Assembly: GCF_001570585.1 (NCBI RefSeq)
Contig: NZ_BBXF01000006.1
Location: 62,001-126,000 of the forward strand
Length of the DNA: 64,000 nucleotides
Origin: Herbidospora daliensis
GTDB taxonomy: Bacteria; Actinomycetota; Actinomycetes; Streptosporangiales; Streptosporangiaceae
Direction of reading: 5' to 3'
Each line of letters starts with the position of its first letter. The stretch's first letter is position 1. Position numbers and translations under genes: made by a program. Below, piece after piece: positions 1-64,000 of this stretch. The notes beneath the pieces are model-generated. The model had not been told where the DNA came from and ran no database searches. It was given only the letters and a program-made list of their open reading frames with translations.

Positions 1-151
1 GGTAGCCGCCGGGCGGCGGGTAACCGCCGGGCGGCGGATAGGAGCCGGGGGCGTTGGGGTCTGCCCAGGGGCCGGGCACACCGTAAGCGGGCGGTTGCTG
101 GGGCGACCAGCCGGGGGGTGGCTGCTCACGGTCGCCGGGGCCGTCTGTCAT
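1..151 (-). CDS. N-terminus of a Pro/Gly-rich protein (partial)
   Basis: Reading from an ATG at 151 to the window edge gives about 50 residues, starting MTDGPGDREQPPPGW and ending in tandem SYPPPGGYPPPGGY repeats. Such disordered Pro/Gly/Tyr tails are common at the cytoplasmic N-terminus of actinobacterial membrane proteins. The gene is divergent from mtrA, and in related genomes a multi-pass membrane protein often lies there. Only the tail is visible, so no function can be assigned. Confidence 0.6.
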   Translation of the reverse strand, partial: MTDGPGDREQPPPGWSPQQPPAYGVPGPWADPNAPGSYPPPGGYPPPGGY

Positions 152-441
152 GTCCCAATCCTGGCATGATGAGTGCCCTGACGGTCATGCGCGACTCCTC
201 CTACGTTGAGCGCGCGCTTCTTCTCGGCACGAACGGGCGCCCGCCGCAGGTCGGCGTGGAGCACACTTGGAACGTGACCTGTTCTTGGGATTCTCGTGGC
301 GGTACCGGCACGCTCGGCTATTTGGGCCTAAACTTCGTCCTTTGTCACGGTCGTGTTTCATCCACCGCAGGGTCACGGGTAACCTTCCGATAAATCGCCC
401 AAATACCTCCTTAGCTGCGCCGAAGTAACGAATGAGGGGCC
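152..441. promoter_or_regulatory. Divergent intergenic region upstream of mtrA
   Basis: This 290-base region separates the divergent Pro-rich gene and mtrA and must hold both promoters. Two GTCACGG words lie at 344-350 and 372-378, the second running into GGTAACC (378-384). GTAAC/GTCAC words resemble half-sites reported for MtrA-type regulators, so autoregulation is possible. I could not place a convincing -35/-10 pair. Confidence 0.35.
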
Positions 442-1119
442 ATGAAAGGACGCGTGCTGGTCGTCGACGACGACGCCGCTCTCGCCGAGATGCTCGGCAT
501 CGTCTTGCGCGGGGAGGGTTTCGAACCGTCCTTCGTCTCAGACGGCGACAAGGCGCTCGACGCGTTCCGCGACACCCGCCCTGATCTCGTGCTGCTCGAC
601 CTGATGCTGCCCGGGGCCGACGGCATCGACGTCTGCCGGCGCATCCGCGCCGAGTCCGGCGTCCCGATCGTGATGCTCACCGCCAAGAGCGACACGATCG
701 ACGTCGTGCTGGGCCTCGAGTCGGGCGCCGACGACTACATCGTCAAGCCCTTCAAGCCCAAGGAGCTCGTGGCCCGGGTCCGCGCGCGGCTGCGCCGCAC
801 CGACGAGCCCACGCCCGAGATCCTGCAGATAGGGGACATCACGATCGACGTCGCCGGCCACTCGGTCAAGCGGTTCGACGAGACGATCAACCTCACCCCG
901 CTGGAGTTCGACCTGCTCGTCGCGCTGGCCCGCAAGCCGCGCCAGGTGTTCACCCGCGAGGTCCTGCTGGAGCAGGTCTGGGGTTACCGCCACGCCGCCG
1001 ACACGCGACTGGTCAACGTCCACGTGCAGCGGCTCCGCGCCAAGATCGAGAAGGACCCCGAGCACCCCGAGATCGTCGTGACGGTCCGCGGCGTCGGCTA
1101 CAAGGCCGGGCCGGCCTGA
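442..1119 (+). CDS. mtrA: Response regulator MtrA
   Basis: OmpR/PhoB-type response regulator of 225 residues, partner of the kinase MtrB encoded next. The receiver domain (1-120) has the acidic pocket D9-D11, phospho-acceptor D53 in LLDLMLPG and the conserved Lys in VKPFKP. A winged-helix DNA-binding domain follows (about 130-225, ending TVRGVGYKAG). MtrA controls cell-wall, division and developmental genes in actinobacteria. The ATG is preceded by a GAGGGG ribosome site. The mtrA-mtrB-lpqB order makes the assignment secure. Confidence 0.97.
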   Translation: MKGRVLVVDDDAALAEMLGIVLRGEGFEPSFVSDGDKALDAFRDTRPDLVLLDLMLPGADGIDVCRRIRAESGVPIVMLTAKSDTIDVVLGLESGADDYIVKPFKPKELVARVRARLRRTDEPTPEILQIGDITIDVAGHSVKRFDETINLTPLEFDLLVALARKPRQVFTREVLLEQVWGYRHAADTRLVNVHVQRLRAKIEKDPEHPEIVVTVRGVGYKAGPA

Positions 1120-1130
1120 TCGTGGTCTGA

Positions 1131-2843
1131 ATGCCTAAGAAGCGGCCCCGACGGACTCCCCGGCAGATCGCCCGGGGGGTCCGTCGTCGTGCTCGGCGGA
1201 TCGCGATCCGGGCCCGCTCCGCCTGGCGGCGCTCCCTCCAGATGCGGGTGGTCACCTCCACCCTGCTGATCTCGATGGTCGTCGTGGCCGTTCTGGGCGT
1301 CTTCCTGTTCCAGTCGATCAACAAGACCATGCTGGCCGGTCGCACCGACGCCGCCACCGCCGAGGCCCGCGCCAACGTGCTGACGGTCTCCGACTACCTG
1401 TCGAGCGTGGGCGAGCCCGATCCGGGCGAGCAGTCCGACCCCGCCGCGCAGACCATGCTCGACCCCGCCGACCAGGCCATCAACGTGCTGGCCCAGCGCG
1501 CCGGGGCACGGTACGCGGTGGTCATCTTCAACGACGGCATCGTCGGGCAAGACCGGGCCACCCTCAACATCGACGCCTACAAGAGCGTGCCGCGCGGCTT
1601 CCGCGAGCAGGTGCGCACCGGCACCGCCGACACGACCGACTCGCGCTACAGCCCGCTGCGCTACCTGAGCGGCGAGACCGTGTCGGGGCTGGTCATCGGG
1701 TCGCGGGTCTTCGGCGGCGCCAACGGAACCTACGAGGTCTACCACCTGTTCCCGCTCAACGAGGAGGAGGAGACCCTCAGCTCGGTCCTCCAGCTCCTCG
1801 TGCTCGTCGGCGCGGGCCTGGTGCTGCTGCTGGCCGCCATCGCCTCGCTGGTCACCCGGCAGGTCGTCACCCCCGTGCGGCTGGCCCGCCAGGCCGCCGA
1901 GCGGCTGGCGTCCGGCCGACTCGAAGAGCGCCTGAAGGTCCGCGGCGAAGACGACCTGGCCCGTCTCGCCACCTCGTTCAACGAGATGGCCTCCAACCTC
2001 GCGCTCAAGATCCACCAGCTCGAGGAGCTCTCCCAGGTGCAGCGCCAGTTCGTCTCCGACGTCTCCCACGAGCTGCGCACCCCGCTGACCACCGTCCGCA
2101 TGGCCGCCGACCTCCTGTACGACGCCCGCGAGGACTTCGACCCGATGGCCTCCCGCTCGGCCGAGCTCATGCAGGCCCAGCTCGAACGGTTCGAGTCGAT
2201 GCTGGCCGACCTGCTGGAGATCAGCCGCTACGACGCCGGCGCCGCCACCCTCGACCTCGAGTCGGTCGACATGCGCGACGTCGTGCTGCGCGCGGTCGGC
2301 GACTCCGAGGCGCTGGCCGAACGCCACGCCACCCGGTTCGAGCTGCGGCTGCCGACCGAGCCGTGCATGGCCGAGTGCGACACCCGGCGGATCGAGCGCA
2401 TCCTGCGCAACCTGCTGTTCAACGCGATCGAGCACGGCGAGGGCAAGGACATCGTGGTCACCCTCGGGGCCGACCGCGACGCGGTGGCGGTGGCCGTCCG
2501 CGACCACGGCGTGGGCCTGCGCGCGGGCGAGGAGAACATGGTCTTCGACCGCTTCTGGCGGGCCGACCCGTCGCGCGCCCGCACCATCGGCGGCACCGGC
2601 CTGGGCCTGGCCATCTCCCGCGAGGACGCGATCCTGCACGGCGGCTGGCTGCAGGCCTGGGGCGTGCCCGGCGAGGGCACCCAGTTCCGGCTCTCGCTGC
2701 CGCGTACGGCCGGGACCGTGCTGAAGGGGTCGCCGCTGCCGCTGGTGCCGCCGGAGGTCGAGATGCGGCGGACCTGGCGCGGCCACGCCACGCCCGTGTT
2801 GTCGGCCGCCGCGGGGGAGTCGGGGGTGTTCGATGTCGACTAG
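1131..2843 (+). CDS. mtrB: Sensor histidine kinase MtrB
   Basis: Membrane histidine kinase of 570 residues. It has a basic N-terminus, TM1 at about 39-61, an extracytoplasmic sensor loop, TM2 at about 218-242, and a HAMP linker. The HisKA domain has phospho-acceptor H313 in SDVSHELRTPL, and a HATPase domain carries the N, G1 (DHGVGL) and G2 (GGTGLGL) boxes. It phosphorylates MtrA. It starts 11 bases after mtrA and its 3' end overlaps the lpqB start by 11 bases, so the three genes are cotranscribed and probably translationally coupled. Confidence 0.97.
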   Translation: MPKKRPRRTPRQIARGVRRRARRIAIRARSAWRRSLQMRVVTSTLLISMVVVAVLGVFLFQSINKTMLAGRTDAATAEARANVLTVSDYLSSVGEPDPGEQSDPAAQTMLDPADQAINVLAQRAGARYAVVIFNDGIVGQDRATLNIDAYKSVPRGFREQVRTGTADTTDSRYSPLRYLSGETVSGLVIGSRVFGGANGTYEVYHLFPLNEEEETLSSVLQLLVLVGAGLVLLLAAIASLVTRQVVTPVRLARQAAERLASGRLEERLKVRGEDDLARLATSFNEMASNLALKIHQLEELSQVQRQFVSDVSHELRTPLTTVRMAADLLYDAREDFDPMASRSAELMQAQLERFESMLADLLEISRYDAGAATLDLESVDMRDVVLRAVGDSEALAERHATRFELRLPTEPCMAECDTRRIERILRNLLFNAIEHGEGKDIVVTLGADRDAVAVAVRDHGVGLRAGEENMVFDRFWRADPSRARTIGGTGLGLAISREDAILHGGWLQAWGVPGEGTQFRLSLPRTAGTVLKGSPLPLVPPEVEMRRTWRGHATPVLSAAAGESGVFDVD

Positions 2844-4596
2844 ACGACGTGTTCTGACGATGGTGGCGACGCTCGCCACCCTCACGGGCTGCACGATCGT
2901 GCCGGCCAGCGGCAACCCGCCGACGGCCAGCGAGGAGGAGCGCGGGGGCGACATCCTCAGCCAGACCTACGTCCGGATCCTGGCCTCGCCGCCGCGCCCC
3001 GACGCGACCGCGGTCGAGATCGTGCGCGGCTTCCAGACCGCGATGGCCAGCTTCGACGACCCCAAGCGCACGATCGCCCGGCAGTACCTGACCGGCGCGG
3101 CGGCGGCGTCCTGGCAGCCCTGGGCCGCCGCGACGCGGGTCTGCGACTGCCGCTTCGCCGACGACCTGCCGGAAGAGGACGCCGAGAAGTTCATCGTGTC
3201 GTTCAAGGGCCGCCAGGTCGGCACGCTGGAAACCGGCGGCCGCTACCGTGCGGCCTCCGAGGGCACCCTCGACGAGGCGTTCACGCTGGTCCGGGTCAAC
3301 GGCGAGTGGCGCATCTCCGAGGCCCCCCAGGGCCTCATCCTGCTCCGCACCGACCTCACGAGGGCGTACGCCCCCGTGGAGATCTACTTCCCCAACACGT
3401 CGTTCAACGGCCTGGTGGCCGACCGGGTGCGGGTGCCGATCGACCCCAGCCGGGGCCTGCCCGAGTCGCTGATCCGGACCCTGCTGCGGGGCCCGTCGGG
3501 ACCGCTGGCGGGCGCGGTCGAGAACGTCTACCCCAAGGGCACCGAGCTCAACGGCATCGAGGCCGAGGGCGACACGCTCTACGTCGACTTCTCGGCCCCG
3601 ATCGCGCGGCTGCGCGACAGCCCCGATCGCATCAAGGCGATGAAGGCGCAGCTGGCCTGGTCGCTCGGCACCGACCGGGTCGGCGGGCGCTACATCGAGA
3701 TCCTCGTCAACGGCGAGGCGTTCCCGGGCGGCGGCATGCGCTTCAAGCCGACCGAATACTCGACGTACAACCCGTCGGTGATCACCGGCGACGTCGCCGG
3801 ATACTTCGTCCGCGACGGCCGGATGCTCCGGGCCGCGGGCAAGGACGAGGAGCAGCCGGCGGCGGTGCTCGGCGCGGCCGGGCAGCCGACCCGGCCGTTC
3901 AACCACGTCGCGGTCTCCGGCGAGGGCCGCGACCAGGTGGCCGCCCTGATGGGCGACGAGACGGGGGTCTGGGTCACCCAGATGGTGGCCGGCAGCCCGT
4001 GGCAGCGCTGGATCAACGCCCAGGGCAAGCTCACCTCGCCGTCGTGGGACCGCGAGGGCGACGTCTGGGCCGTGGAGTCGGCGGGCGGCAAGTCGCAGGT
4101 CTGGCACGCCTCCAGGGCCGAGCACCAGTCGCCGGTGCCGGCTCCCGAACTGGCGAACGCCACCGTGAGCGCGTTCCGGGTGGCGCGTGACGGGGTGCGG
4201 GTCGCGGTCGTCGCCGACAACGGGGCCGGACCGGCCGTGCAGATAGGCTCGATCGTGCGCAGTCCGACCTACCGGGTCGGGGCGCTGGAGACCCTGGTGC
4301 CGGCGGAAGAGGGCCAGAAGATCATCGATGTGGCCTGGCGAGACGCCACCACCCTGCTGGTGCTGACGGAGAAGAACTCCCCGAACGGCTCGCAGCAGAC
4401 TCTGGCAGCCTACCCGATCATGGACGGCGACGAGAAGACCCCCATCGAGGTGCCCAAGCGCCTCAAATACATCACGAGCACCGATTCGCGCATCCTGGCC
4501 AGCGACGAGAACGGCGCCATCACGGTGTGGGACGGCAAGAAGTGGACCACCCTCGTGGACGATGGCTCCAACTTCCCCGCCTACCCTCTGGGGTGA
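2833..4596 (+). CDS. lpqB: Lipoprotein LpqB
   Basis: Exported lipoprotein of 587 residues with a basic N-terminus and lipobox LTGC (C20). An NTF2-like region and a GerMN domain occupy the first half, and a beta-propeller-like LpqB C-terminal domain the second. In mycobacteria LpqB interacts with the extracytoplasmic part of MtrB and modulates MtrA phosphorylation. The ATG at 2833 lies inside the last codons of mtrB. Confidence 0.95.
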   Translation: MSTRRRVLTMVATLATLTGCTIVPASGNPPTASEEERGGDILSQTYVRILASPPRPDATAVEIVRGFQTAMASFDDPKRTIARQYLTGAAAASWQPWAAATRVCDCRFADDLPEEDAEKFIVSFKGRQVGTLETGGRYRAASEGTLDEAFTLVRVNGEWRISEAPQGLILLRTDLTRAYAPVEIYFPNTSFNGLVADRVRVPIDPSRGLPESLIRTLLRGPSGPLAGAVENVYPKGTELNGIEAEGDTLYVDFSAPIARLRDSPDRIKAMKAQLAWSLGTDRVGGRYIEILVNGEAFPGGGMRFKPTEYSTYNPSVITGDVAGYFVRDGRMLRAAGKDEEQPAAVLGAAGQPTRPFNHVAVSGEGRDQVAALMGDETGVWVTQMVAGSPWQRWINAQGKLTSPSWDREGDVWAVESAGGKSQVWHASRAEHQSPVPAPELANATVSAFRVARDGVRVAVVADNGAGPAVQIGSIVRSPTYRVGALETLVPAEEGQKIIDVAWRDATTLLVLTEKNSPNGSQQTLAAYPIMDGDEKTPIEVPKRLKYITSTDSRILASDENGAITVWDGKKWTTLVDDGSNFPAYPLG

Positions 4597-4624
4597 ACTT
4601 TCGTCAGTGTCGGCAGGGAGTGTC

Positions 4625-5341
4625 ATGGTGGTCCGCGTGCTCGACGCGGTGCTCGATCTGCTCGTTCCCCCTCGGTGCGCCGGTTGCGGCGGCCGGGGGG
4701 CCCTGGTCTGCGCCGGGTGCGCCGCCGAACTGACCGCACCGCCCCGCCTCCACCAGCCGGAGGCGGCGCCTGAGGGCATGCCCCCGTGCTGGGCCGCCGC
4801 CGGCTACGACGGGGTGGCGCGGCGGGTGCTGATCGCGTACAAGGAACGCGGCCGCACCGCCCTCGGCGCCGCGCTGGGCGCCTGCGTGGCCCGCGTGGTC
4901 GCGGGCCTGCCGCCGGAGCCGGGCCCGCTGGTGCTGGTCCCGGTGCCCAGCACCCGCCGGTCGAGAAGAGCCAAAGGCCATGATCCGGTACGCCGGATCG
5001 CGGAGGTCGCCGCCAGGAGACTGCGCGCCGGCGGCGCTCAGGTGACCGTGGCACCCGTGTTGCGGCCCGCCCGGAAGGTCGCCGACCAGTCGGGCCTCAC
5101 GTCCGCCCAGCGTGCCGTGAACCTGGCCGGGGCGTTCACCTCCGCCGCCGTGCCGAGGGGCCGGGTCGTGCTGGTCGACGACGTGGTCACCACCGGCGCG
5201 ACGCTCGCCGAGGCGGCCCGCGCGGTGCGGGAGGCGGGCGCCGAGACCGCCTTCGCGGTCACCGTTGCGGCCACCCGAAAACGCGTGCCGGTCATGCGAC
5301 ACGCCCGGCGGTCACAAATTCGCCGACATCACTCTGGGTAA
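4625..5341 (+). CDS. comF: ComF family phosphoribosyltransferase-like protein
   Basis: Protein of 238 residues with an N-terminal four-cysteine zinc site (RCAGCGG followed by CAGC) and a C-terminal type I PRTase fold. The PRPP loop reads VLVDDVVTTGATL. ComF proteins act in DNA uptake or purine/DNA metabolism; the actual reaction is not established. An upstream in-frame ATG at 4562 lies inside lpqB. I chose ATG 4625 because AGGGAG sits five bases upstream and the Zn-binding family usually starts there. Confidence 0.88.
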   Translation: MVVRVLDAVLDLLVPPRCAGCGGRGALVCAGCAAELTAPPRLHQPEAAPEGMPPCWAAAGYDGVARRVLIAYKERGRTALGAALGACVARVVAGLPPEPGPLVLVPVPSTRRSRRAKGHDPVRRIAEVAARRLRAGGAQVTVAPVLRPARKVADQSGLTSAQRAVNLAGAFTSAAVPRGRVVLVDDVVTTGATLAEAARAVREAGAETAFAVTVAATRKRVPVMRHARRSQIRRHHSG

Positions 5342-5859
5342 AGAAACAGTCAAATAACGACCTGGCCTCGGAGTGACAACCCGGTGTCGACGACCCGGTG
5401 AACTCCCATGTCAGGAGAGGCTTGACCAGGTCGTCGGGGGTTCGGTCCGAACGGCACCGGCGCCCCTCCATCGCCGCGCGGCCCGGGAAAAATCACCGAA
5501 AGTGATCCTTTGGCGTGGCTCGCGGCTGACATACGGCCGGTCAGCGACTAGCGTTCAGGACATGGCACCCGTTCGGGTCCGTGGTTGCGCCGGACCGAGT
5601 CCCCTTGGGGGTTCGGCCTGGCTAGCCGATGCCAGCCGCAGGCGAAACGGTCCACGTAAGGCGACTCTTGGTCGACCGATCACGGTGCGGCTTAGAGGTA
5701 AGACCTGCCTTCCCAAGAGTCCAGATGATTCTTGCCAGAAGAGAAGGGCAGTAGTGGCGTGGAGCTGCGAACCCCTCAGCAGGCGGATGTGGGGACGAAG
5801 ACCAGGTCGGCCGAACGGGTGCTCCTTCATGTCAGTCGATAGGCGAAGGGGGCTTTTGC
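5342..5859 (+). promoter_or_regulatory. hpf promoter and long leader region
   Basis: This 518-base gap holds no convincing gene. A good sigma-70-type promoter reads CTGACA (5526-5531), a 17-base spacer, and TAGCGT (5549-5554), predicting a start near 5561. That leaves a leader of about 300 nucleotides before the hpf GTG. The first part (5342-5520) shows nothing clear. Confidence 0.6.
5562..5859 (+). ncRNA. Candidate structured 5' leader of hpf
   Basis: The leader has at least two strong pairings. A hairpin around 5593-5614 pairs CCGA-TCCCC with GGGG-TTCGG across a short loop. A nine-base perfect pairing joins GACTCTTGG (5663-5671) and CCAAGAGTC (5713-5721), enclosing a small AGGT-AAG-ACCT hairpin (5696-5706). 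The hpf ribosome site GAAGGGGG lies at the 3' end. Long regulated leaders are known for cyanobacterial lrtA, an hpf homologue. I do not recognise a named riboswitch. Confidence 0.45.
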
Positions 5860-6531
5860 GTGGACATCATCGTCAAGGGACGGCACACCGGAGTGAGCGA
5901 CCGTTTCCGTGATCACGTGACTTCCAAGCTGGCCAAGATCGAGCGACTGGACAACCGACTCATCCGGGTTGACGTAGAGGTCTCGCGAGAGAAGAACCCG
6001 AGGATGAGCGACCAGAGGGAGAGGGTGGAACTCACCATCCACTCCAAGGGCCCGGCCGTACGGGCCGAGGCGGCGGCGGACGACCGCTTCGCCGCGCTCG
6101 AGATCGCTCTGGCAAAGCTGGAATCACGGCTACGGCGGCTGAGCGACCGCCGAAAGATCCATCACGGGAAGAACTGCCCTCCGTCGGTGGCCGAGTTCAC
6201 CGCGACCCTGGCCGAGAACGGCGGCCTGGGAGAACCGGTGGCGAGGCTGCCCGAGCCCGAACTGCTCCACGACGAGTACATCCCGCCGCAGAAGCCGAAC
6301 AACGGCTACACCGAACCCATCATCCCGATAGAGCAGGACGGCGACGGCCCCCTCGTCGTCCGCGAGAAGTTCCACCAGTCCGACGCGATCACCATCGACC
6401 AGGCTCTGCTGGAGATGGAGTTGGTCGGCCACGATTTCTTCCTGTTCCGTGACAAAGAAAGCGGCCACCCGAGCGTCGTATATCGGCGCCGCGGATACGA
6501 CTACGGCGTGTTGCGGCTCGTCGAAGGCTGA
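5860..6531 (+). CDS. hpf: Long-form ribosome hibernation promoting factor
   Basis: Long HPF of 223 residues. An S30AE/RaiA domain at about 1-105 binds the 30S decoding region. After a linker, a C-terminal dimerisation domain (about 160-220, FLFRDKESGHPSVVYRRRGYDYGVLRLVEG) joins two ribosomes into an inactive 100S particle. GTG start with GAAGGGGG eight bases upstream. Control is probably at the promoter and leader, matching stress or stationary induction of the family. Confidence 0.95.
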   Translation: MDIIVKGRHTGVSDRFRDHVTSKLAKIERLDNRLIRVDVEVSREKNPRMSDQRERVELTIHSKGPAVRAEAAADDRFAALEIALAKLESRLRRLSDRRKIHHGKNCPPSVAEFTATLAENGGLGEPVARLPEPELLHDEYIPPQKPNNGYTEPIIPIEQDGDGPLVVREKFHQSDAITIDQALLEMELVGHDFFLFRDKESGHPSVVYRRRGYDYGVLRLVEG

Positions 6532-6571
6532 ACCGGCGCCACCCCTTCCCACGTTTACAAAGCGAGACGAC

Positions 6572-6600
6572 CATGCGCCCCGCCTGGTGCGGGGCGCATG
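6572..6600 (+). terminator. hpf terminator hairpin
   Basis: A perfect 12-bp stem, CATGCGCCCCGC with its complement, encloses loop CTGGT 40 bases after the hpf stop. There is no T-tract, as is common for actinobacterial terminators. Confidence 0.75.
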
Positions 6601-6679
6601 GCGTACGAGATCCTCGCCAGCACTGGGAGCCATGTCATGATGGCGACCCAGCTACCTGGCCCCCCGACGAGGAGGAGCT

Positions 6680-7393
6680 GTGAGTGACCGCAGCGTACGA
6701 GACGACGCAAGCCGCCCCAGCGGGCGCGGTGAGCCGATCCGTGTGCTGATCGTCGATGATCACTCGCTGATCCGCCGGAGCCTGGTGCTGGCCCTCCAGG
6801 CCGAAGCGGACATCGAGGTCGCCGGTGAGGCGAGCGACGGTCAGGAAGCCGTGGCGCTCGCCGAGAAGCTGCTGCCCGACGTCGTGCTGATGGACGTGCG
6901 CATGCCCAGGCGCGACGGCATCGAGGCGACCAGGGCGATCAAAGAGAGCATGCCGACGACCCGGATCATCATGCTCACCGCCTCCGACGAGGAGGAGGAC
7001 CTCTTCGAGGCATTCAAGGCCGGCGCGACGGGCTATCTGCTGAAAGACGTGCAGATCGACGAAGTGCCCGACGCCGTCAGGGGCGTGCACAGCGGGCAGT
7101 CGTTCATCAACCCCGCCATGGCGACCAAGCTGATCACCGAGTTCGCCAGCATCAGCCGCAAAGAGGCCGAGCGGCCGCCGCAGCTACCGGTGCCCCGGCT
7201 GACCGACCGCGAGATGGAAGTGCTCCGGCTGGTGGCGAAGGGGATGAACAACCGCGAAATCGCGAAGGAACTCTTCATCTCCGAGAACACGGTCAAGAAC
7301 CACGTCCGCAACATCCTGGAGAAGCTGCAACTGCACAGCCGGATGGAAGCGGTCGTCTACGCCGTCAGGGAACGACTCCTCGAGATCACCTGA
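6680..7393 (+). CDS. NarL/LuxR-family response regulator (orphan)
   Basis: Response regulator of 237 residues. The receiver domain at about 20-135 has D26-D27 and phospho-acceptor D72 in LMDVRMP, and the C-terminal LuxR helix-turn-helix begins near [18 protein letters not shown] start with AGGAGG upstream. No kinase gene lies beside it, so its sensor is encoded elsewhere. The position between hpf and secA is conserved in actinomycetes. Confidence 0.9.
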
Positions 7394-7398
7394 AGTTT

Positions 7399-8532
7399 TC
7401 ATCTGATCTCTTCGATCCGCAGGCCCGTGCAGCCCACCCACGTCGCCGCCTCGCGCAGGGCCTCTTCGACCGCGTCGAGCTTGGTCACGCCCGGTTCGAG
7501 GGTCACCCGCTTGGCGACCAGGGTGGTCCCCTCGCGGGCCGGGTCGACGCGGGCGATCAGCTTCCCGCCGTGCAGGACCGGCATCGCGAAGTAGCCGTGG
7601 ACGCGCTTCTCCTTCGGGACGTAGGCCTCCAGGCGGTGGGTCATGCCGAAGACGCGTTCGGCCCGCGCGCGTTCCCAGATCAGGGAGTCGAAGGGGCTCA
7701 GCAGGGTGGTGCGGTGGCGGCCCCGCGCCTCGCCCAGGGCCAGCGCCTCGGGGTCGGCCCAGGCGTTCGGGCCGCCCTTGCGGGCAGCCGGCCAGCCCGC
7801 GACCGTCACCGGGACCAGCCCGCTCGCCCCGCTGAGCAGGGCGTCGTCGAGCATCGCGGCGTGCTTGTCCTTGACCCGGGTGTAGTCGACCAGGTCGGCC
7901 CTGGTCGCCACGGCGAGGGAGCGGCCCGCGATCGCCGTCAGCCGGGTCACGCACTCTTCGTCGGTCAGGTCGATCTCGCGGTGCTCGGCGGGGATCGCGC
8001 GTTCGGCCAGGTCGTAGACCCGCCGCCAGCCCACCCGCCGTACGCAGACGACGTCGCCCACGTCGAGCAGGAACTCGATGGAGATCTTGGCGTCGGACCA
8101 GTCCCACCACGGGCCGCCCTTCTTGGCGCCGCCCAGGTCACCGGTGGTCAGGGGGCCGTCTCGGCGTACGCGGTCGAGGACGTCGCCCACCGTGGCGGGC
8201 ACCTCGTGCCAGCGGAACCTCCGCTCGCGGTAGGCGCGGCGGCGGAAGGCGTAGACCGGCCAGTGCTCGATCGGCAGGATGCAGGCCGCGTGGCACCAGT
8301 ATTCGAAGGCCGACCCGCTCCAGTAGGCCTGCTCGACCGCCGGGCGGCCGATCGCGCCCAGCCGGGCGTAGGCGACCAGTTCATGGGAGCGGGCCAGCAC
8401 CGAGATCGTGTCGAGCTGCACGGCGCCCAGGCGGCGCAGCATGCCCGCCGGGCCGCCCCTGCGGCCGCCGGCGCCCAGGAAACCCTGGGCGCGCAGGATG
8501 AGCCGCCGTGCTTCGTCGGCCGTGAGGTCCAT
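7399..8532 (-). CDS. YcaQ/AlkX-type DNA glycosylase (HTH_42 family)
   Basis: Protein of 377 residues of the winged-helix HTH_42 family (AlkZ/YcaQ DNA glycosylases), which release bulky alkylated bases and unhook interstrand crosslinks. The catalytic motif reads Q39-L40-D41 (AVQLDTISVLARSH), the QxD form of the YcaQ-like branch rather than QxQ of AlkZ. The start looks leaderless: TACAGT (8545-8540) ends seven bases before the ATG with no ribosome site. It is convergent with the response regulator gene, five bases apart. Confidence 0.85.
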   Translation of the reverse strand: MDLTADEARRLILRAQGFLGAGGRRGGPAGMLRRLGAVQLDTISVLARSHELVAYARLGAIGRPAVEQAYWSGSAFEYWCHAACILPIEHWPVYAFRRRAYRERRFRWHEVPATVGDVLDRVRRDGPLTTGDLGGAKKGGPWWDWSDAKISIEFLLDVGDVVCVRRVGWRRVYDLAERAIPAEHREIDLTDEECVTRLTAIAGRSLAVATRADLVDYTRVKDKHAAMLDDALLSGASGLVPVTVAGWPAARKGGPNAWADPEALALGEARGRHRTTLLSPFDSLIWERARAERVFGMTHRLEAYVPKEKRVHGYFAMPVLHGGKLIARVDPAREGTTLVAKRVTLEPGVTKLDAVEEALREAATWVGCTGLRIEEIR

Positions 8533-8572
8533 CCGGCCGACTGTAGCCGGGGGTACCGACAGTTCTGACGGG

Positions 8573-8842
8573 TCAGTGTTCGAAGGGGCTGTGGTGCTCT
8601 CGGGCGTCCATGACGCGGGGGGCGTCGATCACGACGTCGGAGAAGACGTCGAAGACCAGGGCGAGGACGGCGCCCACGGCCGACACGCCGACGCCGACCC
8701 AGACCATGGTCCAGTTGGCCGTGTCGGCGCCCAGCCCGGTCAGGCCCGCGCCGCTGATGATCGTGCCGATCAGGATCGTCGTCACCGCGACCCACGACTT
8801 CGCGCTGCCCGCGTGGCTTCCCTGGTGTGAGGTCTCTGCCAT
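8573..8842 (-). CDS. Small two-TM protein, HGxxPAAW-like
   Basis: Protein of 89 residues. A short hydrophilic N-terminus with H-A-G-S-A-K-S-W-V-A-V is followed by two hydrophobic segments (about 17-35 and 43-64) and an acidic tail. The N-terminal pattern resembles the actinobacterial HGxxPAAW small membrane family of unknown function. It is divergent from secA and lies upstream of the glycosylase gene. Confidence 0.65.
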   Translation of the reverse strand: MAETSHQGSHAGSAKSWVAVTTILIGTIISGAGLTGLGADTANWTMVWVGVGVSAVGAVLALVFDVFSDVVIDAPRVMDAREHHSPFEH

Positions 8843-9055
8843 TCCGCCCTACCCGATTCGCGCCTTCCGCGTCCCTGACTGGAACACCAGGCGGTCTCCT
8901 TACGTTTGACAGGGTTGAGCCTATCGACCCCGTCCCCCGGTCCGCCGCGCCGCTCCCCGCTGAATCTCGTGGTGGCTGTGTCTGGTGGTCGAACGGCCTA
9001 CCATGGCACAGGGGAAGTGTGTCTCGTCCTCAGACCTGCGAGGAGCTTTACAAAA

Positions 9056-11851
<2,796 letters not shown>

Positions 11852-11869
11852 CCTGGTAGTCAACGCCGA

Positions 11870-11900
11870 AGCCCTCTCCTTCACGACGAAGGAGAGGGCT
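11870..11900 (+). terminator. secA terminator
   Basis: A perfect 13-bp stem (AGCCCTCTCCTTC and its complement) with loop ACGAC is followed by TTTCG, 18 bases after the secA stop. Confidence 0.85.
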
Positions 11901-12163
11901 TTCGCATGTACGACCTGAGCCCGCCCGAGCGGCGATCGCTCACCGGTGGCGTGTCCGCAGACAGGGTTCCAGCTCCGCCGTGCGCCGTAGGGTTGCCAGG
12001 CGGCCCACGGCACAGGCGACGGTTCGCCGACGCGCGGTCGGAGCCGAGCCATGCACGATGTGAAGCGCTTGTGCGATGCAGGGGCCATCCGGTGTGCCGG
12101 ACTGAGGGCTCCGCTGTGCGCCGCAGGGGTTCCGGAGCGGCGCACAGCAGGCCCCGAGTTGGG
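11901..12163. other. Non-coding stretch with a degenerate repeat
   Basis: No supported gene. A 22- to 23-base unit containing CTCCGCCGTGCGCCGTAGGG (11973 on) recurs in diverged form at 12109-12131, beginning CTCCGCTGTGCGCCGCAGGG. These may be remnants of a duplicated or decayed sequence. Confidence 0.4.
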
Positions 12164-12661
12164 TCAGGCCGTCTCGAACTCCGTCAGGACCCACTGGACG
12201 CCACGGCGTTCCAGACGGGCCGCCAGGACGCGGCTGCGGGGGGTGCAGCGGACCAGGGCGCACATCTCCACCGTGTCGTCGTTCGGCTGCTGGACACGGG
12301 GCACCCCCACCCACGGCGGACGAGTGCTGTCGATCATCTTTCCGGCGCGTAGAAGGCTCGCGTAGGCCGGAGCGCTGAGCCGGCTCTGGATCGTCTGCGG
12401 AGGACGGCGACCGGCCAGGATCTCGGCCAGCGCCTGAACGAGGCTGCGCAGCCGCCGCTCGTCGGGCATCGGGAAGGGGGCGGGCTCCGGCTCGCGGGCC
12501 AGGGCCAGCGAGCCGTCGGTGCGCGGCGCGGGTTGGCGCAGGCGGTGGACCTCGACGGGCAGGGAGGGCGCAGCGTCGGCGAGGGAGACGCGGTCTATGT
12601 CCGCCGAGTGGACGTAAACAGGGTCAGGTGTGGGGGTCGGGGCGAGCCGGGGGAGAGGCAT
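12164..12661 (-). CDS. Rv3235 family protein (DUF6459)
   Basis: Protein of 165 residues. After a Pro-rich N-terminus comes a C-terminal domain of about 95 residues (RLRSLVQALAEILAGRRPPQTIQ to LTEFETA) typical of the Rv3235/DUF6459 family, often found near secA in actinobacteria. Function unknown. ATG 12661 has CGGAG five bases upstream. The open frame continues to 13051, but that extension has no family similarity and no ribosome site. Confidence 0.75.
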   Translation of the reverse strand: MPLPRLAPTPTPDPVYVHSADIDRVSLADAAPSLPVEVHRLRQPAPRTDGSLALAREPEPAPFPMPDERRLRSLVQALAEILAGRRPPQTIQSRLSAPAYASLLRAGKMIDSTRPPWVGVPRVQQPNDDTVEMCALVRCTPRSRVLAARLERRGVQWVLTEFETA

Positions 12662-13085
12662 CGTGGCTCCGTGGAGGTCAGGGGATAGGGACACCTGATA
12701 GAGGTTTCGGGCAGGGCGCTCGAATACGCCGCCGTAGGTTTCTCCACTCATCGAGGATGTCGGATCGGCATACATCCCGATAGAAGCGACCAGGTTGGTA
12801 TGGACCGCCAGGCACCCGGGCGGGAGACGCTTCACCTGACAGTGCGAGCCCGGAAGCTCCGCTTGCCAGAGCAAGCGGTGCCATGGTGCGCCGGGTGCTG
12901 GCCATGGCGGTCTCAGCACGCCGGCCCTTCGGGCCTCCGCTTGGGCTGCCGTGTCGGACTGCGGGGCGGAGTGCTCTGGTGCGCCACGTCGAAGAGTCTC
13001 CGGGATGAGCCAACGAGATGACCTGTTCCGCGAGTTGCTGTGATGAGCCACGGGGCCGAGCGCCGTGAGGAGGTGGCGGGAGAGG
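12662..13085. other. Intergenic region with small hairpins
   Basis: This 424-base gap lies between the DUF6459 gene and nagE2. It contains a perfect 7-bp hairpin (12860-12877, CGCTTGC/GCAAGCG) and a GGCCC-TTC-GGGCC hairpin near 12927-12939, either of which could end nagE2 transcription. Open frames here have no recognisable similarity. Confidence 0.4.
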
Positions 13086-14330
13086 TCAGGGCGTGGTGTC
13101 TAGGTCGGAGTCCGGGTCTCGGCCTGGGGTCATGATGTTGAGGCGTTTGATCAAGAAGGTGAAGACCGCGTAGTACACCACGAAATAGACCACCCCGATC
13201 GCCATGATCAAGGCGAAGTTGTGGGTGTTGTCCTTGGTCGCGTTCAGCGTCGCGTCGATCGCGCCTCCCGAGAAGCCGAACCCCAGCCGCCCTCCCAGCC
13301 CCGCCACCAGTGCCATCGACAACCCCGTCAGCAGCGCGTGCACCACGAACAGCACGGGCGCGACGAAGATGAAGGCGAACTCGATCGGTTCGGTGATGCC
13401 CGTCACGAACGACACCAGGGCCGCGGAGATCATGATGGAGCCGACCGCGTTGCGGCGGTGCGGGGGAGCGGCGCGCCAGATGGCGATGGCGGCCGCCGGG
13501 AGGCCGAACATCATCACCGGGAAGAAGCCTGCCATGAACGCCCCGGCGCCGTCCTGGCCGGCGAAGTAGCAGTTCAGGTCGCCCGCCGTGTGCAGGCCGT
13601 TGACGGTGCACTCGGGCACGGTGAACCACACGATCGAGTTCACGAAGTGGTGCATGCCCAGGGGGATCAGGGCGCGGTTGACCACGCCGTAGATGCCTGC
13701 CCCGAGCGTCGAGTGGGTCGCCAGCCAGTCGCCGAACGACGACAACCCCTGGCCGATGGGGGGCCAGATCAGGCCGAAGAGCACGCCCAGGAGGAGGCCC
13801 GCCAGGGCGGTCAGGATGGGGACGAAGCGGCGGCCGCCGAAGAAGGCCAGCCATGGCGGCAGTTTGATGCGGTGGTAGCGCTGCCACAGCAGGCCCGCCA
13901 CCAGGCCCATCAGGATTCCGCCCAGCACGCCCGTCGGGTTGGCGGCGGCCAGGTTCAACGCCTCGGCGGGGGTGCCGGCGGTGACCACCGTCTGGGCGAC
14001 GCGGGGGCGCAGGGAGGAGTCGAAGAACATCAGGTGGGTGACCCGGTCCCAGACCAGGTAGCCCACCACGGCGGCCAGCGCCGTCGAGCCGTCGGACTTG
14101 CGGGCGAAGCCGACCGCCACGCCGATCGCGAACAGCAGGGGGAGCGCGTCGAACAGGGCGCCGCCGGCGCCGCCGACGATGCGGGCGACCTTGTCGAGGG
14201 TCTCGTTCGAGGTGCGGCCGAGCAGGTCGTCCTGGCCGACCCGGAGCAGGATCGCGGCGGCGGGCAGGGCCGCGATCGGGAGCATGAGGGAGCGTCCGAT
14301 CCGCGACAACACGGTCATCGTGGCGGCCAT
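13086..14330 (-). CDS. nagE2: PTS N-acetylglucosamine-type permease EIIC
   Basis: PTS membrane subunit of 414 residues with about ten hydrophobic segments. It includes the EIIC signatures LLFAIGVAVGFARKSDG, MHHFVNSIVW and MFGLPAAAIAIW. It imports and, with EIIB, phosphorylates GlcNAc (glucose-family EIIC is the alternative). ATG 14330 has GGGAGG five bases upstream; the longer frame to 14468 lies inside the regulator gene. It starts 16 bases after the DasR-like gene, so the two are probably cotranscribed. Confidence 0.9.
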   Translation of the reverse strand: MAATMTVLSRIGRSLMLPIAALPAAAILLRVGQDDLLGRTSNETLDKVARIVGGAGGALFDALPLLFAIGVAVGFARKSDGSTALAAVVGYLVWDRVTHLMFFDSSLRPRVAQTVVTAGTPAEALNLAAANPTGVLGGILMGLVAGLLWQRYHRIKLPPWLAFFGGRRFVPILTALAGLLLGVLFGLIWPPIGQGLSSFGDWLATHSTLGAGIYGVVNRALIPLGMHHFVNSIVWFTVPECTVNGLHTAGDLNCYFAGQDGAGAFMAGFFPVMMFGLPAAAIAIWRAAPPHRRNAVGSIMISAALVSFVTGITEPIEFAFIFVAPVLFVVHALLTGLSMALVAGLGGRLGFGFSGGAIDATLNATKDNTHNFALIMAIGVVYFVVYYAVFTFLIKRLNIMTPGRDPDSDLDTTP

Positions 14331-14346
14331 CGTTCCTCCCGGGTCT

Positions 14347-15108
14347 CTAGGCCCGCCGTGGCTCCAGGAGTGTACGGAGCTGGTAGCGGTCGGCCCGGTA
14401 GGTCGACACGCCCAGCTCGGCGCAGACACCGCCGGCGTAGGACCGGCGGGAGAGCAGCAGCACGGCACCGCCGCGCGGGAGTTTCAGCAGGTCTGCGTCG
14501 CTCGGGTCGGCGATTCCGCCGTCGATCGTGAGTTCCCCGGCGTCGAGGATCAGACCGTATCGGGACTCCAGGAGCGCGTACAGGGATCGGCCGGAAAGGT
14601 CGTAGCTCTCCAGGTCGGGGGCGAGCGCGAGGGGGATGTGGGCGCGCTCGATCGCGAGGGGTTCGCCGTCGGCGGTGCGCAGGCGTTCGATGAAGTGAAC
14701 TTCGTCACCCGGGGCGATGCCGAGTTCGCGGGCGAGGTGGGCGCTGGCCCGGACCACCCGGCGGTCGAGGTCGCGGCTGCCGGGCTCCAGGCCGCGGGCG
14801 CGCATGTCGTCGCTGAACGACGTGAGCTGGAGCGCCAGCTCGATCTTCGGGCGGGCGACGAAGGTGCCCTTTCCCGGTACGCGGTGCAGCCGCCCCTCGC
14901 TGACCAGGTGATCGACCGCCTGGCGTACCGTCATGCGGGAGAGGCCGAAACGCTGGCAGAGCTCGCGTTCCGAGGGGATCGCCGCGCCGATGGGCAGCTC
15001 GTTGCTCTCGATGAGGTCGAGGATGATCTCGCGGAGCTGGAAGTACTTCGGGACTGGGCTGTCGGGGTCGATCGTGGCGCCGGTCCCCCGGGCGTCGATG
15101 CCGGCCAC
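14347..15108 (-). CDS. dasR: DasR-like GntR/HutC-family repressor
   Basis: Regulator of 253 residues. The N-terminal GntR winged helix (about 20-87, PSERELCQRFGLSRMTVRQAVDHL) is followed by GKGTFVARPKIELALQLTSFSDDMRARGLEP, close to DasR, and a UTRA effector domain. DasR binds GlcN-6-P or GlcNAc-6-P and releases dre operators. GTG start with GGAGG five bases upstream. It is divergent from the deaminase gene across a double dre palindrome, so autoregulation is likely. Confidence 0.85.
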   Translation of the reverse strand: MAGIDARGTGATIDPDSPVPKYFQLREIILDLIESNELPIGAAIPSERELCQRFGLSRMTVRQAVDHLVSEGRLHRVPGKGTFVARPKIELALQLTSFSDDMRARGLEPGSRDLDRRVVRASAHLARELGIAPGDEVHFIERLRTADGEPLAIERAHIPLALAPDLESYDLSGRSLYALLESRYGLILDAGELTIDGGIADPSDADLLKLPRGGAVLLLSRRSYAGGVCAELGVSTYRADRYQLRTLLEPRRA

Positions 15109-15144
15109 TGTCGCCTCCCCTCTCCGCTTTGTTATGGTTCGTAC

Positions 15145-15166
15145 TGGTCTAGTCCGGACTAGACCA
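15145..15166. promoter_or_regulatory. Double dre-like DasR operator
   Basis: A perfect 22-bp palindrome with half TGGTCTAGTCC and its complement. It reads as two overlapping dre-like boxes, 15143-15158 (ACTGGTCTAGTCCGGA) and 15153-15168, against the known dre consensus ACTGGTCTAGACCACT. It lies between the divergent dasR and deaminase starts. Confidence 0.85.
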
Positions 15167-15214
15167 CACCGCCGAAATGTCTGTCAACGTACGGACCGAT
15201 TACAGGATGGGCAC

Positions 15215-16255
15215 GTGACGACGACGAAGATGCGCAGTGAGATCGCCGAACAGCCGGCCGCCCTGCGCGCCACGCTGGACGCCCTGCTCCCCCGAATCCC
15301 CGAAGTCACCTCTCTCGCCGGACAGACCCGCCACCTGCTGTTCATCGCCCGCGGCACCTCGGACAACGCCGCCGTCTACGGGCGCTACCTCATCGAGTCG
15401 CACGCCGGTCGCCTCGCGGCGCTGGCCGCGCCGTCGATCGCCACAACCTACCGCCGAAAGCTCGACCTCGACGGGGTGCTCGCCGTGGCCGTCTCGCAGT
15501 CGGGCCGGACCGAGGAGATCGTCGAGACCCTCGACTGGGCCCGCGACTGCGGCGCGAAGACCGTCGCCATCACCAACGGCGGCGAGCAGAGCCCGCTGGC
15601 GCAGGCCGCCGACCTCGCCCTGTGCACGGTCGCCGGCGAGGAGAAGGCGGTGCCGGCGACCAAGACGTACACGACCCAGCTGGCGGCCATGGCGGTGCTG
15701 GCGCTGGGCCTCGGGGCCGACGTCCACAAGGACGATCTGCGCAAGGCGCCCGACGCCATCCAGAAGCTCATCGAGGACCCGGGCGACCTCGACGCCCTGG
15801 TCGAGGGGCTGGCCGACAAGCCGGGCGTGGTCGTGTCGGGGCGCGGGCTGGCCTTCTCGACCGCGCTCGAACTGGCGCTGAAGCTCAAGGAGGCGTGCTA
15901 CCTGCACGCCATGGGCCTGTCGTACGCCGACCTCCTGCACGGCCCGATCGCGGTCGTCGACGCCGACACCCCGGCGATCCTGGTCGCCGCGGGCGAGGGG
16001 CCGACCCTGCCGGGCACCGTCGCGCTGGCCGAGCGGGTGACCGGCGCGGGCGCGGCGGCCTACGGCGTCGGCGGCGGCCACGCCCTGGCGAGCGCCTCGA
16101 CGGCCGCGCTCAACGGTCCCGACCTGCCCGAATGGGTGGCGCCGCTGGGGCTGATCGTGCCCGGTCAGCTGCTCACCGAGGCGCTGGCCCGCCGGCTCGG
16201 CTACGACCCCGACGCGCCCCGCGGCCTCAACAAGGTCACCCAGACCGACGAGTAG
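15215..16255 (+). CDS. SIS-domain GlcN-6-phosphate deaminase (NagB-II type)
   Basis: Protein of 346 residues with two SIS domains (ARGTSDNAAVYGRYLIE, SQSGRTEE, EKAVPATKTYTTQ; then SGRGLAFSTALELALKLKEACYLHAMGLSYADLLHGP). It matches the isomerase half of GlmS without the glutaminase domain. In a GlcNAc PTS locus under DasR, the likely reaction is GlcN-6-P to fructose-6-P plus ammonia. Start is GTG 15215 with AGGA eight bases upstream; ATG 15230 is an alternative. Confidence 0.82.
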   Translation: MTTTKMRSEIAEQPAALRATLDALLPRIPEVTSLAGQTRHLLFIARGTSDNAAVYGRYLIESHAGRLAALAAPSIATTYRRKLDLDGVLAVAVSQSGRTEEIVETLDWARDCGAKTVAITNGGEQSPLAQAADLALCTVAGEEKAVPATKTYTTQLAAMAVLALGLGADVHKDDLRKAPDAIQKLIEDPGDLDALVEGLADKPGVVVSGRGLAFSTALELALKLKEACYLHAMGLSYADLLHGPIAVVDADTPAILVAAGEGPTLPGTVALAERVTGAGAAAYGVGGGHALASASTAALNGPDLPEWVAPLGLIVPGQLLTEALARRLGYDPDAPRGLNKVTQTDE

Positions 16256-16285
16256 GGTTCGCCTGAAGATCCAGAGGGAGGCGTC

Positions 16286-16525
16286 ATGGCGGATGCGGAG
16301 AAGATCGTCGCGGCACTGGGCGGGCCGGCCAACATCATCGAGGTGGAGCCGTGCATCACGCGGCTCCGGACCGAGGTGCGGGACGCCTCCAAGGTCGACC
16401 ACGACGTGCTGAAGAAGGCGGGCGCCCACGGCGTGATGGTCACCGGGAACGTCGTGCAGGTCGTCGTCGGGCCGGAGGCCGACACGATCGCCAGCGACAT
16501 CGACGACCTGCTGGACTCCGCTTGA
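16286..16525 (+). CDS. nagF: PTS EIIB component (glucose/GlcNAc family)
   Basis: Stand-alone EIIB of 79 residues. The phosphorylated cysteine is C23 in EPCITRLRTEV, and the GVMVTGNVVQVVVGPEA core follows. It passes phosphate from EIIA to the sugar held by EIIC. Strong GGGAGG ribosome site. Its TGA overlaps the next start in TTGA. Confidence 0.92.
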   Translation: MADAEKIVAALGGPANIIEVEPCITRLRTEVRDASKVDHDVLKKAGAHGVMVTGNVVQVVVGPEADTIASDIDDLLDSA

Positions 16526-16968
16526 CGACCGTCCACTCTCCGGTGAACGGCCGCGCGGTCGGGCTGCCGGCCGTGCCCGACCCCGTGTTCTCGCAGGCCA
16601 TGGTCGGTCCGGGCGCGGCCGTCGACCCGGCGCGCGGGCCGCAGGTCGCGGTCGCGCCGATCGCCGGGCGGCTGGTCAAGCTGCACCCGCACGCCTACAT
16701 CGTCGTCGGCGACGACGGCCGGGGCGTGCTGACCCATCTCGGGGTCGACACCGTGAAACTGCGCGGCGCCGGCTTCGAACTGCTGGCAGTCGAAGGCGAC
16801 CTCGTCACGGCCGGGCAACCGGTCGTCGCCTGGCATCCGCGTGCCGTCGACGAGGAGGGGTATTCGCCGGTCTGTCCGGTGATCGCCCTGGACGCCGGGC
16901 CGGAGAGCGTCTCCGGCGTGGTGAGCGGACCGGTCGAAGCGGGCGATCCCCTCTTCGACTGGCATTGA
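16522..16968 (+). CDS. crr: PTS EIIA component (Crr type)
   Basis: EIIA-Glc family protein of about 148 residues. It has the active histidines H57 (LHPHAYIVV) and phospho-acceptor H72 (VLTHLGVDTVKL), with VAPIAGRLV upstream. The TTG at 16522 overlaps the EIIB stop and is the probable coupled start; GTG 16543 is the alternative. It accepts phosphate from HPr and donates it to EIIB. Confidence 0.88.
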   Translation: MTTVHSPVNGRAVGLPAVPDPVFSQAMVGPGAAVDPARGPQVAVAPIAGRLVKLHPHAYIVVGDDGRGVLTHLGVDTVKLRGAGFELLAVEGDLVTAGQPVVAWHPRAVDEEGYSPVCPVIALDAGPESVSGVVSGPVEAGDPLFDWH

Positions 16969-16990
16969 CCCCGAACCGGGTGTTTGGATG

Positions 16991-17006
16991 AGTGGTCCGG
17001 ACCGCC
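16991..17006. promoter_or_regulatory. dre-like site upstream of ptsH
   Basis: AGTGGTCCGGACCGCC matches 12 of 16 positions of the dre consensus AGTGGTCTAGACCACT. It lies 18 bases before the ptsH start, in the only gap (56 bases) of the plus-strand PTS run. Confidence 0.5.
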
Positions 17007-17024
17007 GGACCCAGAGGAGGCAGC

Positions 17025-17282
17025 GTGCCGCAACGAAGGCTCATCGTCGAGGCGGAGGTGGGCCTGCACGCCCGTCCGGCCGCCACGTTCGTGCAGACCG
17101 CGACCAGGTCGCCCGCCAGCGTGACCCTCGCCAAGGGCGACGGCACGCCGGTCGACGCCAAGAGCATCCTGTCGGTGCTCGCCCTCGACGTGAAGAAGGG
17201 CGACGCCATCACCATCAGCACCGACGGCGACGGCGCCGACGAACTGCTCGACGAACTCGCCTCGATCGCCGGAGCGCCCTGA
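17025..17282 (+). CDS. ptsH: Phosphocarrier protein HPr
   Basis: HPr of 85 residues with active H15 in VGLHARPAATF and a serine in the usual regulatory region (AKSILSVLALDV, S47). It relays phosphate from EI to EIIA. GTG start with AGAGGAGG upstream; an ATG at 16992 is in frame but poorly placed. Its stop overlaps the ptsI start in TGATG. Confidence 0.95.
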   Translation: MPQRRLIVEAEVGLHARPAATFVQTATRSPASVTLAKGDGTPVDAKSILSVLALDVKKGDAITISTDGDGADELLDELASIAGAP

Positions 17283-18967
17283 TGGCCACCACGCTCACCG
17301 GCTCCGGCGTCAGCCCCGGCACCGGCTACGCCGCCGCCCACCTGCTGACCGGCTCGATCCCCGAGCCCCCGAAGGGCGCCGTCCACGACGGCGACGCCGC
17401 GGCCGAGAAGGCCCGCGTGCAGGCCGCGCTCGAAGAGGTGGCCGCCGACCTGGAGGCCCGCGGCGAACGCGCCGGGGGAGAGGTCGCCGAGGTGCTGTCG
17501 GCCCAGGCGATGATGGCCCGCGACCCGGGCCTGGCCGACGGCGTCGGCGAACTCGTCGACGCGGGGGTCTCCGGTGACAGGGCCGTGTACGAGGCCTTCG
17601 GCGCCTACCGCGACCTGCTCGCGGCGGCCGGGGGATACCTCGGGGAGCGCGTGGCCGACCTCGACGACATCCGCGACCGGGCCGTCGCCCGGCTGACCGG
17701 GTCGGCGATGCCCGGCGTGCCGGTCGACGCGGCCGAGCCGTACATCCTGGTGGCCCGCGACCTGGCGCCCGCCGACACGGCGCTGCTCGACCGGAACCTG
17801 GTCGCCGCGTTCGTCACCGAAGACGGCGGGCCGACCAGTCACACCGCGATCCTGGCCCGCGCGATGGGCGTGCCGGCCGTGGTCGGGTGCGCGGGCGCGA
17901 CCGCGCTGGTGCAGGGCACGCTGCTGCTGGTCGACGGCGCGACCGGCGAGGTCGTCATCGAGCCGGAGCCCGCCGCCGCGCGGGCCGCCGTCGCGACCGC
18001 GCGGGCCCGCGCCGAGGCGCTTTCCGGTACGACCGGACCCGGCGCCACCGCCGACGGCCACCCCGTGCCGCTGCTGGCGAACGTCGGCGGCCCGAAGGAC
18101 CTGGAGAGCGCGCTGGCGAACGGCGCCGAGGGCGTCGGCCTCTACCGCACCGAGTTCCTCTTCCTCGACCGCGCCGACGCGCCGACCGAGGAGGAGCAGC
18201 AGGCCGCCTACCGGGCCGTGTTCGAGGCGTTCCCCGGCGGCCGGGTGGTGGTGCGCACCCTCGACGCGGGCGCCGACAAGCCGCTCGCGTTCCTGCCGCC
18301 GCCCGGCGAGGAGCCCAACCCGGCGCTCGGCGAACGCGGCCTGCGCATGTTCCGCCGTTACCCCGACATGATGGCCGCCCAGCTCGGCGCGCTGGCCCGC
18401 GCCGCCGAGGGCACCGAGGCGATCCCCTACGTCATGGCCCCGATGGTGGCGACCGTCGCCGAGGCGGCCTGGTTCGCCGACGCCTGCCACGCGGCCGGGC
18501 TGGAGACCGCCGGCATCATGATCGAGGTGCCGTCGGCCGCGCTGCGCGCCCACGACCTGGCGAAGGTGGTCGACTTCTTCTCGATCGGCACCAACGACCT
18601 CACCCAGTACGCCATGGCCGCCGACCGCCAGATCGCCGGCGTCTCCGACCTGCAGGACCCCTGGCATCCGGCGGTGCTCGACCTGATCGCGCTGGCCGCC
18701 GGGGCGGCGGGCGCGGCCGGGAAGAGCTGCGGCGTCTGCGGCGAGGCCGGGGCCGATCCGGTGCTGGCCTGCGTGCTGGTCGGACTGGGCGTGACGTCGT
18801 TGTCGATGGGCTCCCCGGCGTTGCCGTGGGTGCGCGCGTCGCTGGCCCGGCACACCCTCGACCAGTGCCGCGCGGCGGCCGAGGCCGCCCGGTCGGCACC
18901 GGGCGCGTCCGAGGCGAAGGAGGCGGCCCGCGCCATCCTGACCGGCCTGGGTGATCTGGGGCTCTAA
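17282..18967 (+). CDS. ptsI: PTS enzyme I
   Basis: PEP-protein phosphotransferase of 561 residues. The phosphorylated histidine is H187 in DGGPTSHTAILARAMGVPAVVG. The C-terminal PEP-binding barrel has GLYRTEFLF, FFSIGTNDLTQY and the catalytic cysteine GVCGEAG. It starts the PTS cascade from PEP. The start overlaps the ptsH stop, so the two are translationally coupled. Confidence 0.96.
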   Translation: MATTLTGSGVSPGTGYAAAHLLTGSIPEPPKGAVHDGDAAAEKARVQAALEEVAADLEARGERAGGEVAEVLSAQAMMARDPGLADGVGELVDAGVSGDRAVYEAFGAYRDLLAAAGGYLGERVADLDDIRDRAVARLTGSAMPGVPVDAAEPYILVARDLAPADTALLDRNLVAAFVTEDGGPTSHTAILARAMGVPAVVGCAGATALVQGTLLLVDGATGEVVIEPEPAAARAAVATARARAEALSGTTGPGATADGHPVPLLANVGGPKDLESALANGAEGVGLYRTEFLFLDRADAPTEEEQQAAYRAVFEAFPGGRVVVRTLDAGADKPLAFLPPPGEEPNPALGERGLRMFRRYPDMMAAQLGALARAAEGTEAIPYVMAPMVATVAEAAWFADACHAAGLETAGIMIEVPSAALRAHDLAKVVDFFSIGTNDLTQYAMAADRQIAGVSDLQDPWHPAVLDLIALAAGAAGAAGKSCGVCGEAGADPVLACVLVGLGVTSLSMGSPALPWVRASLARHTLDQCRAAAEAARSAPGASEAKEAARAILTGLGDLGL

Positions 18968-18975
18968 CCACTACG

Positions 18976-20274
18976 GTGTCTGAGGTGTCCCTCCACAGGG
19001 CGCTGCTCGGCGCCGGTCTGCTCGTCGTCGTGGCGGGGTGTTCGAGCACCCCGCCACGCACCGCTCTCCCCAGTTCCCCGACGACCTCGGTCGTCGCCCC
19101 GCCCCCCTCGCCCGCACCGTCGCCGTCTCCCTCCGACGACCCGATGGAGAAGATGACGGTCGAGGAGAAGGTCGGCCAGCTCTTCATGCCGGTGCTCTAC
19201 GGCTCCTCGGCCCGCGCGTCCCACCCGGAGAACCTGGCGCGCTACGGCGTGGGCAGCCCGGCCGAGGTGATCCAGCGCTACCACCTGGGCGGCGTCATCC
19301 TGTTCCCCGGCACGGGCAACATCGAGAGCGCCCGCCAGGTGGCCACGTTCACCGCGGGGCTGCGCGCGGCGGCGAAGAAGGTGCCGGTGCTGATCGGCGT
19401 CGACCAGGAGAACGGCATCGTCTCCCGGCTCAAGGGCATCGTCACCGAGGTGCCCGGCGCCTCGGTGATCGGGCAGACCGGCGACCTGCGCAACGCGCGC
19501 GACGCGGCTCGCGTCACCGCCGAGGAGCTCAACGCGCTCGGCATCTCGCTCGACTTCGCCCCCGTCGCCGACGTGAACGTCAACCCGAACAACCCGGTCA
19601 TCGGGCCGCGCGCCTACGGGAACGATCCCGAGAAGGTGGCCGACATGGTCGGCGCGGCCGTGCAGGGTTTCCACGACGGCGGGGTCGCGGCGACGGTGAA
19701 GCACTTCCCCGGCCATGGCGACACCAACGTCGACAGCCACACCTCGCTGCCGGTCATCGACCACACGCGCAAGGAGTGGGAGAAGCTCGACGCGCCGCCG
19801 TTCAAGGAGGCCATCGCCAACGACGTCGACGCCGTGATGAGCGCGCACATCGTGATGCCCGCGCTCGACCCGTCGGGCGACCCGGCCACGTTGTCGAAGA
19901 AGATCCTCACCGGGGTGCTACGGGGCGAGCTCGGTTTCGAGGGCGTCGTCTTCACCGACGCGCTCAACATGGACGGCGTCCGCAAGAAGTACGGCGACGG
20001 CGAGGTGGCCGTCCGGGCGATCCTGGCCGGGGCCGACATGCTGCTCATGCCGCCCGACTTCGGGGTGGCCCGCGACGCCGTGCTGGCCGCGGTGGAGTCG
20101 GGCCGCATCACCGCGACGCGGCTGAACCAGTCGGTCGGGCGCATCCTCCACCTGAAGGGCGAGTTCCGTCTCGGCGACCCGCGCACGTTCCCGGCCCCGG
20201 CCCAGGCCGTGAAGCTCATGAAGACCAGTGAGCACCGCGCGGTGGCCCGGCGGATCACCCTCGCCGCGAAATGA
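18976..20274 (+). CDS. GH3 beta-N-acetylglucosaminidase lipoprotein (NagZ-like)
   Basis: Secreted lipoprotein of 432 residues with lipobox VAGC (C22) and a Pro/Ser linker to about 56. The GH3 domain has the NagZ signature KHFPGHGDTNVDSH (242-255, acid/base pair D253-H255) and nucleophile D328 in FTDALNMDG. It should release GlcNAc from muropeptides or chito-oligomers outside the membrane, feeding the PTS encoded just upstream. GTG start eight bases after the ptsI stop. Confidence 0.88.
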   Translation: MSEVSLHRALLGAGLLVVVAGCSSTPPRTALPSSPTTSVVAPPPSPAPSPSPSDDPMEKMTVEEKVGQLFMPVLYGSSARASHPENLARYGVGSPAEVIQRYHLGGVILFPGTGNIESARQVATFTAGLRAAAKKVPVLIGVDQENGIVSRLKGIVTEVPGASVIGQTGDLRNARDAARVTAEELNALGISLDFAPVADVNVNPNNPVIGPRAYGNDPEKVADMVGAAVQGFHDGGVAATVKHFPGHGDTNVDSHTSLPVIDHTRKEWEKLDAPPFKEAIANDVDAVMSAHIVMPALDPSGDPATLSKKILTGVLRGELGFEGVVFTDALNMDGVRKKYGDGEVAVRAILAGADMLLMPPDFGVARDAVLAAVESGRITATRLNQSVGRILHLKGEFRLGDPRTFPAPAQAVKLMKTSEHRAVARRITLAAK

Positions 20275-20277
20275 CTA

Positions 20278-20304
20278 CCCTTTGACCACATGACGGTCAA
20301 AGGG
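20278..20304. repeat. Perfect inverted repeat around the HAD start codon
   Basis: CCCTTTGACC (20278-20287) and its exact complement (20295-20304) flank a seven-base loop that contains the ATG of the HAD gene. The left arm overlaps the candidate -10 box. Confidence 0.8.
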
Positions 20305-20940
20305 GTGCTTATCGACTGGGCCGGAGTGCTCACCACGAGCATGGCCGAGTCCATCAACACGTGGCTGGTCGGCGACAACATCGACGCCGACCACTACCGC
20401 GACGTCATGCGCCGCCTCATCACGGCGGCGTACGGCGGCGGCGCCGAGAACCCGATCCACACGCTGGAGCGCGGCGAGATCACCGCGCTCGCGTTCGAGA
20501 CGGGCCTGGCCGCCGAGCTGCGCACGCTCGACGGGGCCGCGCCGGTCGCCGAGGGGCTGCTGGAGCGCATGTTCGCCGGGTTCCTGCCGGTCGAGGCGAT
20601 GTTCGAGATGCTCCGCCGGGCGCGCAAGGCCGGTTACAAGACCTGCCTGGTGTCGAACTCGTGGGGCAACGACTACGACCGCACCGGCTGGGAGGAGGCG
20701 TTCGACGCCGTCGTCATCTCGGGCGAGGTCGGCATGCGCAAACCCGAGCCGCGCATCTTCGCGCACGCCGTCGGGCTGGTCGGGCTCGAACCGTCGGAGT
20801 GCGTCTTCATCGACGACATCGAGGGCAACATCGTCGCCGCGCGCGAGCTCGGCTTCACCGGCATCCTGCACACGCACGCCGACTCGACCATCGCCGAACT
20901 GGAGACGCTGCTGAAGGTGCCGTTGCGCGCCCTTCCGTGA
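20290..20940 (+). CDS. HAD-superfamily hydrolase (motif I D-W-A)
   Basis: HAD-IA type protein of 216 residues. Motif I reads IDWAGVLTT with nucleophile D9, but the usual +2 Asp is A11. Motif II is LVSNSW, and motifs III/IV include GMRKPEPRIF and FIDDIEGN. Substrate unknown. The ATG has no ribosome site; TACCCT (20276-20281) ends eight bases before it, suggesting a leaderless mRNA. A perfect inverted repeat is centred on the start. Confidence 0.8.
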   Translation: MTVKGVLIDWAGVLTTSMAESINTWLVGDNIDADHYRDVMRRLITAAYGGGAENPIHTLERGEITALAFETGLAAELRTLDGAAPVAEGLLERMFAGFLPVEAMFEMLRRARKAGYKTCLVSNSWGNDYDRTGWEEAFDAVVISGEVGMRKPEPRIFAHAVGLVGLEPSECVFIDDIEGNIVAARELGFTGILHTHADSTIAELETLLKVPLRALP

Positions 20941-20960
20941 CTTGCTGGCACACTCGTCGC

Positions 20961-21467
20961 ATGCGTGTCTACCTTCCGTGCACGCTCTCCGCGCTGGCCC
21001 GCACGGCCGCCGCGGGTGAGCTGGGCCCCGCTCCGCTGACCGGGTTCGCCGTGACGCCCGCCCTCGTGGAGTGGTACGTCTCCGGCGACACCGAGGAGCT
21101 CGAATACGTGGCCCTCACGGAGGCGGCCCGCGCGTCGCTCCGGATGATCGCGGCCGACCTGGCCGACGGCGTGACCGCCCCGGCCCGCCGGGTGGTGATC
21201 GCGGCCGACGTGCCCGACGCCGACGTCCAGGTCAGCCCCGACGTGTCGGAGCGCGGCCGGGTCAGGCTCGGCGCGCCGGTCGCGATGCGGCTGATCCAGG
21301 CCGCCCACGTCGACGAGGAGTCGGCGGCGCCCGACGTCGAGGCCGCCGCGCTGGCCCTCAAGGCCGCCGACGCCGGCGACGACGACGCGCGGTTCACCGT
21401 CGACGGCGCCGAGGCCCACGAGCTGCTCTGGTACGCCACCCAGGAGATCCCCGACGTCCTCGGATAA
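20961..21467 (+). CDS. DUF6912 family protein
   Basis: Protein of 168 residues starting MRVYLPCTLSALARTAAAGELG, a start typical of the actinobacterial DUF6912 family of unknown role. It is acidic and alanine-rich with no membrane segments. It sits between two HAD genes on the same strand with short gaps, so an operon is likely. Confidence 0.7.
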   Translation: MRVYLPCTLSALARTAAAGELGPAPLTGFAVTPALVEWYVSGDTEELEYVALTEAARASLRMIAADLADGVTAPARRVVIAADVPDADVQVSPDVSERGRVRLGAPVAMRLIQAAHVDEESAAPDVEAAALALKAADAGDDDARFTVDGAEAHELLWYATQEIPDVLG

Positions 21468-21480
21468 CCTGGGCAGCGTT

Positions 21481-22116
21481 ATGACACACATCGTCTGGGA
21501 CTGGAACGGCACCCTCTTTCACGACTCCGACGCCGTCGTGAACGCCACCAACGAGATCTTCCGCCCCTACGGGCTGGCCCCCATCGACCTCGACGGGTTC
21601 CGCAGCGTCTACTGCCGCCCGATCTGGGTCGCGTACGAACGAATGATCGGCCGCGCCCTCGAAGAGGGCGAGTGGGAGCTGCTCGACCGGGGCTTCCACG
21701 ACCACTACCACCGGCTCATGGAGGCCTGCCTCCTGGCCGAGGGGGCGGTGGCGAGCCTCGCCGCCTGGAGCGACTCCGGCCGCAGCCAGTCGCTGTTGTC
21801 GATGTGGCAGCACGAACGGCTGGTCCCCAAGATCGCCGAGTTCGGCATCGACCACCACTTCACCCGGGTCGACGGCCTGCGCCCCGCCGGCCGCGCCGAC
21901 CACAAGGCCGACCACATGGAGGCCCACGTGCGGGCCCTCGACGTCGACCCCGCCAAGGTCGTGGTGATCGGCGACAGCGTCGACGACGGCGTCGCCGCCC
22001 GGCACGTCGGCGCCCGCGCGATCCTCTACACGGGCGGCATGACCAGCCGCGCGGAGCTCGCCGCGCTGGGCTTCCCGGTGGTCGACTCGCTTTCAGACGC
22101 AATGGATCTGATCTGA
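21481..22116 (+). CDS. HAD-superfamily hydrolase (motif I D-W-N)
   Basis: HAD-like phosphatase of 211 residues. Motif I is VWDWNGTLF with nucleophile D7 and Asn in place of the usual +2 Asp. A helical cap follows, and motif IV reads VVVIGDSVDDGVAA. It is related to phosphoglycolate-phosphatase-like proteins; the substrate is not predictable. TAACCT (21465-21470) lies ten bases before the ATG and no clear ribosome site is seen. Confidence 0.8.
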   Translation: MTHIVWDWNGTLFHDSDAVVNATNEIFRPYGLAPIDLDGFRSVYCRPIWVAYERMIGRALEEGEWELLDRGFHDHYHRLMEACLLAEGAVASLAAWSDSGRSQSLLSMWQHERLVPKIAEFGIDHHFTRVDGLRPAGRADHKADHMEAHVRALDVDPAKVVVIGDSVDDGVAARHVGARAILYTGGMTSRAELAALGFPVVDSLSDAMDLI

Positions 22117-22195
22117 CCCGAAGCGGGACAGAGGGGCTTACCCTGGGCCAAGTCACCTGCTTTCTGAAGCAGATTCGCTTTCCCCGGAGGCAACC

Positions 22196-22909
22196 ATCGA
22201 CCGCCGACTCGTCCTCTGGAACGTCGACCTCACCCTGGTCGACGTCACGATCGTCACCCGGGACGCCTACGCCGAGGCGTTCCGCGCGGTCACCGGGCGT
22301 CCGCTCGTGAAGCTGGCGCCCGCGATGGGGCGGCCCGACTCGGAGATCATCTTCGAGACGCTGGCGATCAACGGCATCGTGGTCGACGACAGTCACCTGC
22401 CGAGGTTCATCGAGGCCCTGGCCCGGTCGTTCGGCGACCGGCGCAAGCGGCTCGCCAAGGAGGGCCGCGCGATGCCCGGCGCCAAAGAGGCGCTGCACGC
22501 CGTCTCCCGCCTCGACGGCACCGTCCAGTCGGTGCTGACCGGGACCATCAAGTCGAACGCCGTCCACAAGCTGATGGCCTTCGGCCTGAACACGTACGTC
22601 GACTTCGAGGTCGGCGGCTACGGCGAGGAGGTCTACCCGAAGGCGAGCCTCCTCCAGGTCGCCCAGGGGCGGGCCAAGGAGAAGTACCGCGCGCCGTTCG
22701 AGGCCGTGCTGATCGGCGACTCGACCCGTGACGTGCAGGCGGCCCGGATCGCCGGGGCGGCGATGATCGCGGTCGCGTCGGGCCGGTCGACCGCCGCGGA
22801 GCTCGCCGAGGCGGGTGCCGACATCGTGCTGCCCGACCTGTCGAACGCCTCCGAGGTGGTCGCCGCGGTGGCCCGGCTGACCGACCGTTATGTGGGGGGC
22901 CGACAGTGA
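22196..22909 (+). CDS. HAD-superfamily protein with motif I N-V-D and apparent ATC start
   Basis: From the ATC at 22196 the frame gives 237 residues starting DRRLVLWNVDLTLVD. Motif I has Asn (N9) at the nucleophile and D11 at +2. The rest is a normal HAD fold, with TGTIKSNAVHKL and LIGDSTRDVQAA. No ATG, GTG or TTG occurs in frame between the upstream stop at 22109 and GTG 22307, and a start at 22307 would delete motif I. GGAGG (22186-22190) sits five bases before the ATC, an ideal ribosome site. Confidence 0.7.
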   Translation: MDRRLVLWNVDLTLVDVTIVTRDAYAEAFRAVTGRPLVKLAPAMGRPDSEIIFETLAINGIVVDDSHLPRFIEALARSFGDRRKRLAKEGRAMPGAKEALHAVSRLDGTVQSVLTGTIKSNAVHKLMAFGLNTYVDFEVGGYGEEVYPKASLLQVAQGRAKEKYRAPFEAVLIGDSTRDVQAARIAGAAMIAVASGRSTAAELAEAGADIVLPDLSNASEVVAAVARLTDRYVGGRQ

Positions 22910-22940
22910 CATCCCCCTGACCTCGCAGCAGGATGGGGCC

Positions 22941-24824
22941 ATGGTGAGTGAAGGCGACGTGCTCTGGGTCCCATCGGCCGAGGTCATCCGGGATGCCCGG
23001 ATCACCCGTTTCCAGGAGGCGGTCGGCCGGCCCGGCGCCTACGACGGGTTGTGGTCGTGGTCGGTGGAGGAGCCCGCCGCTTTCTGGACCGCCGTCTGGG
23101 ATTACTTCGGCGTCGTCGGCGACCGTTCCGACGGTCCGGTCATAACCGGAGAAATGCCGCAAGCATCGTGGTTTCCCGGCAGCCGTCTTAATTACGCGGA
23201 AAACGCGCTAAAAGGGCCTGCTGACCGTATTGCAGTGATATTTCGGGATGAATCGGGCGGGCGGCGGACGTACACGCTCGGAGAGTTGCGCGACGAAGTC
23301 GCGAAAGCGCGGGCCGGACTGGTGGCGCACGGCGTCGGAACGGGCGACCGGGTGGCCGGATATCTGCCGAACATCCCCGAAGCGCTGATCGCCTTCCTCG
23401 CCACCGCGTCGCTGGGGGCGGTCTGGTCGTCGTGCTCGCCCGACTTCGGGGCCCCGGCCATCATCGACCGGTTCACCCAGATCGAGCCGAAGGTCCTGTT
23501 CGCCGTCGACGGCTACACCTACAACGGAAAGTACTTCGACCGGACCGGCGTGGTCGCCGACATCGCCGCGCGGCTGCCCTCGCTCAACGCGACCGTGCGG
23601 GTCTCCGAGTGGGACTCCTTCACCCGCCCCGGCGACCTCGCCTTCGACCGGGTGCCCTTCGACCACCCGCTCTGGGTGCTCTACTCCTCCGGCACGACCG
23701 GGCTGCCCAAGCCCATCGTGCACGGCCACGGCGGCATCGTGGTCGAGCACCTGAAGTCGCTCACCTTCCACCAGGACCTCGGCGAGGGCGACCGGTTCTT
23801 CTGGTACACCACCACCGGCTGGATGATGTGGAACTACCTCATCGGCGGCCTGCTGGTCGGCGCGACGGTCGTCCTGTACGACGGCTCGGCCGCCCACCCC
23901 TCGACCGGCGCCCTGTGGGACCTCGTCGCCGACGAGGGCGTGACCTACTTCGGCACCGGCGCCCCCTACATCGTCGCCTCGATGAAGGCCGGCCTGAAGC
24001 CGGCGGGCCTGGCGGCGCTGAAGGGCGTCGGCTCGACCGGCTCGCCGCTGCCGCCCGAGGGCTTCGCCTGGGTCTCCGCCGACGTGTCGGCCGACGTCCA
24101 GCTCGGCTCGTTCTCCGGCGGCACCGACGTCTGCACCGGCTTCGTCGGCGCGGTGCGGACCCTGCCGGTGCGCGCGGGCGTGATCCCGTGCCGCTCGCTC
24201 GGCGCGCGCGTCGAGGCGTTCGACCCGGCGGGCGAGCCCGTCACCGGCGAGGTCGGCGAGCTCGTCATCACCGCGCCGATGCCCTCGATGCCGGTCATGT
24301 TCTGGAACGACCCCGACGGCCGCCGCTACCGGGAGTCGTACTTCGAGGAGTATCCCGGCGTCTGGCGGCACGGCGACTGGATCAAGATCCTGCCCGACGG
24401 CGGCAGCGTCATCTACGGGCGCTCCGACTCGACCCTCAACCGGGGCGGGGTGCGGATGGGCACCAGCGAGTTCTACCGCGTGGTCGAGCGCTTCGAGGCC
24501 GTGGCCGACAGCCTCGTCATCGACACCGGCCGCCTCGGCCAGGAGGGCAGACTGCTCCTGTACGTCGCCCTCGCCGACGGCCACGACCTCGACGAGACCC
24601 TCGTCAAGGGGCTGAAGACCGCCCTGCGCACCGAGTTGTCGCCGCGCCACGTGCCCGACGAGATCACGGCCGTGCCGGGGATCCCGCGCACCCTGTCGGG
24701 CAAGAAGCTCGAAGTGCCGGTGCGCAAAATTTTGCAGGGCACGCCGGTCGAGCGGGCCGCCAACCCCGACGCCATGGCCAACCCCGAGGTGCTGGCGTTC
24801 TTCACACCCCTTGCGGATGCCTGA
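22941..24824 (+). CDS. Acetoacetate-CoA ligase
   Basis: ANL-family enzyme of 627 residues. The N-terminal WFPGSRLNYAEN is characteristic of acetoacetyl-CoA synthetases. The AMP-binding motif is LYSSGTTGLPKP, GSFSGGTDVCTGF is present, and the catalytic C-terminal Lys lies in TLSGKKLEVPVRK. It activates acetoacetate with ATP and CoA for ketone-body or branched-chain catabolism. ATG 22941 is preferred over an upstream in-frame ATG. Codons from about 23187 to 23250 are unusually AT-rich. Confidence 0.92.
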   Translation: MVSEGDVLWVPSAEVIRDARITRFQEAVGRPGAYDGLWSWSVEEPAAFWTAVWDYFGVVGDRSDGPVITGEMPQASWFPGSRLNYAENALKGPADRIAVIFRDESGGRRTYTLGELRDEVAKARAGLVAHGVGTGDRVAGYLPNIPEALIAFLATASLGAVWSSCSPDFGAPAIIDRFTQIEPKVLFAVDGYTYNGKYFDRTGVVADIAARLPSLNATVRVSEWDSFTRPGDLAFDRVPFDHPLWVLYSSGTTGLPKPIVHGHGGIVVEHLKSLTFHQDLGEGDRFFWYTTTGWMMWNYLIGGLLVGATVVLYDGSAAHPSTGALWDLVADEGVTYFGTGAPYIVASMKAGLKPAGLAALKGVGSTGSPLPPEGFAWVSADVSADVQLGSFSGGTDVCTGFVGAVRTLPVRAGVIPCRSLGARVEAFDPAGEPVTGEVGELVITAPMPSMPVMFWNDPDGRRYRESYFEEYPGVWRHGDWIKILPDGGSVIYGRSDSTLNRGGVRMGTSEFYRVVERFEAVADSLVIDTGRLGQEGRLLLYVALADGHDLDETLVKGLKTALRTELSPRHVPDEITAVPGIPRTLSGKKLEVPVRKILQGTPVERAANPDAMANPEVLAFFTPLADA

Positions 24825-26166
24825 AGAACCCGGTCGGGTCGTAGGTCTTCTTCACGGCGGCCAGCCGGGCGGCGTTCGCCCCGTAATACTGATCCTTATA
24901 GTCCTTTAGGGCTATATCGGGATAGTTAACGTAGGCATGCCGTCCGAGCCTCGGCGTCATCGAATCGCGGGCCGAGCGGACCCAGGCACTTGCGCCGTCG
25001 AAGTGGGCGTAGTACTGGAGGCTGAACAGCGCCTTCCGGTGCGGGAACGCCGTCGCGCCGGGGGCCACGCGCCCGACCGCCCCGCCCAGGGCGTCGATCA
25101 GGACCGTGTGCCGCCCCGGCCGGCCCACCTGGGCGATGAGCGCCCTGATGGTCGCGTCGCTCATCTCGCTGTACGCGAAGTGGGAGCTGGCGCTGAACCG
25201 GTCGCGGGGCCCCGTGTGGCAGGCCTCCAGGGTCGAGCAGCCGGCCATGAAGTACATCGCCTGGAGGTAACTCAGCGATTTGACCGTCCGTGTCGACGGC
25301 GGGAAACCCGCCAGGAGGGCCTCACAACGCGATCTGGAGCCCAAATAGAGCCCGGTGACGGAGACGGACCGCCCCGGGTCCTGGGAGAGGTGCAGATTCG
25401 ACCACAGCGCGTCGGGCGCCCCGGGCGCCCATCGTTGCCACTTCTTCACCACGGCGAACGCCTGCGACCACGGCCAGCGCATCGTGAACACGGTGACGTC
25501 GCGCACGGGGTGGGTCTGGTAGGTGAACGAGGTGGCGATGCCGAAGTTGCCGCCGCCGCCTCCCCGCAGCGCCCAGAACAGTTCGGGATGGCTGTCGGCC
25601 GTGGCCGTGATCAGCTTCCCGCCGGCCGTCACGAGGGAGACGGCCTTGAGCACGTCGATCGTCAGGCCGTAGCGGCGGGCGACGACCCCGATCCCGCCGC
25701 CCAGCGTGAGACCGGCCACCCCGACCGTCGGGCACGAGCCCGCGGGGATGGAGACGCCGCTCTTGCCGAGCGTCGTGTAGACGTCGATGAGCTTGGCCCC
25801 CGACCCGACCGTGGCCAGGCCGCCGGCCAGCCGCACGGTCTTGAGCTGGGAGACGTCCACGACCAGGCCCGATCCGGTCGACCAGCCGGCGTACGAGTGG
25901 CCGCCCGACCTCGGATGCACGACCAGGCCGTTGCGGCGGGCGAACCCCACGCAGGCCGCCACGTCGGCGGCGGTGGCGCAGTAGGCGACGGCCCGGGGGG
26001 TCGCGGTGTCGAAGGCGACGTTGAAGACGCGTTTGGCGGTGGCGTAGGAGGCGTCGCCGGGCCGTACGAGACGGCCCTTCAACGCCCTGTCCAGCGCCGC
26101 CCAGTCGGGCGCCGCGCCCGCGAACGGCGCGAGCGCCGCCGCGGACAGAAATTCACGACGATCCAC
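24802..26166 (-). CDS. FAD-linked oxidase, BBE type, with Tat-like signal
   Basis: Berberine-bridge-like oxidoreductase of 454 residues. The N-terminus DRREFLSAAALAPFAGA looks like a short Tat signal. The FAD domain has H90 in RSGGHSYAGWS and C145 in PAGSCPTVGVAGLTLGGGIG, the pair that gives bicovalent FAD. The BBE C-terminus is present (NYPDIALKDY, YDPTGFFRHPQGV). Substrate, likely a carbohydrate or alcohol, is unknown. It lies 62 bases downstream of the NuoF-like gene on the same strand. Its 3' end overlaps the ligase gene by 23 bases. Confidence 0.88.
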   Translation of the reverse strand: MDRREFLSAAALAPFAGAAPDWAALDRALKGRLVRPGDASYATAKRVFNVAFDTATPRAVAYCATAADVAACVGFARRNGLVVHPRSGGHSYAGWSTGSGLVVDVSQLKTVRLAGGLATVGSGAKLIDVYTTLGKSGVSIPAGSCPTVGVAGLTLGGGIGVVARRYGLTIDVLKAVSLVTAGGKLITATADSHPELFWALRGGGGGNFGIATSFTYQTHPVRDVTVFTMRWPWSQAFAVVKKWQRWAPGAPDALWSNLHLSQDPGRSVSVTGLYLGSRSRCEALLAGFPPSTRTVKSLSYLQAMYFMAGCSTLEACHTGPRDRFSASSHFAYSEMSDATIRALIAQVGRPGRHTVLIDALGGAVGRVAPGATAFPHRKALFSLQYYAHFDGASAWVRSARDSMTPRLGRHAYVNYPDIALKDYKDQYYGANAARLAAVKKTYDPTGFFRHPQGV

Positions 26167-26228
26167 TGCAAATCACTCCCCGAGGGTTGGTACTACCTCG
26201 TGAGACGACCGCTTGGATAACGGAACGA

Positions 26229-27689
26229 TTACTTCCGGGAGTCGACTCGGAGAGCCAGCGCCGGGCACATCTCGACCGCCCGCTGCGCCTCGCTCTTGGC
26301 CCACGCCGGAACCGGCGAGTCCATGAAGACCGGGAAGCCGTGGTGGTCGAGTTTCACCAGGTCGGGCATGAGGTGGGCGCACAGGCCGTGGCCCTGGCAG
26401 CGGGTCCAGTCGACCACCAGCCGCACGTCGCTGGCCTCGGTGATCGGCATCGGCAGGGTGTTCTTCACACCCCGGCCGCACGAGCCGTTGATGATGTGCT
26501 CGTCGACGTCCTCGGCGAACGCCTCCAGGGCCGAGAGCACGAAGCGGGTGGTCCCGTCGGGGTGGAAGCAGGCGCCCCGGCCCTTGACCGCCGTGGCGGC
26601 CGATTTCACCAGGTCGTGGGCCTGCGGGTCGCCCATGGTGAGCTCCGACAGGGCCCGCGCGAGCGCCGGCAGGCCGATGCGGCACGGGCCGCACTGCCCC
26701 GACGACTGCTGGGCCAGGTAGGCGGCGACCCGGACCGTCTCCCCGAGGGGACACGTGTCCGGGCCCAGCGGCACGATGATGCCCGCGCCGAGCTCACCGC
26801 CCGCCTGCTGCATGCCCCGGCGCGACACGATCGCGCCGTAGGCGTCGGCGGCGCTGAGCCATTTGCCGTGGTAGCCGCCGATCAGCACGCCGTCGCCGAC
26901 GTCCGCCTCGCACATGTCGAGCACCTGCGCCAGCGGCACCCCCGGCGTGACCTCCACGACCGAGGGCGACTTCACCGACCCGCTCACGCTGAGCAGGGTC
27001 GTGCCGGGCTCCTGCACGGTGCCGACGGAGCCGTACTCCTCCGGGCCCAGCTCGGCGAGCAGCGCGAGCTGGGCGAACGTCTCGGTGTTCGACAACAGGG
27101 TGGGCAGTCCGCGCACCCCGGCGTCGCTGGTGCGGACCTTCCGTCCGGACGGCTGGCCCAGTTCGCCGTTCACCGCCCGGACGAGGGACCCGCCCTCGCC
27201 CGAGATGAACCGCTCCTGGATGCCGGCCACCCGGACGTACCCGATGAGCCCGCGCTCGGCCACGGCCGCACGCATCGAGCCCTCCGCCAGCTCACCCGCG
27301 GGGGTGGCGATGACCACCTCTTTGGCGTCCAGCGCACTGGCCGCCAGCAGCGCGCCCTCGAGCACGAGGTGCGGTTTGCGGGTGAGCAGCATCTTGTCCT
27401 TCATGCTGGCCGGCTCGCCTTCGGCGGCGTTGACCAGCACGACGGTGTCGGAGGTGCGCGCGTTGGCCTGGACGGCCCTGAGCTTGCGCGCGAACGGGAA
27501 GGCCGCCCCACCGCGTCCCCGCAGGTCGACCTCTTCAGCCAGCGAGATCAGTGAGTCGACGGATTGGCCGTCGAGTTTGCCGTGGATCTCGTAGTGAGTG
27601 TCGAGGTCCATCCGGCGGTGCTCGTCGAGTCCGGCGGTGAGCCGGGCCGGACCGAGCCTGCGGATCTTGGAGACGCGGTAGGGAATCAT
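26229..27689 (-). CDS. NuoF-like flavoprotein fused to a ferredoxin
   Basis: Protein of 486 residues. A NuoF-type FMN/NADH domain (GRGGAAFPFARKL near 58-70, NAAEGEPAS) and an SLBB-like segment are followed by a NuoF Fe-S region of SSGQCGPCR and GACFHPDG. The first cluster cysteine is replaced by S330, leaving C333, C336 and C374. A C-terminal ferredoxin has C431-x5-C437 and C475-P, the three-cysteine pattern of 3Fe-4S ferredoxins. It probably moves electrons from NAD(P)H to the membrane protein encoded three bases upstream. Confidence 0.85.
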   Translation of the reverse strand: MIPYRVSKIRRLGPARLTAGLDEHRRMDLDTHYEIHGKLDGQSVDSLISLAEEVDLRGRGGAAFPFARKLRAVQANARTSDTVVLVNAAEGEPASMKDKMLLTRKPHLVLEGALLAASALDAKEVVIATPAGELAEGSMRAAVAERGLIGYVRVAGIQERFISGEGGSLVRAVNGELGQPSGRKVRTSDAGVRGLPTLLSNTETFAQLALLAELGPEEYGSVGTVQEPGTTLLSVSGSVKSPSVVEVTPGVPLAQVLDMCEADVGDGVLIGGYHGKWLSAADAYGAIVSRRGMQQAGGELGAGIIVPLGPDTCPLGETVRVAAYLAQQSSGQCGPCRIGLPALARALSELTMGDPQAHDLVKSAATAVKGRGACFHPDGTTRFVLSALEAFAEDVDEHIINGSCGRGVKNTLPMPITEASDVRLVVDWTRCQGHGLCAHLMPDLVKLDHHGFPVFMDSPVPAWAKSEAQRAVEMCPALALRVDSRK

Positions 27690-27692
27690 GTC

Positions 27693-28475
27693 TTAGACAA
27701 CCCTCCTTAGCTTCTGGGGCTGGGCGGCCTGCTCGCGCTCGGCCAGCCTGTTCGTCTTGCGCTTGGCGTCCTCCTGCGGCATCGGCAGCTCCTCCATCTC
27801 GTCCTGCATGGTCGTCTTCGGTCGTATCGAGACGATCGCGCGGATCATGAGGGCGGTGCCGACGGCGACGATGCACAGGATGTAGCTCCACGCCACCCAG
27901 GGCGCGGGCGTCCGTCCGGCCGCCAGGCCGTGCAGGATCGAGACGGGCCAGGCCAGATAGGCCAGGTCGTGCAGGCCACGCCAGATCCAGGGGTGTACGG
28001 CCATGGCGAACCGGCCACGCATCACCCCGGTGGCGACGATCACGATGAACAGGTCCGACGCGACGGCGCCGGCCCCCACCGCCAGACTGGTGGTGGGGAT
28101 GACCGACCCGTACGACGGGACCAGCCCGGCCGCGATCTTCATGCCGATGTGGACGACCAGGAAGCCGACCCCGATCAGGGCGGCGCCCCGGTGCACGAGT
28201 TGTGCCCGGACGCGCCACCTGATCGGCAGGATCATGCGCTCGGACGTGAGCAGTCCGAGACCCACGGTCGCCGTGAGCGCCACGAGCGAGAAGACGCCCG
28301 CGTAGAACGTGAGGAACTCCTGCGCCATCAGCAGGACCTGAGTGCTCAACCCCAGACGGGCGCCGAGCAGTGATCCGGCCATGATGGTGAACGCGAGAGA
28401 GCCCAGGACGATCCGAACGCCTCGCTTCTGGAGGTCGAAGCGTTCGGATCGTCGATGAGCCCGCCTTTTTGACAC
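27693..28475 (-). CDS. Ferric-reductase-like bis-heme membrane protein
   Basis: Integral membrane protein of 260 residues with about six hydrophobic segments. H95/H109 and H169/H182 lie on two helices at the 13-14 residue spacing of the two heme ligands in ferric-reductase/NOX-type proteins. A charged cytoplasmic tail follows, with no flavin domain of its own. It could take electrons from the NuoF-ferredoxin fusion across the membrane to the exported proteins of this operon. GTG start with a GGAGG ribosome site. Confidence 0.8.
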   Translation of the reverse strand: MSKRRAHRRSERFDLQKRGVRIVLGSLAFTIMAGSLLGARLGLSTQVLLMAQEFLTFYAGVFSLVALTATVGLGLLTSERMILPIRWRVRAQLVHRGAALIGVGFLVVHIGMKIAAGLVPSYGSVIPTTSLAVGAGAVASDLFIVIVATGVMRGRFAMAVHPWIWRGLHDLAYLAWPVSILHGLAAGRTPAPWVAWSYILCIVAVGTALMIRAIVSIRPKTTMQDEMEELPMPQEDAKRKTNRLAEREQAAQPQKLRRVV

Positions 28476-28523
28476 TGATTCCTCCGGTTAGGGGGGATCT
28501 GCCGAGGGCTCTGAGGCCGCCGA

Positions 28524-30023
28524 TCAGCAGCGGCGATTACGGTTGATGCACTGCACCATGAAGTTCATGAGGTTGTTGGGCATGACGTTGTGGAAGTCGG
28601 CGTGGTCGGTGATCGGGCTGTGCTTCTGCTCGGGGAACGCGTCCACGGCGAAGCTGGCGCCCTGCGGAACCGCGTAGGCCAGGGTCATGCGCAGCTGGGG
28701 GACGGCCTGGGTGCCCTGGGGGCAGCGGCCGCTCTGGTCGGGGAACACGATGTGCGTCCGGTGGTTGGCGCTGTCGGTGTTCTGACCGTCCCAGCAGCTC
28801 GGGAAGTCCAGGATGCGCATCACGAGGCTGCCTCTCGGACAGACCGGATACTTGTCGGAAGCCCGGTTCTGGAAACCGGAGCAGGTCCACTGCGCCCGTG
28901 CGTTGGCCGGACCGTTGGTGGCCGCCTTGGCGTCACCGGTGATCACACGCAGGAAACGGGGCATCGCGACGACCCGGCTGAACCGGTTGCCGCGGAACTG
29001 GAGCTGGACCGCACGGGGGGTCAGGATCTGGCCGACGTTGCCGTCGGCGAAGCCGCCGATCTCCGAGCCGTCCTGGCCGGGCCGCGGGGGCTGGCCGGTC
29101 TGGCTGGGCTGGGGCTGCTGGCCGCCGTTGTTGCCGCCGTTGTTGTTCCCGCCGTTGTTCCCGTTGTTGTTGCCGTTGTTGCCCCGGCCGCCGTTGTTGT
29201 TGCCGCGATTGCCGAAGCGGCTCTGGTTCTCGGGCTGGGGCTGCTGCCTGCTGAAGCTCTGCGCCTGCGCGGTGCCGTTGCCGGCGTTCGCGCCGGACTG
29301 CTGGCTCTGGTCGGCCTGGCCGGTGTTCCCCGCCTGGTCATTGACGGACTGGTCGCTCTGCTGCGCAGCCTGGTCATTGACGGCTTGATCGTTGGGTGCG
29401 GCCTGGTCGCCCTGCTGCTGCTGCTGTTGCTGTTGCTGCTGCTGAGGCTGGGCGGAGGGGTCCTGCTGCTGCTGGTTCGGGTCCTGCTGCTGGTTGGGAT
29501 CCTGCTGTTGCTGGTTCGGGTCCTGCTGTTGCTGGTTGGGGTCCTGCTGCTGTTGCTGCTGACGGTTGTTCTGGTTGTTGTTCTGGCCCTGCAGCCTCAG
29601 GTCCGGCCGGAGGCGGAGGATGGGCCAGAAGTACGCGGACCTGTCGCCGTTCCGGCAGGTCGTGCCACCGGCGGCGAGCGACTGGTCGGTTGAGAACCCG
29701 CTGGTGGTGACGTTGCCCACGTAGTCGTGGACGTGGTGCGCGCCGTTCGTCACACCCGGCGCGACGATGTGGTTGTCGGAGTTGCGGTGCCCTCTTTCGT
29801 TGCGGCCACACTGCGAGGTGAACGATCCGCCACCTGCGACGACACCGTTCGCACGGCCGACGCGGCGGATGTCGACGAAGTCGCTCAGGGCCGGGCCGAG
29901 TGCGTCGCACTCGGCGCCGCCGATGCGTGGGTCGCAGGCCGCGAAGGCCGGCGTCGGGAAGCTCGGCAGGATCAGTGATCCGGCCAGCAGAGCTCCCGCC
30001 ATGGCGAGGGCGCGTTTACGCAT
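28524..30023 (-). CDS. Exported DUF1996 protein with a large Q/N-rich insert
   Basis: Secreted protein of 499 residues. A signal peptide (about 1-29, ending PAFA) and a DUF1996 N-half with NSDNHIVAPGVTNGAHHVHDYVGN precede a low-complexity stretch of about 175 residues (145-321). The rest of DUF1996 (WTCSGFQNR, FPSCWDG, HRTHIVFP, DHADFHNVMPN) follows. The insert has DPNQQQQ heptads, an eleven-Gln run and N/G repeats. His- and Cys-rich motifs suggest metal or redox chemistry. Function unknown. Confidence 0.8.
   Translation of the reverse strand: MRKRALAMAGALLAGSLILPSFPTPAFAACDPRIGGAECDALGPALSDFVDIRRVGRANGVVAGGGSFTSQCGRNERGHRNSDNHIVAPGVTNGAHHVHDYVGNVTTSGFSTDQSLAAGGTTCRNGDRSAYFWPILRLRPDLRLQGQNNNQNNRQQQQQQDPNQQQQDPNQQQQDPNQQQDPNQQQQDPSAQPQQQQQQQQQQQGDQAAPNDQAVNDQAAQQSDQSVNDQAGNTGQADQSQQSGANAGNGTAQAQSFSRQQPQPENQSRFGNRGNNNGGRGNNGNNNGNNGGNNNGGNNGGQQPQPSQTGQPPRPGQDGSEIGGFADGNVGQILTPRAVQLQFRGNRFSRVVAMPRFLRVITGDAKAATNGPANARAQWTCSGFQNRASDKYPVCPRGSLVMRILDFPSCWDGQNTDSANHRTHIVFPDQSGRCPQGTQAVPQLRMTLAYAVPQGASFAVDAFPEQKHSPITDHADFHNVMPNNLMNFMVQCINRNRRC
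29061..29591 (-). repeat. Low-complexity Q/N/G-coding tract
   Basis: CAG/CAA and AAC-rich tract coding the Q/N/G insert of the DUF1996 protein. The 29456-29543 part contains four near-identical DPNQQQ(Q) units. Length variation by slippage is likely. Confidence 0.85.
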
Positions 30024-30042
30024 GTTCTTCTTTTCCTCCTGG

Positions 30043-30633
30043 TTAGACCGGCGGGACCGGGAGTGCGGAGTAGTCCACCAGGCCGGTCTCCTCGAGCACA
30101 CGCATGTGCTTCATGACGACCACGTTGGCCTCCGCGGCGAAGGCGCGGATCCTCTCGTTCCGCGTCCCTGCGCGGATCGCGGCGACCGTGGAGAAGACCT
30201 TGCCGTGGGCGGCTCGCAGCCGGTCGGCGAAGATCTGGTCGAACTGGGCGCCGGTCGCGTTCGACATCTCACCCAGCCAGCGCTGCTGGTCGGGGTTGGG
30301 ATCGTTGGGGAGCGGCACACCGAGCGCGGAGGCTTCGGCGCGCACCTGCTCGTCGAGCTTCGCGTGGTCGACCATGAGGTGGTTGCCCGCGATCTTGACC
30401 TTCTCGTTGGTCGAGCGCTCCTGAGCCCAGCGGCCGGCGGGGATCTCCCAGAGCCCCGCCCACCGCACCTTCACGAGGAAGTCCCTGTCGGCGGGGCTCA
30501 ACGGGCCCCACCGGGTCGAAGTGAAACCCTGCTGCGCCGTCGCCTGTTCCTGGGGCACGACGACGATGACGGCGACGGCCGCCGCGAACAGGAAAACCGC
30601 GAAGACCACGAGTTCCCCGAACCGGAACCGCAT
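30043..30633 (-). CDS. DUF4142 exported/anchored protein
   Basis: Protein of 196 residues with an N-terminal hydrophobic segment (about 8-26) as signal or anchor, then a DUF4142 ferritin-like four-helix domain (LSPADRDFLVKVRWAGLWEIPAGRWA, MVDHAKLDEQV, MKHMRVLEE). Family function is unsettled. It is the first gene of a minus-strand run with the DUF1996, heme-membrane and NuoF-ferredoxin genes (19-, 48- and 3-base gaps). GAGGAGG ribosome site. Confidence 0.82.
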   Translation of the reverse strand: MRFRFGELVVFAVFLFAAAVAVIVVVPQEQATAQQGFTSTRWGPLSPADRDFLVKVRWAGLWEIPAGRWAQERSTNEKVKIAGNHLMVDHAKLDEQVRAEASALGVPLPNDPNPDQQRWLGEMSNATGAQFDQIFADRLRAAHGKVFSTVAAIRAGTRNERIRAFAAEANVVVMKHMRVLEETGLVDYSALPVPPV

Positions 30634-30657
30634 GGCGCCTCCTCTCTTTCGGGGGGA

Positions 30658-30713
30658 GGTACGCGGGCTTGTGGCGGATGGTTCAGGAATAGTTAGAAAT
30701 GACGAGAGTTGTC
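30658..30713. promoter_or_regulatory. Back-to-back candidate ECF promoters
   Basis: On the plus strand GGAATA (30686-30691), a 16-base spacer and GTTGTC (30708-30713) lead to the sigma gene. On the minus strand TGAACC (30685-30680), 16 bases and CGTACC (30663-30658) lead to the DUF4142 operon. Both loosely resemble ECF GGAAC/CGTC elements, and the -35 boxes abut. The match is weak, so this is a proposal. Confidence 0.35.
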
Positions 30714-30748
30714 AGAGTTGTGTACAGGCCACAAACCCTGGTGCAAAT

Positions 30749-31318
30749 ATGTGGCCTGTGCGCCGACAACTCGACAGCCGGTTCGAGCGTCTGGACCCCG
30801 ACGTAGACCCTGATTGGGATGATCGCCTCATCAGGGAGCTCTATAACGAGTTCGGTGGTCCGTTGCTCCGTCAGGTCAGGCAGACGACCGGCAACGACCT
30901 TCAGTGGGCGGAGGACGTCGTTCAGGAGACGTTGCTTCGTGCCTGGCGTAACGCGGCGAAACTGACGTGGGAGAGGGGACTGCTCTGGGCATGGCTCCTC
31001 ACCGTCTCTCGCCGCATCGTGATCGACGGCCGCCGCCGCCGCGGTGTCCGTCCTCGGGAGGTGGAACCACCCGAAGCGGACAGCATCGCGGTGCCCGACG
31101 GTGCCGACAAGACCCTGGCGGCGATCGTCGTCGCTGATGCCTTGCGCGGTCTAAGCGCCGATCACCGAGAAGTTATCGAACAGACATACTTACGGGACCG
31201 TACGGTTAACGAGGCCGCGGTGATTCTGGGGATTCCTCCGGGTACTGTGAAATCGAGGCTGTACTACGCTCTGCGTTCCCTTCGCGGGGTCCTGAAGGAG
31301 AGGGGAGTGGCCAGCTGA
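30749..31318 (+). CDS. ECF-family RNA polymerase sigma factor
   Basis: Sigma factor of 189 residues. Region 2 reads LLRQVRQTTGNDLQWAEDVVQETLLRAWRNA and WLLTVSRRIVIDGRRRR. Region 4 (about 130-185) is LRGLSADHREVIEQTYLRDRTVNEAAVILGIPPGTVKSRLYYALRSLR. It directs transcription of a small regulon, probably including itself and the divergent electron-transfer operon. The ATG lacks a clear ribosome site. Its stop overlaps the anti-sigma start in TGATG. Confidence 0.9.
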   Translation: MWPVRRQLDSRFERLDPDVDPDWDDRLIRELYNEFGGPLLRQVRQTTGNDLQWAEDVVQETLLRAWRNAAKLTWERGLLWAWLLTVSRRIVIDGRRRRGVRPREVEPPEADSIAVPDGADKTLAAIVVADALRGLSADHREVIEQTYLRDRTVNEAAVILGIPPGTVKSRLYYALRSLRGVLKERGVAS

Positions 31319-31500
31319 TGTCTGAGTCGTCACACTTCGAAGTGGCGGCCTACGCCCTCGGGGTGCTTGACGACGCCGATGTCGAGGCCTTCGAACGCCA
31401 CCTCGACGCGTGTGAGCGGTGTCGGCAGGAGCTCAAGGTGATGGCCGAGCTCCCCGGCCTGCTCGATGACGTGAAGTCCTCATCGGAGCGAACCAACTAA
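31318..31500 (+). CDS. Minimal zinc-finger anti-sigma factor candidate
   Basis: Protein of only 60 residues, essentially one zf-HC2/ZAS motif: H28-x3-C32-x2-C35 in FERHLDACERCRQEL. Typical anti-sigmas continue into a TM helix and an outer domain; this one stops after the helix LPGLLDDVKSS. It is coupled to the sigma gene by a one-base overlap, so it should bind that sigma in the cytoplasm and may respond to redox or zinc. Confidence 0.8.
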   Translation: MSESSHFEVAAYALGVLDDADVEAFERHLDACERCRQELKVMAELPGLLDDVKSSSERTN

Positions 31501-31517
31501 TCCGCGTGACGCGTTAG

Positions 31518-31556
31518 ACGCCGTAGCCGTCGACCTCGAGTTGACGGCTGCGGCGT
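31518..31556 (+). terminator. Terminator after the sigma/anti-sigma pair
   Basis: A 14-bp stem (ACGCCGTAGCCGTC with GACGGCTGCGGCGT, one G-U pair) and an 11-base loop are followed by TTTTC, 17 bases after the anti-sigma stop. Confidence 0.85.
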
Positions 31557-31823
31557 TTTCGGCTGTTATCGGAGCGAGGTGCGGACGGCCGAAGGCCGGC
31601 CGTGACTCGCGTGGTGAATCTGCCCCATCAACAAGGGGTCCGTGCCGCCGGTCAACGGAGACCGGCAGGCGTCCCGCCCCAGAGGTCGCGTCCCCGTGTC
31701 GTGCATCTATCACCGTTTCACGGGAAGCGCTGTGCGATGCTGACACGACCGCCCTCCTCTTCGCGGCTGACGTGAGGGCCCCTCACACGACTCGCACCAG
31801 CTCACAAAGGAGTGAGGACCGCG
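31557..31823. other. Upstream region of NAD-GDH, no gene seen
   Basis: GC-rich, with small inverted repeats (GCCGGT-N8-ACCGGC near 31650). Open frames here lack similarity. It must contain the gdh promoter, which I cannot place. Confidence 0.4.
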
Positions 31824-34800
31824 ATGCCGCTCGATCCGGCCGGGGAACTCGACGACCTGCTCCGCGCGGCCGCCGCCGCGTGCGGCGACGCCGACGCCGA
31901 CACCCTCGACTATCTGCGGGAGTTCTACCGCAACGTCCCGCCCGACGACCTCGCCGACCGCGACCCCGCGAACGTCTACGGTCCGGCGCTGGCCCACCGC
32001 AGGCTCGCCGCGGTCCGGCCGCAGGGCCGGGCGCTGGTGCGGGTGCTGCCTCAGGCCCCCGACGACCACGGCTGCGACCTCGGCGACTCGGTGGTCCAGA
32101 TCGTCACCGACGACATGCCCTACCTGGTCGACTCGGTCACCAACGAGATCGAACGGCACGAGCTCGGCACCCGCCTGATCGTCCACCCCCAGATGCGGGT
32201 GCGCCGCGACATGACCGGCCGGCTCCTCGGGCCCGACGAGATGGACGTCACGGGCCTCACCCTGGCCGAGTCGTGGATGTACATCGAGATCGACCGCCAG
32301 GCCGACCCGGTCGCCCGCCGGCTGCTCGAATCCGACCTGCTGCGCGTCCTCGACGACGTGCGCGGCGCGGTCGAAGACCAGGCGAAGATGCGCGCCCTGG
32401 CCGTCTCCACCGCCGACGACCTCGCGGTCAACCCGCCGCCGCTCGACCCCGGCGAGGTCGAAGACAGCCTGGAGCTGCTCCACTGGCTGGCCGACGGCCA
32501 CTTCACCTTCCTCGGCTACCGCGAATACCGGCTCGAAGAGGACGACACCCTCACCTCCCAGCCGGGCACCGGCCTGGGCGTGCTGCGTCCCGACCGGGCG
32601 GGCTCGGGCAGCTTCGCCGCGATGCCGCCGGAGCTGCGCGCCAAGGCCCGCGAGAAGCAGGTGCTGATCGTCACCAAGGCCAACAGCCGGGCCACCGTCT
32701 CGCGCCCCGCCTACCTCGACTACGTCGGCGTCAAGCTCTTCTCGCCCGACGGCGAGGTGGTCGGCGAGCGCCGCTTCCTGGGCCTGTTCACCCACGTGGC
32801 CTACAACGAGTCGATCTCCCGGGTGCCGCTGCTGCGCCGCAAGCTGGCCGCCGTGCTGGAGAAGGCCGGGCTCTCGCCCGACAGCCACGACGGCAAGGAC
32901 CTCATCGAGATCCTCGAGACCTACCCGCGCGCCGAGCTTTTCCAGATCTCCGCCGACGAGCTGCTGCCGATCGCCCTCGGGGTGCTGCGGCTGCGCGAGC
33001 GCAAGCAGGTCAAGCTGTTCCTGCGCCGCGACGACTACGGCCGCTACATCTCCTGCCTGATCTACCTGCCGCGCGACCGCTACACCACCAAGGTCCGCCT
33101 GCTGATCCAGGACCTGCTGATGAAGGCCCTGGGCGGGCACACCCTCGACTACAGCGCGATGATCGGCGAGTCGGCGCTGGCCCGGCTCCACGTGGTCATC
33201 CGCGGCGAGCGCGGCGTGCCGCTGACCACCCAGGGCGTCGACGTCGACGCCCTGGAGGCCAGGGTCACCGCCGCCACCCGCACCTGGGAGGACGACCTCG
33301 CCGCCGCCATCGCCGACCTGTGCGACGAGGCCGACGTGCCGGGGCTCACCCGCCGCTACAGCATCGCCTTCCCCGAGGGCTACAAGGCCGACTTCCCGGC
33401 CCGCGCCGCCGTCGCCGACCTCAAGCGCCTCGAACAGCTCAGCGACGACGACGCCGACGACATCGCCATGAACCTCTACGAGCCGCTCGACGCGGCCGAG
33501 GGGGAGTGGCGGTTCAAGCTCTACCGCCTCGGCGCCGCGATCTCCCTGTCCCACGTGCTGCCGCTGCTCGCGCGCATGGGCGTCGAGGTCGTCGACGAAC
33601 GGCCCTACCAGGTCGACCGCGACAACGACCCGCGCACCAAGGACGCCTGGATCTACGACTTCGGGCTGCGCTACTCCCGGTCGGCCGAGCTGGCCGCCGA
33701 CGACTTCAAGCGCCTGTTCCAGGACGCCTTCGCCGCCCTGTGGAAGGGCCAGGTCGAGAACGACGGCTTCAACGCGCTCGTGCTCGCCGCCGGCATGACC
33801 TGGGAGCAGGCCGAGGTGCTGCGCGCCTACGCCAAGTACCTGCGCCAGGCCGGGGCCACCTTCTCGCAGGACTACATCGAGAAGACGCTGCTCGGGAACC
33901 TGCGGCTGGCCCGCCTGCTGGTGCGCCTGTTCGAGGCCCGGCTCGACCCGCGCCTGCCCGAGACCTCCCGCGAGGACATGTCGGCCGCGCTGCGCGAGGA
34001 GGTGCTGGCCTCCCTCGACGAGGTCGCCTCGCTCGACGAAGACCGCATCCTGCGGGCCTACCTCGAATGCGTCGGCGCGACGCTGCGCACCAACTTCTTC
34101 CAGCACGACGCCGAGGGGCGGCGCAAGCCGTACATCTCACTGAAGTTCGACCCCCAGGCGATCAGCGTGCTGCCCCTCCCGAGGCCCAAGTTCGAGATCT
34201 TCGTGTACGGACGGCGCGTCGAGGGCGTGCACCTGCGCTTCGGCAAGGTGGCCCGAGGAGGGCTGCGCTGGTCCGATCGCATGGAGGACTTCCGGACCGA
34301 GATCCTCGGCCTGGTCAAGGCGCAGATGGTGAAGAACACCGTGATCGTGCCGACCGGGTCGAAGGGCGGCTTCGTCGTCAAGCACCCGCCGCAGGGCGGC
34401 CGCGAGGAGTTCCTCGCCGAGGGCGTCGCCTGCTACCGGCAGTTCATCTCGGGCCTGCTCGACGTGACCGACAACCTGGTCCACGGCGAGGTCGTGCCGC
34501 CCCCCGACGTGGTGCGCCACGACGGCGACGACACCTACCTGGTGGTCGCCGCCGACAAGGGCACCGCGACCTTCTCCGACATCGCCAACGGCGTGGCCCG
34601 CGACTACGGCTTCTGGCTGGGCGACGCGTTCGCCTCCGGCGGCTCGGTCGGCTACGACCACAAGGCCATGGGCATCACCGCCCGGGGCGCCTGGGAGTCG
34701 GTGAAGTACCACTTCCGCACCCTCGGGCTCGACACCCAGACCACCGACTTCACCGTCGCCGGCGTCGGCGACATGTCGGGCGACGTGTTCGGCAACGGCA

Positions 34801-36674
34801 TGCTGCTCTCGCGGCACATCCGCCTGGTGGCCGCCTTCGACCACCGCCACGTCTTCGTCGACCCCGACCCCGACGCCGCCCGCGGCTTCGCCGAACGCGA
34901 GCGCCTGTTCGCCCTGCCGCGCAGCTCGTGGGACGACTACGACCGTGAACTGATCTCCACCGGGGGCGGGGTGTGGCCGCGTACCGCCAAGTCGATCCCG
35001 GTCTCCCCGCAGATGCGGATCGCGCTCGGCGTCGACGCCGCCGTCACCTCGCTGGCCCCGAACGACCTGATCAGCGCGATCCTGCGGGCCCCGGTCGACC
35101 TGCTGTGGAACGGCGGCATCGGCACCTACGCCAAGGCCACCGCCGAGTCGAACGCCGACGTCGGCGACAAGGCCAACGACGGGCTGCGGGTCAACGCCGC
35201 CGACCTGCGCTGCAAGGTCATCGGCGAGGGCGGCAACCTCGGCTTCACCCAGCTCGCCCGCATCGAGTTCGCGCTGCGCGGCGGCCTGGTCAACACCGAC
35301 TTCATCGACAACTCGGCCGGGGTCGACACCTCCGACCACGAGGTCAACATCAAGATCCTGCTCGACGAGGCGGTCCGCGAGGGCGACCTGACCGAGAAGC
35401 AGCGCAACGGCCTGCTGGCCCAGATGACCGGCGAGGTCGGCGAACTGGTGCTGCGCGACAACCACGCCCAGAACGTGGTGCTCGCCGCGGCCCGCAAGCA
35501 GGCCGCCGACATGCTGCACATCCACACCCGCTACCTGCGGCGGCTGGAGCGGCAGGGACAGCTCAACCGGGCGCTGGAGTTCCTGCCCTCCGACAAGGCG
35601 CTGGCCGAGCGCCGCCAGGCCGGGCTCGGGCTGACCGCGCCGGAGTTCTCGGTGCTGCTGGCCTACACCAAGCTGGTCGTCGACCAGGAGGTGCTGGTCA
35701 GCGACCTGCCCGACGACCCGGCGCTGCGCGAGTGGCTGGTCTCCTACTTCCCCTCGGCGTTGCGGGAGACGTACCAGACCTTCATGGACGGTCACCCGCT
35801 GCGGCGGGAGATCATCACCACCGGCATCGCCAACGACCTGGTCAACAGCGGCGGCACCAGCTTCGTCTTCCGGTTCCACGAGGAGCTCGGCGTCTCCACG
35901 CCCGACATCGCGCGGGCCTACCTGGTCACCCGGCGGGTCTTCGACCTGCCCGCCTTCCGCCGCCAGGTCGAGGGGCTCGACAACCGGGTTGACGTCGACA
36001 CCCAGCTGGCCATGCTGCTCGAAGGACGCAAGCTGTCGGAGCGCGGCACCCGCTGGCTGCTCAACAACCGCCGCCCGCCGCTCGACCTGGCCGCCTCGGC
36101 CCGGTTCTTCGCCGAGGGCGCGGCCCTGCTGCCCAACCTGCCCAAGCTGCTGACCGGCCCCGACCTGACCGCCTTCGAGGAGCGCCGCGACCACTTCGCC
36201 GGCCGCGGCGTGCCCGACGAGCTGGCCGAGCGGGTGGCCGCGATGGTGCCCGCCTACTCGACCTTCGACCTGGTCGAGATCGCGGTCGCCACCGACCGGC
36301 CGGTGAGCGAGGTGGCCGAGGTCTACTTCGACCTGGCCGACCGGGTGCAGCTGGCCCGCCTGCGCGAACGGGTGATCGCGCTGCCGCGCGACAGCCGGTG
36401 GAACACGATGGCCCGCTCGGCGCTGCGCGACGACCTCTACGCCGCCCACGCCAGCCTCACCCACGACGTGCTGGTGCACAGCAAGCCGGGCGAGGCGCCC
36501 GAGGAGCGGCTGGCCCGCTGGTCGGAGGCCAACGAGGCGGCGGTGACCCGGTCGCGGCAGACCCTGTCGGAGATCTGGGAGAGCGACGTCTTCGACCTGG
36601 CGACCCTGTCGGTGGCCCTGCGCGCGATCAGGACCCTGGTCGCCACCAGCGGCCTGCCGCGCGCTACTCCGTAG
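31824..36674 (+). CDS. gdh: NAD-specific glutamate dehydrogenase, large type
   Basis: Giant NAD-GDH of 1616 residues (GDH-180 class, as in Streptomyces and Pseudomonas). It oxidises glutamate to 2-oxoglutarate and ammonia. ACT-like regulatory segments fill the N-terminal third. The catalytic core begins near residue 760 (KFEIFVYGRRVEGVHLRFGKVARGGLRWSDR, TGSKGGFVVK), then come the Rossmann region (GVGDMSGDVFGNGML) and a long C-terminal helical domain. ATG 31824 has GAGGA six bases upstream; an in-frame GTG at 31812 is badly spaced. Confidence 0.95.
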   Translation: MPLDPAGELDDLLRAAAAACGDADADTLDYLREFYRNVPPDDLADRDPANVYGPALAHRRLAAVRPQGRALVRVLPQAPDDHGCDLGDSVVQIVTDDMPYLVDSVTNEIERHELGTRLIVHPQMRVRRDMTGRLLGPDEMDVTGLTLAESWMYIEIDRQADPVARRLLESDLLRVLDDVRGAVEDQAKMRALAVSTADDLAVNPPPLDPGEVEDSLELLHWLADGHFTFLGYREYRLEEDDTLTSQPGTGLGVLRPDRAGSGSFAAMPPELRAKAREKQVLIVTKANSRATVSRPAYLDYVGVKLFSPDGEVVGERRFLGLFTHVAYNESISRVPLLRRKLAAVLEKAGLSPDSHDGKDLIEILETYPRAELFQISADELLPIALGVLRLRERKQVKLFLRRDDYGRYISCLIYLPRDRYTTKVRLLIQDLLMKALGGHTLDYSAMIGESALARLHVVIRGERGVPLTTQGVDVDALEARVTAATRTWEDDLAAAIADLCDEADVPGLTRRYSIAFPEGYKADFPARAAVADLKRLEQLSDDDADDIAMNLYEPLDAAEGEWRFKLYRLGAAISLSHVLPLLARMGVEVVDERPYQVDRDNDPRTKDAWIYDFGLRYSRSAELAADDFKRLFQDAFAALWKGQVENDGFNALVLAAGMTWEQAEVLRAYAKYLRQAGATFSQDYIEKTLLGNLRLARLLVRLFEARLDPRLPETSREDMSAALREEVLASLDEVASLDEDRILRAYLECVGATLRTNFFQHDAEGRRKPYISLKFDPQAISVLPLPRPKFEIFVYGRRVEGVHLRFGKVARGGLRWSDRMEDFRTEILGLVKAQMVKNTVIVPTGSKGGFVVKHPPQGGREEFLAEGVACYRQFISGLLDVTDNLVHGEVVPPPDVVRHDGDDTYLVVAADKGTATFSDIANGVARDYGFWLGDAFASGGSVGYDHKAMGITARGAWESVKYHFRTLGLDTQTTDFTVAGVGDMSGDVFGNGMLLSRHIRLVAAFDHRHVFVDPDPDAARGFAERERLFALPRSSWDDYDRELISTGGGVWPRTAKSIPVSPQMRIALGVDAAVTSLAPNDLISAILRAPVDLLWNGGIGTYAKATAESNADVGDKANDGLRVNAADLRCKVIGEGGNLGFTQLARIEFALRGGLVNTDFIDNSAGVDTSDHEVNIKILLDEAVREGDLTEKQRNGLLAQMTGEVGELVLRDNHAQNVVLAAARKQAADMLHIHTRYLRRLERQGQLNRALEFLPSDKALAERRQAGLGLTAPEFSVLLAYTKLVVDQEVLVSDLPDDPALREWLVSYFPSALRETYQTFMDGHPLRREIITTGIANDLVNSGGTSFVFRFHEELGVSTPDIARAYLVTRRVFDLPAFRRQVEGLDNRVDVDTQLAMLLEGRKLSERGTRWLLNNRRPPLDLAASARFFAEGAALLPNLPKLLTGPDLTAFEERRDHFAGRGVPDELAERVAAMVPAYSTFDLVEIAVATDRPVSEVAEVYFDLADRVQLARLRERVIALPRDSRWNTMARSALRDDLYAAHASLTHDVLVHSKPGEAPEERLARWSEANEAAVTRSRQTLSEIWESDVFDLATLSVALRAIRTLVATSGLPRATP

Positions 36675-37671
36675 CGCTGGCCTGGGTGATCCGGCCGTCG
36701 TAGGCGATGATCTCGGCCCGCGCCCGTGAGGTGCGGGGCGGGACCAGCGCCAGGAACTGCTGGGTCTCCTGGATGCGCCGGTCCTTGAGGATCTCGGTCG
36801 CCGTCAGGTCCCACTTGGCGTCGGCCGGGATCGGCAGGTGGCCGCCCACCGCGTTGGGCAGCGCCGGGATCCACTGGCTGGTGCGGGTGAGCGTGTAGAA
36901 GAGCAGGCCGCCGCCGTCGGCGGTGCGGACCGCCAGCACCGGGTAGGACGCCGCCGCCGCGAAGATCGAGATGTACTCGTACCCCTCGGTCTTGTAGATC
37001 TCCTTCTGCGCCGCGATGTCGTCGAAGAAGCCCTTGGTCAGCGGGCCCTCCTCGATCAGGTCGGAGGTGAACCCGTCGGGGCCCTCCTCGGCGACGGTGG
37101 CGTGCAGGGGGCCGAGCAGGTTGGGGCTGATCGCGATCGACTGGTCGCGGGCGTCGAGGGAGACGGCGTAGCCCTCGGCGTCCTCGGCGATCCGGGGCAG
37201 CACCGCGCCGCTGTTCAGCAGGGTGGTGAGCCCGCGCTGCCACGACTCGCCCTCTTTCATGAACGTCATGACGGCGGTCTGCTTCACCTTGCCGTGGCGC
37301 CGCTCGGCCACCGCCGCGAACCACGGCGTGACCCCCTTCTGCAGGCGCGGGACGATCAGCGTGCGGGGCCCCCAGGAGTATCGGATGGGCCTGTTTTCGG
37401 ATGACCGATATTCGGCCAGCACGAGCGGGTCCTGACCATCCCTGGCGCGGTCGAGGGCCATCCGGCCGTCGCCCATGCTCCGGATCACGTCGTCGGCGCC
37501 GAGGAAGACGTCGGCCGCGCGGGTCGCCTCGTCGATGGTGAGGGCGGGCGGGGCCGGGCTGGGGGAGGGCTTGGTGGAGGCGGCGACCGGGCTCGGCCGG
37601 GGCGCGGGGGCCTGGCTCGTGCACCCCGCCAGCAGCAGAAAGGCCAGAGGAAGGGTGAGCGCGCGGCGCAT
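36664..37671 (-). CDS. Predicted lipoprotein of unknown function
   Basis: Protein of 335 residues with signal peptide and lipobox LAGC (C16), a Pro/Ser/Ala linker to about 43, then a globular domain starting [27 protein letters not shown] do not recognise a catalytic motif. Two-domain secreted lipoproteins of this kind are common beside prfB in actinomycetes. The 3' end overlaps gdh by 11 bases (convergent). Confidence 0.8.
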
Positions 37672-37706
37672 GTGAATCCCCCTCCCTTGTGCAAAAGGGA
37701 CCGTAC

Positions 37707-37734
37707 CTGAGTCGGTCCGGTGTTCGCGTACCCT
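37707..37734 (+). promoter_or_regulatory. prfB promoter (leaderless)
   Basis: CTGAGT (37707-37712), 16 bases, and TACCCT (37729-37734) end eight bases before the prfB GTG. No ribosome site exists, so transcription probably begins at or beside the start codon. Confidence 0.6.
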
Positions 37735-37742
37735 TTAGAAAC

Positions 37743-38858
<1,116 letters not shown>

Positions 38859-38859
38859 G

Positions 38860-39045
38860 TCAGCTGTAGGCGACCTTCAACGCCGTCAGGGCGAGGGCGA
38901 GCACTATCACAAGAGCCACCAGCAGGGGCGGCAGTCCCAGGAATCCGTGCTGGTGCATCTTCTCCCTGGCGGCACGGCAGGAGGGGCAGCGACCCTCCAC
39001 CACAGGTGCGGCGCACGCGGCGCATACCAAGTGTTCGCAGCTCAT
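38860..39045 (-). CDS. Small zinc-ribbon, single-TM protein
   Basis: Protein of 61 residues. An N-terminal zinc ribbon (CEHLVCAACAAPVVEGRCPSC) is followed by a basic hinge and a TM helix of about 20 residues (LLVALVIVLALALTALKVA). Function unknown. AAAGGG precedes the ATG. Its stop is one base from the convergent prfB end. Confidence 0.7.
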   Translation of the reverse strand: MSCEHLVCAACAAPVVEGRCPSCRAAREKMHQHGFLGLPPLLVALVIVLALALTALKVAYS

Positions 39046-39215
39046 CGGCCCTTTACCTATGCCCTAATCGTTTTGTTTCCGTTATGGACGTTCCATGCCA
39101 GTGTTACCCCTAGACTGAGCTCTGGTCCAACCGGAAGTCGATCTGGAGCAAAGAGACCGGCACCCTCCGGTAAGGATGTCCCCCGCCCCCTAGACTGGCA
39201 TGCCGTGATGCGCCC

Positions 39216-39905
39216 GTGATCCATTTCGATAATGTCACCAAGGTCTATGTGAACCAGAACCGCCCTGCGCTCGACCACATCTCGGTCGATGTCGACAAGG
39301 GCGAGTTCGTGTTCCTCGTGGGGCCGTCGGGTTCGGGAAAGTCGACGTTCCTCCGCCTGGTCCTCAAAGAGGAGCGGCCCAACTCCGGCGCCATCCACGT
39401 CGCCGGCAAGGACCTCTCCAAGCTGTCCAACTTCAAGGTGCCCCACCTCCGGCGCCGCATCGGATGCGTCTTCCAGGACTTCCGGCTGCTGCCCAACAAG
39501 AACGTCTATGAGAACGTGGCGTTCGCCCTTGAGGTCATCGGCAAGCCGCGCCGTTTCATCCGCAAGGTCGTCCCCGAGGTCATCGAGCTGGTCGGCCTCG
39601 AAGGAAAGGCCCACCGCATGCCCGACGAACTGTCGGGCGGCGAGCAGCAGCGGGTGGCCATGGCGCGGGCCTTCGTCAACCGACCGATGATCCTGCTGGC
39701 CGACGAGCCGACGGGAAACATCGACCCCGCGACGAGCATCGGCATCATGAAGGTGCTCGACCGCATCAACAGGACCGGCACCACCGTCCTCATGGCGACG
39801 CACGACGCCGCCATCGTGGACTCCATGCGCAAGCGCGTGGTGGAGCTGGAGGATGGCAAGATCGTCCGCGACCAGTCGCGGGGTGTCTACGGCCAGGCTT
39901 ACTAA
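39216..39905 (+). CDS. ftsE: Cell-division ATP-binding protein FtsE
   Basis: ABC ATPase of 229 residues with Walker [10 protein letters not shown], signature LSGGEQQR and Walker B ILLADEP. With FtsX it activates cell-wall hydrolases at division and growth sites. GTG start; TAGACT (39191-39196) lies 19 bases upstream as a candidate -10. The same CCCCTAGACTG word occurs 80 bases earlier (39107-39117). Confidence 0.96.
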
Positions 39906-39914
39906 GAAGGAAGC

Positions 39915-40814
39915 ATGCGGGCGAATTTCATCTTCTCCGAGGTCTGGATCGGCCTCCGTCGCAACCTCACGATGACCATCGCGGTCATCGTGACCGTTGC
40001 CGTCGGCATGGCGCTGCTCGGCATCGGGCTGATGATCAACTCACAGGTCTCGAGCATGACCAGCTACTGGTCTGACAAGGTCGAGCTCTCGGTCTACCTG
40101 TGCAAGGAGAACTCACCCTTCGAGCCGTGTACGGACAAGAAGGGCATCTCCGAAGAGCAGAAGACGGCGCTCGAGGCCGTCATCAAGGGCATGCCCCAGG
40201 TCGAGGACGTCATCTTCGAAGACTCCGCCACGGCCTACAAGAACTTCCTCGACAACCAGTCGAACAACGTCTTCGCCTCCTTCCTCAAGGTCGAGGACAT
40301 GCCGGAGTCCTTCCGGGTCAAGCTGGGCGACCCCGACCAGTCGCAGGCGGTGACCGAGGAGCTGACCGGCCAGGCCGGCGTCTCCAACATCGTCAACCAG
40401 CGCCAGCTGCTCGACAGCTACTTCGGTTTCATGGACAAGCTGCAGTGGATGGCCCTGTCGGTCGCCTTCGCGATGGTCTTCGCCGCCACCCTGCTGATCG
40501 GCAACACGGTGCGGCTGTCGGCCTTCAACCGCCGCCGCGAGACCGGCATCATGCGGCTGGTTGGCGCCTCCAACGTCTACATCCAGCTGCCGTTCGTTCT
40601 TGAGGGCGTCATCGCGGGCCTGATCGGCGGTGTCCTGGCGGCCGTCATGCTGATCACCAGCAAGGTTCTGATCTTCGACAGCATCCAGAACTTCGTGCCC
40701 GAGGCCCTCGGCTGGAACACCGTCGCCGGGATCATCTCCGGCACGATGGCGATCGGTGTGATCATCTGTATCCTCGCCTCGTTCATCACGCTCCGCCGCT
40801 ATCTGCGGGTGTGA
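39915..40814 (+). CDS. ftsX: Cell-division protein FtsX
   Basis: Membrane protein of 299 residues with TM helices near 21-43, 173-195, 222-245 and 265-290 and a large extracytoplasmic loop between the first two. It partners FtsE, nine bases upstream, to transmit ATPase action to peptidoglycan hydrolases. No S41 peptidase gene separates it from smpB here, unlike the order I recall from Streptomyces. Confidence 0.95.
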   Translation: MRANFIFSEVWIGLRRNLTMTIAVIVTVAVGMALLGIGLMINSQVSSMTSYWSDKVELSVYLCKENSPFEPCTDKKGISEEQKTALEAVIKGMPQVEDVIFEDSATAYKNFLDNQSNNVFASFLKVEDMPESFRVKLGDPDQSQAVTEELTGQAGVSNIVNQRQLLDSYFGFMDKLQWMALSVAFAMVFAATLLIGNTVRLSAFNRRRETGIMRLVGASNVYIQLPFVLEGVIAGLIGGVLAAVMLITSKVLIFDSIQNFVPEALGWNTVAGIISGTMAIGVIICILASFITLRRYLRV

Positions 40815-40837
40815 CGAGCCGCCGGTAGGCTCTTGCC

Positions 40838-41320
40838 ATGCCTCGTGAGACCGGGCGCAAGGTCATCGCCCAGAACAAACGTGCCCGTCACGAATACTTC
40901 ATCGAAGACACCTACGAGGCCGGTCTGGTCCTGACCGGCACCGAGGTGAAGTCGCTGCGTGAGGGCCGCGCCAACCTGACCGACGGCTTCGCCGCCGTCG
41001 AAAACGACGAGGCGTGGCTCTACAACGTCCACATCCCCGAATACACCCAGGGAACCTGGACCAACCACTCCGCCAAGCGGAAGCGGAAGATGCTCCTGCA
41101 CCGCAAGGAGATCGGCAAGATCTACGCGACGCTGCGGGAGAAGGGCCTCACCCTGATCCCCCTGGCCCTCTACTTCAAAGACGGCCGGGCCAAGATCGAG
41201 GTCGGCATCGCCCGCGGTAAGAAGGACTACGACAAGCGCCAGACCCTCCGTGAGAAGCAGGACAACCGGGATATGTCACGCGCCATGTCGAGCGCCATCC
41301 GGCGCAAGGGGGGCCGCTAG
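40838..41320 (+). CDS. smpB: SsrA-binding protein SmpB
   Basis: SmpB of 160 residues. It binds tmRNA and carries it to stalled ribosomes ([38 protein letters not shown]; basic C-tail). TAGGCT (40826-40831) ends six bases before the ATG with no ribosome site, so a leaderless mRNA is likely. The ssrA gene lies 2 kb downstream. Confidence 0.97.
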
Positions 41321-41323
41321 GCC

Positions 41324-43204
41324 GTGACCGCCCGTCGACCCCTTCGGCTGGCGCTCGCGCTGGCGCTTCTCGCGCCCGGCCTGACCGCCTGCTTCGAGGA
41401 GCCGTCCCCCCACGAGGCGGTCCGCGACTTTCTCGTGGGCTGGCAGAGCGGCGACTACGAGATGGCCGCCCGCCGGGCCGACGCCGACGAGGCCACCGTG
41501 GTGAAGGCGCTCGGCGACGCCAGCCTCCACCTCGACGCCGCCTCGATCCGCTTCGCCCTCGGCACCATCAGCCTCCAGGGCGACACGGCGGCGGCCAACT
41601 TCTCCGCCGAGGTCAACCTGGGCGAGAACAACCCGCTGTGGGAGTACGACAGCGTGCTGCCGCTGCGCCTGATCGACGGCCGGTGGAAGGTGCACTGGTC
41701 GCCCGAGGTCGTCCACCCCGACCTCCACGAAGGCCAGCGGCTCGCCGTGAAGATCGACCCCGAGCCCCGCCAGCCGATCATCGACCGCAACGGCGACACC
41801 CTGCAGGAAGACGACACCCAGTACGTCGCCCAGGTGGTGCCCGCCGAGCTGACCGACCCGGCCAAGGTCTGCGAGGAGCTCTCGAAGATCACCGGGTTCG
41901 CGCAAGACCGGCTGCTCAGCCGCATCCTGTCGGCCCCGCCGACCGACGAGGTCCCGCTCGCCACCTTCGGCCCCAACAAGTACCGCGAGTTGTCGGCCAA
42001 GCTCCAGGCGATCCAGGGCCTCACCATCGAGCAGGTCCACCCGCCGGTCGCCCCCAAGTCGCCCGCGCAGATCGTCGGCCGCGTCAACGCCGTCACCCCC
42101 GAGAGCGAGCAGCAGCTCGGTGGGCCCCAGCGGGCCGGCGACACCGTCGGCCGCGACGGCCTACAGAAGGCCTACCAAGACCAGCTCACCGGCTCGACCG
42201 AGACCCGCGTCGTCGTCCTCGACTCCAAGACGTCGCAGCAGGTGAAGGAACTCAAGTCGTGGCCCGGCCGCAAGAACGCGCCCGTCCGCACCACCCTCGA
42301 CACCGCGATGCAGCACGCCGCCGACCTCGCCGTCGCCGGTTCCCAGCCGGCCGTGCTCGTCGCCGTCCAGGCGTCCACCGGTGAGATCCGCGCCATCGCG
42401 ACCAAGGGCCTCCACCAGCAGAAAGACGCCCTCGAAGGCAAATACCCGCCCGGCACCGCGTTCTCCGTCGTCACCACCGACGCCCTGCTGAAGGCCGACC
42501 TCGACACGCAGGAGAAGATCCCCTGCACCGCCGACCGCACCGTCGGCGGCGCCCGCTTCCAGCAGGTCGGCGTCACCGCCGCCGCCCCCACCTTCGAGGC
42601 CGACTTCGCCCACGGCTGCGTCACCGCGCTGGCCTCCCTGGCCCGCATGGTCAAGAGCGACGACCTGCTCCTCAGCGCCAAGCAGTTCGGCATCGGCGCC
42701 GAATGGACCCTCCCGCTCCCCGGCCACAGCGGCCACGTGCCGGCCCCCGAGACCGACGCCACCCGCGCCAAGGTCATCGCCGGCACCACCGTCCGGGTCA
42801 GCCCCCTCGCGATGGCCCTGGTCGCCGCGGCCGTCCAGTCGGGCACCTGGCGCCCGCCCGTCCTGGTCAGCAGCCCCGCCCTGCCCGACGTCAGCGCCGA
42901 AGCCGCCGTCGCCTCCGCCGCCCCGCCCAAGCCGATCAACCTCGACCCCGGCCGCGTCTCCACCCTGCGCACCCTCATGCGCGCCGGCGTGACCAACGGC
43001 TCCGCCAAAGCCGCCTCCGTCGCCGGATCAGAGGTCTACGGCGTCGCCTCCCACGTCGGCTACACCGAGAAGAAGCAGCGCCGCGAACTCTCGTGGTTCG
43101 TCGGCTGGCAGGGCGACATCGCCATCGCCGCCATGGTCGAGACCAGCGTCCCCGGCGCCGCCCCCGCCGTCGCCGGGTCGTTCTTCGGCGCGCTGGCGCC
43201 CTGA
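41324..43204 (+). CDS. Penicillin-binding-protein homologue lacking catalytic motifs
   Basis: Lipoprotein of 626 residues. Lipobox LTAC (C23) precedes an NTF2-like MecR1-type N-domain (about 25-130), a PBP dimerisation-like region (PRQPIIDRNGDTL) and a transpeptidase-like domain from about 320. The SxxK motif is degraded: PPGTAFS has T378 and S381 for Ser and Lys. The SxN region reads GCV (431-433), and the KTG region reads VYG (571-573). It should not acylate; a scaffold or ligand-sensing role is possible. GTG start three bases after smpB. Confidence 0.82.
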   Translation: MTARRPLRLALALALLAPGLTACFEEPSPHEAVRDFLVGWQSGDYEMAARRADADEATVVKALGDASLHLDAASIRFALGTISLQGDTAAANFSAEVNLGENNPLWEYDSVLPLRLIDGRWKVHWSPEVVHPDLHEGQRLAVKIDPEPRQPIIDRNGDTLQEDDTQYVAQVVPAELTDPAKVCEELSKITGFAQDRLLSRILSAPPTDEVPLATFGPNKYRELSAKLQAIQGLTIEQVHPPVAPKSPAQIVGRVNAVTPESEQQLGGPQRAGDTVGRDGLQKAYQDQLTGSTETRVVVLDSKTSQQVKELKSWPGRKNAPVRTTLDTAMQHAADLAVAGSQPAVLVAVQASTGEIRAIATKGLHQQKDALEGKYPPGTAFSVVTTDALLKADLDTQEKIPCTADRTVGGARFQQVGVTAAAPTFEADFAHGCVTALASLARMVKSDDLLLSAKQFGIGAEWTLPLPGHSGHVPAPETDATRAKVIAGTTVRVSPLAMALVAAAVQSGTWRPPVLVSSPALPDVSAEAAVASAAPPKPINLDPGRVSTLRTLMRAGVTNGSAKAASVAGSEVYGVASHVGYTEKKQRRELSWFVGWQGDIAIAAMVETSVPGAAPAVAGSFFGALAP

Positions 43205-43289
43205 GGGAATACGTGTTCGCGGCGGGGAGGTTGTACCGGTAAAGTTGCGGTGTCCGGACGCTTGCGCGGACGGGTTTGACAACTGCACA

Positions 43290-43676
43290 GGGGGTGACCG
43301 GTTTCGACTTTGGCATTACAAGCCAGGGGAAGCGGGCCGAGGACGGCGGACATAACCTCGTTAACACTGTGACCGCAAACAAATAAGTGCCAATACCAAG
43401 GCCACTTCGGTTAGCCAGGGTTCCCTGGCTCTCGCTGCCTAAGCAGACGAGTTAAACCGTGTCAGCCCGAGACCGCCTCCGGCTCGGGATCTGGCATCGC
43501 TAGGAGGCTCCACCATCTTCGCCGGCCGCGGGGGGAGATGGGAAAACAAACAGCGGATGAGCCCGTCGGCGACTCGCCTGTGAGAGCGCCGGGGCTGAGA
43601 AAACGCTAAACAGGCTGCGCCCGGAGAAGCCCTGACTCGGTGCTGAAGGACGCGGGTTCGATTCCCGCCACCTCCA
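43290..43676 (+). ncRNA. ssrA: Transfer-messenger RNA
   Basis: The 5' end GGGGGTG pairs with CACCTCC before discriminator A43676, and the T-arm reads GGGTTCGATTCCC. The 3' CCA is not encoded. The resume codon GCC at 43389 opens the tag ANTKATSVSQGSLALAA, ending TAA at 43442, with the LALAA degron. With SmpB it rescues stalled ribosomes. Confidence 0.97.
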
Positions 43677-43737
43677 CGCGAAATGGATGGCTCGTGGTCG
43701 TCGCCCCTTCGGGGCGGCTTTCACGGGCCATTTCGCG
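43677..43737 (+). terminator. Hairpin abutting the tmRNA 3' end
   Basis: A perfect 10-bp inverted repeat, CGCGAAATGG (43677-43686) and its complement (43728-43737), begins at the first base after the tmRNA. It encloses a GCCCC-TTC-GGGGC hairpin with TTTC after it. It is probably the terminator and may guide 3' processing. Confidence 0.7.
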
Positions 43738-44277
43738 TTCGTGCACACGGGGGGACGACCCCCCGAACCCCCCGATACGAGGGGGCTGTCGCCCCCTCGC
43801 GCTCCCCCTGGTCCGCTGTCGCGTCCCTGGCGTCGCTGTCGCTCCGGGGTCGCTTTGCTCCCTGGCGAAGGGCTTCGCCCCTCGCGCTCCCTGACAGGGC
43901 CTCGCTTCGCTCGGGTTGAGCTCGCTTCGCTCGGTTAGGCCACTTCATGGCGCTTTGCGCGTTGTGGGTCGCGTGGAGAGAATTCGTGCGGCCAACTCTT
44001 GGATCGGACGGCCCGCCCTGTGCGAGGCCGCCAGGATCATGGTTGGTTCGGGCGGGCTGCTCGACGGCACCACCCGGCTCAGCGCCGACGGCGAGAAGGT
44101 GCACCACCTGCTCGGCGTCTCCTGCACCGGCCGTCAGGAGGAGGTCGGGAGCGCTGTGGTCACCACTTGGGACATGGGCACCCTCCTGATCAGGCTCGCT
44201 GCGTGGTTGCCTCATCGGGTTTGGTGGAATAGACGTCCGCCGCCAGAGACGGATGACACGGCGGTGGGTGACAGACG
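43738..44277. other. Long non-coding stretch with short GC repeats
   Basis: About 540 bases without a supportable gene. It has C/G homopolymer-rich arms (GGGGGG and CCCCCC around 43750-43795) and two copies of CTCGCTTCGCTCGG (43901-43914 and 43921-43934), the latter a palindrome-like filler common in actinomycete intergenic DNA. No second copy of the tmRNA 3' end is seen, so no integrated island is indicated. Confidence 0.45.
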
Positions 44278-45474
44278 TCAGGAGCGGCTGATCAGGACGC
44301 CCTCGAACAGTTCCTCGCGTACCGACGTCAGGCCCAGTTCCAAAGCGCCCGCCAGTACCGGGTTTCCCTCCAGCGCCGACAGCCGCACCTGCGGGCGCGA
44401 GTGCGTCAGCGCGTGGAGCTCGCGTTCGACCAGGTCGCGTAGCACCTCGCCGCCCGCCGTCGGGAGGCCGCCGGTCAGCACGACCAACCCCGGATCCACC
44501 ACCGAGGCGATGGCCGCCAGGCCGACGGCCAGGCGCGAGGCGACCAGGCGGAGGCCCGCGCGGGCCTCTTCTGCCGCGCGGTCGGTGCCCTGGGACAAGG
44601 CGACGGCTGCGGTCATGGCGCGGGAGAAGTCGGGGGCCTCCACGCCGTAGGTGCGGAGCAGGTCGTGGACGGCGGGGCCGCCGACCAGGGCCTGGTAGCC
44701 GTGGTGGCCGAAGCGGCCGCCGTCGCGGGCGGTCGCGACGCCCGGCGTGGGCATGTAGCCCACTTCGCCGGCGCCGCCGAAGAAGCCGCGGTGCAGGCGG
44801 CCTCCTATGACCAGGGCGGAGCCCAGGCCCTCGTCGGCCCACAGGAGGACGAAGTCGGAGTGGTCGCCCGCCGCGCCGTGGGCCTGTTCGGCCAGGGCCA
44901 CCAGGTTGACGTCGTTCTCGACGTCGACTTCCGTCCCGAGGCCTTCGCGCAGCGTCGGGAGGAGGTCGGGGATGCGCCAGCCGGGGAGGTCTTCGTCGGT
45001 GGCGTAGGACAGCAGGCCCGTGGTGGGGTCGACCGCGCCCTGCACGCCGATGACGATCCGGCGCAGCGGGCCCGGCGGGCCGGCCGCCGCGATGGCGGCG
45101 GCCAGGCGGTCGACCAGGGGATCGGGGGTGCCCTGCGGGAGGGTGTGTGCTCCTCTGATCGTGCCGGTCAGGTCGGCGATCTGGACGCTGATGCGGTCGT
45201 GGGTGACGTCCAGGGCCGCGACGTAGGCGGCGTCGGGGTTGATGCGGTAGATCTCCGCCGTGGGGCCGGGCTGGCCGGCGCGGATGCCGTCGGCCACCAC
45301 CAGGCCCGCCTCTTGGAGGCGGGCCAGGAGCTGGAAGGCCGTCGGCTTGGAGAGGCCGGTGAGCTCGCCGATCTCGGGACGGGTCAGCGGGCCGCGGTCG
45401 AGCAGGACCCGGAGGGCCCGGCCTTCGTTGATCGCGCGCATCAGGCTGGGGGTCCCGTGAAGGGGAGGCTTCAC
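44278..45474 (-). CDS. ROK-family transcriptional regulator
   Basis: Regulator of 398 residues with an N-terminal winged helix (about 12-65, RPEIGELTGLSKPTAFQLLARLQEAGLV) and a ROK sugar-sensing domain. The usual ROK zinc cluster CxCGxxGCxE is absent and the ExGH motif reads GEVGYM, so it is regulatory rather than a kinase. It is the last gene of the minus-strand sugar operon, 19 bases after GH9, and probably binds the dyad upstream of the binding-protein gene. GTG start with GGAG. Confidence 0.88.
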   Translation of the reverse strand: MKPPLHGTPSLMRAINEGRALRVLLDRGPLTRPEIGELTGLSKPTAFQLLARLQEAGLVVADGIRAGQPGPTAEIYRINPDAAYVAALDVTHDRISVQIADLTGTIRGAHTLPQGTPDPLVDRLAAAIAAAGPPGPLRRIVIGVQGAVDPTTGLLSYATDEDLPGWRIPDLLPTLREGLGTEVDVENDVNLVALAEQAHGAAGDHSDFVLLWADEGLGSALVIGGRLHRGFFGGAGEVGYMPTPGVATARDGGRFGHHGYQALVGGPAVHDLLRTYGVEAPDFSRAMTAAVALSQGTDRAAEEARAGLRLVASRLAVGLAAIASVVDPGLVVLTGGLPTAGGEVLRDLVERELHALTHSRPQVRLSALEGNPVLAGALELGLTSVREELFEGVLISRS

Positions 45475-45493
45475 TGCATCTCCGCGGCGATGA

Positions 45494-47290
45494 TCATGAG
45501 GACGTGAGGGTCAAAGCGTACAGCGCGATTGCGGCGAAATCGTCGGCCGGTTCGGACGCCTGCCAGCTGCGGACGTCGTCGACGAAACGGCTGCCGTGGC
45601 CGGTGAACTCCTGGTAGACGTCGACGCCGTTGGGCGGGCACGGGGGCATCTCGTCGAAGTGGCCGCCGAGGCCGTCGTCGAACAGGCTCGCGCTGTTGGG
45701 GCCGTTCACGACCGCGCCGGTCGCGGGCTTGCCGGTGATGTTGGCGATCTGGTGGTGCGGGCAGGCGATGGAGTTGGCGCCCGCGCCGGCCACGAAGGAG
45801 ACGCCCCACGGGTTGGCGCCGAGGGTCCAGTTGCGCTGCTGGGTGCCGAAGGCGTCGTAGGAGCGGTCGCCGGTCACCTTGCGGTAGAGGTGGGTGGTGG
45901 CGGCCAGGCCGAAGGCGTGCGGGACGGAGTCGAACTCGTCGTGCTGGGCGCCGGCGCGGAACGGGTCCTTGGCCGCACGGGCGGTGCCGATGTCGAGCTG
46001 GGCCTTCAGGCCGGCGATCAGGTCGGCCTCCGAGACGGCCAGGCCCTTGGCGCGGGCGGCCCGCATGGCGGTCACCAGGTCGGCGTGGGCGAGGGCGCTG
46101 ACGTCGTACAGGTTGAGGGTGTCGCCCTGGTCGTCGTCGAGGTAGCCGCGGGCCCAGCGGGCGGCGTCGGCCAGCCACGCGGTCGCTCTCGGGTCGCGCA
46201 GGCGCTGGGCGGCGAGGGTCATCTGGGTGGCGCCGAGTTCCATGTCGTCGCGCCAGACGTCCTCGGGGTAGAAGGCGTGCGGGAGCGAGGTCACCAGCTG
46301 GCCGACGTCGGTGGTCTTGGCCATCGCGTACACCGAGGCGGCCTGGTCGAGCAGGTGGGCGGCCTTCCTGCGGTCGGGTTCCAGCTGGGCGGCCAGGGCG
46401 AAGGCGGCGGCGGTGCGGCCCGCGAGGTTGGGGCTGATCGGCTGGCCGGGGTCCGCCGCGCGGAAGACCGGGCGGTTGCGGATGAACTGGTGGCCCTCGG
46501 CGGTGTCGGTGTCGTCGGCCTGGGGGAGCCGCCAGATGTCGTGGTCGCCGATGAACGTGCCCTCCTCGTTGCCGGCGCCGACGCCGACCTGGATGTAGAG
46601 GGTCTTCGTCTTCTCGTCCCACATCTTGTCGAGGTACTTCAGGCCGTGGGTCGCCTCGTCGCGCAGGGCGGCGGTGTGCACCTTCCCGTCGCGCTGGGCG
46701 GCGAAGAGCAGGGTGTCGACGTACGACAGGATGTGGGTGAACTTCAGGTAGTCGCCCGCGTCGAACCAGCCGCCCTCGACGTCGACCGGGCCGCCGACCT
46801 TCTTCAGCTCGCCCTTGGTCTGGTCGGTGTCGGGGCCGGTGAACGTCGGCCAGTCGTAGACCGAGGCCGCGCGGTCGTTGTGGTGGGTGGTGTCGCGCTG
46901 GAGGCCGAAGAAGCCCAGGATGTCGGCGGCCGGGTTGTGCTTGGGCGCGATCTGGAACTCGGCCGAGGTGGTGCCGCCGGCCTTGATCCGGTAACGGCCG
47001 GGGGTGCGCAGCTTCGAGACGTCGAGGTCGTAGACGTGCGGGTACCCGCTGTTCCAGGCGCCCCGGTCGCGGCCGGCGTGGCCCTTGAGCACGGTCCGGC
47101 CGTGGTGGTCGACCACGGTGAAGCGGCCGCCGGCGCCGCTCGTCATCAGATAGGCGTGCTTGCTCTCGCCCGGCAGGAAGCCCACCTGGTCGACCCGGAC
47201 GTGGGACGGGGTGGTGTCGGCCCACGCCGGGGCGGCGGCGATCGACGTCGCCAGCGCCAGTGCGAGGGCGGCGGGGAACAGCCTGGTCAT
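45494..47290 (-). CDS. Secreted GH9 glycoside hydrolase
   Basis: Exported enzyme of 598 residues. A signal peptide (about 1-24) and an Ig-like CelD_N domain (about 28-115) precede a GH9 catalytic barrel. The catalytic base/nucleophile pair lies in GGWFDAGDY (D177, D180), and the acid is probably E580 near the C-terminus. GH9 contains endoglucanases and exo-beta-D-glucosaminidases; beside a GlcNAc/GlcN-type kinase gene the second is attractive. The start overlaps the kinase stop by four bases (ATGA). Confidence 0.85.
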   Translation of the reverse strand: MTRLFPAALALALATSIAAAPAWADTTPSHVRVDQVGFLPGESKHAYLMTSGAGGRFTVVDHHGRTVLKGHAGRDRGAWNSGYPHVYDLDVSKLRTPGRYRIKAGGTTSAEFQIAPKHNPAADILGFFGLQRDTTHHNDRAASVYDWPTFTGPDTDQTKGELKKVGGPVDVEGGWFDAGDYLKFTHILSYVDTLLFAAQRDGKVHTAALRDEATHGLKYLDKMWDEKTKTLYIQVGVGAGNEEGTFIGDHDIWRLPQADDTDTAEGHQFIRNRPVFRAADPGQPISPNLAGRTAAAFALAAQLEPDRRKAAHLLDQAASVYAMAKTTDVGQLVTSLPHAFYPEDVWRDDMELGATQMTLAAQRLRDPRATAWLADAARWARGYLDDDQGDTLNLYDVSALAHADLVTAMRAARAKGLAVSEADLIAGLKAQLDIGTARAAKDPFRAGAQHDEFDSVPHAFGLAATTHLYRKVTGDRSYDAFGTQQRNWTLGANPWGVSFVAGAGANSIACPHHQIANITGKPATGAVVNGPNSASLFDDGLGGHFDEMPPCPPNGVDVYQEFTGHGSRFVDDVRSWQASEPADDFAAIALYALTLTSS

Positions 47291-48246
47291 TCGCTCCTCC
47301 TGAAACGTTCACGAACACGGGTGTACGCGGACTCGTCCGCGTGGAGCAGGTCCAGTCCGGCCAGGGCGGCGCCCGCGACCGGGGGGAGGGTGCCGACCAC
47401 GACCCGCGCGCGCGGTGCGCTCGCGCCGATCGCGGCCTCGATCAGTCCGTGCATGTACGGGTCCTTCGCGGTCAGCACGCTGCCGCCGAGCACCACCTCG
47501 GCGTCCACGCCGAGCAGGCCCAGCCGGTGGAGGCAGACGCGCGCCATCACCGCGACCTCCTCGGCCTGGCGGGCGACCACCTCCCGGGCCACCGGGTCGC
47601 CGCCGGCCGCGACGGTGAACAGGCCCGGTACGAGCTCATGCAGCCTAGCGGGGGACAAATCGCCGAAATGAAGCGACAGCACCACCTCTTCGACGGTGGC
47701 CGTGCCGAAGTGCCCGGCGACCAGCTCGGCCAGCGCGGTCGACGGCCCCCGGCCGTCCTCCATGCGGGCGGCGTGCCACAGGACCCAGTCGGCCAGTTCC
47801 TCGCCGCCGCCCCAGTCGCCGCTGCGCCGGCCGAGCGCCGGGAAACGCGCCGTCTCGCCCGAGGGGCCGACGCCGACGGCGTTGATCCCGGCCCCGCACA
47901 CCACCGCGACCCCCCACGAGCGGGACGTCCCGGCGCGCAGCACGGCGAACACGTCGTTGGCGACGGTCACCTCCTTGGCGCAGCCGCGCAGCAGGAACTC
48001 CGCGCGCAGCGCCTCCTCCTCCGACGGGAAGTCGGCCCCGGCCAGGTAGGCGGCCAGCACGTCGGCCGGGCCGTCGTTCAGCAGGTCGCGGGCGGCCCGG
48101 TCGACCACGTCGACGGCCGCCTCGACGCCCGCGCTCTGCGGCAGGAACGGGCCGGTGCGCGTGGTCGCGAGCACCGTGCCGTCCTCGGCGACCAGGGCGA
48201 GGTCGGTCTTGCTGTTGCCCCCGTCGACCGCGAGGAGCGTCCTCAC
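47287..48246 (-). CDS. BadF/BadG-family sugar kinase (GlcNAc kinase-like)
   Basis: ASKHA-fold kinase of 319 residues. The phosphate loop is VDGGNSKTD (7-15), the second is VVCGAGINAVGV, and LGRRSGDWGGGEELA follows. It resembles eukaryotic-type N-acetylglucosamine kinase and probably phosphorylates the GlcNAc or GlcN delivered by the ABC transporter. Its GTG overlaps the permease stop by four bases. Confidence 0.85.
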   Translation of the reverse strand: MRTLLAVDGGNSKTDLALVAEDGTVLATTRTGPFLPQSAGVEAAVDVVDRAARDLLNDGPADVLAAYLAGADFPSEEEALRAEFLLRGCAKEVTVANDVFAVLRAGTSRSWGVAVVCGAGINAVGVGPSGETARFPALGRRSGDWGGGEELADWVLWHAARMEDGRGPSTALAELVAGHFGTATVEEVVLSLHFGDLSPARLHELVPGLFTVAAGGDPVAREVVARQAEEVAVMARVCLHRLGLLGVDAEVVLGGSVLTAKDPYMHGLIEAAIGASAPRARVVVGTLPPVAGAALAGLDLLHADESAYTRVRERFRRSE

Positions 48247-49070
48247 CCTTTGACCCCCGTCAGCGTGACGCCCTCGATGAAGACTTTCTGGGCGAAGAGG
48301 AAGACGACGATCACCGGCGCGGTCACCAGCAGGGTCGCCGCCATGGTCAGGTTCCACTGCACGCTGTGGAAGGCCTTGAAGGTGGCCAGCCCGAGCGACA
48401 GGGTCCAGCCCTCCTGGTCGACTCCGGCGTACAGCAGCGGCCCGTAGTAGTCGTTCCAGCAGTAGAAGAACGAGAAGAGCGCCACGGCGGCGATGGCCGG
48501 GCGGGCCATCGGCAGGATGATCGTGAACAGGATGCGCAGGTCGGAGCAGCCGTCGACACGCGCCGCGTCGGTGTAGTCGCGCGGGATCGTGATGAGGAAC
48601 TGGCGCAGCAGGAAGATCGAGAAGGCGTCGCCGAACAACATCGGCAGGATCAGCGGCCAGAGCGAGTCGGTCAGCCCGAGCCGCGCCCACACCAGGTAGA
48701 TCGGCACCGCGACGACCTGCGGCGGCAGCATCATCGCGCTGATCACCACGAGGAACGCGACCTTGCTGCCCCGGAACCGGAACCGCGACAACGCGTACGC
48801 CGCCGGGATCGACGACGCCAGCATGAAGATCGTCGCGAGCGAGGCGTACATGAAGGTGTTGGCGGTCCAGGTGAGCAGTTCGGAGCGGGCGATCACCTCG
48901 GCGAAGTTGCCCCAGTTCCACTGGTCGGGCCACAGGCGGCTGGTGAGGGCCTGTTCGTCGGTCATGAGCGCGGTGAGCACGATGAAGACGACCGGGCCGA
49001 GGAACATCAGGGACAGGGCGATGGCGATGGCGTGCTGGGCGATCCAGACCAGGCCGCGGCGGCGTCTCAC
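48243..49070 (-). CDS. ABC sugar permease, MalG type
   Basis: Permease of 275 residues with six predicted TM helices and the cytoplasmic EAA loop TDAARVDGCSDLRILFTIILPMARPAIAA. It pairs with the MalF-type permease gene upstream (four-base overlap). No ATPase gene is in the operon, so a shared MsiK-type ATPase is expected. Confidence 0.93.
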   Translation of the reverse strand: MRRRRGLVWIAQHAIAIALSLMFLGPVVFIVLTALMTDEQALTSRLWPDQWNWGNFAEVIARSELLTWTANTFMYASLATIFMLASSIPAAYALSRFRFRGSKVAFLVVISAMMLPPQVVAVPIYLVWARLGLTDSLWPLILPMLFGDAFSIFLLRQFLITIPRDYTDAARVDGCSDLRILFTIILPMARPAIAAVALFSFFYCWNDYYGPLLYAGVDQEGWTLSLGLATFKAFHSVQWNLTMAATLLVTAPVIVVFLFAQKVFIEGVTLTGVKG

Positions 49071-49981
49071 GAGGTCGCCTCCGCCCGGCTGAACTGGCGC
49101 AGCAGCACCAGGGTGAACACCATCGAGACGGCGAACAGGATGAGGGCGTACACGCAGGCCAGGCCCATCGACCAGTCACGGAACCCGGTCTGGAACAGGT
49201 GCTGGGGAAGGGTGAGCAGCGAGCCGTCGGGGTAGCCGGGGGTGAAGCTGGTGCCGGCCGAGTCGGTCGCGCCCGAGGCGACCCGGGAGGCGATCATCGC
49301 CTGGGTGAAGTACTGCACCGCGTAGATCACGCCGGTGACGGCCGAGAACATCAGCACCGGGGAGATGACCGGCAGGGTGATGTTGCGGAACTGCCGCCAC
49401 GCCCCCGCGCCGTCGATGGCGGCGGCTTCGTACAGATGCTTCGGTACGTCGAGCAGCGCGGCCAGGAAGATCATCACGGTGTTGCCCGCGCCCCACAACG
49501 CCAGCAGGGTGAGGCTGGGCTTGGCCCACGCCGCGCTGCCGAACCAGTCGGGGCCGGTGATGCCGATCCACGAGAGGGCCTGGTTGACCGGGCCGGTGGC
49601 CGGGTTGAGCAGGTAGACGAAGGCGACCGTGCCGGCCACCGTCGGCACCAGCGACGGCAGGTAGAACAGCGTGCGCAGGATGCCCGACCCGCTCTTGATC
49701 TTGGTCAGCAGCTGCGCCACGCCCAGGGCGAAGAGCACCTGCGCCGGGACCATGAAGACCACGAGCCACAGGGTGTTGAGCCCCGACTGCAGCAGGCGCG
49801 GGTCGGAGAAGGCGTACCGCCAGTTGTCCAGGCCGATGAACTCCAGCGTGAACAGGTCGTAGCGGTAGAAGGAGAAGTAGACGGTCGAGGCCAGCGGATA
49901 GACGAAGAAGATCGCGATGCCGACGAGCCAGGGGGAGAGCCACAGGAGGGCGCGCACGCCCTCCCGGCGGGTGAAGGCCAT
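49067..49981 (-). CDS. ABC sugar permease, MalF type
   Basis: Permease of 304 residues with six or more TM helices and EAA loop YEAAAIDGAGAWRQFRNITLPVISP. It forms the inner-membrane channel with the MalG-type partner. It starts three bases after the binding-protein stop. Confidence 0.93.
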   Translation of the reverse strand: MAFTRREGVRALLWLSPWLVGIAIFFVYPLASTVYFSFYRYDLFTLEFIGLDNWRYAFSDPRLLQSGLNTLWLVVFMVPAQVLFALGVAQLLTKIKSGSGILRTLFYLPSLVPTVAGTVAFVYLLNPATGPVNQALSWIGITGPDWFGSAAWAKPSLTLLALWGAGNTVMIFLAALLDVPKHLYEAAAIDGAGAWRQFRNITLPVISPVLMFSAVTGVIYAVQYFTQAMIASRVASGATDSAGTSFTPGYPDGSLLTLPQHLFQTGFRDWSMGLACVYALILFAVSMVFTLVLLRQFSRAEATS

Positions 49982-49984
49982 CGA

Positions 49985-51328
49985 TCAGCCTCCGGACAAC
50001 TTCATCTTGTCGTCGATGCGCTTGTCGACCCCGGCGAGGCCGGCGTCCAGATCCTTGACCGCGCCCTTCTCCCATTGGATCAGGAAGGTGGAGAAGGCGT
50101 CCTGGTTGAAGACGCTGTTGACGTTCGCGGGCAGGGTCGAGGTCTTCGGGTGGGCGAAGATGTCGAGGAAGGTGGCGAACCGCTCGTCCTCGGCCAGGTC
50201 GGGGCTGTCCATGGCGGCCTTGGTGGTGGGCACGTTGCGCAGCGCGTTCGACAGCGTGACCAGCGACTGGGTGTCGGTGGTCAGGTACTTGACCAGCTCC
50301 CAGGCCTGCTGCGGGTGCTTGGCGCCCTTCGGCACGCCGATGACGGTGCCGGCGGTGAAGCCGCTGCCGTAGAGGTCGGGCTTGTCGTCGGCGACCGGCA
50401 TCGGCGCGGTGCCGTAGTCCATGTCCTTGGCCTCGGGGTCGGCGGCGATCATGGCGTTGCGCCACTCGCCGTCGAGGACCATCGCGACCTTGCCCTCGAA
50501 GAAGGGGTGCTCGGCGCCCCACTCGTCGCCCAGGCCCTTGCGGAACTTCTCCAGCTTGTCGTAGCCGTACCAGTCGACGAGCTCCTTCTGCCACTGGAGC
50601 AGCTGCTTCCAGGCCGGGTCGGAGCCGATGGCCGAGGTGCCGTCGTCCTTGTACCACTTCGCGCCGACCATCGGCCCGAGGTGGCTGGGGGAGTTCTCGT
50701 AGTACTGGAAGCTCGGGATGAACCCGGCAACCTCGATGTTGCCCTGGGCGTCGCGCACGGTGAGCTTCTTGGCCAGCGCGGTCAGCTCCGACAACGTCTT
50801 GGGCGGCTGCTCGCCCTTCATCAGGGCCTTGTTGTAGTAGAGGCCGTAGGCGTCGGCGAGCAGCGGCATCGTGCACCGCTTCCCCTCGAACTCCGTGTAC
50901 GTCCGCGACGCCGCCGGGAGCACGTTCAGGTCGATGCCGTCCTGCGCGATGACCGGCGTGAGGTCCTGGAACGCCCCGCTCTTGCACCACTGGGCGACGT
51001 TGTCGGTGGTGAACGACGCCGCCACGTCGGGCGCCTGGCCGCCGCGGATCGCCTGGGTGATCTGGTCGTCCTGGATGCCCTTCTTCGCGACCACCTTGAT
51101 CTGCGGGAACTTCTTGGTGAAGCCCGCGATCGCGTCCTCGAACGCCTTGGTCTCCACGTCGGTGGAGAAGCCGTGCCACAACTCCAGCGTGGCGGCGGGC
51201 AGGGCGGCGGGGTCGGTCGAGGTGGTCGTGGGCTTGGCGCCGAGGGCGGGCGGCGCGGTGGTGCCCGCGGTGCACGCGGTCAGCGTCAGGGCCAGCAGCC
51301 CGGCTGCCGCGAGGGGGAGAGAGCGCAC
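49985..51328 (-). CDS. ABC sugar-binding lipoprotein
   Basis: Extracellular solute-binding protein (family 1) of 447 residues. Lipobox LTAC gives C19, and the type II fold has ELWHGFSTDVETKAFEDAIAGF and GTVIGVPKGAKHPQQAWELVKYL. It captures an oligosaccharide for the two permeases. First gene of the six-gene operon; GTG start with AGGAGG upstream, then the ROK operator. Confidence 0.92.
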   Translation of the reverse strand: MRSLPLAAAGLLALTLTACTAGTTAPPALGAKPTTTSTDPAALPAATLELWHGFSTDVETKAFEDAIAGFTKKFPQIKVVAKKGIQDDQITQAIRGGQAPDVAASFTTDNVAQWCKSGAFQDLTPVIAQDGIDLNVLPAASRTYTEFEGKRCTMPLLADAYGLYYNKALMKGEQPPKTLSELTALAKKLTVRDAQGNIEVAGFIPSFQYYENSPSHLGPMVGAKWYKDDGTSAIGSDPAWKQLLQWQKELVDWYGYDKLEKFRKGLGDEWGAEHPFFEGKVAMVLDGEWRNAMIAADPEAKDMDYGTAPMPVADDKPDLYGSGFTAGTVIGVPKGAKHPQQAWELVKYLTTDTQSLVTLSNALRNVPTTKAAMDSPDLAEDERFATFLDIFAHPKTSTLPANVNSVFNQDAFSTFLIQWEKGAVKDLDAGLAGVDKRIDDKMKLSGG

Positions 51329-51358
51329 GTGGTGCCTCCTATGACCTGAGCATTAGGC

Positions 51359-51381
51359 AAGTTAGTAAGTCTTCCTAACTT
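51359..51381. promoter_or_regulatory. Dyad operator of the sugar operon
   Basis: The arms AAGTTAG and CTAACTT flank a core TAAGTCTTC, giving 23 bp symmetric at all but three positions. The inner AGTAAGTCTTCCT resembles ROK/CsnR-type boxes such as AGGAAAGTTTCCT. It lies 31 bases before the binding-protein start. Confidence 0.75.
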
Positions 51382-51446
51382 TCAATGGACCCTAGGACGG
51401 CCCAATAGGCGGGTCAAGAGGCGACATCAAGTCGTGACAGGCCCTC

Positions 51447-51848
51447 TCAGGCCAGGCGGCCGGTCTCCCTGAGGTGGTCGAAGACGGCCTGGTTGGCCGC
51501 GGAGACGCGGGGGTGGTCGGCGTAGGAGAGCCAGGCGAGTTCGGCGATCTCGCCGCCCGGCGTCGGCTCGCCCTCGTGGTCGGCGGTGTAACAGGTGATC
51601 CGCACGGTGACGCCGTCGGCCCGGCCGTGGGCCCGCGCCTCGAAGACGCCGACCAGGGTGGCCGTGCCCGGGACGATGGTCACGGTGAGTTCCTCGCGGA
51701 TCTCCCTGGTCAGAGTGTCGAGGTCGGTCTCGCCGGGTTCGCGCTTGCCGCCGGGGACGTAGTAGGCGTCCTTGCCGTGGGACCGCACGCCGAGGATCTT
51801 TTTGTCGCGGAGGCAGATCCAGGCGATCTTGTCGATGGTGCTGTTCAC
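51447..51848 (-). CDS. Nudix hydrolase
   Basis: Nudix protein of 133 residues with box GGKREPGETDLDTLTREIREEL, matching GX5EX7REUXEEXGU except the last Gly. It hydrolyses a nucleoside-diphosphate-linked substrate, identity unknown. CAGACT lies seven bases before the GTG, possibly a leaderless promoter. Confidence 0.9.
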   Translation of the reverse strand: MNSTIDKIAWICLRDKKILGVRSHGKDAYYVPGGKREPGETDLDTLTREIREELTVTIVPGTATLVGVFEARAHGRADGVTVRITCYTADHEGEPTPGGEIAELAWLSYADHPRVSAANQAVFDHLRETGRLA

Positions 51849-51866
51849 GGATGCCAGTCTGCTCCG

Positions 51867-51940
51867 TACCCCGTACCGGATTCGAACCGGCGTTCTCTCG
51901 GGTGAAAGCCGAGCGTCCTCGACCGCTGGACCAACGGGGC
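51867..51940 (-). tRNA. tRNA-Glu (TTC)
   Basis: A 74-base cloverleaf. The anticodon arm CTCGG-CTTTCAC-CCGAG gives TTC, and the T-arm GGTTCGAATCC is intact. Acceptor GCCCCGT pairs with ACGGGGT, discriminator A, CCA not encoded. Confidence 0.92.
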
Positions 51941-51950
51941 GTGCCTGTCG

Positions 51951-52023
51951 TGACCCGTACCGGATTCGAACCGGTGATCTCCTGAGTGAGAGTCAGGTGT
52001 CCTTACCACTAGACCAACGGGCC
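51951..52023 (-). tRNA. tRNA-Glu (CTC)
   Basis: A 73-base cloverleaf. Anticodon arm CCTGA-CTCTCAC-TCAGG gives CTC. Acceptor GGCCCGT pairs with ACGGGTC, discriminator A, CCA not encoded. Ten bases from tRNA-Glu (TTC), so probably one transcript. Confidence 0.93.
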
Positions 52024-52037
52024 CTGCGTCTCCTGCG

Positions 52038-52111
52038 TGCCGCCCCGGGGATTCGAACCCCGACTGCCCGTGTCCTGAGCACGGTGCCTCCTGCCGTTGG
52101 GCTAGAGCGGC
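52038..52111 (-). tRNA. tRNA with anticodon CAG and a short variable arm
   Basis: A 74-base cloverleaf: acceptor GCCGCTC/GGGCGGC, D-arm GCC-N11-GGC, anticodon arm CCGTG-CTCAGGA-CACGG, five-base variable loop, T-arm CGGGG-TTCGAAT-CCCCG, discriminator A. The anticodon CAG reads leucine CUG, yet tRNA-Leu normally has a long variable arm. Identity is uncertain. Confidence 0.75.
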
Positions 52112-52133
52112 CTGGTGATGGTTTCCGGCAATG

Positions 52134-52163
52134 AAAAAGCCGCCGGGGACGTCCCTGGCGGCT
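52134..52163 (-). terminator. Intrinsic terminator upstream of the tRNA cluster
   Basis: On the minus strand a hairpin with arms AGCCGCC and GGCGGCT (one internal mismatch, then GGG/CCC) is followed by TTTTTC. It lies between the mini-ORF and the tRNAs, so read-through would be needed to reach the tRNAs from that promoter. Confidence 0.75.
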
Positions 52164-52181
52164 CTGCGGTGTCTCCCCTAT

Positions 52182-52241
52182 TCATTCAGCCGGGGATCGC
52201 CGCTGCCGCAGGCGCAGGAGGAGCAGACGTTCGGAGTTCAT
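52182..52241 (-). CDS. Candidate leucine-rich leader peptide
   Basis: A 19-codon frame, MNSERLLLLRLRQRRSPAE, has AAAGGA seven bases before its ATG. Five of six consecutive codons are Leu (CTG CTC CTC CTG CGC CTG). Its stop is 18 bases before the terminator hairpin, the layout of an attenuator leader. Expression is unproven. Confidence 0.45.
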   Translation of the reverse strand: MNSERLLLLRLRQRRSPAE

Positions 52242-52331
52242 CGGATCGTCCTTTCCTGATTTGTGCGGAGCGGCGGGCTGTTGTGGAAAACCGTAGCCAT
52301 TTGCAACGGTCCGGGCGAATCATTTAAATGC

Positions 52332-52360
52332 GGCGATGAGGTCGGCGGAGCCTCATCGCC
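52332..52360 (-). terminator. Terminator after the DUF899 gene
   Basis: A perfect 10-bp stem, GGCGATGAGG with its complement, and a nine-base loop lie just past the DUF899 stop. No T-tract. Confidence 0.7.
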
Positions 52361-52367
52361 GAGACGG

Positions 52368-52997
52368 TCAGCCGTAGGTCGGATATTGCGGCCAGCCCAC
52401 GGGAGAGTCCTCCCAGTCCTCCTGGCGGCCCCATGGCATCAGGTCGAGCACGCTGTGGGTGAAGACCAGGCGGTCGACCCCCCGTGCCGTCGTGTTGTAG
52501 GTGCGGTAGACCCGGTCGCCGTCGCGCAGGAAGACGCTCACCATGAAGCCGCGCCCCGCGCCGCAGTCGTCGGAGAAGGTCGTGCCGTGAGACGACAGGA
52601 ACGGGACGGTCCAGCCGCGTTCGGCCTTGTAAGCCTCGATCTGCGCCAGCGGCATGTTGGAGACGTTCGCCCAGCTCACGCCCTTCTCGGCCAGCCGGGG
52701 CAGGGCGCCCGCCGGGATGTTGTCGGTGAAGTTGGTGCAGCCGGGACAGAAGTGGCGCGGGCCGTTGTCCATGAACTGGTAGACGATCAGCTGGTCGCGG
52801 CCCTCGAAGAGGTCGAGGAGGGTGCGGGTGCCTTCAGGACCCTCGAAGGCGTAGTCGCTGCGGAACTCCGTCATCGGGAGGCGGCGGCGCTGGGCGGCGA
52901 GGGCGTCCTGGGCCCTGGTGGCGTCCTTTTCCGCTTTCAGGAGGTTATCGCGGGCAAGTTGCCACTCTTCAGGTGATACGACTGGTGGTTTGCTCAT
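52368..52997 (-). CDS. DUF899 thioredoxin-like protein
   Basis: Protein of 209 residues of the DUF899 family, a thioredoxin-like fold. The N-terminus reads VVSPEEWQLARDNLLKAEKDATRAQDALAAQRRRLP, the C-x-x-C-like segment is HFCPGCTNFTDNI, and FSDDCGAGRGFMVSVFLRDGDRVYRTY follows. Reaction unknown. ATG 52997 is preferred to the frame start at 53048. CAGAAT six bases upstream suggests a leaderless start. Confidence 0.85.
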   Translation of the reverse strand: MSKPPVVSPEEWQLARDNLLKAEKDATRAQDALAAQRRRLPMTEFRSDYAFEGPEGTRTLLDLFEGRDQLIVYQFMDNGPRHFCPGCTNFTDNIPAGALPRLAEKGVSWANVSNMPLAQIEAYKAERGWTVPFLSSHGTTFSDDCGAGRGFMVSVFLRDGDRVYRTYNTTARGVDRLVFTHSVLDLMPWGRQEDWEDSPVGWPQYPTYG

Positions 52998-53059
52998 AGG
53001 CGGATTCTGCCCAATGGGTATGACAGAAACCGAGGGTGCGCAGGTCAAGGGGGATCTAC

Positions 53060-53773
53060 ATGGAACTGGACGGGCAGCGGGTCGTGCTCCTCGGGGGTAC
53101 CTCCGGCATCGGGCTCGGGGTGGCCCGGATGTCGGCAGCCCAGGGGGCCGAAGTCGTGGTGGTCTCCTCCCGCGAGGAGAACGTGCGCCACACCCTCGAC
53201 GAGTTGCCCGATTCCGCGTGGGGGGAGGTCGCCGACTTCAGCGACCCCGACGCCATCGAGGACGTCGTCGGCCGGATCGGCCGCCTCGACCACCTCGTCT
53301 ACACGGCCGGGGAGCCCCTTTACATCTCCCCGATCGAGCACCTCGACATCGCGGTGGCCCAGGAGTACTTCCAGATCCGCTTCTTCGGCGCGCTGGCCGC
53401 CGCCAAGGCCGCCCGCAGCCGGATGCCCGACACCGGCAGCATCATCGTGACCGCCGGGGTGGCCAAAGACCGGCCGGGGTTCGGGTGGGCCGGGCCGGCG
53501 TCCATCTCGGGGGCGCTGGAGGCGCTGACCAAGGCGCTGGCCGTGGAGTTCGCGCCCGTACGGGTGAACTGCGTCGCCCCCGGCGTGATCAGGTCGCCCC
53601 TGTGGCAGGGCACGCTGCACGTCGAGGAGATGTACCAGGAGATCGCCGACACGAGCCTGGCCGGGCGGGTCGGCGAGATCGAGGACGTCGCCAAGGCCTA
53701 CCTCTACCTGATGACGCAGCACTACTCGACCGGGATCGTGCTCACCGTCGACGGGGGCATCACCCTCGTCTGA
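53060..53773 (+). CDS. SDR-fold protein without the Tyr-Lys catalytic pair
   Basis: Short-chain dehydrogenase-like protein of 237 residues. The dinucleotide loop GGTSGIGLG, the C-terminal PRVNCV-type strand (VRVNCVAPGVIRSPL) and TVDGGITLV are normal. Where YxxxK should stand it reads GPASISGALEALTKALA, so Tyr and Lys are replaced by Pro and Ser. It may be a redox-inactive or NAD-binding regulatory member. AAGGGGG precedes ATG 53060. Confidence 0.82.
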   Translation: MELDGQRVVLLGGTSGIGLGVARMSAAQGAEVVVVSSREENVRHTLDELPDSAWGEVADFSDPDAIEDVVGRIGRLDHLVYTAGEPLYISPIEHLDIAVAQEYFQIRFFGALAAAKAARSRMPDTGSIIVTAGVAKDRPGFGWAGPASISGALEALTKALAVEFAPVRVNCVAPGVIRSPLWQGTLHVEEMYQEIADTSLAGRVGEIEDVAKAYLYLMTQHYSTGIVLTVDGGITLV

Positions 53774-53786
53774 CAGACTGTCCGGC

Positions 53787-54656
53787 ATGTCGGTGCGGGA
53801 GATCTGGCAGGGGCTGCGGCTGCCGGGAATCGTCGACGTCCACACCCACTTCATGCCCCAGCGGGTGCTCGACAAGGTGCAGGCCTACTTCGCCGGCGCC
53901 GAGGCCTACCTCGGATATTCCTGGCCGATCGCCCACGGCAACGACCCCGCCGACCACGTGCGCAGGCTGCGCGAGTTCGGGGTGGTCGCGTTCACCTCGA
54001 TGATCTACCCCCACAAGCCCGGCATGGCCGCCTGGCTGAACGCGTGGGCCCGCGAGTTCGCCGCCGCCACCCCCGGCTGCGCCCTCACGGCGACCTTCTT
54101 CCCCGAGGAGCCGGCGGGAGACTACGTACGGGAGGCTCTGGAGAGCGGGACCCGGGTGTTCAAGGCCCACCTGCAGGTGGGCGAGTACGACCCCCGCGAC
54201 GCGCTGCTCGACGAGGTCTGGGGGATGATCGCCGACGCGGGCACGCCGGTGGTCACCCACTGCGGGTCGGGGCCGGTGCCGGGCCGGTTCACCGGGCCCG
54301 GACCCATCACCGGGGTGCTCGAACGGCATCCCCGGCTCAGGGTCGTCGTGGCGCACATGGGGCTGCCCGAATACGGCGCGTTCCTCGACCTCGCGGCCCG
54401 GTTCCCGGGGGTCGGCCTCGACACCACGATGGCGTTCACCGAGTTCACCGAGAAGGGCTGGCCGTTCCCGCCGGCCGAGCGGTCACGCCTGCTCGACGTC
54501 ACAGACCGGATCTACTTCGGCAGCGACTTCCCGAACATCCCTTACGACTACGCCGAGGCCGTCGCCGCGCTGGTGCGGCTCGACCTCGGCGACGACTGGC
54601 TCCGGGCGGTGCTCTACGGCAACGGGATTCAGATCTTGCGGCCGATGGCGCCGTAG
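53787..54656 (+). CDS. Amidohydrolase family 2 protein
   Basis: Metal-dependent TIM-barrel hydrolase of 289 residues with VDVHTHFMP near the N-terminus, THCGSGP, VVAHMG and FGSDFPN. It is related to decarboxylases and lactonases of the amidohydrolase family. Substrate unknown. It begins 13 bases after the SDR gene. CAGACT ends seven bases before its ATG, so it may have its own leaderless promoter. Confidence 0.85.
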   Translation: MSVREIWQGLRLPGIVDVHTHFMPQRVLDKVQAYFAGAEAYLGYSWPIAHGNDPADHVRRLREFGVVAFTSMIYPHKPGMAAWLNAWAREFAAATPGCALTATFFPEEPAGDYVREALESGTRVFKAHLQVGEYDPRDALLDEVWGMIADAGTPVVTHCGSGPVPGRFTGPGPITGVLERHPRLRVVVAHMGLPEYGAFLDLAARFPGVGLDTTMAFTEFTEKGWPFPPAERSRLLDVTDRIYFGSDFPNIPYDYAEAVAALVRLDLGDDWLRAVLYGNGIQILRPMAP

Positions 54657-55468
54657 GCGCCGTGCTCGCGCCCGGAGGCCAGTTCGAGGTCCTCGTCGGG
54701 GCGCCACAGGGCGACCGGCACCATGCCCGGCTCGACCAGCTCGAAGCCCTCGAAGTACTCGCTGATCTGTTCCCTGGATCGCGGGGTGAAGCCCAGCTTG
54801 GACGACCGGTAGGCGTCTGCGGCGTTGCCGACGGCCTTGGGGAAGAAGTCGGCCGTCACGTGGCTGACCGCGAAGTGGCTGCCCGGGACCAGCGCCTCGG
54901 TGAACTGGTGGACCAGCCCGGCCGGGTCCTCCTCGTCGGCGATGAACATCAGGGTGCCGACGATGACCAGTGCCACGGGCCGCCCGAAGTCGATGACGTC
55001 GTTGATCTCGGGGTGTTCGAGGATCGACTTCGGTTCGCGCAGGTCGGCCTCGACGTAGCAGGTGCGGCCCTCGCGGGTGCCGCGCAGCAGGGCGCGGGCG
55101 TGCGTCATGACGATGGGGTCGTTGTCGACGTACGCGATCCGCGCCGCCGGGTTGATCTGCTGGGCGACCTCGTGGACGTTCCCCTGGGTGGGGATGCCGG
55201 TGCCGATGTCGAGGAACTGGGTGACGCCCTGCTCGGCGAGGTACCGCACGGCCCGGCCGAGGAAGGCGCGGTTGTCCCTGGCCCCCTGGACGATGCCCGG
55301 CGAGACGGCGGCGGTGCCCTCGGCGACCTTGCGATCGGCTTCGAAGTTGTCCTTGCCGCCCAGCCAATAGTCGTACACGCGCGCCGAATGGGGGATCGAC
55401 GTGTCGATTCTGGGGGCGTTCTCGTCACGCGGGGACGCCCAGGGCAATAAGTTCTTCGGCTCCGACAT
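54629..55468 (-). CDS. S-adenosyl methyltransferase (PF04672/DUF574)
   Basis: Protein of 279 residues. Family landmarks are RVYDYWLGGKDNFEADR, FLGRAVRYLAEQGVTQFLDIGTGIPTQGNVHEVAQ (SAM site) and YVDNDPIVMTHARALL. These genes are strongly expanded in actinomycetes and often sit beside regulators; substrates are mostly unknown. Its 3' end overlaps the amidohydrolase gene by 28 bases. Confidence 0.92.
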   Translation of the reverse strand: MSEPKNLLPWASPRDENAPRIDTSIPHSARVYDYWLGGKDNFEADRKVAEGTAAVSPGIVQGARDNRAFLGRAVRYLAEQGVTQFLDIGTGIPTQGNVHEVAQQINPAARIAYVDNDPIVMTHARALLRGTREGRTCYVEADLREPKSILEHPEINDVIDFGRPVALVIVGTLMFIADEEDPAGLVHQFTEALVPGSHFAVSHVTADFFPKAVGNAADAYRSSKLGFTPRSREQISEYFEGFELVEPGMVPVALWRPDEDLELASGREHGAYGAIGRKI

Positions 55469-55530
55469 CAGGTCTCCAAGGGAGGGTCGCGGCTCCGGTC
55501 AGCATAGACCCCTTGATCGCCGATGACGTG

Positions 55531-56559
55531 TTAGTGCTGTTGTTTACCGGTGTATTCCGCTATTTCGGACAGCAGAGCGCGTTTTCCGGTTTCGTCCAGG
55601 AATGACGCGCGGACCGCGTTCCCGGCCAGTTCGGCGATTCCCGCGCGGTCGAGGCCAAGAAGGCGGGCGGCGACGGCGTACTCCTGGTTGAGGGAGGTGC
55701 CGAACATCGGCGGGTCGTCGGAGTTGATCGTGACGAGCACGCCGGCCTTCACCAGTTCGGGCAGCGGGTGCTCCTCCAGCGAGCCGACCGCGCGGGTGCA
55801 GACGTTGGACGTCGGGCAGACCTCCAGCGCGATCTGGTGCTCGGCCAGGTGCGCCAGCAGCGCGGGGTCGCCGGCGCTGCCGATGCCGTGGCCGATGCGC
55901 TCGGCCTTCAGCTCGCGCAGCGCCTCCCACACGGTCTCGGCGCCGGTGGTCTCCCCGGCGTGCGGCAGCGAGTGGAGGCCCTCGGCGCGGGCGGCGTCGA
56001 AGTAGGGGGCGAACTGCTTCCTCGGCACGCCGACCTCCGGGCCGCCGAGCCCGAAGCCGATCAGGCCGTCGGGGCGCTGGTCGAGGGCGATCCGCAGGGT
56101 GCTCTCGGCCGCCGGGAGACCCAGCTCGCCGGGGATGTCGAAGATCCACTTGAAGGCCAGGCCGTGGTCGCTCAGCACCCGGGCGCGGGCGTCCTCGATG
56201 ATCTCGCAGAACTGCTCCGGGGCGAACCCGTTGATCAGGTGGGTGTACGGCGTCACGGTCAGCTCGACGTACCGCGCGTTCTGCGCCGCCAGGTCGCGGC
56301 CGACCCCGTAGAAGAGCTGCCACAGGTCTTCTGGGTCGCGGATCAGGTTGAGGACCGAGACGTACACCTCGATGAAGTGGGTGAAGTCGCGGAAGGTGAA
56401 GAACTCGGCCAGCCGGTCGGGGTCGGCGGGCACGGGGGTGCTGCCCTCGTGGCGGGCGGCGAGCTCGGCCACCACCCGGGGGGAGGCGGAGCCGACGTGG
56501 TGGACGTGCAGCTCCGCCTTGGGCAGACCGGCGATGAAGGAGTCGAGATCTGATGTCAC
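55531..56559 (-). CDS. Adenosine deaminase family protein
   Basis: Zinc-dependent deaminase of 342 residues. Metal ligands H18 and H20 lie in PKAELHVHHVGS, the catalytic segment is SLPHAGETTGAETVWEAL, then ERIGHGIG and INSDDPPMFGTSLNQEY. The VHHVGS in place of VHLEGS suggests a specialised branch, possibly aminodeoxyfutalosine deaminase of menaquinone synthesis (as in S. coelicolor) rather than adenosine itself. Confidence 0.85.
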   Translation of the reverse strand: MTSDLDSFIAGLPKAELHVHHVGSASPRVVAELAARHEGSTPVPADPDRLAEFFTFRDFTHFIEVYVSVLNLIRDPEDLWQLFYGVGRDLAAQNARYVELTVTPYTHLINGFAPEQFCEIIEDARARVLSDHGLAFKWIFDIPGELGLPAAESTLRIALDQRPDGLIGFGLGGPEVGVPRKQFAPYFDAARAEGLHSLPHAGETTGAETVWEALRELKAERIGHGIGSAGDPALLAHLAEHQIALEVCPTSNVCTRAVGSLEEHPLPELVKAGVLVTINSDDPPMFGTSLNQEYAVAARLLGLDRAGIAELAGNAVRASFLDETGKRALLSEIAEYTGKQQH

Positions 56560-56614
56560 GTGACCGACCGTAACAACCGGCCCGATCGAACTTCCAACTT
56601 CTTACATGGAATTG

Positions 56615-57700
56615 TCAGCTTCCGCCCGGAAGTTCGCCCAGCGTCACCTGGACGGTCGTCTGGGTGCCGTCCGAGCGACGCACCACGACGGGCACCTTCT
56701 GGCCCGGCTTCAGCGTCGCGAGCACCTCGCTCAGGGTCGCGGTGTCCTCGGTCGACTTGCCGTTCACGCTGGTGATGACGTCGCCGGTGCGGATGCCGGC
56801 CCGCTGGCTCGGGCCGTTCCTGGTGACCGCGCCGACCTGGACGCCCATGGGCTCTCCGTCCCGGCCGATGGCCGTCCCCACCTCGACGCCCAGAGCCGCG
56901 CGCCGGGTGTTGACCACCCGGCCGTTCTGGACGATCTGCCGCGTGATGTCGGTCGCCGTGGCGCTCGGGATGGCGAACCCGATGCCGTCGGCGGGGCCCT
57001 CCTGCGGGTTGTTGGCCCCCAGGGTCGGGATGCCGATGACCTGGCCGTGCAGGTCGACCAGCGCGCCGCCGCTGTTGCCCGGGTTGATCGGGGCCGAGGT
57101 CTGGACGGCGTTGGTGATGGTCGCGCCCGGCACGCCGCGTTCGCGGGGTCCGGAGACCGTCCGGCCGAGCGCCGAGACGATGCCCGAGGTGACCGTGCCG
57201 GAGAAGCCGAGCGGGTTGCCCATGGCCAGTACGATCTGGCCCACGCGGAGCTTGGTCGAGTCGCCGAACACCGCCGGGGTCAGCCCGCGCGGGTCGGTGA
57301 CCTTGATGACGGCCAGGTCGCCGGCCGGGAAGGAGCTCACCAGGGTGGCCTTGCGGGCCGCGCCCCCCGTCGGGACGGTGACCTCGAAGTCGCGGGCGTC
57401 GCCCACCACGTGGGCGTTGGTCACGACGTGGCCCTGGGTGTCGAAGACGATGCCGGAGCCCAGGGCGTTCCCGGTGGTGATCTGCACGATCGACGGGAGC
57501 ACCCGGTGGATGACGTCCTCGTAGAGCGATTCCAGGCCGAGCGCCTGCTGGGCGGGCGTCACCGGCGCGCCCGGCGCGGTGGGCGAAGGAGGCGCTGACG
57601 GGGTCGCCGTGGCCGTACCGGGCGACGAGTTGGCACAGCCCGCCGCCGCCGCGAGGCAGGCGAGGACGGCGATCCGGGTGATGACCGGCGAGAATTCCAT
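56615..57700 (-). CDS. HtrA-like trypsin-family serine protease lipoprotein with PDZ domain
   Basis: Protein of 361 residues with lipobox AAGC (C22) and a Thr/Pro/Ser linker. The S1C protease triad is H97 (TNAHVV), D128 (DLAVIK) and S210 (GNSGGAL). A PDZ domain spans about 265-355 (GVQVGAVTRNGPSQRAGI). It should act in extracytoplasmic protein quality control. ATG 57700 is preferred; an in-frame ATG lies at 57727. Confidence 0.9.
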   Translation of the reverse strand: MEFSPVITRIAVLACLAAAAGCANSSPGTATATPSAPPSPTAPGAPVTPAQQALGLESLYEDVIHRVLPSIVQITTGNALGSGIVFDTQGHVVTNAHVVGDARDFEVTVPTGGAARKATLVSSFPAGDLAVIKVTDPRGLTPAVFGDSTKLRVGQIVLAMGNPLGFSGTVTSGIVSALGRTVSGPRERGVPGATITNAVQTSAPINPGNSGGALVDLHGQVIGIPTLGANNPQEGPADGIGFAIPSATATDITRQIVQNGRVVNTRRAALGVEVGTAIGRDGEPMGVQVGAVTRNGPSQRAGIRTGDVITSVNGKSTEDTATLSEVLATLKPGQKVPVVVRRSDGTQTTVQVTLGELPGGS

Positions 57701-57796
57701 GCGCACCTGTCTACCCAGGTGGATCACCGGATTCCAGCACCGTTGGAGCGTGCCATCGTCCGGCTTCGATCATGAATTCTGACGTAATCTGCCGTC

Positions 57797-58627
57797 ATGG
57801 CGGACGAACTCGGCACCCCTGCCCGGCCGTCGGCACGCTCCTACGACGCGCCAACCACTCCGATACCGGTCTATCGCCCTCCCATCGAGGTCGATCAGGC
57901 CCCCGCTCCCGTCCCGCCGCCGCCCTCCGGCGGCAACAGAGGGCGGGTCCTCTGGTCGGTCTTCGCCGCGCTGGTGACGGTCGCCGCCGTGGTCTTCGCC
58001 TTCTCCGCGTTCTCGGCCGACGAGCCGGTCCGCGAGGTGACCGTGCTGCCCGCCGCCGACTCGGCCTCGACGCCGACGGCCCCCGCGCCCGGCCGCAGCC
58101 CGCTCTCGTTACCCGCGCCCCCGGCCGGCAAGGTGCTCGCCACCTACGCGGGAACGGGCACGCCCACCGCGGGCCTCGTCGACGACCGCCGCTCGGGCAT
58201 CGTGTACGCCGCCTTCGCCGCCCCCTGGGAGCAGGTCAAGCCCGACCCCTTCCAGTTCCGCCAGCGGGCCGGCCAGGCCATCATCGCCTCGGCCCCGATC
58301 CCCGGCGCGAACCCCGGCACCCCGAAGACCGCCGCCCAGTGGCGCGCCCTGACCGCCAAGGCGGCCCGCTGGACGGTCACCCGCTACCAGCCCGGCGAGG
58401 CGACGTTCCAGTGGACCGCCTCGCAGCGCACCCGCCACGGCGTCGGCTGGGTGCTCGGCTACCGGGTGGCCTGGGAGAGCGGCGGCAAACGGCGCACCGC
58501 CGAGGCGGTCGTGGCGCTCGTGAAGACCGGCGGCAAGCCCGCGATGCTCTTCGCCTCGGTGCCCGATTCGCGGAAAGAGCTGCGCAGAGACCTGAACGTG
58601 CTGCTCGCGACGGTTCGCCCCCGGTAG
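57797..58627 (+). CDS. Single-pass membrane protein, unknown function
   Basis: Protein of 276 residues. A Pro-rich cytoplasmic N-terminus (1-47), a TM helix (about 50-70) and a linker precede an exported domain of about 165 residues (VYAAFAAPWEQVKPDPFQFRQRAGQ, GYRVAWESGGKRRTAEAVVALV). No known motif. TAATCT (57785-57790) ends six bases before the ATG, so the mRNA is probably leaderless. Divergent from htrA. Confidence 0.8.
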   Translation: MADELGTPARPSARSYDAPTTPIPVYRPPIEVDQAPAPVPPPPSGGNRGRVLWSVFAALVTVAAVVFAFSAFSADEPVREVTVLPAADSASTPTAPAPGRSPLSLPAPPAGKVLATYAGTGTPTAGLVDDRRSGIVYAAFAAPWEQVKPDPFQFRQRAGQAIIASAPIPGANPGTPKTAAQWRALTAKAARWTVTRYQPGEATFQWTASQRTRHGVGWVLGYRVAWESGGKRRTAEAVVALVKTGGKPAMLFASVPDSRKELRRDLNVLLATVRPR

Positions 58628-58643
58628 CCTCGAAGCTTCTTCT

Positions 58644-58656
58644 AGAATATGATTCT
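58644..58656. promoter_or_regulatory. Dyad upstream of the fused acyl-CoA dehydrogenase
   Basis: AGAAT-ATG-ATTCT, preceded by T, lies 29 bases before the gene start and overlaps two -10-like words (TAGAAT, TATGAT). It may be a TetR-type operator; it resembles but does not match KstR boxes (TAGAAC/GTTCTA). Confidence 0.5.
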
Positions 58657-58685
58657 GTCCACATTGCCGAGTGTGGAGGGGTCAG

Positions 58686-60833
58686 ATGGCGATCGGGCTG
58701 AGCGAAGAGCACGAAGCGCTGCGCGAGTCGGTGGCGGGGTGGGCGCGGCGTCACGTCACGCCGCAGGTCGTCAGGGCCGAGTCGGCCGGCCGGCCCCCGT
58801 TCTGGTCCGGCCTGGCCGACCAGGGGCTGCTCGGCCTGCACCTGCCCGAAGACGTGGGAGGCTCCGGATACGGCCTGCTGGAGGCCGCCGTGGCGGTCGA
58901 GGCCCTGGCCGAGAAGATCGCGCCCGGCCCCTACGTGCCGACCGTGCTGGCCAGTGCGGCGATCCACGCGTCCGACAGCAAGGCGTTCGGTGAGCTGCTG
59001 GCGGGCCTGGCCGACGGGTCGCTGACCGGCGCGCTCGCCCTCGACGCCGACCTGACCGGCACGGGCAGGGTCTCCGGGGTGGCCGAACAGGTGCTCGGCG
59101 CCGAGGGGGCCGACGTCCTGGTGCTCCCGGTGGGCGACACGTGGGTGGTCGTCGAGGCGTCGGCCGCGACGGTGACCCCGATCCCGGCGCTCGACCTCAC
59201 CCGGGGCGTCGCGCGGGTCGAACTGGCCGACGCCGAGGCGCGGGTGCTCGACGGGCTGACCGCCGAGACCGTGCGCCACCTGGCCGCCGTGCTGCTGGGC
59301 GCCGACGCCATCGGGGTGGCCTCCTGGTGCGTGACCGCCGCCGCCGACTACGCGAAGGTGCGGGTGCAGTTCGGCCGTCCGATCGGCCAGTTCCAGGGCA
59401 TCAAGCACAAGATCTCGCGCATGCTGGTCGTGCTGGAGCAGGCCCGCGCCACCGTCTGGGACGCCACCCGCGCCACCGGCGACGAGCGCGACTACGCGGC
59501 GGCCGTCGCCGGAGTGGTGGCCCCCGACGCGGCCGTGCAGTGCGCCAAGGACGCCGTCCAGACCTTCGGCGGCATCGGCTACACCTTCGAGCACGACGCC
59601 CACCTCTACCTTCGCCGCGCCCTCACGATCCGGGCGCTGACCGGCTCGTCGGCCGACTGGAAGGAGCGGGTCGCCGCGCTGAGCCTGGCGGGGGTGAGCC
59701 GGGAGATGCGGCTCGACCTGCCGGAAGACGCCGAGCCGCTGCGTGAGCGCATCCGCGCCGAACTGGCCGAGGTCGCCCCGCTGGAGGGGGTCGAGCAGAA
59801 GCGGGCGCTGGCCTCGGCCGGGTTCGTGATGCCCCACCTGCCGGCGCCGTGGGGGCGCAGCGCCCCGCCGCTGGAGCAGGTGCTGATCCAGCAGGAGATC
59901 AAGGCGGCCGGGATCAAGATGCCGCAGATGATCATTGGCGCCTGGGTGGTGCCCTCGATCGCCGTGTACGGCACCGAGGAGCAGCAGCAGCGGTTCCTGC
60001 CCCGCACCCTCAGCGGGGAGCTCATCTGGTGCCAGCTGTTCTCCGAGCCGGGGGCGGGTTCCGACCTGGCCAACGTCCAGATGAAGGCGGAGCAGGTCGA
60101 GGGCGGCTGGCGGCTCAACGGGCAGAAGATCTGGACCAGCGTGGCGCACGTCGCCGAGTGGGGCATCTGCATCGCCCGCACCTCCGGCGAGGGCTCCAAG
60201 CACGACGGCATCACCTACTTCATCGTCGACATGAAGGCCCAGGGGGTCACGGTCCGGCCGCTGACCGAGATGACCGGCGAGAACCTGTTCAACGAGGTCT
60301 TCTTCGACGACGTGTTCGTGCCCGACGAGCTCGTGGTCGGCGCGGTGAACGAGGGCTGGAAGGTGGCCCGCAACACGCTGTCGAACGAGCGGGTGTCGTT
60401 GTCGTCGGGGTCGGGCGGGACCGGCTCGTCGGTGCCCGACCTGCTCGGGCTGGCCGGGCGGCTCGGCCGCGAGCTGACGCCGGTCGAGCGGCAGGAGCTC
60501 GCCGAGGTCGTCTGCGAGGGCCACTCGATCAACGCCCTGTCGTTGCGGGTCACCCTGAAGCAGCTCGCCGGCACCGAGCCGGGCGCCGACGCGTCGGTGC
60601 GCAAGCTGCTGTCGACCTCGCACGCGCAGCACGTCTCGGAGTGCGCGGTGAATCTGATCGGCCCGGCCGCCGTGACGGCGGCAGACTGGAAGCTGGGCGA
60701 CGCCGGCTACTGGAACCGGGCGATCCTCGCCACCCGCGCCATGACGATCTACGGCGGCACCACCGAGGTGCAGCTCAACATCATCGGCGAGCGCATGCTG
60801 GGCCTGCCCCGCGACCCGGAGCCGGGCAAGTAA
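58686..60833 (+). CDS. Fused double acyl-CoA dehydrogenase
   Basis: Protein of 715 residues made of two acyl-CoA dehydrogenase modules (about 1-350 and 370-715). The first has FGRPIGQFQGIKHKISRM and FGGIGYTFEHDAHLYLRR. The second has CQLFSEPGAGSDLANVQ, GQKIWTS and the terminal IYGGTTEVQLNIIGERMLGLPR. In steroid catabolism such dehydrogenases are often alpha/beta heteromers; here the pair is fused. GGAGGGG precedes ATG 58686. Confidence 0.88.
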   Translation: MAIGLSEEHEALRESVAGWARRHVTPQVVRAESAGRPPFWSGLADQGLLGLHLPEDVGGSGYGLLEAAVAVEALAEKIAPGPYVPTVLASAAIHASDSKAFGELLAGLADGSLTGALALDADLTGTGRVSGVAEQVLGAEGADVLVLPVGDTWVVVEASAATVTPIPALDLTRGVARVELADAEARVLDGLTAETVRHLAAVLLGADAIGVASWCVTAAADYAKVRVQFGRPIGQFQGIKHKISRMLVVLEQARATVWDATRATGDERDYAAAVAGVVAPDAAVQCAKDAVQTFGGIGYTFEHDAHLYLRRALTIRALTGSSADWKERVAALSLAGVSREMRLDLPEDAEPLRERIRAELAEVAPLEGVEQKRALASAGFVMPHLPAPWGRSAPPLEQVLIQQEIKAAGIKMPQMIIGAWVVPSIAVYGTEEQQQRFLPRTLSGELIWCQLFSEPGAGSDLANVQMKAEQVEGGWRLNGQKIWTSVAHVAEWGICIARTSGEGSKHDGITYFIVDMKAQGVTVRPLTEMTGENLFNEVFFDDVFVPDELVVGAVNEGWKVARNTLSNERVSLSSGSGGTGSSVPDLLGLAGRLGRELTPVERQELAEVVCEGHSINALSLRVTLKQLAGTEPGADASVRKLLSTSHAQHVSECAVNLIGPAAVTAADWKLGDAGYWNRAILATRAMTIYGGTTEVQLNIIGERMLGLPRDPEPGK

Positions 60834-60847
60834 GAACCTGTTACCTA

Positions 60848-60885
60848 AACCTGTTCCGGGCCTGATTCAAGGCCTGGAACAGGTT
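60848..60885 (+). terminator. Long hairpin between the dehydrogenase and NMO genes
   Basis: A near-perfect 16-bp stem: AACCTGTTCC, a G-U pair and GGCCT, closing on a six-base loop. A further AACCTGTT copy lies at 60835-60842. It could end the dehydrogenase transcript; its right arm abuts the next promoter. Confidence 0.7.
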
Positions 60886-60909
60886 GCAGTTCGGTTGTAG
60901 CGTCGGGAC

Positions 60910-62010
60910 ATGCGGACCCGCGCGGCCGACATGTTCGGCCTTGAGTTCCCGATCTTCGCGTTCAGTCACTGCCGCGACGTGGTCGCCGCGGTCAGCCGGG
61001 CCGGGGGCATGGGCGTCCTCGGCGCCCTCTATTTCACCCCCGAAGAGCTGGAGACCGAGCTCGCCTGGATCGACGAGCACGTCGACGGCAAGCCCTACGG
61101 CGTCGACGTCGTCATGCCCGCCTCCTACGAGGGCGCGGAGTTCGCGCCCGAGGAGCTCGTCGGGCGGCTCCAGGGGATGATCCCCGACGGTCACCGGAAG
61201 TTCGTCGACGACCTGCTGACCCGCCACGGCGTGGCCGAGTCGGACGGCGCGGCCGGCCGGGTGCTGCTCGGCTGGACCGACGCCACCGCCCGCCCCCAGG
61301 TCGAGGTCGCCCTGCGACATCCGATAGCGCTGCTCGCCAACGCCCTCGGGCCGCCGCCCGCCGACGTGGTCGAGATGGCCCACGCCAAGGGCGTGAAGGT
61401 GGCCGCGCTGGCGTCCACCCCCCGGCACGCGATCAAACAGGTCGAGGTCGGGGTCGACCTCGTCGTCGCCCAGGGCACCGAGGCCGGCGGGCACACCGGC
61501 GAGATCTCCACGATGGTGCTGATCCCGCAGGTCGTCGACGCGGTCGACGTGCCGGTGCTGGCCGCCGGGGGCATCGGCGACGGACGGCAGGTCGCCGCCG
61601 GGCTCGCCCTCGGCGCCGAAGGGGTCTGGACGGGCTCGATCTGGCTGACCGTCGAGGAGGCCGACACCCCGGTGGCGGCCCGCGACAAGATCCTCGCGGC
61701 GACCTCGCGCGACACCGTCAGGTCGCGGTCGTGGACCGGCAAGCCCGCCCGGCTGCTCAAGAACGAGTGGACCGACGCGTGGGAGGCCGCCGACTCGCCC
61801 GGCACGCTGCCGATGCCGCTCCAGTTCATGCTGGTCAGCGACGCGCTGCGGCGCATCGGCCGGTCGGACGCCAAGGAGCTGGCCACCTTCCCGGCCGGTC
61901 AGATCATCGGCACGATGAACGACGTCAAACCGGCCAGGCAGGTGGTCTTCGACCTCGTCGAGGGCTACATCGAGGCCATGGAGCGGCTGAAGGCCATCAG
62001 TGACCGGTGA
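60910..62010 (+). CDS. Nitronate-monooxygenase-type flavoprotein (IpdC-like candidate)
   Basis: FMN TIM-barrel protein of 366 residues with the NMO motif AQGTEAGGHTG and PVLAAGGIGDGRQVAAGLALGAEGV. The family includes true nitronate monooxygenases and IpdC, needed for late steroid C/D-ring degradation. The neighbours favour the second. TAGCGT (60898-60903) ends six bases before the ATG, a leaderless arrangement. Confidence 0.8.
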   Translation: MRTRAADMFGLEFPIFAFSHCRDVVAAVSRAGGMGVLGALYFTPEELETELAWIDEHVDGKPYGVDVVMPASYEGAEFAPEELVGRLQGMIPDGHRKFVDDLLTRHGVAESDGAAGRVLLGWTDATARPQVEVALRHPIALLANALGPPPADVVEMAHAKGVKVAALASTPRHAIKQVEVGVDLVVAQGTEAGGHTGEISTMVLIPQVVDAVDVPVLAAGGIGDGRQVAAGLALGAEGVWTGSIWLTVEEADTPVAARDKILAATSRDTVRSRSWTGKPARLLKNEWTDAWEAADSPGTLPMPLQFMLVSDALRRIGRSDAKELATFPAGQIIGTMNDVKPARQVVFDLVEGYIEAMERLKAISDR

Positions 62011-62806
62011 ACCGGGCGGGCCGCTTGTCCCGGAACGCACGGGCCCCCTCCTTGGCGTCCTCGCTGCCGATGACGGGCCAGCCGAGGGCGTCGGAGACCT
62101 TGAGTGCCTCCTCCTCCGGCAGCCCGATCGTGTCGCGGTAGGCCCGCAGGATCGCCCGCACCGCGAGCGGCCCGCTGGCGGCCACGGCGTCGGCCAGCTC
62201 GCGGGCCTTTTCGAGCGCCTGGCCGTCGGGCACGACCTGGTTGACCAGGCCCATGCGCTGCGCCTCGTGCGCGCCGACCGCGCGGCCGGTGAGCAGCAGG
62301 TCCATCGCGAAGGCGTAGGGGATCTGGCGGGCCAGCCTGATCGCGCTGCCGCCCATCGGGAACAGCGCACGCCTGGCCTCGAACAGGCCCAGCGTCGCGC
62401 TCTCGGCGACCACCCGCAGGTCGGTGCCGACCAGCAGCTCGGTGCCGCCCGCGACGGCGTAGCCCTCGACGGCGCAGATGATCGGTTTGGTCGGCATGGC
62501 CTCGCGGAGCAGGCCGCGCCAGTGGTAGTTGGGGATCTCGGCGGCCCTGGCGCGAACCCGTTCGTCGTCGCTCGGATTCGCCATGGCCTTGAGGTCGGCG
62601 CCGGCGCAGAACGTGCCGCCCGCGCCGGTCAGGATGCCGACCCTGACGTCGTCTTGTTCGGATATGTACGTCCAGGCCTCCGCCAGCCCGACGAGCATGT
62701 CGGTGGAGAGGGCGTTGCGCGCCTCCTGGCGGTCCATGGTCACGATCACGACGTGGCCGTCGCGGTCGACACGGCAGTGCGGGGTGCTGATCGGCAGGCG
62801 TTCCAC
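61997..62806 (-). CDS. Enoyl-CoA hydratase/isomerase family protein
   Basis: Crotonase-fold protein of 269 residues. The oxyanion-hole segments are NALSTDMLVGL / GAGGTFCAGADLKAM and AVEGYAVAGGTELLVGTDLRV. It probably hydrates an enoyl-CoA in the acyl-CoA catabolic cluster. Start is GTG 62806, which gives the usual family length; the frame continues to 63043 without similarity. The 3' end overlaps the NMO gene by 14 bases. Confidence 0.88.
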   Translation of the reverse strand: MERLPISTPHCRVDRDGHVVIVTMDRQEARNALSTDMLVGLAEAWTYISEQDDVRVGILTGAGGTFCAGADLKAMANPSDDERVRARAAEIPNYHWRGLLREAMPTKPIICAVEGYAVAGGTELLVGTDLRVVAESATLGLFEARRALFPMGGSAIRLARQIPYAFAMDLLLTGRAVGAHEAQRMGLVNQVVPDGQALEKARELADAVAASGPLAVRAILRAYRDTIGLPEEEALKVSDALGWPVIGSEDAKEGARAFRDKRPARFTGH

Positions 62807-62836
62807 GTACGTACTGTCCGACGCCGACCCTCGAAG

Positions 62837-62850
62837 ATCAAGCGCTTGGT
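62837..62850. promoter_or_regulatory. KstR2-type operator
   Basis: ATCAAGCGCTTGGT fits the published KstR2 pattern AnCAAGnnCTTGnT at every fixed position. It lies between the divergent enoyl-CoA hydratase and acyl-CoA synthetase starts. Confidence 0.75.
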
Positions 62851-62864
62851 TGGAAGGAGCGCTC

Positions 62865-64000
62865 ATGGGCGCACTCGGATTCTGGCGGCTGGCGCAGGCC
62901 GATCCCACGTGGATCGCCGCGGTCGACCCCGACGGCACGGAGCACTCGGCCGGTGACCTGCTGGCCCGCGCGAACCGGCTCGTCCACGGGCTGCGCGAGC
63001 TCGGGCTGCGGCCCGGCGACGGCGTCTGCGGGCTGGTGCCCAACGGCGCCGACGGGCTGGTGCTCTACCTCGCGGCGCTGCAGGCCGGGTGGTACTACAC
63101 GCCGGTGAACTGGCACCTGACGGGGCCGGAGATCGCGTACATCGTCGAGGACAGCGAGGCCAAGGCCTTCTTCGTGGACGAGCGCTTCGCCGTCGAAGGG
63201 GCCCGCGGCCGGGCCGGGCTCGGCCCCGAGCGGTGTTTCGCCTTCGGGGAGGTCGAGGGCTTCGCGCCGATCCCGACGGGCTCCGCCGAGATGCCGGCCG
63301 ACCGGACCGCCGGGGCGACGATGCACTACACCTCCGGCACGACCGGCCGTCCGAAGGGGGTCCGGCGCGCGCTGACCGGCCTCGACCCCGACGACATGGC
63401 CGAGCTGATGACCTCGCTGCTGCGGCTGTTCGGCATCACCCCCGGGCAGCCCAACGCCCACCTGGTCACCGCGCCCGCCTACCACACCGCCGTCACCCAG
63501 TTCGGCGGCAGCGCCCTGCACATGGGCCACACGCTCGTGCTGATGGACAAGTGGGAGGCCGAGGAGACGCTGCGCCTGTGCGAGCGCTACCACGTCACCA
63601 ACTCCCACCTGGTGCCGACCCACTTCAAGCGGCTGTTGTCGCTGCCGGAGGAGGTCAAGGGCCGGTACGACCTGTCGTCGCTGCGCTGGATGATCCACGC
63701 CGCCGCGCCCTGCCCGGTGCCGGTCAAGGCGGCGATGCTCGACTGGTGGGGCGACGTCGTCTACGAGTACTACGCCGCCACCGAGGGCGGCGGCACCCTC
63801 GCCACCCCGGAGGACTGGAAGAAGCACCCCGGCACGGTCGGCAAGGCGTGGCCGATCAGCGAACTCCTGATCGTGGACGACGAGATGAACCCCGTCGAGC
63901 AGGGCACCCCCGGGACCATCTACATGAAGATGGGGGCCGCCGCGTTCGAGTACAAGGGCGACCCAGAGAAGACCGCGGCCAACCGGCTGCGCGAGTTCTT
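62865..64000 (+). CDS. Acyl-CoA synthetase (partial, cut by window end)
   Basis: ANL-superfamily ligase; the first 378 residues are present. The N-terminus is GALGFWRLAQADPTW, the AMP-binding P-loop MHYTSGTTGRPKGV, and the adenylation motif VYEYYAATEGGG. It activates a carboxylic acid to its CoA thioester. The KstR2-type box 15 bases upstream points to a steroid-derived acid. AAGGAG lies five bases before the ATG. Confidence 0.88.
   Translation, partial: MGALGFWRLAQADPTWIAAVDPDGTEHSAGDLLARANRLVHGLRELGLRPGDGVCGLVPNGADGLVLYLAALQAGWYYTPVNWHLTGPEIAYIVEDSEAKAFFVDERFAVEGARGRAGLGPERCFAFGEVEGFAPIPTGSAEMPADRTAGATMHYTSGTTGRPKGVRRALTGLDPDDMAELMTSLLRLFGITPGQPNAHLVTAPAYHTAVTQFGGSALHMGHTLVLMDKWEAEETLRLCERYHVTNSHLVPTHFKRLLSLPEEVKGRYDLSSLRWMIHAAAPCPVPVKAAMLDWWGDVVYEYYAATEGGGTLATPEDWKKHPGTVGKAWPISELLIVDDEMNPVEQGTPGTIYMKMGAAAFEYKGDPEKTAANRLREF

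Follow-up and report, generated by a model that had tools for sequence, protein, structure and literature searches.

A predicted NADH-driven electron-export module with DUF4142 and DUF1996 partners next to an ECF sigma factor in Herbidospora daliensis

Ferric-reductase-like proteins with NuoF-like partners have been described as a subset of the "MsrQ-like" flavinylated systems, 31 clusters (Meheust et al. 2021, eLife, PMC8238504). Like the locus described here, these systems place a six-helix di-heme ferric-reductase-like protein beside a NuoF-like NADH protein, have been proposed to export electrons from NADH, and are common in Actinobacteria. In the NADPH oxidase NOX2, the heme-ligand histidines lie in TM3 and TM5 (101/115 and 209/222), and His-119, four residues past the second TM3 histidine, is a marker of the oxidases (NOX) that make reactive oxygen species (ROS) (PMC3591440). 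For the SigL-RslA pair of Mycobacterium tuberculosis, growth of a sigL mutant is poor when iron is low, and oxidation of RslA leads to the release of Zn2+.

We analyzed a 64,000-nucleotide stretch of the Herbidospora daliensis genome (the window; contig NZ_BBXF01000006.1, positions 62,001 to 126,000). A NADH-driven electron-export module is a well-supported prediction for the genes at 26229 to 31500. The relay core is not new, because flavinylated clusters that pair a ferric-reductase-like protein with a NuoF-like one were known before (PMC8238504); new here are the exported partners and the sigma control. The claim of a preceding sequence-only reading that no named system has this composition thus holds for these two parts and fails for the core.

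Gene content and conservation of the locus

All six genes of the sequence-only reading were located, four on the minus strand opposite those for the ECF sigma and a mini anti-sigma (Table 1). The operon it had proposed has intergenic gaps of 19, 48, and 3 bp, with no terminator-like sites between the four minus-strand genes. An oxidoreductase gene absent from that reading lies 62 bp downstream of the NuoF-like gene and is part of the conserved neighborhood. Its product, a BBE-like oxidase, carries a Tat motif and both covalent-FAD residues; the gene is kept in most Streptosporangiaceae loci and absent from those of Planotetraspora and Actinomadura.

Table 1. Features of the locus (positions in the window)
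Feature	Position	Strand	Remarks
Tat-exported BBE-like bicovalent-FAD oxidoreductase, accessory	24802..26166	-	Outside the span first described
NuoF-like/ferredoxin fusion (NUOF)	26229..27689	-	Complex1_51K, NADH_4Fe-4S, and Fer4_15 domains
Predicted six-helix di-heme b membrane protein, ferric-reductase/NOX-like (HEM)	27693..28475	-	Four invariant His
Secreted DUF1996 protein, module-specific subfamily	28524..30023	-	PF09362, signal peptide
DUF4142 protein, exported or membrane-anchored	30043..30633	-	PF13628, N-terminal hydrophobic helix
ECF-type promoter TGAACC-N16-CGTACC, upstream of the DUF4142 gene	30658..30685	-	Conserved motif
GTCATTTCTRACTAT, a conserved block in the divergent intergenic region; candidate sigma-gene promoter or operator	30689..30703	.
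ECF sigma	30749..31318	+	Closest solved relative, M. tuberculosis SigL
60-aa soluble zinc-type anti-sigma	31318..31500	+	HxxxCxxC; closest solved relative, RslA

Co-occurrence in other genomes had been named beforehand as a test of the grouping, and the four genes proved to be linked across genera in shuffled orders. Every locus of Herbidospora, Acrocarpospora, and Planotetraspora contains them together, as do nearly all those of Microbispora and Nonomuraea. The order in Actinomadura is HEM-NUOF-DUF4142-DUF1996, and other arrangements were also found with a sigma gene nearby. In two Streptomyces loci, L085 and L200, the set is present and 1.8 to 2.7 kb separate the DUF1996 and HEM genes. Local chance does not account for this four-gene link, which recurs under varied gene orders in Streptosporangiaceae, Actinomadura, and a few Streptomyces. 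A HEM gene was present in all 47 genomes whose best DUF1996 protein was of the module type, versus 42 of 113 genomes lacking DUF1996, although these counts are not phylogenetically independent. On the other hand, HEM-NUOF pairs were found without DUF4142 or DUF1996 beside leuS in Streptomyces and at one further locus (L158), so the relay does not need these two proteins. Relatives of the pair adjoin ApbE elsewhere in the phylum, and DUF4142 stands alone in most of the Streptomyces loci read.

Unlike the MsrQ-like systems, the Herbidospora locus has DUF4142, DUF1996, and the Tat FAD oxidase as partners, an ECF sigma of its own, and a ferredoxin fused to NuoF. No ApbE gene was found in the cluster, and the single H. 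daliensis copy is on another contig. FMN_bind was considered as a hidden acceptor and rejected, being found neither in the H. daliensis genome nor near the HEM gene in the other genomes searched.

The di-heme protein and its NuoF-like partner

HEM is a 260-aa protein with six long helices in its AlphaFold model, and its chain ends soon after helix 6. The two ferric-reductase-type ligand pairs of the sequence-only reading are real: the candidate heme ligands H95/H109 (HX13H) and H169/H182 (HX12H) are invariant in 79 of 79 relatives, and their spacing is identical to that of NOX2. This pattern supports a di-heme ligand geometry in HEM like that of ferric reductase/NOX proteins. Neither Pfam nor NCBIfam has a family for HEM itself; PF01794 did not match the H. 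daliensis protein, and of 34 relatives, 15 gave weak matches to it (best E value, 1.9e-4). A profile search against PDB sequences returned no matches, and a search for viral copies found none. In a structure search with the model, the best match was SpNOX (Z, 12.8; rmsd, 3.2 over 148 residues), and nearly all the top rows were heme b proteins, including STEAP and NOX5 as well as cytochromes b6 and b561 at similar Z scores; the top Foldseek match was STEAP4. HEM shares the heme-ligand spacing, and may share the helical core, of the ferric reductase domain superfamily and the NADPH oxidases NOX2, NOX5, and SpNOX. However, it lacks both their PF01794 match and their fused C-terminal FAD/NAD(P)H dehydrogenase domain, having no FNR-type domain in the same chain, and the ROS-specific histidine is replaced by Lys (64/79) or Met (13/79).

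The partner of HEM contains the domains Complex1_51K (E value, 1.4e-29), NADH_4Fe-4S (4.8e-16), and Fer4_15 (2.4e-13), with an FMN fold, a weak SLBB, and an N3-like cluster retaining three of the four cysteines. The first N3 cysteine is replaced by Ala in 60 and by Ser in 20 of 80 sequences, while the three other NuoF-type proteins of H. daliensis retain it. C314 and C405 (stop-to-stop numbering) were considered as new ligands and rejected, since HydB has cysteines there or nearby in the alignment, which leaves the missing first N3 cysteine as the one distinctive feature. At the level of motif, the 3Fe-4S-type ferredoxin of the sequence-only reading was recovered in the fused C-terminal CxxHxxC...CP, whose histidine is kept in 80 of 80 sequences. 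The FMN fold and the NADH_4Fe-4S domain are shared with complex I NuoF and HydB-type diaphorases. In contrast to these, the fusion protein has no NuoE or NuoG partner and carries its ferredoxin at the C-terminus, and in contrast to complex I NuoF, its branch has only three of the N3 cysteines, without the first, and the protein scores far under the cutoff of the NuoF equivalog TIGR01959 (NCBIfam; 177.9 versus 558.65 bits).

Exported partners and sigma control

The DUF4142 protein matches PF13628 at 86.5 bits (cutoff, 27; E value, 2.6e-24) and has one hydrophobic helix, at its N-terminus. It has no credible solved relative by sequence. DUF4142 has been called ferritin-like (PMC11317620) and occurs in a lanthanophore cluster.

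The DUF1996 protein matches PF09362 at 73.8 bits (cutoff, 27; E value, 2.8e-20). Its open reading frame opens at 30101; read from an ATG at 30023 with an AGGAGG, the protein has 499 aa and carries a signal peptide. Of the sequence-only description as a Q/N-rich exported protein, export agrees with the signal peptide; the Q/N-rich tract is lineage specific rather than a core feature, being mostly absent from orthologues of 360 to 390 aa. The module DUF1996 proteins have five invariant histidines, two aspartates, and eight cysteines, among which H148, H150, H295, H298, H348, D291, and D350 are identical in canonical DUF1996. They form a separate subfamily, lying within 5 kb of a HEM gene in 31 of 44 cases, versus 0 of 100 for canonical paralogues (HEM relatives for the linkage counts were gathered by a single-protein search). 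An F5/8-type-C carbohydrate-binding-like domain is found in three of the four canonical paralogues of H. daliensis and in none of the module subfamily. DUF1996 has no relative with a solved structure, and its AlphaFold model is weak (pLDDT, 62); fold searches with this weak model yielded no Foldseek match below an E value of 0.001 and no VIA-align match at a Z of 2 or more. Fungal DUF1996 deletion mutants are sensitive to metal ions and oxidants, which, with the lanthanophore cluster, the growth of the sigL mutant in low iron, and the Zn2+ release from RslA, is a lead toward metal. Against a metal role, the flanks read showed neither a metal transporter nor a siderophore gene. The carbohydrate-binding modules of DUF1996 proteins elsewhere (CBM1, CBM6, or WSC in fungi) suggest a polysaccharide role over metal.

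The ECF sigma contains regions 2 and 4 and lacks region 3, and its closest solved relative is SigL (2.2e-29), as that of the anti-sigma is RslA (3.8e-5). The anti-sigma shares a zinc HxxxCxxC motif with RslA (zf-HC2, 2.6e-7), but it is only 60 aa long and has no membrane part, and the gene neighbors differ from those of SigL-RslA. The ECF sigma link that had been proposed is strengthened by the promoter heading the operon: the consensus TGAACC-N15-17-CGTA[CT][CT] precedes the DUF4142 gene in 67 of 73 loci across genera. It may match the SigL consensus. A scan of 80 loci (1.33 Mb) gave 75 matches altogether, none of them before a HEM, NUOF, or DUF1996 start. In Actinomadura, the promoter precedes DUF4142-DUF1996 and not the HEM-NUOF pair, so a single transcript for all four genes is not the general rule. 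Simple autoregulation of the sigma through this motif is unsupported, with a match before the sigma gene in 1 of 36 loci. Elsewhere in the H. daliensis genome, there are three more matches, two of them just upstream of start-like codons.

Proposed electron path and alternatives

Our reading draws on which genes are present, their linkage in shuffled orders, the geometry of the heme ligands, the conserved promoter, and the signal peptides; what we infer is that NADH is the donor and metal the acceptor, which way the electrons flow, that the hemes are loaded, and that the sigma binds this promoter. The cytosolic NuoF-like protein would take hydride from NADH onto FMN, and single electrons would pass through the N3-like Fe-S center and the C-terminal 3Fe-4S ferredoxin to the inner heme of HEM (H95-H169). 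From there, they would cross the membrane to the outer heme (H109-H182) and exit at the outer face to serve the anchored, ferritin-like DUF4142 and the secreted DUF1996, encoded with HEM in this lineage. Up to the hemes, the path in the sequence-only reading stands as the natural one; its end on DUF4142 and DUF1996 is a step we infer, since no redox cofactor motif was detected in either. The job would most likely be reducing or handling an iron or copper ion at the envelope, with both as metal-binding partners, while oxidation or a metal change at the zinc anti-sigma may release the sigma to turn on the DUF4142 promoter. We give about even chances to this reading, in which a SigL/RslA-type ECF sigma controls a transmembrane module for electron export, most likely for envelope metal reduction or handling. 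A bolder form, which we regard as possible but doubtful, is an as yet undescribed trans-envelope redox machine with a dedicated redox-sensing sigma, in which a NOX-like di-heme protein powered by NuoF-ferredoxin instead of an FNR domain passes electrons via a ferritin-like DUF4142 to DUF1996 as a secreted metalloprotein.

It is unlikely that the electrons instead supply DUF1996 as a secreted, metal-dependent oxygenase-like redox enzyme whose substrate is polysaccharide of the cell wall or the environment, with DUF4142 as a membrane adaptor and the Tat FAD oxidase as a co-oxidase. The carbohydrate-binding domains of canonical and fungal DUF1996, the five histidines and two aspartates common to both subfamilies, and the adjoining oxidase in most Streptosporangiaceae are consistent with such a role, but the module subfamily has no such domain, its model matches no known enzyme fold, and two genera lack the oxidase gene. 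Moreover, canonical DUF1996 was never near a HEM gene, which means that the fold as such can do without these electrons. Quite unlikely is a stress regulon with no physical electron path, in which the sigma drives DUF4142-DUF1996 in response to envelope stress and the neighboring HEM-NUOF pair serves something else, e.g., a quinone or an unlinked acceptor. The Actinomadura promoter before DUF4142 only, the HEM-NUOF pairs alone or with ApbE, and the solitary Streptomyces DUF4142 point this way; the persistence of all four genes together in several orders and the constant company of HEM with module-type DUF1996 (47/47) argue against it. Improbable, finally, is a NOX-like source of extracellular superoxide or H2O2 for signaling or defense, against which DUF4142 and DUF1996 would shield the wall or whose peroxide they would use. 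The NOX2 heme spacing, the SpNOX match, and the redox-type zinc motif of the anti-sigma favor it, whereas the substituted ROS-marker histidine and the missing FNR-type dehydrogenase domain do not.

For the electron-export reading, the ferric-reductase-like relay appears to swap its exported partners, using flavinylated systems in some lineages and DUF4142/DUF1996 here. The set is carried by many actinomycetes, and through its linkage DUF1996 and DUF4142, both widespread and of unknown function, are connected with a plausible electron source and a testable promoter. If the redox-machine form is true, DUF1996, which fungi also have, would gain its first biochemical role.

Gene organization and conservation of the module

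Domain searches bore out the gene list of the sequence-only reading, which had proposed an ECF sigma-linked candidate extracytoplasmic electron-transfer system. The list left out the BBE-like flavoprotein gene that comes next on the minus strand. The genes for DUF4142, DUF1996, the six-helix membrane protein (HEM), and the NuoF-like/ferredoxin fusion (NUOF) are separated by 19, 48, and 3 bp, with no terminator-like sites between the four. The genome is that of a Herbidospora (8.5 Mb), and the six best named relatives at the NuoF-like protein are also Herbidospora, with 97-100% identity.

Coordinates of the module genes and their neighbors
Feature	Position	Strand	Remark
ECF sigma	30749-31318		divergent from the DUF4142 operon
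Zinc-type anti-sigma, 60 aa	31318-31500		divergent from the DUF4142 operon
DUF4142	30633-30043	minus	first gene after the conserved promoter
DUF1996	30023-28524	minus	
HEM membrane protein	28475-27693	minus	
NuoF-like/ferredoxin fusion (NUOF)	27689-26229	minus	
BBE-like flavoprotein	26166-24802	minus	next after NUOF

The four genes, whose neighborhood conservation the same reading had proposed to check, were kept together in several orders among 80 loci from named genomes. The sigma/anti-sigma genes beside divergent DUF4142-DUF1996-HEM-NUOF were common to Herbidospora, Acrocarpospora, and Planotetraspora and to nearly all Microbispora and Nonomuraea loci. The order in Actinomadura was HEM-NUOF-DUF4142-DUF1996, and other orders with the sigma gene nearby were found in L154-L157, L159, and L160. 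Two Streptomyces loci, L085 and L200, hold the set with a DUF1996-HEM spacing of 1.8-2.7 kb, and L085 has a different ECF sigma gene after DUF1996. The HEM-NuoF pair also stands alone beside leuS in Streptomyces (L141-L143, L151, and L152; Streptomycetaceae).

Matches listed for the family (201 genomes) included 44 genes for module-type DUF1996, the subfamily linked to HEM; 31 of them were within 5 kb of HEM, with contig breaks explaining some of the remainder. None of the 100 listed canonical DUF1996 genes, the ordinary paralogues, was that close. HEM was present in all genomes whose best DUF1996 was of the module type (47/47) and in 42 of the 113 genomes without DUF1996. The association of HEM with module-type DUF1996 gave a Fisher value of 6e-16, not corrected for phylogeny, and linkage is argued better by the shuffling of the gene orders than by the genome counts.

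A BBE-like protein follows NUOF in 27 loci, most of them from Streptosporangiaceae, and is missing in the Planotetraspora and Actinomadura loci. Nearly all 27 carry a DRRxFL-type twin-arginine signal, together with the two residues at which bicovalent FAD attachment would be expected. We treated this flavoprotein as accessory to the module.

Predicted redox components

NUOF clearly combines an FMN domain and an NADH_4Fe-4S domain with a Fer4_15 ferredoxin at its C-terminus; the ferredoxin motif, CxxHxxC...CP (His in 80/80), is the one expected of the 3Fe-4S type. Where the N3 cluster should have its first Cys, all 80 proteins have Ala or Ser, and this Cys was also lost in HEM-linked relatives across the phylum where the motif was readable, while the three other NuoF-type proteins of the Herbidospora genome retain it. 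This loss is a marker of the HEM-linked NUOF branch.

HEM in the window matched no Pfam or NCBIfam family above cut-off, and 15 of 34 relatives gave weak matches to PF01794 (ferric reductase). Four His residues, H95, H109, H169, and H182, are invariant in 79/79 relatives, in agreement with the two ferric-reductase-type heme ligand pairs seen in the sequence-only reading; the pairs are spaced by 14 and 13 residues, just as in human NOX2, whose heme-ligand His are at 101/115 and 209/222 (PMC3591440). The positive-inside rule would place H95/H169 towards the cytoplasm and H109/H182 towards the outside. The predicted model has six long helices (pLDDT 79.5). Its closest structure was SpNOX, a bacterial NADPH oxidase (Z 12.8, rmsd 3.2, 148 residues), and most of the next matches, with similar Z, were other proteins that bind heme b. 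Since Z below about 13 does not settle the matter for helical bundles, the ferric-reductase/NOX case rests on the ligand spacing. The position equivalent to His-119, a marker of ROS-making NOX enzymes, is Lys or Met, which makes a superoxide-producing role of HEM less likely.

Promoter conservation and probable ECF control

Alignment of the divergent intergenic region from 33 loci revealed conserved TGAACC and CGCGTACCT elements with a variable spacer. Of 73 loci, 67 carried TGAACC-N15-17-CGTA[CT][CT] no more than 300 bp ahead of DUF4142, and the distance to the start was 35-145 bp in every case. Both strands of the full set of 80 loci (1.33 Mb) gave only 75 matches, with none before the HEM, NUOF, or DUF1996 starts. 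Actinomadura keeps the motif before DUF4142 with the sigma gene at another site, and SigL-like factors were found in trans in the genomes examined; the motif was absent from Streptomyces L085 and L200. This promoter footprint makes ECF control of DUF4142-DUF1996 very likely; sigma binding itself we infer. In Nonomuraea (L027:4960-5010 and others), the start codon is close behind the -10 element and the DUF4142 transcript is probably leaderless, whereas Herbidospora DUF4142 has a ribosome-binding site.

Between the divergent genes of Streptosporangiaceae loci, a 15-bp block, GTCATTTCTRACTAT (30689-30703), shows almost no variation and may be the promoter of the sigma gene or an operator. Two further promoter matches in the Herbidospora genome, C2:567565 (L169, followed by a possible lipoprotein start) and C5:1059511 (L170), lie just 5′ of start-like codons and may mark additional sigma targets.

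The closest solved relatives of the sigma and anti-sigma are M. tuberculosis SigL (2.2e-29) and RslA (3.8e-5). Oxidation causes RslA to release Zn2+ and form a disulfide (PMC2877774), and a sigL mutant of M. tuberculosis grows poorly in low iron (PMC10449499). Herbidospora and allies (Streptosporangiaceae) have a soluble mini anti-sigma, and a full-length form that adds a hydrophobic segment and another domain occurs in some relatives (Actinomadura alba; loci L039 and L076).

Exported partners and relation to known systems

DUF4142 has an N-terminal hydrophobic helix, an invariant H90, and nearly invariant H143 and H176; a lanthanophore cluster includes a DUF4142 protein termed ferritin-like (PMC11317620). 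DUF1996 has a signal peptide and a Q/N-rich tract that is large in Herbidospora and mostly missing in Nonomuraea and Actinomadura. In L027 numbering, 12 module proteins and the four canonical paralogues of the Herbidospora genome share five His (H148, H150, H295, H298, and H348), two Asp (D291 and D350), and eight Cys, among other residues. The genes of these four paralogues (L161-L164) are on other contigs, none close to HEM. DUF1996 has the appearance of a secreted, disulfide-rich domain with a putative metal or catalytic site, and its predicted model gave no fold match in structure searches. In Microbispora oryzae (L018:6598-8001), DUF1996 is missing exactly between DUF4142 and HEM, and DUF4142 carries the changes H143D and H176Q, a single case suggesting that the two proteins may function together.

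The main rival explanation is that DUF1996 is an enzyme acting on polysaccharide. Three of the four canonical paralogues have an N-terminal F5/8 type C domain, and fungal DUF1996 is found with CBM1, CBM6, or WSC (PMC7679414). Fungal DUF1996 mutants tolerate oxidants and several metals poorly (PMC4738358). Metal is our best single guess for the electron acceptor, and a tentative one.

'MsrQ-like' six-helix two-heme proteins have been described by Meheust et al. in flavinylation gene clusters of Actinobacteria, with a NuoF-like protein in 31 of those clusters (PMC8238504). As HEM-NUOF relatives adjoin ApbE elsewhere in the phylum, the relay is a variant of the MsrQ-like kind. In L147, L148, and similar loci from other orders, the pair directly adjoins this flavin transferase, and no FMN_bind gene was detected nearby by PF04205. 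FMN_bind was not found in the Herbidospora genome, whose only ApbE is on another contig than the module. In the literature searched for DUF1996 and DUF4142, we found no paper describing this cluster in its title or abstract. The core is likely an electron-export module, differing from the MsrQ-like flavinylated systems in having other exported partners and a sigma factor.
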